Under the pieces are notes generated by a model that saw nothing but the letters and a program-made list of their open reading frames with translations, was not told the DNA's origin and ran no database searches. The position numbers and the translations under genes were made by a program. Positions 1-29,310 of a DNA stretch of 29,310 nucleotides are shown piece by piece (within the stretch, counting starts at the first letter, position 1; each line of letters starts with the position of its first letter). Source of the stretch: a bacterium. GTDB lineage: Bacteria > B130-G9. The stretch lies in assembly GCA_021160245.1 (NCBI GenBank), contig JAGHCW010000129.1, forward strand, positions 1-29,310, read 5' to 3'.

Positions 1-27
1 CCCAGCAAAGCCTTCTCCGCCTACTCC

Positions 28-70
28 CGACTTATTGGACAGCCTCCTACAATACGGTGATTTAGAGAAA
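28..70 (+). repeat. Right end of an intergenic MITE-like repeat (copy A)
   Basis: Positions 28-47 match 19 of 20 bases of the reverse complement of the left terminal repeat of the element at 25459-25613, and 16 of 20 bases of positions 12791-12810. The match to the 12.8-kb copy continues past the terminal repeat through the shared text AATACGGTGAT and GAGAAA up to about position 70. Only the right end is visible because the window begins 27 bases upstream. Comparison was by eye. Confidence 0.55.
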
Positions 71-343
71 AGACCTCTCCAACCTGGCCGCCCCTCGGTC
101 GAATGCGCAATAACTCAACCAAGTTACCTACGATCTAGGGGTACCCCCGGGCCACCGCGATATGGATTTGACAAGACCATCCTTGACGGCTATCTTGCCG
201 AGGAGGCAAGAACGCGCCTCGTTTGTTGATTATTTGGGTTGCAGATTACTAGCTCAGAGACCAATGTTTAGTTGTGTTGTTGGTACTGGGGCATACTGAG
301 GCCTTAATCGGTAGGCTCAAGAGCATTGCGACCTAATTTTGGG
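71..343. other. Non-coding stretch upstream of rplM
   Basis: I see no convincing gene here. A 64-codon open frame starting at position 35 runs through the repeat end and has low-complexity, Arg/Pro-rich composition, so I treat it as chance. A 7-bp hairpin is present (193-199 paired with 205-211, loop GAGGA), but no T-tract follows it. The stretch may contain the end of the upstream transcription unit, but nothing decisive is visible. Confidence 0.4.
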
Positions 344-373
344 TTGAGTGTGTAAGACTTTGCGTGCTATATT
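344..373 (+). promoter_or_regulatory. Candidate sigma-70 promoter for rplM-rpsI
   Basis: The -35 element TTGAGT (344-349) is followed by an 18-base spacer and the -10 element TATATT (368-373). These match 4 of 6 and 5 of 6 consensus positions. The start of transcription would fall near 380, leaving a leader of about 45 bases before the rplM ATG. The assignment rests on pattern only. Confidence 0.45.
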
Positions 374-426
374 CCGCGGGGTGTTTTACCGGAACTGGTG
401 TTTGGATTAAAACAGGACGTTAGAGA

Positions 427-921
427 ATGACCGATTTGCCAAATAAGCAGATGAAAACCAAGACGAAGCCGGTTCTGCTTCGCAATTTGAACCGCACGTA
501 TTCCGCAAGGCCCCGGGACATTGAGCCTCGGTGGTATCTAGTTGACGCTAGCGGTCAGACAGTCGGGCGGATGGCCGCACGAATATCAAAAGTGCTTTTG
601 GGCAAGCATACGCCGCTATATACGGCGCACATCGACACAGGCGATTTTGTGGTCGTCATCAACTCTGAAAAGGTGGTGTTGACCGGCAAGAAGTGGTCCC
701 AGAAGATGTATCATCATCACTCGGGCTACACGGGAGGCCTGAAATCATTCACTGCCCGCGAGAAACTCAAGAAAGACCCAACTTTTCCGGTCCGCAACGC
801 AATTTCCGGAATGTTGCCCAAGAGCATCCTCGGTCGGAAGATGCTGAAGAAACTTAAGGTCTATGCAGGACCCAATCATCCCCATTCGGCGCAGAAACCG
901 GTTCCTCTTGTACTTAGATGA
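427..921 (+). CDS. rplM: 50S ribosomal protein L13
   Basis: L13 is an early-assembling protein of the large ribosomal subunit that binds 23S rRNA. The family text is clear: TYSARP near residue 24, then WYLVDASGQTVGRMA, GDFVVVINSEKV with TGKKW, GMLPKSILGR, and LKVYAG followed by HPHSAQKP at the end. The protein has 164 residues, about 20 more than usual. The excess is a basic N-terminal extension rich in Lys and Thr before the first conserved block. A second ATG at 451 would shorten it by 8 residues but has no visible ribosome-binding site, so 427 is kept. The gene is followed 120 bases later by rpsI, the usual L13-S9 pair. Confidence 0.97.
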   Translation: MTDLPNKQMKTKTKPVLLRNLNRTYSARPRDIEPRWYLVDASGQTVGRMAARISKVLLGKHTPLYTAHIDTGDFVVVINSEKVVLTGKKWSQKMYHHHSGYTGGLKSFTAREKLKKDPTFPVRNAISGMLPKSILGRKMLKKLKVYAGPNHPHSAQKPVPLVLR

Positions 922-1041
922 GGAACACGTTCGGTCAGGCCGTAAGGATGCGGAACAACTCATTGCCTATTCAGTGTTGTGATTTTGCACGGAGCGATTT
1001 GATGCTTGGAGAGAACAAAGCTCAAGGAGGGCTATAGAACA

Positions 1042-1434
1042 TTGGCTCCTAAACAGTGTTATGGAACAGGGAAGCGAAAGCAGGCGATAGCTCGGGTCTT
1101 TATTAGCCCAGGCGAGGGCGAGATAACTGTGAACAAACGTTCGCTGGAGGAGTACTTCCCGATCGAACGACTTCAGAAGCTCGCAATAGAGCCTCTAGTT
1201 TCGGCTGAGCTCCTTGACAAGTGCGTTGTCCGCGCGACCGTCAGTTGCGGAGGCATCGCTGGTCAGTCCGGCGCGATAAGACATGGGATTGCACGGGCGT
1301 TGCTGGAGTTTGATGCCAGTTTGCACCTCATGCTTCGCAAAAAAGGCTACTTGACCCGAGATGCTCGAGTCAAAGAGCGGAAAAAATATGGTCAGCGCGG
1401 AGCTAGAGCCAGATTCCAGTTCTCCAAGAGATAG
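1042..1434 (+). CDS. rpsI: 30S ribosomal protein S9
   Basis: S9 sits in the head of the small ribosomal subunit, and its basic C-terminal tail reaches the P-site tRNA. The conserved start YGTGKRKQAIARVF, the block GGIAGQSGAIRHGIARAL and the terminal SKR tail are all present. The frame can be extended to a TTG at 1006, giving 142 residues. However, an excellent AAGGAGG lies at 1024-1030, 11 bases before a second TTG at 1042. Starting there gives 130 residues, the normal bacterial length, so 1042 is chosen. It forms the expected pair with rplM. Confidence 0.96.
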   Translation: MAPKQCYGTGKRKQAIARVFISPGEGEITVNKRSLEEYFPIERLQKLAIEPLVSAELLDKCVVRATVSCGGIAGQSGAIRHGIARALLEFDASLHLMLRKKGYLTRDARVKERKKYGQRGARARFQFSKR

Positions 1435-1539
1435 AGTCCTCAATCGGTTCTGCTTTGTTCGGCTTCTGTCTTGGACAGTCAACTAGGAAGCTGAGCTAGG
1501 CGGCTGTTAAGTAGATTTACATTGTTAATACTTGCTGCC

Positions 1540-1572
1540 CTCAGGCATCCTGAGCGGGAGGCGATGCGCCTC
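1540..1572 (+). promoter_or_regulatory. Two tandem hairpins in the rpsB leader
   Basis: Two perfect 6-bp hairpins stand side by side in the 191-base gap between rpsI and rpsB. The first is CTCAGG-CAT-CCTGAG (1540-1554), and the second is GAGGCG-ATG-CGCCTC (1558-1572). Neither is followed by a T-tract, so they do not look like terminators. Autoregulatory leaders upstream of rpsB are known in other bacteria. Whether this is such a leader is inference. Confidence 0.35.
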
Positions 1573-1625
1573 AGTGAGAGGGTAGCGGGAATCATCAGGA
1601 TAGCAAATAGTAAGGAGGAGTTGAG

Positions 1626-2378
1626 TTGCCCCTAATAAGCATGAAAGAGCTTCTTGAGGCGGGGATGCACTTTGGTCATCAGACCAAGCGTTGGAATCCC
1701 AAAATGTTGAAGTACATATTTGCCGAGCGCAACGGCATCTACATAATAGACCTTCAAAAGAGCGTTCGGTTGCTCCGTACAGCTCTTGACTTCGTCACCA
1801 AGTTGGGTCAGGAAAACAAGCCCTTTCTCATGGTGGGAACAAAGCGACAGGCATCACTCTCAGTTGAGGAAGAGGCAAAGCGCGCGGGACTGTATTATGT
1901 AACGCATCGCTGGCTCGGCGGGATGCTGACAAACTATTCCACGATCAAGAAGACCATCGATAAGATGCGCCGGCTTCGCGACATTGGGAATAGCGAGGAG
2001 ATCAACTCGATGCCGAAGAAGGAGGGTATCCAGTTGAGAAAAGAGCTTGCCAAGATCACGCGCAACCTCGGCGGTATTGAGGACATGAAAACAATGCCGG
2101 GCGCCGTGTTTGTGGTCGATCCCAAAAAAGAGAAGATAGCCGTAGCTGAGGCGCGCCGCTGCAGAATACCTCTGATTGCGATAGTTGACACGAATTGTGA
2201 TCCAGATGTTATTGATTACGTTATACCGGGCAACGATGACGCCATACGAGCAATCAGGCTTGTCACCTCCAAGCTCGCGGATGCTTATATTGAAGGACAG
2301 ATGCGCCGGCAAGAGGTTATGGACGAGATGCACGATGACGGTTCCGCAGACAAAGCCAATTCGGCTGTCGATGCATGA
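1626..2378 (+). CDS. rpsB: 30S ribosomal protein S2
   Basis: S2 is a small-subunit protein needed for S1 binding and initiation. Diagnostic blocks are [20 protein letters not shown] at the N-terminus, [24 protein letters not shown], and [15 protein letters not shown] followed by [14 protein letters not shown]. The 250-residue length is normal. The start is a TTG at 1626, preceded by AAGGAGG at 1612-1618 with a 7-base spacing. No better start exists, because the conserved text begins at residue 6. It begins the classical rpsB-tsf-pyrH-frr order. Confidence 0.98.
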
Positions 2379-2423
2379 GGCGCAGTTGCTTAATAATAAT
2401 CAGGCTAGTTTAGGAGTCATTAG

Positions 2424-3023
2424 ATGGCTGAAGTAACAGTTGAGATGATAAAGTCCCTACGGCAGAAGACAAACTGCGGGATTATGGATTGCAAGAGGGC
2501 GCTTATTTCGACCGACGCTGACGAGGCCAAGGCGATAGAGTTGCTTCGGAAGAAGGGACTTGCCAAGGCTATAGAGCGTCGGGAGAGATCAGCTGCGGAT
2601 GGCGCGTTGTTCTCGTATATACATCACACCAACAAGTTGGGCGTGATGGTCGAGCTGAATTGCGAAACAGATTTCGTTGCCAGGACGGAGGAGTTCAAGG
2701 AGCTCGGTCTTGATCTCTGTATGCAGATTGCGGCGGAGAATCCCCAATATGTCTCTCGTGAGGAGATACCGGCGGATGTGATAGAGTCCGAGAGGGCCAT
2801 ATACAAGGAGCAGGCGGCGAGCTCGGGCAAGCCGGAGAAAATACTGGACAAGATAATTGAAGGCAAATTCAAAGTCTTTTATGAGCGAGTCTGCCTCGTT
2901 GATCAGCCCTTTATCAAAGAGCCGAAAGAGAGTGTAGGCCATCTGATCGACATCCTCTCATCAAAGCTCGGTGAGAAGATTGCCCTGGGTAGGTTTGTGA
3001 GGTTCGAGATAGGAGCGGAATAG
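2424..3023 (+). CDS. tsf: Translation elongation factor Ts (short form)
   Basis: EF-Ts is the nucleotide-exchange factor that regenerates EF-Tu-GTP. The N-terminal UBA-like block reads LRQKTNCGIMDCKRAL, a slight variant of the usual KTGAG form. The core signature TDFVARTEEF is intact. At 199 residues it is the compact form with one core subdomain, also found in cyanobacteria and several other phyla, not the ~280-residue enterobacterial form. It lies 45 bases after rpsB and 9 bases before pyrH, so the four genes are probably co-transcribed. Confidence 0.97.
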   Translation: MAEVTVEMIKSLRQKTNCGIMDCKRALISTDADEAKAIELLRKKGLAKAIERRERSAADGALFSYIHHTNKLGVMVELNCETDFVARTEEFKELGLDLCMQIAAENPQYVSREEIPADVIESERAIYKEQAASSGKPEKILDKIIEGKFKVFYERVCLVDQPFIKEPKESVGHLIDILSSKLGEKIALGRFVRFEIGAE

Positions 3024-3032
3024 CGTTAGATT

Positions 3033-3758
3033 ATGGAAACCAAATACAAGCGCGTTCTTCTCAAACTCTCCGGGGAGGCCCTGGCCGGTAAGAACGGCAA
3101 TTGCATAGAGCCCGAGAGTCTCACCTCGATTGCCGAGGAGATTGCCGACGCCCATTCTCTGGGAACAGAGATTGCGGTTGTGGTCGGGGGCGGAAATATC
3201 TATCGTGGGAAGCTGGCGGCCGAATACGGATTCGAGCGTTGTGCGGCGGACAACATCGGGATGCTTGCCACGGCTATCAATTGCCTAGCCCTTCATGCGA
3301 CGCTTGAGAATCAAGGCATTGAAGCCCGAGTCATGACGGCCATACAGATGTTGAAAGTGGCCGACTATTTCATTCGGAACAAGGCGCTAAGGCACTTGGA
3401 AAAGGGCAGGGTCGTGATACTCGCCTGCGGAACGGGTCATCCCTATTTCACAACAGACAGCGCGGCGGCGCTTAGGGCTTTAGAGCTCAATGCCGACGTT
3501 TTTTTGAAGGCGACGGACGTTGATGGGATATACTCGGCTGATCCCTCAGAATACGGCGCCGCCAAGCGATATAACACGCTCAGTTATGAGGATTATCTTC
3601 TGTCCGGGCTCTCTGTGATGGATTGGACAGCCGTATCGCTCTGCCGCGCAAATAAGTTGCCGGCAGTCGTTTTCAATCTTCTTGACAAGGGGAACATTCG
3701 GAGAGTATTAGTGGGCGAGAACATTGGAACATCACTTCGGGAGTCGGAAGATGCTTGA
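3033..3758 (+). CDS. pyrH: Uridylate kinase (UMP kinase)
   Basis: PyrH phosphorylates UMP to UDP, the first shared step of pyrimidine nucleotide supply. It is an amino-acid-kinase-fold hexamer in bacteria. Visible motifs are LLKLSGEALAG near the N-terminus, VVVGGGNIYRG in the phosphate loop, GMLATAINCLAL, and GTGHPYFTTDSAAALRALE followed by KATDVDGIYSADP. The length of 241 residues is normal. The gene overlaps the start of frr by 8 bases, indicating translational coupling. Confidence 0.97.
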   Translation: METKYKRVLLKLSGEALAGKNGNCIEPESLTSIAEEIADAHSLGTEIAVVVGGGNIYRGKLAAEYGFERCAADNIGMLATAINCLALHATLENQGIEARVMTAIQMLKVADYFIRNKALRHLEKGRVVILACGTGHPYFTTDSAAALRALELNADVFLKATDVDGIYSADPSEYGAAKRYNTLSYEDYLLSGLSVMDWTAVSLCRANKLPAVVFNLLDKGNIRRVLVGENIGTSLRESEDA

Positions 3759-4308
3759 GAGTCTGTTCAAAGAGACCAAGGGAAGAATGGAGAAAACCGT
3801 TGATGCCCTAAATCGGCATCTGTCAAAGATGAGGACTGGGCGGGCTACCGCCTCGCTTGTGGATGACATAAGAATCGAGTGTTATGGAGAGAAGGTGCCG
3901 CTTTCCCAGCTGGCGACCGTCTCCATTCCCGAGGGGGGCCTAATCGTAATTCAGCCGTGGGACCCAAGCCTAATGAAGAACATCGAGACTGGCATTCTTC
4001 GTTCTGGCAGCGATTTGACGCCGGCAAGTGACGGGAATCTGATTCGGATCACGATACCTCCACTATCCGAAGAGCGGCGGAAGAAGCTAGCGACTGATGC
4101 AGCCAAATCCTGCGAGGAGTCAAGAGCTGTGATTCGGAGCATCCGTAAGGATACAAAGAACCACATTCGCACAATGGAGAAGAAGAAGGACATCTCGGAG
4201 GACGAAACGAGCGTTGCGATTGATGATCTGCAGAAAGTGACGGACGAGTTCGTCGCTAAAATACAAGAGATACAAGAGCGGAAACAGAAGGACTTGATGG
4301 AATTCTAA
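3751..4308 (+). CDS. frr: Ribosome recycling factor
   Basis: RRF splits the post-termination ribosome together with EF-G. The conserved hinge and domain II text is present: RTGRA, YGEKVPLSQLATVSIPE, and PPLSEERRKKLA. The open frame extends upstream to a TTG at 3724. The ATG at 3751 overlaps the pyrH stop (ATGCTTGA) and gives 185 residues, the standard RRF length, so 3751 is preferred. It closes the rpsB-tsf-pyrH-frr block. Confidence 0.96.
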   Translation: MLESLFKETKGRMEKTVDALNRHLSKMRTGRATASLVDDIRIECYGEKVPLSQLATVSIPEGGLIVIQPWDPSLMKNIETGILRSGSDLTPASDGNLIRITIPPLSEERRKKLATDAAKSCEESRAVIRSIRKDTKNHIRTMEKKKDISEDETSVAIDDLQKVTDEFVAKIQEIQERKQKDLMEF

Positions 4309-4381
4309 CCGTCCAATCCTATTGCGATCAGGACGAGTCATCTATATTTTGGGTGATTGATCTAATCCAGGAGGAAATACC

Positions 4382-4552
4382 ATGGCACATGTGATTAGCA
4401 AAGAGTGTATATCGTGCGGAACCTGTGTGGATTCCTGCAATTTTGACGCGATCTCCGAGGGAGAAGAGCGGTACAAAATCGATCCCGAGAAATGCACGGA
4501 TTGTGGGGCGTGCGTAGAAGTATGCCCTGTGGACGCGATTTCACCGGAGTAA
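4382..4552 (+). CDS. 2[4Fe-4S] ferredoxin (56 residues)
   Basis: This is a small clostridial-type ferredoxin, an electron carrier for low-potential redox enzymes. It has two Cys motifs of the CxxCxxCxxxC form, at Cys9/12/15/19 and Cys38/41/44/48. The length of 56 residues is typical. The second motif is followed by the usual Pro, but after Cys19 that Pro is replaced by Asn. A strong AGGAGG lies about 7 bases before the ATG. Its place between frr and uppS is unusual. dxr lies downstream and the last MEP-pathway enzymes, IspG and IspH, are 4Fe-4S proteins, so electron supply to that pathway is a possible role (inference). Confidence 0.93.
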   Translation: MAHVISKECISCGTCVDSCNFDAISEGEERYKIDPEKCTDCGACVEVCPVDAISPE

Positions 4553-4580
4553 GAGCGTCTTTCAATTTTGGCTTCAAGTA

Positions 4581-4618
4581 TCGAGCTGTGCCTGCAATGA
4601 ATGGCGGGCACAGCTCGA
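4581..4618 (+). other. Strong 15-bp hairpin downstream of the ferredoxin gene
   Basis: Positions 4581-4595 pair with 4604-4618, with one G-U pair and an 8-base loop. The core is CGAGCTGTGCC against GGCACAGCTCG. No T-tract follows, so alone it is not an intrinsic terminator. It could protect the 3' end of the upstream mRNA or act with the next hairpin. Confidence 0.55.
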
Positions 4619-4630
4619 ATTCTAATCTGG

Positions 4631-4667
4631 AGGCGCTTTCCAGATGGACTGCAAGCGCCTGCTTTTC
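4631..4667 (+). terminator. Probable Rho-independent terminator between the ferredoxin gene and uppS
   Basis: AGGCGCTT (4631-4638) pairs perfectly with AAGCGCCT (4653-4660) and is followed by GCTTTTC. The loop itself contains a small TCCA/TGGA stem. The T-tract is short, so termination may be partial. It would separate the rpsB-to-ferredoxin unit from the uppS-to-leuD unit. Confidence 0.5.
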
Positions 4668-4738
4668 TGAAATAGACGTGCTCAAGTGGGGGAGGGATAT
4701 CGATCAACGAGACGCAATCGGGGATAAACCCTGACATA

Positions 4739-5437
4739 TTGCCCCTCCATATCGCTATCATAATGGATGGCAATGGGAGATGGGCGAAAAGACGGAAGTT
4801 GCCACGCATAGCCGGTCACACCAAGGGCATAGAGTCAGTTCGCACCATCGTTACCGAATGCAGAAGGCTCGGAATAAAGCATCTGACGCTATATGCCTTC
4901 TCGCACGAGAACTTCAGCCGCCCGGAGGAGGAGGTTGCCGCCCTAATGGAGCTCTTGACCCAGTATCTCAGGATAGAGGAGCAGGAGATGATCGATAACC
5001 AGATTCGACTCTCCGCATTCGGGGACATCTCGCTCCTTCCCGATGAGACCCGGCAAGCGCTTGAAGATGTTAAAAAAGCGACCATGAGCCAAGAAGGCAT
5101 GCGCCTGAATCTCGCCCTCAATTACGGGGGAAGGCAGGAGATACTCACGGCAGCAAAGAGCATCGCCATCGATTACGCCTCAGGCAGTATTCAGCTCGAA
5201 TCGCTTTCTGAAGCCGATTTCTCATCCAGGCTTTATTCCTATGATCAGCCGGACCCGGACCTGCTTATCAGGACGAGCGGCGAGCTCAGAGTCTCAAACT
5301 TCTTGCTCTGGCAGATTGCATATACCGAATTATATATAACAGATGTTCTGTGGCCGGACTTCAGGGAGAAAGAGCTTCAAGATGCCATCGCGGCCTATCA
5401 GAGCAGGACTAGAAAGTTTGGAAGGGTGGTCGAATAG
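4739..5437 (+). CDS. uppS: Isoprenyl (undecaprenyl) diphosphate synthase
   Basis: UppS is a cis-prenyltransferase that makes the C55 lipid carrier for peptidoglycan and O-antigen assembly. The active-site text IIMDGNGRWAKRR is at the extreme N-terminus, with the catalytic Asp at residue 10. AFSHENFSRP, LNLALNYGGRQEI, and DPDLLIRTSGELR followed by the terminal WPDF block are present. The assigned TTG at 4739 leaves only eight residues before the motif and has a poor ribosome-binding site. The open frame continues back to a stop at 4673. A GGGGGAGGG at 4688-4696 might serve an unusual ATC or ATA start near 4697-4703, which would add the family-like text INPDI. The N-terminus is therefore uncertain, but the function is not. 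Confidence 0.95.
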   Translation: MPLHIAIIMDGNGRWAKRRKLPRIAGHTKGIESVRTIVTECRRLGIKHLTLYAFSHENFSRPEEEVAALMELLTQYLRIEEQEMIDNQIRLSAFGDISLLPDETRQALEDVKKATMSQEGMRLNLALNYGGRQEILTAAKSIAIDYASGSIQLESLSEADFSSRLYSYDQPDPDLLIRTSGELRVSNFLLWQIAYTELYITDVLWPDFREKELQDAIAAYQSRTRKFGRVVE

Positions 5438-5440
5438 CAA

Positions 5441-6271
5441 TTGAGCCAACTTAGAACTCGCATTATTACAGCTTTGTTGGGAGCGCCCGCAGTCTTGGCC
5501 GTGCTTATCTGTTTCGGGCAGCTCGGACTGGGCTTGCTTATGCTGGCGCTTGTCTTTTTAGGAACTCTCGAGCTCCGAAAGATGCTCAGCTCCTCCGGCA
5601 TTACATTCTATTGGCTACTAGTTCTATTTCTGGGCGCTGTCCTCACGCTACTTGCTCCATACACCGCGTTCAATGGCCAAATACTCATTATATCCGTTCT
5701 TGCCATATTCTGCCGTGGTCTAATGTCTCGGAGCGAGCATACAAAGGCTCTTGAGGAGACTGTCTTCTCTATTTTTGCGCTCCTGCTTCTGCCCTTCCTC
5801 TCAAGTTTTGCCATCCTAACGAGGGCAATCGTCGTGAAGGGCGACCAGCATGATGTTGGGCTTCGGCTCGTGATTCTTCTATTCACCGTAACGTGGCTCA
5901 CTGATTCCGCAGCCTATTTCGTGGGGAAAACCTGGGGAAAATACAAGGCGCTGCCGCGAATTAGCCCGAGCAAGACGCTTGAGGGTTTTGTCGGAGGGAT
6001 TCTCGCGGCGACCATATCCTGTGCGATATTTTGCGCTCTCTTTCTCGGGGAATTATCATTTGGCCATTCTCTCATTCTCGGCCTTCTCTTGGGTGTCTTT
6101 GGTCAGGTTGGCGATCTCTTTGTCTCGCTTGTGAAGCGCGCGATGCGGACGAAAGACGCCGGCTCTCTCCTACCCGGGCACGGGGGCGTTCTAGATAGGA
6201 TGGATGGCTTTCTATTCAACGCGCCGGTACTCTATGTTTTTGCGAAGCTCGTTCTACTCGGACCATTTTAG
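5441..6271 (+). CDS. cdsA: Phosphatidate cytidylyltransferase (CDP-diglyceride synthase)
   Basis: CdsA converts phosphatidic acid and CTP to CDP-diacylglycerol in the inner membrane, the entry to phospholipid synthesis. The protein is highly hydrophobic, with about seven to eight membrane segments. It carries the CDS signature near the C-terminus: VKRAMRTKDAGSLLPGHGGV followed by LDRMD. The earlier DSAAYFVGKTWGK and SPSKTLEG blocks are also present. The length of 276 residues is normal. The TTG start lies 3 bases after the uppS stop, a standard uppS-cdsA coupling. Confidence 0.95.
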   Translation: MSQLRTRIITALLGAPAVLAVLICFGQLGLGLLMLALVFLGTLELRKMLSSSGITFYWLLVLFLGAVLTLLAPYTAFNGQILIISVLAIFCRGLMSRSEHTKALEETVFSIFALLLLPFLSSFAILTRAIVVKGDQHDVGLRLVILLFTVTWLTDSAAYFVGKTWGKYKALPRISPSKTLEGFVGGILAATISCAIFCALFLGELSFGHSLILGLLLGVFGQVGDLFVSLVKRAMRTKDAGSLLPGHGGVLDRMDGFLFNAPVLYVFAKLVLLGPF

Positions 6272-6326
6272 TTTGCAGGCCCAGCGAGATTCGATCGGCC
6301 CACTTGAAGTAAGGTTCTAAAAGAAA

Positions 6327-7502
6327 ATGAAGAGAATCGCTATCCTGGGATGTACAGGCTCGATTGGCCAGCAGACGCTGGATGTCGTGCAAGGCTTCGC
6401 AGATGAGTTCTGTGTAACGGGCCTCGCAGCGGGCAGCAACGCGCGCCTCCTCATTGAGCAGGCTGATGTCTTCGGCCCAGAGGCTCTATGGCTAAAGGAC
6501 GAGACCGACGCTGAAAGGACGAGAGCGCTCCTGAAATCATCCACCAGACCAACTTCCCAGGTCTTATACGGAGGCGATTCGCTTGAGCGTTTCTTTGAGC
6601 TTTCCGCGCCGGATATCGTAGTTTCGGCGATTTCTGGAAAAGCCGGCCTCTATCCTACCTATATGGCGTTGAGCGCCGGCCTCGACGTTGCCCTAGCGAA
6701 TAAGGAAAGCCTCGTGATGGGTGGGCAGCTTCTCAAGCGTCTGGCCAGGAGCAACGGAGCAAATATCACTCCCATAGATAGCGAGCACAGCGCAATCGCT
6801 CAATGCCTCGTCGGCGAGAGAATGGAGAGCATCAATAAACTGATATTGACAGCGTCCGGCGGGCCTTTCCGAGGCGATTCAATTGACCGACTTGCTCATC
6901 GAACGTTTGATGAGGCGCAGAAGCATCCAGTCTGGTCTATGGGTGAGAAGATAAATGTCGATTCGGCCACATTGATGAATAAGGGATTCGAGGTCATCGA
7001 GGCTTGCGTCCTGTTTGATCAGCCGCCCGAGAAAGTGGAAGTCCTTGTGCATCCGGAGTGCATAGTCCACTCGATGGTGGAGTTTGTGGATGGCTCAATC
7101 AAGGCGCAGCTCGGCGTCCCTGATATGCGGCTACCAATCCTCTATGCCCTCAGTGTGCCTCGTCGGCTCGGGCGCCCTGAAAAGTCAGCGTCATTGGATG
7201 ATCTTCGCTCGTTGCGCTTTGAGAGGGTTGACATGGAGCGTTTTCGGTGTCTTCATTTAGCTTATGAGGCCGCCGAGGTCGGAGGAAGTATGCCGGCGGT
7301 AGTATGCGTGGCGGATGAGGTGGCTATTCAGCATTTCAAGGCAGGCCGAGTAGGATTCTTGGATATAGCAGAAATAATTGAGCGCACAATGGCCCAACAC
7401 GAAATTGTCCCAATTGATAGTATTGAGCGCCTGCTCTCTGTCACTCAGTCGGCGGAGAAGATTGCAGAATCGCAAGCTCTTGGTGTAATAGACGAGATTT
7501 AG
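6327..7502 (+). CDS. dxr: 1-deoxy-D-xylulose 5-phosphate reductoisomerase
   Basis: Dxr makes 2-C-methyl-D-erythritol 4-phosphate with NADPH, the committed step of the MEP isoprenoid pathway. The NADPH motif ILGCTGSIGQQTLDVV opens the protein. The metal and substrate blocks follow: ALANKESLV, PIDSEHSAI, LTASGGPFR, KINVDSATLMNKGFEVIEA, and HPECIVHSMVEF. The length of 391 residues is normal. Its position between cdsA and rseP is the common bacterial arrangement and links precursor supply to uppS upstream. Confidence 0.97.
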   Translation: MKRIAILGCTGSIGQQTLDVVQGFADEFCVTGLAAGSNARLLIEQADVFGPEALWLKDETDAERTRALLKSSTRPTSQVLYGGDSLERFFELSAPDIVVSAISGKAGLYPTYMALSAGLDVALANKESLVMGGQLLKRLARSNGANITPIDSEHSAIAQCLVGERMESINKLILTASGGPFRGDSIDRLAHRTFDEAQKHPVWSMGEKINVDSATLMNKGFEVIEACVLFDQPPEKVEVLVHPECIVHSMVEFVDGSIKAQLGVPDMRLPILYALSVPRRLGRPEKSASLDDLRSLRFERVDMERFRCLHLAYEAAEVGGSMPAVVCVADEVAIQHFKAGRVGFLDIAEIIERTMAQHEIVPIDSIERLLSVTQSAEKIAESQALGVIDEI

Positions 7503-7512
7503 GGGACCGGAT

Positions 7513-8814
7513 TTGGTATTCACGATATTCATGTTCTTGCTCGTGCTCGGAATTCTGGTGGTGGTTCACGAGCTCGGTCATCTGCTCGCCGCCAAGTCAG
7601 TGGGAGCACGAGTTGAGAAGTTCTCAATTGGCTTTGGCCCAAGAATCTTTGGCATAACGCGAGGCGAGACAGAGTATGTGGTCTCCATCATGCCGTGGGG
7701 AGGTTACGTAAAAATCTCAGGACAGGAGGTGCCCGAGGGAGAGAAGCCACAGCCTTATGAGCTATGCTCGAAGGGCAAGCTGGCTCGGCTCTTTGTTTAC
7801 GTCGCCGGCCCTCTCTCAAATCTCCTTCTAGCCATAGTGCTCTTCCCCATAATACTAGCGTTTGGCGTGGCCGGCCCGGCCTATTTCGACGAGCCAGCGA
7901 GGCTTGGTTGGGTGGAGCAGAACTCCCCGGCTGATGGCGCCGGACTGATAAACGGCGATTTGATACTCGAGGTTGAGGGCCATCCAACGCCGACATGGGA
8001 AGACCTTCTCCAGGAAGTGGCCACTCGCCCGGGAAAAGACATATCACTCGTCATCGAGAGAGACGGGGAAAGGCAGGTTATTCACCTAAAGACGACGCAG
8101 AACAAGCGTATGGGCACGGGCGACATTGGCGCGATGCCCCCATTGCCTCCTCTGGTTGCCGGCGTTTCGAAAGGGCGCCCGGCCGGCGACGCCGGACTCT
8201 TAGATGGTGACATCATCATCAGTGTTGACGGCGTGCAGATTACGGACTGGACACAGCTGAGGGACATTGTTCGAGGTAGTCAGGGCAAGCCGCTCGCTTT
8301 TGAGATTAAAAGAGGCGCCCTTGTCCTTGGGATGGAGGTCTCGCCGGTTAAGAATGAGGACGGCATCTACGTAATCGGCATAAGCGCGCCTCAAGCGCCG
8401 ACGAAGCTAAAGAAGTACCCTCCTCACATAGCTCTGTATAAGGGGGTTGAGCAGGTCTATTCGATGACGGAAATGACGCTGTCGCTGCTCTATAAGCTGG
8501 TCTCTGGCCAGGCGTCGATTAAGAGCCTCGGCGGCCCGATAATGATTGCGACCATATCTGGACGCGCGGCAAAGGCTGGCCCGATGACACTTCTGAACTT
8601 GATTGCATTCTTGAGCGTTCAGCTCTTCATACTCAACCTCTTACCGATCCCAATCCTCGATGGCGGTCACGTTCTCTTTCTAGCCGTGGAGACGATCATA
8701 AGACGTCCTGTTAGCATACGGCTAAAGGAAATATCAAGCCGGATATGGTTCGTGATATTGATCGCGTTTATGTTGCTGGTTTCATACAATGACATTCTTA
8801 GGTTTATTGACTGA
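7513..8814 (+). CDS. rseP: RseP-type site-2 intramembrane metalloprotease
   Basis: RseP cleaves membrane-anchored anti-sigma factors and remnant signal peptides. The zinc motif HELGH is at residues 19-23 in the first membrane segment. The third ligand lies in LLPIPILDGGH near residues 382-386. Two PDZ-like domains sit between them, roughly residues 137-200 and 218-280, each with a GLxxGDxI core. Two PDZ domains match the enterobacterial RseP layout. The TTG start is 10 bases after dxr, with AGGGG just upstream. No cognate RseA-like anti-sigma gene is in the window. Confidence 0.95.
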   Translation: MVFTIFMFLLVLGILVVVHELGHLLAAKSVGARVEKFSIGFGPRIFGITRGETEYVVSIMPWGGYVKISGQEVPEGEKPQPYELCSKGKLARLFVYVAGPLSNLLLAIVLFPIILAFGVAGPAYFDEPARLGWVEQNSPADGAGLINGDLILEVEGHPTPTWEDLLQEVATRPGKDISLVIERDGERQVIHLKTTQNKRMGTGDIGAMPPLPPLVAGVSKGRPAGDAGLLDGDIIISVDGVQITDWTQLRDIVRGSQGKPLAFEIKRGALVLGMEVSPVKNEDGIYVIGISAPQAPTKLKKYPPHIALYKGVEQVYSMTEMTLSLLYKLVSGQASIKSLGGPIMIATISGRAAKAGPMTLLNLIAFLSVQLFILNLLPIPILDGGHVLFLAVETIIRRPVSIRLKEISSRIWFVILIAFMLLVSYNDILRFID

Positions 8815-8858
8815 TTGCCGCTTCGAGCAATAGCCTCCACTCAAGAGATCGAGAACTT

Positions 8859-9701
8859 ATGAACACGCAAGACCATCCTGACGAAAACGGAGCCCCCAAG
8901 GAGAGGCTCTCAAAGGTCCTCGCCGCTTCCGGCATTGGCTCGAGGCGCAAATGTGAGCAGTTGATCCGGGACGGTCTTCTCAGGGTTGACGGCCAGATTG
9001 TGCGCGAATTAGGCTTCAAGATCGACCCATTAAGAGCGAGGATCGAGCTCTCGGGTAGCGAGATAGGCAACGCCGTGAAGCCGATCTGTTTCATCATCAA
9101 CAAGCCCCGCTGCATGATAAGCACGTGCTCTGATCCTGAAGGTCGCCCGACAGTCCTAGACCTTCTGAAGAGAAAGTGCAACGAGCGGCTATATCCCGTG
9201 GGCCGCCTCGACTGGGATAGCCAGGGGCTTATGCTTCTGACAAACGACGGCGAGATAGCAAACATACTCACTCATCCCCGTTACGAGGTCGAGAAGGAGT
9301 ATCTTCTGAAAGTCCGGGGCATCCCAAGCGAAAAGACTATTCTGAGGGCTCGCAAAGGCGTTCATCTTGAGGATGGCAGGGCCAGAGCCAAGAGAGTTGA
9401 GATAGCGTCTAAAACCGACCGAAACGCTTGGCTAAGGGTCATTGTGAAGGAGGGCCGTAATAGGCTCTTGAAGCGGATGTTTCAAGCGCTTGGCCATCCT
9501 GTCGTCAAGCTTAAGCGTGAACGCATTTTTTACTTGAAGCTCGGCAGACTGCAGGAGGGTGAGTCGATTCCGATGACGGATGAGCAGATCGATATGCTGA
9601 GGCGAAGGTGCAGGAAGATTGAGAAGGCCGTCAGCGATAAGAGCAATGCACCCTCTCAGCGAAGGAAGGCCAAGGCAATCAGAGAGAAACGAGGAGGCTA
9701 G
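8859..9701 (+). CDS. rluB: S4-domain pseudouridine synthase, RsuA/RluB/E/F family
   Basis: The enzyme isomerises uridine to pseudouridine in rRNA. An S4 RNA-binding domain occupies about residues 15-62, with SRRKCEQLIRDGLLRVDG. The catalytic domain follows, with Asp118 in the motif VGRLDWDSQGLMLLTND. HPRYEVEKEYLLKV and VKEGRNRLLKRMF are the other family blocks. The C-terminus has a basic Lys/Arg-rich tail. The exact target cannot be fixed from sequence. RluB (23S rRNA) is the best guess from length and S4 content, with RsuA-like or RluE/F-like as alternatives. Confidence 0.88.
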   Translation: MNTQDHPDENGAPKERLSKVLAASGIGSRRKCEQLIRDGLLRVDGQIVRELGFKIDPLRARIELSGSEIGNAVKPICFIINKPRCMISTCSDPEGRPTVLDLLKRKCNERLYPVGRLDWDSQGLMLLTNDGEIANILTHPRYEVEKEYLLKVRGIPSEKTILRARKGVHLEDGRARAKRVEIASKTDRNAWLRVIVKEGRNRLLKRMFQALGHPVVKLKRERIFYLKLGRLQEGESIPMTDEQIDMLRRRCRKIEKAVSDKSNAPSQRRKAKAIREKRGG

Positions 9702-9705
9702 CGGG

Positions 9706-10212
9706 TTGGCGTCAAGAACTTGGATTTATGGTGATGACGTGAACACCGACGTCATATTCCCGGGCAAATACACCTATACCGTTACCGATCCGGCCGAAAT
9801 GGCAGAGCATGCCCTGGAGGACCTCGATCCTGATTTCAGCAAGAATGTGAAGCCCGGAGACATCATCGCAGCCGGCAAGAACTTTGGCTGTGGCAGCTCC
9901 CGCGAGCAAGCCGCATTCGCGCTTAAACACGCTGGAGTCTCGTTCATTATTGCGGCATCTTTTGCGCGAATCTTCTTCCGGAACACCATAAACGCCGGCC
10001 TGCCGGCAGTAGAGCATCCTCAAGCGGCACGGGCGATAAAGCAGGATTCCGATGTCAAACTTGACCTCGTCTCCGGCGAGCTTTACGTGGACGGAGCCGG
10101 GTTTCGATTCGCCCCATTCCCCACGCGGATTATGGATATCCTCTCGGCAGGCGGTCTGGTCAACTACGTTAAAACTACCTTGCTCAGGGCTCGCAACACT
10201 AAAGCCCGATAG
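9706..10212 (+). CDS. leuD: 3-isopropylmalate dehydratase small subunit (LeuD / homoaconitase type)
   Basis: This is the swivelling small subunit of an aconitase-family isomerase, normally paired with LeuC for leucine synthesis. YGDDVNTDVIFPG at the start, GDIIAAGKNFGCGSSREQA and FARIFFRNTINAGLP are diagnostic of the archaeal/HacB-like type. A longer frame starts at 9619 inside the upstream gene. The TTG at 9706 follows GAGGAGG (9691-9697) by 8 bases and gives 168 residues, so it is preferred. The substrate-loop region reads KYTYT where relatives usually have RYL plus two residues. No large-subunit gene is adjacent, so the substrate is uncertain. Confidence 0.9.
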   Translation: MASRTWIYGDDVNTDVIFPGKYTYTVTDPAEMAEHALEDLDPDFSKNVKPGDIIAAGKNFGCGSSREQAAFALKHAGVSFIIAASFARIFFRNTINAGLPAVEHPQAARAIKQDSDVKLDLVSGELYVDGAGFRFAPFPTRIMDILSAGGLVNYVKTTLLRARNTKAR

Positions 10213-10281
10213 TCGTCCGGCGATAAGAGATAGATAGGATATCAGAGGGGAAATAAGTCTGTGCGAAGGGACGTGTGAGGG

Positions 10282-12696
10282 ATGGCTTTAGGGAGACGTT
10301 CATCAGTCGGCTTGGCTGCGCTTGCCTATCTTGCGATTCTGATAACGTCTTTCCCTGCCCACGGCCGCGGCTCACTCTTTCCGCTGGCGGACGCGTTGCA
10401 GGGCTGGGAGACATCCATCCACACAAAGCGCCTCGCCGAATCCTATCGGAAGGAGAATTATCCTGAGCTTCTCTCGGGTCTTGATGACCTCGCCACGAGC
10501 TTTCCTGGGGCGTTCGCTCTCGGTGGATTCGACTATCTAAGAGCCCAAGCCCTGGGCAGAAGCGGTCAACATGGGCGGGCAATAGAGCTGCTTGTCGATG
10601 TTGCCAATAGATATCCTGTGGTCGGTAAATATGCTCTGTCGGACGCGATTCTATGGTGCCAGAAGGCGGCGCTTTGGGAGAGGGCGGCAGAGATTGCCAA
10701 TACCCTTGCTGGGAAATACCAGCCAGATGCCGTTCTCAAGGAGACTATCTCAGGACTTGCGTCAGCCCTTGTGGATGCCGGGAGATTCGGGGATGCGCTC
10801 CCATATTTTGAGAATCTGGACGAATTGTACGGAACGAAAACCAATCGTCAATTCGCCTTCGAAATAGCGAGTTGTCTGGAGCGTCTCGGGCGGACCGAAG
10901 AGGCGTGCGAACGCTACTTCACATTCGTTATGAACAAGAGGCGGGATGATTTCAGCGGGAGTTCGCTCACAAGACTTGAGGCGCTTGGCGAGAGGGGCTG
11001 CTCCGACGCAAGGCTTTCTGATGGCGCTTTCTACCTAGCAGCAGGTGAGATTAGGCTTTGGAACCATGATCATAAGCAAGCGCTCTCTTATTTCCGGAAA
11101 GTCCTTGCGAAAAAGAAGCCTGCGAAACTTATGAGACAAGCCAAGAAGCAGATAGCTCTTTGCCTCTTCAAGCAGAGGAACTATAAAATGGCGATTGAGC
11201 ATCTTCAGGAATTAAGAAAGCTCTACAGATCCGGGGATGAGCTCGCCTGGATTGATCTATATCTTGGTCATTGCCACAGTCGCCTAAAGGAGAGCGCAAA
11301 GGCAATTGAGAGATACAGAGCGGCCTCGCTTGGGGCCAACGGGACCGGCAATGGGACTGCGGCGAAAGCCTCGTACCTTCTCGGGCGTGAGCTTGAGGCG
11401 GCCAGAATGAACCAGCAGGCCATAGCAGCATTTCAGGCCTTGCTGGAGGAATTCCCCAACTCTTCGAACGCCTCGCACGCGAGGTGGCGGATGGTACTTG
11501 CCTCATTTGCGCGAGGCGACAAAACGGCGGCTGAGGATCTGCTCCTTGCGCTCGTTAAACTCGGTACCAAAACGCGTTACTACGATGACGCCTGTTTCGC
11601 GCTCGCAATGCTGTATGAATCGCTTGGCAGACATGATGACGCGGCCGTTCGATATGCTGACAACTACGCTGAGTTCCCCAACATATACTTCGGCCTGGCA
11701 TCATTAGACAGGCTGCGCGAGCTAAAGTCCAAAGGGCTTGTGAAACCCACGATTGCGAGGGATGCCCTTCAACGCGCGGAGGTGTATCATAGTGAAGGCA
11801 AAATCTCAAAGTACCTTATGGCCCTGCAGAAGGCGAGAGTCCTCGCTCCAGACGGTTCCGAAACATCTGAGAAGGCGGCGAAACTGAGGGAGTCAATGCT
11901 CAGAAGCGGGCCCCGAACGTCTGCGCTTTTTGACGGAATGAGCAGCGACTTGGCCTCGTTTGTGACCCCGTCGTCCAAAGAAGGAGGCAATAGCCAAGAT
12001 GCCGCGCGTTTCTTCATGCTCTTGGGCCTGGACGACAGAGCGGCGAGCATTCTCCGTTCGCTTTCTTTGAGGAGACCTCGGGATTTCGAGCTGCTATACA
12101 CCTTGATCAAGACATTTGAGAAACTGGGCAGAAAGGGCGAGCCACTGCTGCTCTCAGAGCGGGCATTCAAGAGGTTCTCGGACTTGCGGCTCACCGTTTT
12201 GGACTTACCTGATTGGCTTGCCGAGGCGCTTTATCCGAAGGGCTTCTCGATCCAAGTTGAGAGGCAGAGCAAACTGCACAATGTTGAGCCAGCGATTGTG
12301 TACGCCATAATCCGTGAGGAAAGCAGGTTCGCCGTTGAAAGCACATCATCGGCCGCAGCCCGAGGCGTCATGCAGCTGATTGTCCCGACGGCGAGGCAGG
12401 TTGCCGAATCGCTTGGCATGGGCGAACTGCCGCTTGATCAGCTCTACGAGCCTCATATCAACATAGCGCTTGGTGTCAAATACTTGAGGCAACTTCTTGA
12501 CCGGTTCGACGACCGAACAATACTTGCCCTCGCCTCATACAACGGCGGCCCGACGAATGTCGATCGATGGCTTGCGGATTGCCCCGACGACGTTGCGGAC
12601 GAGGAGTTCATCAACGCGATCACGTTCAGCGAGACGCGCCGCTACGCCCAGAAGGTTCTCGCCTCATACCGGTTCTACAAGCAGATATACGAGTAA
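10282..12696 (+). CDS. slt: Soluble lytic transglycosylase (Slt70-like) with TPR-rich N-terminus
   Basis: The enzyme cleaves peptidoglycan glycan strands to 1,6-anhydro-muropeptides in the periplasm. A signal peptide is visible at residues 1-28 and ends near AHGRG. Residues 40-620 are alpha-helical TPR-like repeats resembling the Slt70 superhelix. The SLT domain lies near residues 660-800: REESRF with catalytic Glu680, ARGVMQL, YEPHINIALGVKYL, and ALASYNGGP. At 804 residues it is longer than E. coli Slt70 (about 645). The start ATG at 10282 is preceded by GTGAGGG. It follows leuD by 69 bases and may share its transcript. Confidence 0.93.
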   Translation: MALGRRSSVGLAALAYLAILITSFPAHGRGSLFPLADALQGWETSIHTKRLAESYRKENYPELLSGLDDLATSFPGAFALGGFDYLRAQALGRSGQHGRAIELLVDVANRYPVVGKYALSDAILWCQKAALWERAAEIANTLAGKYQPDAVLKETISGLASALVDAGRFGDALPYFENLDELYGTKTNRQFAFEIASCLERLGRTEEACERYFTFVMNKRRDDFSGSSLTRLEALGERGCSDARLSDGAFYLAAGEIRLWNHDHKQALSYFRKVLAKKKPAKLMRQAKKQIALCLFKQRNYKMAIEHLQELRKLYRSGDELAWIDLYLGHCHSRLKESAKAIERYRAASLGANGTGNGTAAKASYLLGRELEAARMNQQAIAAFQALLEEFPNSSNASHARWRMVLASFARGDKTAAEDLLLALVKLGTKTRYYDDACFALAMLYESLGRHDDAAVRYADNYAEFPNIYFGLASLDRLRELKSKGLVKPTIARDALQRAEVYHSEGKISKYLMALQKARVLAPDGSETSEKAAKLRESMLRSGPRTSALFDGMSSDLASFVTPSSKEGGNSQDAARFFMLLGLDDRAASILRSLSLRRPRDFELLYTLIKTFEKLGRKGEPLLLSERAFKRFSDLRLTVLDLPDWLAEALYPKGFSIQVERQSKLHNVEPAIVYAIIREESRFAVESTSSAAARGVMQLIVPTARQVAESLGMGELPLDQLYEPHINIALGVKYLRQLLDRFDDRTILALASYNGGPTNVDRWLADCPDDVADEEFINAITFSETRRYAQKVLASYRFYKQIYE

Positions 12697-12718
12697 TCCC
12701 GAGGCTCTCACGCGGATT

Positions 12719-12834
12719 GGGCAGACACAGGGCCTGCCCCTACGTGTAGTATACCCCACTGCGTCATCCCGTAGCATCACCCTCGAAAACCGATTTATTA
12801 GACAGCCTCTGAAATACGGTGATATGGAGAAAGC
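12719..12834 (+). repeat. Intergenic MITE-like repeat (copy B)
   Basis: This stretch shares its interior with 25524-25613. Both begin GGGCAGACACA, continue with a TAGTATA block and then TCGAAAACC, and end in a terminal repeat (12791-12810 here). The 12791-12810 arm matches the reverse complement of the 25459-25478 arm at 16 of 20 bases. Past the arm, text continues in common with positions 48-70. GAGGCT at 12701-12706 may be a degraded left arm. The interior GGGCAG/CTGCCC pair can fold. Confidence 0.55.
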
Positions 12835-13046
12835 TGCTACCTAACCTGCGCCACATCATCGCCCGGCGCAAGCGGTGGCGATGCAAAGGGCTACAATTAT
12901 CCTAACCCACGAATTCATTCGTGGGATTGTGGAGAGTCCTGCACCCCCACCTTCGCATAGGTTACGGCGAGCGTCTTCTTGGGTCTGTGCCTCTTTGGAC
13001 GGCCTGACCAGACAGAAACCGCCGTCACTGAGCCTTCGCCATGTGC
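12835..13046. other. Non-coding spacer after the lytic transglycosylase
   Basis: No gene is apparent between the repeat copy and the stop codon of the minus-strand 221-residue gene. Apart from the 9-bp hairpin listed separately, nothing recognisable was seen. The gene-free stretch from 12697 to 13046 is 350 bases in total. Confidence 0.5.
12906..12925. repeat. REP-like perfect hairpin
   Basis: CCCACGAAT (12906-12914) is perfectly complementary to ATTCGTGGG (12917-12925), leaving a two-base centre. Small palindromes of this look are common as REP elements and at the ends of IS200/IS605-family elements. No transposase gene is nearby, so the assignment is a resemblance only. Confidence 0.4.
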
Positions 13047-13712
13047 TCAGATCAGTTTGGGGTCTTTTAGTTCCGATTTGTATTTGGCAATAACCTCATC
13101 CGCCCAGTTGCTAACCTTGTCCCCAAGAAGCTCCAGATTCGCGTAATTGGCCAAACCGAGGACCTCGGCAGCTCTCCGCATATTGCCGGTGCAACCGTCG
13201 GATGCTCCCACGTCGCTCATGATGTTGTCCCATCGGTAGTCTTCACGACTCCGGTGCTTGAAATAATTCGCAAATACATCGATGACTCGAACGTCTATGT
13301 ATTCCGGGTGCTCTGCTAACGGGCGCCCCAACTGCAGGAGGCACTTTTTTCTATCTTTCTTTTTGCTGCACGTGGGTAGGACATGCCCATCGGACACTAC
13401 GCGCTCGTGGAGATGTATCACAATTGATACAACTGCCTCAATCACGACCTGACACATCACGAAAGCAACGCCGATTAAGTTCTCGACCACTTCGCATTCA
13501 TCGTCTGTAACGGCCTCAGCGTATTCGTCATCACCGGACGCTCGCGCTTTACCGATCGCGGCATCGCACTGCTTGATCGCGCTGCCCAGGCTTGTGAGAA
13601 CATCCCTTGAGAAGCGACCCGATATCGCCAAGCGAATGTCATCGAGTATCAAGGCCGGCCTATTCGGGTCAGCAAAGCGCCGAAGATGTCTATTCTCTTC
13701 TGTATTACCCAT
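13047..13712 (-). CDS. Hypothetical protein, 221 residues
   Basis: I do not recognise this family. The ATG is preceded by GGAGG at a good distance, which supports a real gene. The protein is mostly helical and soluble. It has a hydrophobic stretch near residues 78-100 (ENLIGVAFVMCQVVIEAVVS), a short basic patch CSKKKDRKKC, and a segment VIDVFANYFKHRSRED. An 'ANYFKH' helix recalls helical, HEPN-like hypothetical proteins, but this is too weak to assign. It starts 24 bases after the stop of the decayed antiporter/EIIA gene on the same strand, so it may once have been co-transcribed with it. Confidence 0.75.
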   Translation of the reverse strand: MGNTEENRHLRRFADPNRPALILDDIRLAISGRFSRDVLTSLGSAIKQCDAAIGKARASGDDEYAEAVTDDECEVVENLIGVAFVMCQVVIEAVVSIVIHLHERVVSDGHVLPTCSKKKDRKKCLLQLGRPLAEHPEYIDVRVIDVFANYFKHRSREDYRWDNIMSDVGASDGCTGNMRRAAEVLGLANYANLELLGDKVSNWADEVIAKYKSELKDPKLI

Positions 13713-13736
13713 CTTGGGGATCCTCCATATAGCCTA

Positions 13737-14498
13737 TCACACGGCGGTCTTTAGGTAGGCCTCAACAGTTTGGTTCTTAAGCGCGGCCCTGATCCCATCT
13801 TTGAGCTCGACTTTTCTCAAGCCCAGACTTATCGCGCGGAGGGCCATTAAATGCTGCTCCGGGTATTCTGCAGGTGAGACCAATAGGAAAACCACGCTCA
13901 CAGGCTTTTTGTCCAACGAGTTCCAATCGACCGGATGCCGCAGAACGCCGCAGACAACGGTCACCTTCTGAAGCCCCGTTACCTTGCAGTGCGGAAACGC
14001 GACACCACCGCCGGCGCCGTGGCAATCCCAATCGAGCCCATTAACATGGCGTGAATTAGGCCAAAGTCGAAAATAAGCCAGAAGCCCAGTGATATGAGTA
14101 TCCAGGTCAAGAATGCCTGGATAAGGCATATCACCGAAGCCTTGAGCCCAACTTGCTTTAGCCTGTCAATGTGCAGCTCCTCGCCCAGCGAGAAAGCAAC
14201 CAGACCAAAGAGCAGAAAGACGAAGAAATGGAAACTCTCATATCTCGGCATACGTCTCAAAGCCGGTATTGAAGAACGTATATACGGGCTTCAGGACAGA
14301 AAGAGCCTTGAGGCTGTCATTGGATTCGAGCACTCTGTGGAGTATCTCCAGGAAATGGGGGCCAACGACGACTCCGCCGAGAATCTGCCCCACAACTTCG
14401 CCGATATGGAGCTTTCTGGCCAACATGCCGCCCACATAAGCGGCCAAGATTAGAAGCCCAATCGCGAGAATCTGCATCTTCATAAATTGCAGTTCCAC
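13737..14498 (-). pseudogene. Decayed CPA2-type cation/proton antiporter fused to a PTS EIIA-like domain
   Basis: Three pieces read in order on the minus strand. From the GTG at 14498 (AAGGAG 8 bases upstream; GTG at 14507 also possible) to the stop at 14238 there is an antiporter N-terminus with GGMLARKLHIGEVVGQILGG. The next membrane segments are in another frame, including FFVFLLFGLVAFSLGEEL and ending MGSIGIATAPA near 14006. Immediately after, back in the first frame, comes the C-terminal half of a type-2 EIIA domain: GGGVAFPHCKV with its phospho-His, then the EQHLMALRAIS helix. About half of the antiporter and the first third of EIIA are absent. A frameshift near 14240 and a deletion junction near 14006 make an intact product unlikely. 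Confidence 0.8.
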
Positions 14499-14641
14499 AG
14501 CTTCCACTCCTTCGGTGAATTAGACTCGATGGTTGTGCATGGAGAGCGACTATCTCATAAATGGGAAGACATGTCAGCGCCTCGATCCCATGGGGATAGG
14601 ACGGCCTCGGAAAGCACGCCTGCTTCGGTCTGGAGACTAGC

Positions 14642-14785
14642 TTATGCGCGTAACTTCCAAAACACCAAGACAATGGCGTTGGATACTGAATGAAATAGAA
14701 TCGCCCAGCGCAGCGACCCTCTGAGAGTGAAACCGAATGACTTGGCAGTACTATGGATATTGGCAGTCGAAATGCAAGTTAATCC
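14642..14785 (-). pseudogene. C-terminal scrap resembling a CPBP-family intramembrane protease
   Basis: Between an in-frame TAG at 14786-14788 and the TAA at 14642-14644 there are 47 sense codons. They contain the hydrophobic text WAILFHSVSNAIVLVFW followed by a short basic tail. The HxxxN arrangement in a membrane helix near the C-terminus resembles the third conserved motif of CPBP (CAAX-processing/bacteriocin-immunity) proteases. No start or upstream motifs are visible, so this is at most a gene remnant. Chance similarity is possible at this length. Confidence 0.35.
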
Positions 14786-14923
14786 CTACAGATGAGCGAT
14801 CGGGCGTTGGGTGGACCAACACATGGATGCACACAGCTTGCGTTTCTACCCAGATCTGCTATACACATGGCAATCTATGGGGCGACATTTAGCGGCACAA
14901 CTCCCAGGTTTGAAAGGGCATGA
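14786..14923. other. Spacer upstream of the nucleotidyltransferase cassette
   Basis: No gene or clear regulatory signal is visible. Together with the listed remnant, the stretch 14499-14923 carries no intact gene. It separates the minus-strand decayed genes from the plus-strand cassette. Confidence 0.4.
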
Positions 14924-15406
14924 GTGTCTTTGAATATCAATGATAAACTCAAGACGATAGCGACGAATCTCAGGCGAATTGGGATCGAATACGCTCTGTG
15001 CGGGGGCCCTTCGGTGGCCGTTCATGAATATCCGCGAGCCACTCAGGATATCGACATGCTAATACGAGAATCGGACCTGAATCAGGCAACAGCCCTACTC
15101 TGCAAGATGGGATATTGCATATCTACGGGCATGATACCTTCTGATGTGGGAAGGGAATCGAAATTGCAGGTTTATCGCATCTCGAAGGCAAGCGGAGGGG
15201 ATGTTCTCACGCTCGACTTGGTCCTCGTTTCCCCGATTTTGGAGGATGTCTGGCAAGAACGCGAGACCTTCAAGGTTGACGACTATGAGGTAACGGTCGT
15301 TTCTCTGTCCGGATTGAAGAAGATGAAGCGTCTCTCGGGAAGACCGCAAGACCTTGTAGATATTGGGCGACTGGAGGAGCTGGAGCGCATTGATGAACCA
15401 AGATGA
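14924..15406 (+). CDS. Nucleotidyltransferase-fold protein (AbiEii/MNT-like)
   Basis: The protein has the nucleotidyltransferase signature: CGGPSVAVHEYPRATQDIDM carries the GG plus DxD motif (residues 26-45), and LTLDLVLV supplies a likely third acidic residue. Such enzymes transfer nucleotides to tRNA, proteins or small molecules, and many are toxins of type II or IV toxin-antitoxin or abortive-infection systems. The length of 160 residues fits a minimal catalytic domain. The GTG start at 14924 follows an AAAGGG. The gene overlaps the next small gene by 14 bases, which suggests a coupled two-gene unit. The target is unknown. Confidence 0.82.
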   Translation: MSLNINDKLKTIATNLRRIGIEYALCGGPSVAVHEYPRATQDIDMLIRESDLNQATALLCKMGYCISTGMIPSDVGRESKLQVYRISKASGGDVLTLDLVLVSPILEDVWQERETFKVDDYEVTVVSLSGLKKMKRLSGRPQDLVDIGRLEELERIDEPR

Positions 15407-15569
15407 CAAGAACACAAGTCGCGGTATCAGCAGGGATATGTCCCCAGAGGCTATTTCCAGAAGGCTCAAGATAGTCTCCGACCTCCGAATCCTTAGCCTC
15501 AAGCTCGGCCGAGCGAAGAAGCTGAGACCCGAGGCGACCAGCCCGAGGCAATCGGAGCCGGCGGAGTAA
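15393..15569 (+). CDS. Small helical partner of the nucleotidyltransferase (58 residues)
   Basis: An ATG at 15393 lies inside the end of the upstream gene (14-base overlap) and opens a frame of 58 codons. The core DMSPEAISRRLKIVSDLRIL is followed by LSLKLGRAKKLR, an amphipathic basic helix. I recall similar small 'SPEAI-RRL' proteins next to nucleotidyltransferase genes in other genomes, but cannot verify this here. A cognate antitoxin or substrate-adaptor role is inference. The GGAGGAGC at 15373-15380 may serve as its ribosome-binding site. Confidence 0.6.
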   Translation: MNQDDKNTSRGISRDMSPEAISRRLKIVSDLRILSLKLGRAKKLRPEATSPRQSEPAE

Positions 15570-15656
15570 TCTGAGAGCGCTGCGGGCGAGGGGCGGCCTC
15601 TGAACATCGGCAACCGCATTGTCAATCGCGCCTGGCATGAGCACTCCGCCCAAGCG

Positions 15657-16268
15657 TCAAAATATGCTGAACATTGGATCAAAGAGCCCTGACTCATGAA
15701 AGCCCTCGATGACCTCCAGAATTCCTATGAGCCAGATGAACCATAAGGCGCTAGAGATATGTCGTCTGAATTTTACAGGGCGGACGACATATTCTTCTGG
15801 CTCTTTTAGTAGGGACATTTGGGGGAAGAATTTGGGTGTATTCCTAATATATTCCGCGAGCTTCTCACCGTAAATCTTATTCAGACGTTTCTCTTCTGCT
15901 CTGATGACAGCGGGGTAATAGACTGCAAAAGCCACCAGAATCACGGCAGGTATCACAAGCGTTTCAGAGGCCAATCCAACGCCAAGCGCACCTAAAAAAC
16001 TGAAGAAGTACAGCGGATTCCTTGTGATTGAGTATGGGCCGGCTGTGATGAGTTGTTCTGTCTTATATCCTGCAATATAAAGGGAACACCACAATCTGCC
16101 CAATGAGCCGATTGCAGCTAGAGTGCATCCTGCAAGAAAGAGCAGAGATGCAACGAGAGACGAGTCTCTTTCCCAGGCACTTTCAGAAAGGACAATGATA
16201 ATGAGCGCTAGGGCACCCAGAACCTTGGATAACCTCGTTCGCCAATACTGCAATCCTGATTCTGCCAT
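15657..16268 (-). CDS. Isoprenylcysteine carboxyl methyltransferase (ICMT/PEMT)-like membrane protein
   Basis: The protein has four to six hydrophobic segments. The ICMT/PEMT-family core reads TAGPYSITRNPLYFFSFLG, followed by AEEKRLNKIYGEKLAEYI with the EExxL and Y motifs. In this family these residues bind S-adenosylmethionine and the active-site Arg/Glu. Bacterial members have largely unknown substrates, and phospholipid or isoprenoid-like methyl acceptors are suspected. The ATG at 16268 follows GGAAGGG, so it is preferred over the upstream ATG at 16304, and gives 203 residues. A last hydrophobic segment follows the catalytic region. Confidence 0.82.
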   Translation of the reverse strand: MAESGLQYWRTRLSKVLGALALIIIVLSESAWERDSSLVASLLFLAGCTLAAIGSLGRLWCSLYIAGYKTEQLITAGPYSITRNPLYFFSFLGALGVGLASETLVIPAVILVAFAVYYPAVIRAEEKRLNKIYGEKLAEYIRNTPKFFPQMSLLKEPEEYVVRPVKFRRHISSALWFIWLIGILEVIEGFHESGLFDPMFSIF

Positions 16269-16451
16269 TGTGTCGCCCTTCCAGCATTCTGCCCAATAGC
16301 GCACTCTGTCCTGCGCGATGATCTTGATTCCTTAATGAGGGCCGTTGAGGTCTCCAGTCGCTGTGCTTCAATTATCTACACGAGTAGCCGTACAGAGAAT
16401 AACCAAATCAAGGGCAGCATGTTCCTCGGCGGCGAGGCTCTTAGCTCCAGA

Positions 16452-19316
16452 CTACTCATACCATTCCATATCAATGCCGTAGCCCCAAATAGTGGGTCCG
16501 GTTTGGTGGCGCCATTCCTCGCTGTCTGCGCAGAGGGGATTCGAGCCTTCTGGATTCTCAAAGGTATAAGTATCAAGCCCACGCGTGTCCACGAAAACGC
16601 CGATATTGAACATCTCGTCTCGGAATGAGCCATCGGGGTTGCGTGGATAAGCTGCGCCAAAGGACTGCTTGTTTGACGCAAAATAGGTGTCGGCGCCGTA
16701 TCTATCCCAGAAGAAGCCGATGCTATTGAGGTCGCCTGAGCCGCCGCTCAGCCTGTTGACGAGGTATTGATCGTCGCCATCGCCGTCGATGCAGATGCCA
16801 ATCGAGCCGTCACGGGCGTGGCCTAAGTACCGATACTGCTCATCAACGTCGAATGAGTTGTATTGGTCGTCGCCTGAGAGATCGACCATGCAGCCTATAG
16901 CCATGTGAGGCGCAGAGCCCATGGAGTACTCCCAGGCGCGGTAAGTGTCGTTTCCGCCTCGTTCCTCGAATATCCCGAGCGCCCACCAATAAGCACAGCC
17001 CTGGACATAAACCGGCCCCCAGTAATCATCATTACCCGCGCCGTCAACGACAATCCCGATGCCGCCGGCGAGGCTTCGACCGTCCCCTCCGGTTGCGGCA
17101 TCTGCTCGGCGTCCGTTGCCTGCTCCTTGCGCAATGGCGACGTTTGTGTAGAATATGTCCACGTATATTCCCTCGGCGTGATAGTCATCGTCCCCCTCGA
17201 GGTCAACGATAGCGCCAATACCGAGTGTTGCGCCATAGCCCTGGCTCTCCCGCAGGCAAGTATATGAATCGGCGCCAGATATGTCCATCAAAAGGCCAAC
17301 TCCAGCGTGAGCTGCGCCTTGAGTCCAAAAGGCATTGCTGACGTTGCTGTCGTAAACGTCATCGCCCTCGAAATCGTATAAGAGGCCGGTGCCGTGCCAC
17401 GCGCAGGCCATGCCAGATTGGCCGCTTGAGTACTCGTCGTTGCCAGATACGTCAAAAACCGCGCCTACGCCAAAGAGCCCGCAGCAGAAGCTCGCGGCGC
17501 CACTCCCACAAGCGTAAACGTCATCCCCAGCTACGTCAATTATCGCTCCGATTGGATGCGAGAATGAACGTGGGACAGCATGGTTGCCGTTGTATCTGTC
17601 GTTGCCGCCCAAATCCACAATCAGCGAATACTCATCCATGATTCGTTGATCGCCAGTTCCAAGCACGCAAACTTCTCCGGCCGGTGAGGCGAACTCGATT
17701 TTATCAAAGTCCGCCACAAGGGGATTCTGGCCAAGCCAACCCACGAAGTCCGAGATCGCGGCCTGGACGCCAGCCGTGAACTCGCATGAACCCTCGCCGA
17801 GGCTTGGAAGGTCGAGCTCATACATCGCCTTGAAGGCCGGAGCGTCTCTGTCTTGATGCTGCCAGGGCTCCGTGGCCATCGAATAGAGAGCGGACCTGCT
17901 CACCTCGTCCAGGTCTCCAATCGAGATGCCCAGCGCATCTGCCAGAAACTCTCTGTCGAACGCCGCATCGATTTTCGGCGTCGCTGCGACGGCAGCATCG
18001 ACGATCGCGTTCACAAACTCCTGCGCCTCAAGAGGGAGCGAATCCCAACGGCCCTGATCGTCCGGCGTCTTGAATTCATAGTCCTCGGCGCCTCTGAAGA
18101 GCTCTGGCTTTCGGCATGGCCTTTTCCTGTCAATCGTCTGCCCCTCGAATGGCAGAAGGTCAAAGCAATAAGAAAGACATTCACTGGCGTCATTCGAATA
18201 GGCCAGCAGGTGATCACCGACCTCGCCACTGAAGGCGGTTACGTCATTAACATCAGCCCAGAGTTCTCGCACTCTGTGCAATCTGAACTCGTGCCCATAG
18301 AAATCGCAGCGACTCATCTCCTCGTCAGTAAATCCGAGTCGCCCACCAGCGAGTCCGGTGTTTGCAAGGACATGGTCCCAGAGCTCTTCGGGCGGGACGA
18401 GATCTGTCCTGCCGGCAGATGCCTGATGATGAAGGCCAAATGCCCAGTTGAGAGCCTCGAGATCGGAAATCCACTCACCCGTCTGGGCATCGGTGAAGAC
18501 CCCATACCAAGTATAGAGCCCGGCGGGGAGCGTTATATTAAGGGCGAGGTCCGCAATCTGATACCCCGCGATGGCAAAACCCGGCGGAAGATTCGCTGCA
18601 AATCCATCGGGCACACCGCCAAATGTCGGCCAGTAAAAGAAATCGCCGCCAATCTGAACCGCGATATAGAGGATGACATCAACGTCGCAATAGCCGGGAT
18701 TCGCAACGTCCACAAAGAGCCCCATCGAATCGCCCGGCATATAAGGCCTCATGCCGGCCTCGTCCGGGTCCAAGTACAGATCGAGCGTCGGGCGCTCCTC
18801 ATATAGGATGGCGTCAATCGCCTCGACAGCAAACTCCTCGCGACCTGTTCGATAGCCGAGGCGCACCATCCGAATCGTCTGTGATCGATCAATCACGTAA
18901 AAGACCGGAGTATTCCCATCCTCATCTTGCTTATATTTGTCTAGAAAATCGCCCGATAAGTCCGCCGCCAGTTGGAACGTGATGTCATGTTCAGCAGCGA
19001 AAGCTCGAATGTCGTCGAACGAGTCGGTCTCGGGGGCCACATTCACACCTAGCACAACAACTCCCCTGTCTTTATAGACTCGATGCACGGCCGCCTCATA
19101 GGCCTCGGCGCCCTGTGCGCATTTGCTGGATGATACATTGAATAGAAATAGCACGAGCACCTCATTCGGGAAATCGGCGAGGGTGATGTCCTCGTTGCCC
19201 AGGCTCTTGACGGTGAAGCTCGTGGCCTGGTCCCCCTCCAGCAGAAGGGCATGCGACAGCGTGGGAACGAGTATGAGAAAAGTCAGCGTCATCAGAGACA
19301 GAGATCTACCAATCAT
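16452..19316 (-). CDS. Exported 954-residue protein: redoxin domain, beta-sandwich, and GDDxY repeats
   Basis: A signal peptide (residues 1-23) precedes a thioredoxin/peroxiredoxin-like domain (about 26-172) with VVVLGVNV and the cis-Pro segment NTPVFYVID. In the active-site loop only Cys66 is present (SSSKC). It could be a peroxidatic Cys in an SxxC setting, or half of a lost CxxC. Residues 176-295 look like a beta-sandwich with PGD, YWP and LPAGLYTW. Residues 300-540 are mixed and Cys-containing. From about 560 to 920 there are 12 repeats of the form GxxxDxxGxDxY spaced mostly 26-30 residues apart, probably a Ca-binding or beta-solenoid structure. AAGGAG lies 8 bases before the ATG. I know of no named family with this full layout. 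The location is periplasmic or extracellular by inference. Confidence 0.88.
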   Translation of the reverse strand: MIGRSLSLMTLTFLILVPTLSHALLLEGDQATSFTVKSLGNEDITLADFPNEVLVLFLFNVSSSKCAQGAEAYEAAVHRVYKDRGVVVLGVNVAPETDSFDDIRAFAAEHDITFQLAADLSGDFLDKYKQDEDGNTPVFYVIDRSQTIRMVRLGYRTGREEFAVEAIDAILYEERPTLDLYLDPDEAGMRPYMPGDSMGLFVDVANPGYCDVDVILYIAVQIGGDFFYWPTFGGVPDGFAANLPPGFAIAGYQIADLALNITLPAGLYTWYGVFTDAQTGEWISDLEALNWAFGLHHQASAGRTDLVPPEELWDHVLANTGLAGGRLGFTDEEMSRCDFYGHEFRLHRVRELWADVNDVTAFSGEVGDHLLAYSNDASECLSYCFDLLPFEGQTIDRKRPCRKPELFRGAEDYEFKTPDDQGRWDSLPLEAQEFVNAIVDAAVAATPKIDAAFDREFLADALGISIGDLDEVSRSALYSMATEPWQHQDRDAPAFKAMYELDLPSLGEGSCEFTAGVQAAISDFVGWLGQNPLVADFDKIEFASPAGEVCVLGTGDQRIMDEYSLIVDLGGNDRYNGNHAVPRSFSHPIGAIIDVAGDDVYACGSGAASFCCGLFGVGAVFDVSGNDEYSSGQSGMACAWHGTGLLYDFEGDDVYDSNVSNAFWTQGAAHAGVGLLMDISGADSYTCLRESQGYGATLGIGAIVDLEGDDDYHAEGIYVDIFYTNVAIAQGAGNGRRADAATGGDGRSLAGGIGIVVDGAGNDDYWGPVYVQGCAYWWALGIFEERGGNDTYRAWEYSMGSAPHMAIGCMVDLSGDDQYNSFDVDEQYRYLGHARDGSIGICIDGDGDDQYLVNRLSGGSGDLNSIGFFWDRYGADTYFASNKQSFGAAYPRNPDGSFRDEMFNIGVFVDTRGLDTYTFENPEGSNPLCADSEEWRHQTGPTIWGYGIDMEWYE

Positions 19317-19505
19317 CTTCGTTGCTCCTTTTTATGGTTGATTCTCGATGCGTGCAAGAATGCCAAAATCGGCCTCTAAGAGGATCGCATATTATTGGTG
19401 CTGCCGCCTAAACACAAGTCCGGAATGTGTCTTCCATGTTGCAGAGGATATTGGCTCTCTCCTATTCTCGCGACTCCGACGAAAGCAACTTCTCACTTAT
19501 GAAGA

Positions 19506-19534
19506 TTGACATACGACGAGGCGCCCGGTAAGTT
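19506..19534 (+). promoter_or_regulatory. Candidate promoter for the GT2-PilZ pair
   Basis: A perfect -35 TTGACA (19506-19511) is followed, after 17 bases, by a weak -10 TAAGTT (19529-19534). The spacer is GC-rich. It would start transcription about 50 bases before the GT2 gene. This 275-base divergent region (19317-19591) should also hold the promoter of the 954-residue protein, for which I see no convincing elements. Confidence 0.28.
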
Positions 19535-19591
19535 TCAATATAGCATCATAGCGCAATCTATCTTTCGTGTTCAGTTTGTTTCAAGCGAAAA

Positions 19592-20281
19592 ATGTATAAC
19601 GGCAAAAGCGTATCAGTAGTTATCCCGTGCCTTAACGAGGAAGAGGGAATTGGTAAGGTCATTGCCTCGGTTCCCGCTTTTGTTGACGAGATAATCGTTG
19701 TTGACAATGGGTCGGAGGACGACACCGTCCGAATCGCGAGTGAGCTCGGGGCCAAGGTGATAGTCGAGCTACGTAGGGGATATGGTCGGGCGTATAGGAC
19801 GGGTTTCGAGAAAGTATCTGGAGATATAATCGCCACAACAGACGGCGATGGGACGTATCCTATACATCTTCTTGAGACGATTTTGGATGAGTTCTGGGGA
19901 AGGAATCTGGACTTCGCAAGCGCCTGTCGATTTCCTCTTCAGGACAACAGCACAATGAGCTTTCGGAACCTGCTCGGAAACAAGATATTCACACTGTGCG
20001 CAAGGCTGCTATTCTCCATGGACGTGAGGGATGTGTTATCGGGTATGTGGGTCCTAAAGCAAGATATGCTCTCCAGGATGCGACTCGAATCCGATGGCTG
20101 GTCGTTCTCTCAGGACATCAAGATCGAGGCGTTTGGCGTGCTCGGCGCCCAATGGGGAGAGATCAGAATCCCCTATGATGTGCGAATGGGTCAGGTTAAG
20201 CTTCCCGCCTGGCGGGCTGGTATTACGGCACTGCTTCAGATGTTTCTGAAGAGACTCCGCACTCGTCGGGAGAAGCCATAA
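19592..20281 (+). CDS. GT2 family glycosyltransferase (dolichol/polyprenyl-phosphate sugar synthase-like)
   Basis: The GT-A fold of family 2 is clear: VSVVIPCLNEEEGIGKVI at the N-terminus, IIVVDNGSEDDT, RRGYGRAYRTGF and the metal-binding TTDGDGTYP (Asp84, Asp86). LSGMWVLK and GWSFSQDIKIEA match polyprenyl-phosphate mannose/glucose synthases. These load a sugar from a nucleotide donor onto a lipid carrier for use by GT-C enzymes. Two such membrane enzymes (a GT39-like and a DUF2079-type protein) lie further on. At 229 residues there is no membrane tail. The gene precedes a PilZ gene by 15 bases, so they probably share a transcript. Confidence 0.9.
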   Translation: MYNGKSVSVVIPCLNEEEGIGKVIASVPAFVDEIIVVDNGSEDDTVRIASELGAKVIVELRRGYGRAYRTGFEKVSGDIIATTDGDGTYPIHLLETILDEFWGRNLDFASACRFPLQDNSTMSFRNLLGNKIFTLCARLLFSMDVRDVLSGMWVLKQDMLSRMRLESDGWSFSQDIKIEAFGVLGAQWGEIRIPYDVRMGQVKLPAWRAGITALLQMFLKRLRTRREKP

Positions 20282-20296
20282 TCGAGGAGCTAGGGA

Positions 20297-21007
20297 ATGC
20301 ATAAGAACGAAGAAGTGTTGACGCAGAGGGGCATCAGAGTATTTGCCAAGCCCCAGAATATAGAGCGCTTGCTCTCTTATCCCATCAAGGAGAATCTCTC
20401 TCTTTCCGTCCAAATAGAGGCCTATAAGCTCGATTTCCACTCACGATTCTCGCTCAAGACCAATCTCTCAGAGAAGCGACTCATACTAGAAGAGCCCTTC
20501 CCCAACTATGGGAACGAGCTCTTGAAGGGCAATCGTCTCATTACGGTGAAATGTCAGAAGGGCGATTTCGTTATATATTTCACCGTCCCCTTTGAGAAGG
20601 GCTGGGAGGAAGAGGGAACGTGGCTGTGGGCGCTGCAATATCCCCAGACGGTGGTTCTGAAGCGGCTTCGAATGCACACTCGCGTGGAGCCGGCCTCAAG
20701 CGACGTTCTAACCATTTATTTCGCCATCGACGAGGAAGCTGTACTCGGCCACATAATTCAGCTATCGCTTGGAGGCGCGCTTTTCGCGTCGCGAGTCCGC
20801 GAACCGACTATCCAAGTCGGGCAGGCGATTGAGGAAATGCACATCTCGTTGCCTGACAGAACACTGCGGATGAATGCCGAGATAGTCAGAGTCTCGGCGA
20901 TGAATTGCGCCATTCAGTTCACGTCGATGTCTGGTGAAGACAAAAACGCTCTGAGGAACTATATTGCCGACCGTGTCTCCCAGATCAAGCAGGGCTTTGG
21001 AGTTTGA
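20297..21007 (+). CDS. PilZ-domain protein with YcgR-like N-terminal domain
   Basis: PilZ domains bind cyclic di-GMP. The RxxxR motif is at Arg125-Arg129 (RMHTR), and the second motif reads QLSLGG at residues 155-160, where D/N-x-S-x-x-G is usual, so the first position is Gln. Residues 1-115 resemble the YcgR N-terminal beta-barrel in position and composition. The length of 236 residues matches the YcgR class. A GAGGAG before the ATG supports the start. Its tight spacing behind a GT2 gene suggests second-messenger control of glycan assembly (inference). Confidence 0.85.
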   Translation: MHKNEEVLTQRGIRVFAKPQNIERLLSYPIKENLSLSVQIEAYKLDFHSRFSLKTNLSEKRLILEEPFPNYGNELLKGNRLITVKCQKGDFVIYFTVPFEKGWEEEGTWLWALQYPQTVVLKRLRMHTRVEPASSDVLTIYFAIDEEAVLGHIIQLSLGGALFASRVREPTIQVGQAIEEMHISLPDRTLRMNAEIVRVSAMNCAIQFTSMSGEDKNALRNYIADRVSQIKQGFGV

Positions 21008-21334
21008 GAGCTAACTGCCGTCAACGCTCACTATCAAGGGCGATTCTTCTCGCTATACTGATCGCCGGTCTGGCATTATGCAGGCTTTGCTCCCTCCCAG
21101 AATTGCTCAACCGGCTCATCCGCAAGTCCAGTCCGGCATCCGACTGATTCCCATCTCTCCTCGGGTGGCTATTCTCTTGCCTCTCATTTTTAAGGTGGCT
21201 CCCGCTGCAAGCTGGAGTTTTCGCAATTCTCGGGCTTGGTTATTGAGGTGGAATGCAATCCTGAGAGGCTAGTATTTGGCTCCCCGTATGGAGAAGGCCG
21301 GTGAATGAATACGAGAGCTCCTCACAGCATGGGG
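21008..21334. other. Spacer between the PilZ gene and the polymerase gene
   Basis: No supported gene lies here. A 64-codon open frame at 21078-21272 has the look of chance sequence. The last part overlaps a decayed repeat listed separately. Confidence 0.4.
21248..21300 (+). repeat. Possible decayed repeat shared with 25387-25440
   Basis: Both stretches contain GTGGAATGCAAT followed by a similar GAGGC or GGAGGC block, a TTGGCTCCC or TTGGTTCCC block and a GGAGA or GGGAG end. By eye, about two thirds of 50 aligned bases agree. This may be an old mobile or regulatory element, and an alignment is needed to confirm it. Confidence 0.3.
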
Positions 21335-21364
21335 TTGAACGCAACCAAGTTGAGGTGCTATAGT
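21335..21364 (+). promoter_or_regulatory. Candidate promoter of the O-antigen-ligase-like gene
   Basis: TTGAAC (21335-21340) and TATAGT (21359-21364) are 18 bases apart and match 4 of 6 and 5 of 6 consensus positions. The start of transcription would be near 21371. That lies almost on the upstream ATG at 21375 and favours the later TTG start at 21426. Confidence 0.4.
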
Positions 21365-21425
21365 CGGCCAATAAATGAGCATAGTGGATCATCCCGGTCA
21401 TTGGATTAGTTTGGAGAACATTACA

Positions 21426-23537
21426 TTGATTCCATTAAGAGCGAAGCAAAGGTCACTTGCGAGGCGAGGCGCGGTGGTACGCGTTTGCGCGCCTTCGGTC
21501 TTCCTTATTCTGGTTATGCTCGGGGCCTTAGGTTGTCAGACGACATCGCTTGACTTCAAGTCCCCCGATGCTGCTCTTGCGGGAGGTTTCGAGTTAACAG
21601 CCGGCGAGTCGATGGGCGTTACGAATGACGTCTTAATTGTCCGACCCACACCCTCCGGCGAGGTTGCGTTCACGATGACCCCGACCGGGCTTTCGCCAAA
21701 ATGGTCGCCAATCATAGATATCGGTATCGGATTCTCAAACATCGAACGTCACGAAGTCGCCGTTTTCTGGCGAGGCGCAGAGCAGGAATTCAGCGACGAA
21801 CGCAGCGTCCGCGACGTATTCAATTTGAAGTACATCGCGGGGGGGGTGGTCCGGCAGAGACTAACGCTCAATCTCGCGGCGAATCCAGGTTGGCAAGGCG
21901 AGATTGCGGAGCTGAAGGTAGCGGTCGGAGACTTGCTCAAGCCAGTCGAGATCGAATTTGTGCGCTTCCCCGAATCAAAGCTCCTGTCGCTTTTGATGCC
22001 TCACAGAAAGTGGCTTGGCTTGGACAAGCGTATATTTCTTGCATACTTTCCGGTCGCGGTCATCTTGCTGCTGTGTATGCTAAACGTGTGGACTGTGATG
22101 AAGTCCGAGGGTCTAGGACTAAAGTCAAAGCTGCTAGATTGGCAGGTCAACGGGAGAAGCGCGAATGCCTCAGTTCAGGTGCTGTTCTGGGGGCTATCTC
22201 TGATTTTTGTCCTTAATGCAGTTTTCCCATTCGACTCCTTCCCATATCTGAGATTTCCGTTTGCTGGTGAGAGAATCGTTTATCCCGAAATGCTGCTTGG
22301 TCTCTTAATCATCTTGCTCGCCTCGCTAATCGGCCCTAGAATACTCTCCTTCTCCGCAACCGAATGGGCGTTTATGGGGTTCTTCGCGGCAGTATCGCTA
22401 TCGTTTCGGAATGCGCAATTTTTGAATCACGCCATGTCCCGGACGCTATTTTACATCGTCCCAATTCCGCTATTTTTGGCCCTAGGAAGGGGCATCCTGC
22501 ATACAAAGCGGGGCTTTATCCTTGCGAGGCGCTTCAGCATAGTCATCATGGCCTCGGCATTCTGGGTCTCATTCCACGGCGTGATGGAGGGTCTATTTAA
22601 TCACAATTACCTTCTGGACACATTCTACAGGGCGTTTGCGCCGATTTACGTCGAGTACACGTTCGGAATGCCGATCGCCTCATCTTTCGTTGACCCAAGC
22701 GTGCTGGGCTCCTTCATCGTCATGTGCATCCCGATTGCGCTCTTTTTTACGCTCTATGAGAAACAGAACAGGGCTTTGCGTATCTTCGCCATCATCTCGC
22801 TCATTGTCTTCACGATAGCTCTTATTTACGCCTGTTCATACGGGAGTTTAGTCGCCATATTTGTCGCGATGGCCCTCTACTTCCTCCGCAAGTCAAAGCG
22901 ACTTCTGATTGGGCTTGCGATTGCCGGCACAATTGCAGTTATCATCGCCACGGTTCTCGTTATCCCGCGATACAGGGAGTATATGGCAAATGTGAAGGAG
23001 GTTGACAGGTTAATTCGCGAACAAGGTCTCTCGCCTGATGAGATAGTGGAGCTCGCCGGGAAGCAGCTTGACCACACTCTGCTTTACTCGGTCAACCAGC
23101 GAGTGGACGGAGCGCTGAGCGCGCTTAGGATGCTCTCGGACTATCCGATATGCGGCGTCGGGATAGGCAATTTCGAGCCTCACTTTGACGATTACTATCG
23201 ACGCAACCCCGAATCGCTCAGGATATACAAGGTCCCGGACAATGTCCTCTTCATGGTTCTGGCCGAGACGGGCATCCTGGGGCTTTTGGCTTTCCTCGTT
23301 TTCGTTCTGGTCGTGGCTCGTGGTTGCATCAAGGCGCTAAAGGCTACCGAGGGCGACCGCTACTGGGATAACTACGTCTGGGCAATGTGCATAGCCGCAG
23401 TCGGTTTTGGCGTCAATTGCCTCGCCTACGACGGCATGTTCTGGTTCTCACCCAGCTTTGCTTTCTGGGCAATGCTTGGGATGTTATTGCCATTAGCTCA
23501 GATAGGGCAACGGAAAGATGTCTCCCGCCGGCGTTAA
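21426..23537 (+). CDS. O-antigen ligase/polymerase-like membrane protein with exported N-terminal domain
   Basis: Most of the protein is membrane helices of the Wzy/WaaL type. These enzymes polymerise or ligate lipid-linked glycans at the periplasmic face. The large periplasmic loop near the C-terminus carries VNQRVDGALSALRMLSDYP and GVGIGNFEPHF, typical of the ligase family. Before the multi-spanning part there is a first membrane segment ending in LGALGC and a soluble domain of about 170 residues of beta-rich type. That domain is not usual for the family. The frame opens with an ATG at 21375, but the TTG at 21426 has GGAG 9 bases upstream and gives a better signal-anchor, so I prefer it. 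The total is 703 residues, or 720 from the ATG. Confidence 0.85.
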   Translation: MIPLRAKQRSLARRGAVVRVCAPSVFLILVMLGALGCQTTSLDFKSPDAALAGGFELTAGESMGVTNDVLIVRPTPSGEVAFTMTPTGLSPKWSPIIDIGIGFSNIERHEVAVFWRGAEQEFSDERSVRDVFNLKYIAGGVVRQRLTLNLAANPGWQGEIAELKVAVGDLLKPVEIEFVRFPESKLLSLLMPHRKWLGLDKRIFLAYFPVAVILLLCMLNVWTVMKSEGLGLKSKLLDWQVNGRSANASVQVLFWGLSLIFVLNAVFPFDSFPYLRFPFAGERIVYPEMLLGLLIILLASLIGPRILSFSATEWAFMGFFAAVSLSFRNAQFLNHAMSRTLFYIVPIPLFLALGRGILHTKRGFILARRFSIVIMASAFWVSFHGVMEGLFNHNYLLDTFYRAFAPIYVEYTFGMPIASSFVDPSVLGSFIVMCIPIALFFTLYEKQNRALRIFAIISLIVFTIALIYACSYGSLVAIFVAMALYFLRKSKRLLIGLAIAGTIAVIIATVLVIPRYREYMANVKEVDRLIREQGLSPDEIVELAGKQLDHTLLYSVNQRVDGALSALRMLSDYPICGVGIGNFEPHFDDYYRRNPESLRIYKVPDNVLFMVLAETGILGLLAFLVFVLVVARGCIKALKATEGDRYWDNYVWAMCIAAVGFGVNCLAYDGMFWFSPSFAFWAMLGMLLPLAQIGQRKDVSRRR

Positions 23538-23713
23538 CGCATCAGGAGCTTTAGTTGAGCATGATGGGCAAATAGAAATTGGAGATGGATTGCCCGCTGT
23601 AAAGGCTTGATTCAGTTCCCGATGGTCTCTTGACAAGTGCCGCATAGGTCCAGATCGCGTGAATCTATATCCCGTTTGATGGCGGCTTCATGCTGATGCG
23701 AAAGCCTGATGCT

Positions 23714-25090
23714 CTACCGGATGCGCACAGGCATGCGCAGTACGATCTTCGTAGAATACGAAGACGCCTCCTCCGGGGTGAGGTCATAGACACCCAGAGT
23801 ACCGCCATTCCTGGTTGCCATAGCGTAGCATTCTGAGAGGCCAAGTCCGAATCCCGAGCCCTCGGGCTTCGTCGTATAGAAAAGATCGAAGATATATTCA
23901 CGCGACTCTTTGGGTATTCCGGGACCGTTGTCGAGAAATGCCACCTCAACGAATCGGCCATCATCGAACGGCGCCGTCCTGATCAGGACCTTCCGTGAAT
24001 CAGATTCGCCTTTGTGCTCAGATGCATAGTACGCCGCATTGCGCAGCAGCTCACGCAGCAGCATGTTTATCTCATTTGCCCTACACTCCACGCGGGGCAG
24101 CTCTTTAAGTTCAGTCTCCAGCGTCACGTTTCCCTCAGATAGATCGGTCGCGCAGACCTCCACTACTGTTCTAACGTCGTCGTTGAGATCACAGAATTGA
24201 ACGATTTCCTGGTCAAGCCGAACAAAATTCCGAATTCCCTTCACAATCTCTGAAATGCCAGAACTACCCTCCAGCACCCCCCGGAGGCATAATGGAAGGC
24301 CCTCTTCCAGCAGATACTGCAGTTCTTCCGCAGCCATGTCTGAACCACAAGTTATGTCCTCAAGTATCCCCCGAAGATCGCCGACATTCTGTTGAAGGGA
24401 TTCCACGCCGCCCATTATCTTGGCTAGCGCGTTATTTATCTCGTGTGCGATGCCTCTTGCCATGTGCTTCATCGAGACCATCTTAATCGACTGGAGATCA
24501 CGCAAGCGCTGCTCCAGAATCTCAACCAGCTGCTGATTCTCGTTTGAAAGCGTCGAGAGCCGTGTTGTATGCTGAGCATTCTGAAGGGAGAGCGTCGCCT
24601 GAACACAGAGCGCTCTTAGGTATTCTTCATCCTCGACCGTGAACTCGCCGTTCTCCTTATTCATAACTTGAAGAACGCCAACCAACGTCTCTCCGCGCTC
24701 TTGCAGAGGCATACAGAGCATAGAACGCGTGCAAAATCCCGACTCCGCATCTACGTTGGGATAGAACCGATTATCACCGTGGGCATCTGGAATCCGAACC
24801 GTTTCGCCGGTCTTGGCCACGTAACCGGCTATGCCCTGGCCCAACTTTAGCCGTATCTCCCCTATGTCATTGCCCTGAACAACGCGAGACCATATCTCGC
24901 CCTTCTCGCTGTCCATAACGTAAAGCGTGCTCCGCTCCGCCTCAAGTGAACGCGTCGCCACATCCACGATCGTCTCAAGGACGAAATCAACGTCAAGGCT
25001 CGAATGCAGTCGCTGATTGATACGTATCAACTCCCGAAGACGAGCGTTCTCCTTAAGCAGTTTCAGGCGATCACTGGAATCAGCGCTCAT
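23714..25090 (-). CDS. GAF-domain sensor histidine kinase
   Basis: A short N-terminal helix is followed by a GAF sensory domain (about residues 33-170) with GQGIAGYVAKTGE and the RSMLCMPL block. A helical linker leads to the dimerisation helix with the phospho-His in the H-box AHEINNALAKIMGG. The catalytic ATPase domain has the N-box ELLRNAAYYA, the G1 box DNGPGIP and GSGFGLGLSE. No membrane segment is seen, so it is cytoplasmic. The ATG at 25090 has an AGAGGT upstream and gives 458 residues, and an ATG at 25108 is also possible. No response regulator is adjacent, so it is an orphan kinase with unknown ligand and output. Confidence 0.93.
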   Translation of the reverse strand: MSADSSDRLKLLKENARLRELIRINQRLHSSLDVDFVLETIVDVATRSLEAERSTLYVMDSEKGEIWSRVVQGNDIGEIRLKLGQGIAGYVAKTGETVRIPDAHGDNRFYPNVDAESGFCTRSMLCMPLQERGETLVGVLQVMNKENGEFTVEDEEYLRALCVQATLSLQNAQHTTRLSTLSNENQQLVEILEQRLRDLQSIKMVSMKHMARGIAHEINNALAKIMGGVESLQQNVGDLRGILEDITCGSDMAAEELQYLLEEGLPLCLRGVLEGSSGISEIVKGIRNFVRLDQEIVQFCDLNDDVRTVVEVCATDLSEGNVTLETELKELPRVECRANEINMLLRELLRNAAYYASEHKGESDSRKVLIRTAPFDDGRFVEVAFLDNGPGIPKESREYIFDLFYTTKPEGSGFGLGLSECYAMATRNGGTLGVYDLTPEEASSYSTKIVLRMPVRIR

Positions 25091-25137
25091 GTATATAGGA
25101 CCTCTCATATCTGGAACCTAGCGTACGAAATACATGA

Positions 25138-25167
25138 ATCATATATCAGCCAAGCTAGAAATGGCAA
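25138..25167 (-). promoter_or_regulatory. Promoter of the histidine kinase gene
   Basis: On the minus strand TTGCCA (25162-25167) and TATGAT (25138-25143) are 18 bases apart, each matching 5 of 6 consensus positions. The predicted transcript starts about 40 bases before the ATG at 25090. This is among the best promoter patterns in the window. Confidence 0.5.
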
Positions 25168-25458
25168 CCCAATACTGCGCCCCGGAGAATAAGATTGACG
25201 CAGGTGGGTCAGGCTTTTGGGAATGCGATGGCCAGGCGCCGCCTTCTTTTGGGTGGTTTGACACCGCACTCCATAGTCACCCAGCGGGTACAACTCACGG
25301 ACCGATTCCTCTTAAACTCAAGACCTTTGGGCAGCTGGGAAGCGTGTTAGGTTGTTGTCGTTTTGGCTTATCTTGGGCTGCAAGGAAGTGGAATGCAATT
25401 CAGGGAGGCCAACATCTTGGTTCCCTGCAAGGGAGCGATTTGAATAGCCGTCGGTGTT
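25168..25458. other. Spacer upstream of the histidine kinase promoter
   Basis: No gene is supported. The part 25387-25440 resembles 21248-21300, as described in that entry. Open frames on both strands here are short, mutually overlapping and without family features. Confidence 0.4.
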
Positions 25459-25613
25459 GGAGGCTGTCCAATAAGTTGCATTTGCTGTTCTGCAGGGGGG
25501 CTTGTCTTCGCCCATCTATATTTGGGCAGACACAAGGCCGCCCCCACATATAGTATATCCCGTTGCACTATCGCAGCCATCTCCGTCGAAAACCAACATA
25601 TTAGACCGCCTCG
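25459..25613. repeat. 155-bp MITE-like element with 20-bp terminal inverted repeats (copy C)
   Basis: The left arm (25459-25478) and right arm (25594-25613) are inverted repeats with 16 of 20 bases matching, and the left arm contains GAGGCTGTCC. The interior is non-coding and shares GGGCAGACACA and a TAGTATA block with copy B at 12719. Related right ends occur at 28-47 and 12791-12810. Outward GAGGC ends resemble IS termini. No transposase is in the window, so it would be a non-autonomous element. Confidence 0.55.
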
Positions 25614-25625
25614 CTCAAACCGCGT

Positions 25626-27077
25626 CTAATAGACAGGATAATTGGAGAAACCGAGCCAAGTCGATATGGCCCGAATAGTCTCCCGCAGCGTCTCAGGATA
25701 CAAGAAGACGAAGAGGACGATTCCGCCATAAACTGCGGAGGCCGCGACAAAGAAGACCCTGGTCCTTGTCGATGATCTTGCCGTTTGATCCAAGAATATG
25801 CCCATAAATGTGATCATAAGCGGCTCAAAAGGCAGTCTGAACCTGTGTGACGCATTGACTGTCGCGCCCAGTATCCAAGCGCAGAGAAGCGGCGAAAGAT
25901 AGAGCATTGTGCCACAATATCTCCGCCTATAGAGAAATAGAAGAAGCCCTATCGCTGCAAATGGCAGCAGAAAAACATAGGACCCTACGAAGCGGCCATA
26001 ATCGTCAAAAATATGCCAGAACTTGACCGCCTCCTTCGCACTTTTCTTGAAATAGCGAATGGGATGCCGGCGAATTGTGCTCATCGCATCGTCCCAGAAG
26101 GCCTCGTCCCTGGCTTTCTCTGAGAGTCCCCCGAAGTTTGCCATCAAATCGCCCCCGAGGAATTCGAAGCCCGCCATCGGCCCCTTGAGCACGATCGGGA
26201 GCATCACGTCTCTAAGGGACTCGCCGGCATCCAGACGCCGCCTCTGCTCATTGATCCTCCGCCTGATCTCAATCAGACCCTCCTGCGGTATCGCCGACCA
26301 GAAATAGCCCTCCTCGGAGAGTGAGTTATGCTGATACCAGATAGTCGCGCCTCCATGGGTATCGAGCGGAATAAACGCCTTCATAACCATGGCATTTCGC
26401 GCAACCCAGGGTGAAAGGGTAGCAAGCGCGGCGGCGATGAGAATAGCTGTGCGCATCAACCGGAGACGTCGCGTTCCCCATTCGGGACCCATGGCCAAGA
26501 CCGCCCAGAGCGGAATTATCCCAACTAGCAGAAATAGCGTCGGTCTGCAGAGCCACGAGAATCCGAGCACAATGCCAGCAAGGACAGCGTCGAATCGGCT
26601 TGACGGGTCAGAAAATGTCTTTAGCAAGAGTAGCACACAAAGCACGACGAGCAGAGAGAAGAGATTCTCGGTCATATACGTTCTCGTCAGCACAATGTGG
26701 GGTGGATAAATCGCCAGTATGAGGGCGGCAATCGCCCCTGGACGCCTTCGACCAACGAGGCGCGATGAGGCGAATAGAAGGGCGAGAACCGCGAATGCCC
26801 CGACGAAGCTCTCCCCAATCGCGATTGCCGTCCAGCAGTCGTCCCCGAAGAGAAAGAAGAAGACCGAGAGGAACATTGGATAAAGCGGAAGACGATAGGC
26901 GGTTGGGTGTCCCGCCTCATAGCAAAGGCCGTTGCCCTCCGATATACTCTGGCCCAATATCACATATTCCGCCGCATCGATGTTATAGGGCAGTGCTGGG
27001 AAGAGGAGTGAATAGAATACGCGCGCAAGAAGTGCAATTGCGAAGACAATGACCGGAAAATGTCTTGATTCAAGCAT
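25626..27077 (-). CDS. GT39/GT83-like polytopic membrane glycosyltransferase (ArnT/PMT type)
   Basis: GT-C enzymes of this type transfer a sugar from a polyprenyl-phosphate carrier to proteins, lipid A or glycans at the outer face of the inner membrane. The first loop has an acidic residue in PYNIDAAEYVILGQ (Asp34), followed by AYRLPLYPMFLS, a family-typical arrangement. About eleven membrane segments follow. The C-terminal region has SHRFRLPFEPL. The 483-residue length fits. No ribosome-binding site is obvious before the ATG. The gene is divergent from the DUF2079-type gene and its stop abuts the MITE-like element. Donor and acceptor are unknown. Confidence 0.85.
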   Translation of the reverse strand: MLESRHFPVIVFAIALLARVFYSLLFPALPYNIDAAEYVILGQSISEGNGLCYEAGHPTAYRLPLYPMFLSVFFFLFGDDCWTAIAIGESFVGAFAVLALLFASSRLVGRRRPGAIAALILAIYPPHIVLTRTYMTENLFSLLVVLCVLLLLKTFSDPSSRFDAVLAGIVLGFSWLCRPTLFLLVGIIPLWAVLAMGPEWGTRRLRLMRTAILIAAALATLSPWVARNAMVMKAFIPLDTHGGATIWYQHNSLSEEGYFWSAIPQEGLIEIRRRINEQRRRLDAGESLRDVMLPIVLKGPMAGFEFLGGDLMANFGGLSEKARDEAFWDDAMSTIRRHPIRYFKKSAKEAVKFWHIFDDYGRFVGSYVFLLPFAAIGLLLFLYRRRYCGTMLYLSPLLCAWILGATVNASHRFRLPFEPLMITFMGIFLDQTARSSTRTRVFFVAASAVYGGIVLFVFLYPETLRETIRAISTWLGFSNYPVY

Positions 27078-27187
27078 TACTGGCGCCCAATCTGATATAT
27101 TCTGGCTTTAATCGCTCTTTATGGTGAAATATAAACCAAGAACCGGTCATTGCACACTAAGGAAACTATGATACTAGGTCAACCTGA

Positions 27188-28822
27188 ATGAAGACCAATA
27201 GAATAAGACTTGCCCCGCTTCTTGCGCTCGCGCTTCCTGTAATCGTGCCACTATGGGCGCCTCAGACATCTGACCTGGGTCTGGCTTACGGCTTCTATAG
27301 CTCCTGGGCCGGCATGGCAGCGCTTCTCCTTTTGGTTGTAGCCTGTGCCACGACAATTCATTTATCTGTCTGCCCGCGAACCGCGCCCAAAATCGAGAGC
27401 TTTTTGGCCCGACAGAATGCAAAAATCATCTACGGCTATTTTATTATATACGCTGCACTATTCTCAACTCTCGCCATCATAGCATATCTCAGATTCCACT
27501 CGGACGTCGATTATGCCAACTTCCTCCAGTCGTTCTTCTCCGCCGCACGAGGCCAGTTCTTCACAAACTGCCTCGCCAACGAGCCCCTGGAAATCAGTTT
27601 ATTCGCCGACCACAATTCGCCCATCATGTTCCTCATCCTGCCGATCTACATGCTCCTTCCGTTCCCCTCCTCGCTGCTTATCATCTCAACGCTCGTTCTG
27701 GCCGCCACCGCCCCAATCCTCTATCGCTACCTCTCAAGAACTCTGCGACTCGACCACACGACAAGCCTCGCAATATCCGCGGCCATCACGCTCGCGCCAT
27801 ATTACGCCTCGCAGCATTTTGAGGGGCTATCCATGGAGATGTTCGCTCCGCCGCTCTTTGTGCTTTGTTACGGCCTCTTCGAACGGCAGAAATTCGTGCC
27901 ATTCATGCTCACTCTACTCGTCCTGAACGCGGTCAAGGAGCAGGTCGCAATAGTTATGATGGTCTTTGTCCTCATCGCGCTCATTAAGCGGAGAGATAAA
28001 AAATGGGTGATCGGCCCGCTTCTTCTGAACGCCGCGATGCTCATCATCTCCTTCGGCATCGTCATACCCTATTTCCGGCCAACGGGCGACTACAAGCTGC
28101 TGTCGCCAGACACAGCGGCGTCGCTGCCCGAGCAGGCAATGCTCTATCTCAAAAGCCCCGGCCTCGCCGTGTCGCACGTCCTTGAGCCATTTAGACTGAC
28201 ATATCTATATATCGTGCTTGCGTCAAACCTATTCTTTCTCCCATTCATCTCGCTCGAGGGGCTCTTCATCGTCCCCTCTTTGGCCAAGAATCTCCTCTTT
28301 GTCGGATGGGCGGCGAACGTCATGTCAAAACACTCTCTCTTGATGTCCGGGGCAATGGCCGTCGTCGTGGGCAAATCCCTACTCAGGCTAACGAGGCCGA
28401 AAGTTGCGAGCGTCGGGTCGGTCGAGAGGGGCAGGTGGGCGAGAGCTATTGCGATATTGCTGCTCTTCTCATCAATCGCGCATGCGCCGACCTGGCTTCG
28501 GAATATCGATCTCTCAAAAGGACCGATGCACGCGGCGAAGGTCAAGCTGCTTGATATAATCCCAAGCGAGGTCCCGATCGCGCTGCCACAAGACATGCTA
28601 ACTCGCTTCAGCGCCCGAAATAAGCTCTACAACTCGGCCACGCCATTCGGCATCACGGGATTCGAGCGGGACGTTGATTACGTTGTGATTGATGAGCAGT
28701 TCCACCCAGAGCATTACGACTACGAGGCGCTCTTGAGGGATGCTGCTGACCGGAATGGGCTTTACATGGGCTTCAAGCTGATATGGCAATGCGACTCGCT
28801 ACACCTATTCAAGCGCCAATAG
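27188..28822 (+). CDS. DUF2079-type polytopic membrane protein
   Basis: The protein has about eleven membrane segments and an N-terminal loop DVDYANFLQSFFSAARGQFF, then FADHNSPIMFLILPIYMLLP. This Asp plus H-x-SP arrangement is what I recall for DUF2079, a family related to GT-C glycosyltransferases. The C-terminal 110 residues form a soluble domain, ending VVIDEQFHPEHYDYE and HLFKRQ. An AGGT lies just upstream of the ATG. The role is probably membrane glycan or lipid glycosylation, but this is inference from the family. It converges with the partial gene at 28832, with only 9 bases between stops. Confidence 0.8.
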   Translation: MKTNRIRLAPLLALALPVIVPLWAPQTSDLGLAYGFYSSWAGMAALLLLVVACATTIHLSVCPRTAPKIESFLARQNAKIIYGYFIIYAALFSTLAIIAYLRFHSDVDYANFLQSFFSAARGQFFTNCLANEPLEISLFADHNSPIMFLILPIYMLLPFPSSLLIISTLVLAATAPILYRYLSRTLRLDHTTSLAISAAITLAPYYASQHFEGLSMEMFAPPLFVLCYGLFERQKFVPFMLTLLVLNAVKEQVAIVMMVFVLIALIKRRDKKWVIGPLLLNAAMLIISFGIVIPYFRPTGDYKLLSPDTAASLPEQAMLYLKSPGLAVSHVLEPFRLTYLYIVLASNLFFLPFISLEGLFIVPSLAKNLLFVGWAANVMSKHSLLMSGAMAVVVGKSLLRLTRPKVASVGSVERGRWARAIAILLLFSSIAHAPTWLRNIDLSKGPMHAAKVKLLDIIPSEVPIALPQDMLTRFSARNKLYNSATPFGITGFERDVDYVVIDEQFHPEHYDYEALLRDAADRNGLYMGFKLIWQCDSLHLFKRQ

Positions 28823-28831
28823 AGCAACCTC

Positions 28832-29310
28832 TTAGCCCCCTGCAATCGTGATTGGCCAAACGTTGAGGTCTGAGGCGAGGGAGGCGTCGGCGTTGAGGAC
28901 GGCGGCGAGCCAGAAATAGCGACCGGGCGCGAGGCCTTCGGGGAGCGTGTGCCTCGTCGTGCCGAGGTTCGGGTATGTTAAGCCAGAATAAAATGTGCCG
29001 TGAGCGAACGAGGTCGGCGTGAACGTCATCCAGGGCCAATAGACCAACCAATCAAGCGACTCCGGGCCGAACGCGATGTACATCGCCCCCTCAATCCTCA
29101 CGCCTCGGTTCTCATAACCAACGCTGACCGTCATCTCGTCCCCCGGGGCGTAATCCTGCCGATCCGTCTCAACCCAGATCGAAGGCGCAGGAGGCGGAAC
29201 GCTCGGATAGTGAAAACCAATGTCGAAGCGCGCCACATCCGGCACACCGTCCGTCCGAGTCGTGCTCCCGGCGGGCCAACAGTCCGCATTGATGTGCATG
29301 TTTAGAAGCG
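28832..29310 (-). CDS. Exported beta-helix protein, C-terminal part (cut by window edge)
   Basis: The frame is open to the window edge (upstream codons read LLN before an internal Met at 29299), so the start lies outside. The visible text TRTDGVPDVARFDIGFHYP is the kind of ending that follows right-handed parallel beta-helix (pectate-lyase-like) repeats. It is followed by a beta-sandwich of about 110 residues with YAPGDEM, YIAFGPE, VYWPWMTF, LPEGLAPGRYFW and SDLNVW. Several of these residues match the domain at residues 176-295 of the 954-residue protein. It is probably an exported or surface protein. Only 159 codons are visible. Confidence 0.8.
   Translation of the reverse strand, partial: LLNMHINADCWPAGSTTRTDGVPDVARFDIGFHYPSVPPPAPSIWVETDRQDYAPGDEMTVSVGYENRGVRIEGAMYIAFGPESLDWLVYWPWMTFTPTSFAHGTFYSGLTYPNLGTTRHTLPEGLAPGRYFWLAAVLNADASLASDLNVWPITIAGG

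Follow-up and report, generated by a model that had tools for sequence, protein, structure and literature searches.

The TlpA/ResA thiol-disulfide oxidoreductases belong to the redoxin fold family PF00578 and have a WCxxC active site, while the parallel beta-rolls of RTX proteins, such as the R-modules of AlgE, the RTX part of CyaA and PML lipase, consist of tandem GGxGxDxUx nonapeptides (PF00353). The gene described here, from an uncultured bacterium, invites comparison with both. Residues 25-174 of its product are a clear homolog of the TlpA/ResA proteins, with which they have the cis-Pro region in common; unlike them, this domain lacks the first Cys and the Trp of WCxxC, and it is attached to a beta-sandwich and an exported repeat protein. 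In our opinion the repeat family, which is not listed in the domain libraries searched, is the main find, and the redoxin fusion through which we came to it is of more modest interest.

Layout of the open reading frame

The window (that is, the whole stretch of 29,310 nucleotides analysed, which is contig C121 of genome G000) has on its minus strand an open reading frame, P0001, that runs without an internal stop, and the plus strand across the same span is stop-rich. Its features are collected in Table 1. The original prediction was of an exported protein with a signal peptide, a redoxin domain, a beta-sandwich, a middle part and 12 repeats, and this layout is borne out by the reading of the frame, by the match to PF00578 and by a count of the repeat motif, with export being supported by a signal peptide that is hydrophobic when judged by eye. 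In Pfam, AhpC-TSA/Redoxin matches span residues 27-158, the best of them being PF00578 at residues 28-149 with an E of 7.3e-16, and no further model matches significantly; the thiol-disulfide and PrxQ matches in NCBIfam are all sub-threshold.

Table 1. Features of P0001 and their positions in the window.
Feature	Position	Strand	Basis or remark
Whole open reading frame P0001, 954 aa	16452..19316	-	Stop codon at 16452-16454
Signal peptide, residues 1-24	19245..19316	-	MIGRSLSLMTLTFLILVPTLSHA; hydrophobic, judged by eye
Redoxin domain, residues 25-174, TlpA/ResA-derived	18795..19244	-	PF00578; alignment; stand-alone paralog P0005
Cys66 of the redoxin domain	19119..19121	-	Alignment; kept in 3/3 fusions
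Beta-sandwich-like domain, residues 175-297	18426..18794	-	Recurrent exported module of genome G000
N-terminal helical domain typical of the repeat family, residues 299-540	17697..18422	-	Alignment to L102, profile comparisons
GxDxY repeat domain, 12 units of ~27 aa, residues 541-925	16542..17696	-	Motif positions, alignments
Insert after unit 6, residues 713-753, holds invariant R737	17058..17180	-	
Y776-W777, outside the repeated ladder	16986..16991	-	Invariant, 29/29 family rows
H804, outside the repeated ladder	16905..16907	-	Invariant, 29/29 family rows
C-terminal tail, residues 926-954	16455..16541	-	Common to P0001 and the unfused relative

Elsewhere in the window, a membrane methyltransferase of the PEMT/ICMT type lies on the same strand about 150 bases downstream of the frame (15657-16304, minus), an 804-aa TPR protein with an SLT lytic transglycosylase domain is found at 10282-12696 (plus), and the stretch 19592-28822 holds genes of a cell-surface type (GT2, PilZ, O-antigen ligase-like, GAF histidine kinase, PMT_2 and DUF2079).

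A fusion of two exported-protein genes

The alignments show P0001 to be two complete genes, each for an exported protein, cleanly fused into one. Residues 27-294 align (31%, 1e-45) with a stand-alone exported redoxin/beta-sandwich protein of 301 aa in the same genome (P0005), relatives of which, of like build, are present in G002 and G003, and residues 299-953 align (38% over 701 columns, 2e-137) with L102, an unfused exported repeat protein of 736 aa from a genome of a different phylum (G375). Since the two alignments end at residues 294 and 299, the junction must lie between them. The middle part, thought in the original prediction to be long and undefined, is recognisable as the helical domain that family members have ahead of their repeats. 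Residues 299-540 align directly with the helical domain of L102, and on this alignment they represent the N-terminal domain, approximately 240 residues long, of the repeat-protein family; profile support is weaker, at an E of about 1e-4 for P0001 against both the propeller-type paralogs described below and the far members of the family, these last two matching each other strongly (2e-17).

Does the fusion recur? It does, in three copies and two genera, so far as found confined to the phylum of P0001. The two further copies are in G003, which belongs to the family of G000 but to another genus, in pieces cut at contig ends that we infer to join into whole genes. The other 382 sampled genomes yielded no redoxin fusion, in a search of which one scan scored only two candidates per genome. 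It had been reasoned beforehand that homologs lacking the redoxin would leave the fusion isolated: nearly all relatives of the repeat part do indeed lack it, so that coupling to redoxin is not the essence of the family, and yet the fusion still recurs in its three copies. We therefore see the fusion as a local, lineage-specific event, and P0001 as a fast-evolving member of the repeat family to which a redoxin has been added as a module. Its terminal branch in the tree has a length of 2.62, and because the branch is so long its position among its relatives is unsure.

The repeat domain and its family

After residue 530 there are 12 GxDxY motifs, with their first Gly at 571, 597, 625, 651, 681, 708, 761, 788, 815, 847, 874 and 913, a number to be set beside the mean of 0.93 and maximum of 6 in 5000 shuffles of residues 531-954. 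The unit consensus, drawn from 342 units, is QGxGxxGxGxLxDxxG(N/D)DxYx(A/S)xxxS, and the region is acidic (64 D/E vs 18 K/R). The regular units expected originally, about 12 of them, are thus present, with the spacing of 26-30 residues revised to 26-32 except for steps of 53 and 39 at inserts, and what was taken for a run of repeats can now be described as a domain of fixed anatomy. Twelve units are likewise found in most far members, where a single longer step of 46-55 residues follows unit 6, some members being more irregular, and P0001 has this 12-unit spacing pattern, the unit-6 insert and the helical N-terminal domain in common with them. R737, Y776, W777 and H804 are also kept, being invariant in 29/29 family rows drawn from many families, and none of the four belongs to the repeated ladder, a pattern that speaks for a single specific site and against a free-running repeat. 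As judged from motif positions and alignments, the repeats form a single domain of approximately 400 residues and near-fixed 12-unit anatomy. The A2 pattern scan yielded no sufficiently conserved stretch.

A profile made from 11 rows of the repeat domain (A1) matches in 67 of 386 sampled genomes, representing 44 families, mostly along the length of the profile and with a best E of 1e-114 outside the phylum of P0001. It matches in 16 of the 17 genomes of one class, and in all four genomes of the phylum of G375, with up to 8 matches there; no relatives were found in viral contigs or in plasmids. The original prediction could put no family name to the repeats, and the copies of Pfam, NCBIfam and PDB that were searched have no match to them either, nor did the literature hold anything relevant on Coatesbacteria repeats, on GDDxY/GxDxY repeats or on combinations with redoxin, propeller or HEAT. 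The repeat protein is accordingly a member of a widespread family that is unlisted in the domain libraries searched. Some family matches contain one in-frame stop (G154:C46:2784-3935, and others in G032, G179, G244, G108, G371, G314 and G225), and these may be pseudogenes, assembly errors, cases of local recoding or stops at gene ends.

What fold might such a domain adopt? A model of the whole repeat domain, made from two rows, reached a pLDDT of 37 and was discarded as unusable. A four-unit fragment, modelled from four units aligned with the other units of P0001 and one ortholog, gave two strands per unit at a pLDDT of 63 and a pTM of 0.60; Foldseek found no match to it at E <= 0.001, and in VIA, at Z 3.8-5.7, several beta-solenoids and RTX rolls were listed. 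Among these, the RTX rolls have Z 3.8-4.7 and 14-25% identity, the highest identity among those listed, a Z below 6 not being diagnostic; a fold missing from the VIA list was not counted as evidence. The fragment model is thus compatible with a calcium-stabilised beta-solenoid of weakly RTX-like character, and proves nothing. The regular solenoid of the original prediction fits this fragment of low-to-medium confidence and gains nothing from the unusable whole-domain model. Assignment to RTX by sequence was rejected, there being no Pfam match for the repeat domain at E <= 10.

Partners of the repeat family

Partners were surveyed in 20 neighbourhoods from 20 genomes, all outside the phylum of P0001 and comprising 248 ORFs. 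In 8 of them a HEAT-repeat domain is fused C-terminally to the repeat protein (L059, L062, L065 and L071-L075) and matches separate neighbouring genes in other genomes; in another 8, an exported HEAT protein is encoded on the same strand as the next gene (7) or the next but one (1). The HEAT model, which was built from adjacent proteins first tied to the fused ones by BLAST, so that only the fused matches are an independent test of it, matches nothing else among the 248 ORFs, and no other gene group recurs in more than three of the 20 neighbourhoods. The partnership is thus usual in far members and not universal, and for that reason it cannot be called a defining feature of the family. In the stretches read from P0001's own phylum, no copy, P0001 included, has a HEAT neighbour, so the idea of a HEAT partner rests on other phyla. 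Other modules are also attached to family members, including a PDZ domain at the N-terminus of L087, L090 and L092, Ig domains, and a PQQ/BamB-like propeller in L002, L003 and L005 (G000:C74, C89 and C177), which have some 1040-1100 aa and consist of propeller, helical domain and 12 repeats; the phylum's other genomes hold relatives of these three paralogs.

A rival idea takes the repeat domain for an enzyme or a sugar- or lipid-binding receptor, for which R737, Y776-W777, H804 and the unit-6 insert would form the site and the repeats its frame. Polar and aromatic residues that stay invariant in rows from many families, and that occur only in the middle units, could mark an enzyme site equally well, and the constant unit-6 insert carries RYxDH-like residues in most far members; set against this, P0001 itself has no RYxDH-like motif, the domain matches none of the enzyme families by sequence, and the neighbourhoods contain no pathway operon, so that we consider this possibility rather unlikely.

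The redoxin domain and the beta-sandwich

The redoxin domain was aligned with the TlpA-like proteins and the peroxiredoxin of genome G000 itself. As foreseen, Cys66 is its sole Cys, and it falls in the column of the second Cys of the TlpA/ResA CxxC, which is also that of the peroxidatic Cys (C-P). All three fusions lack the first Cys and the Trp that precedes it, the active-site tetrapeptides being SSKC in P0001, DSRC and SSRC, whereas in three stand-alone relatives the CxxC is intact (CSPC, CPPC and CGPC). The peroxiredoxin motif PxxxTxxC is absent, with no Pro and no conserved Thr/Ser (C-3 is Ser, Asp and Ser in the three fusions), and the conserved peroxiredoxin Arg is absent too, a TlpA-type Pro standing in its place (NTPVFYVID vs VRAVFIVD of the genome's own Prx). 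With motif and Arg both missing, peroxiredoxin identity was rejected; the domain keeps the fold family and the TlpA cis-Pro region and has lost the CxxC, and we regard it as a degenerate TlpA/ResA domain.

This goes against the suggestion, made originally, of a thiol or peroxide sensor, in which Cys66 would be the group that reacts with peroxide or a partner thiol, the repeats relaying the signal or acting as an anchor. Cys66 is present in each fusion in the C-P column, and PF00578 does include the peroxiredoxins; however, Cys66 is the second Cys of a CxxC whose first is gone, the closest relatives are TlpA/ResA-like with CxxC, the Pro and Arg of peroxiredoxins are missing, another exported redoxin fusion of G000 has no Cys at the site, and the relatives of the repeat part have no redoxin, all of which makes a sensor or peroxidase improbable. 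With only three fusions, retention of Cys66 could reflect either chance or a retained thiol function. In L101 (G000:C4:9401-9811) an exported redoxin that has lost both active-site Cys is fused to Ig-like repeats, and this lineage may make a practice of using degenerate redoxins as modules.

The beta-sandwich module (residues 190-295), which has no Pfam name in P0001, recurs at more than 20 places in G000, in many exported proteins and often at the end of larger ones. A surface adhesin or S-layer-like matrix protein whose calcium-stabilised repeats play a structural part would suit this module, as it would an exported, acidic, Gly/Asp-rich and repetitive sequence, but across many families the repeats hardly change in number and order and have position-specific residues, where in adhesins repeat number drifts, and no cell-wall anchor was seen, leaving this reading with poor prospects.

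A working model and its significance

The reading that we favour, at somewhat less than even confidence for its parts taken jointly, is of a fused gene from a family of extracytoplasmic, calcium-stabilised solenoid scaffolds or receptors, in which the redoxin is a non-catalytic binding module. The family would be built from a signal peptide, a helical domain of approximately 240 residues and the 12-unit GxDxY domain, this last probably a beta-solenoid whose 27-residue coils have two strands each, as the fragment model suggests. The DxxGxDxY turns may stack as an acidic ladder, probably binding calcium and so rigidifying the domain after export, and R737, Y776-W777 and H804, around units 6-9, would line one putative specific binding site. 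Such a scaffold or receptor would be paired with protein-binding modules, usually HEAT and elsewhere a PQQ-type propeller or PDZ, and in P0001 the place of the partner module would be filled by redoxin plus beta-sandwich. Because the nucleophilic Cys of the CxxC is lost, the redoxin is most likely a binding module that is non-catalytic, or at most monothiol. More tentatively still, the GxDxY domain might be an undescribed calcium-stabilised beta-solenoid with one specific ligand site that, in many bacterial lineages, works with HEAT proteins as a two-part extracytoplasmic system, the partner being replaced in the phylum of P0001 by a propeller or an inactivated redoxin.

A large and strictly built exported domain that roughly a sixth of the sampled bacterial genomes encode, with no match in the copies of Pfam, NCBIfam and PDB searched, is in our view well worth pursuing, and its invariant residues and HEAT partner make the function of the family directly testable. 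The redoxin fusion, for its part, furnishes an example of a degenerate redox domain joined as an extra module.

Comparison with known systems

The RTX parallel beta-rolls and the GxDxY domain are alike in being exported acidic repeats with a GxD-x-hydrophobic turn and a short strand, and differ in that a tandem nonapeptide is replaced in P0001 by a unit of approximately 27 residues, present 12 times in a fixed pattern. The PBS-lyase/HEAT_2 repeat proteins, to which members of the family are usually fused or encoded close by, are absent in and beside P0001. The PQQ/BamB-like beta-propeller proteins come close in another way, since three paralogs in the same genome have a propeller on the same repeat domain, and P0001 has redoxin and beta-sandwich in the propeller's place.
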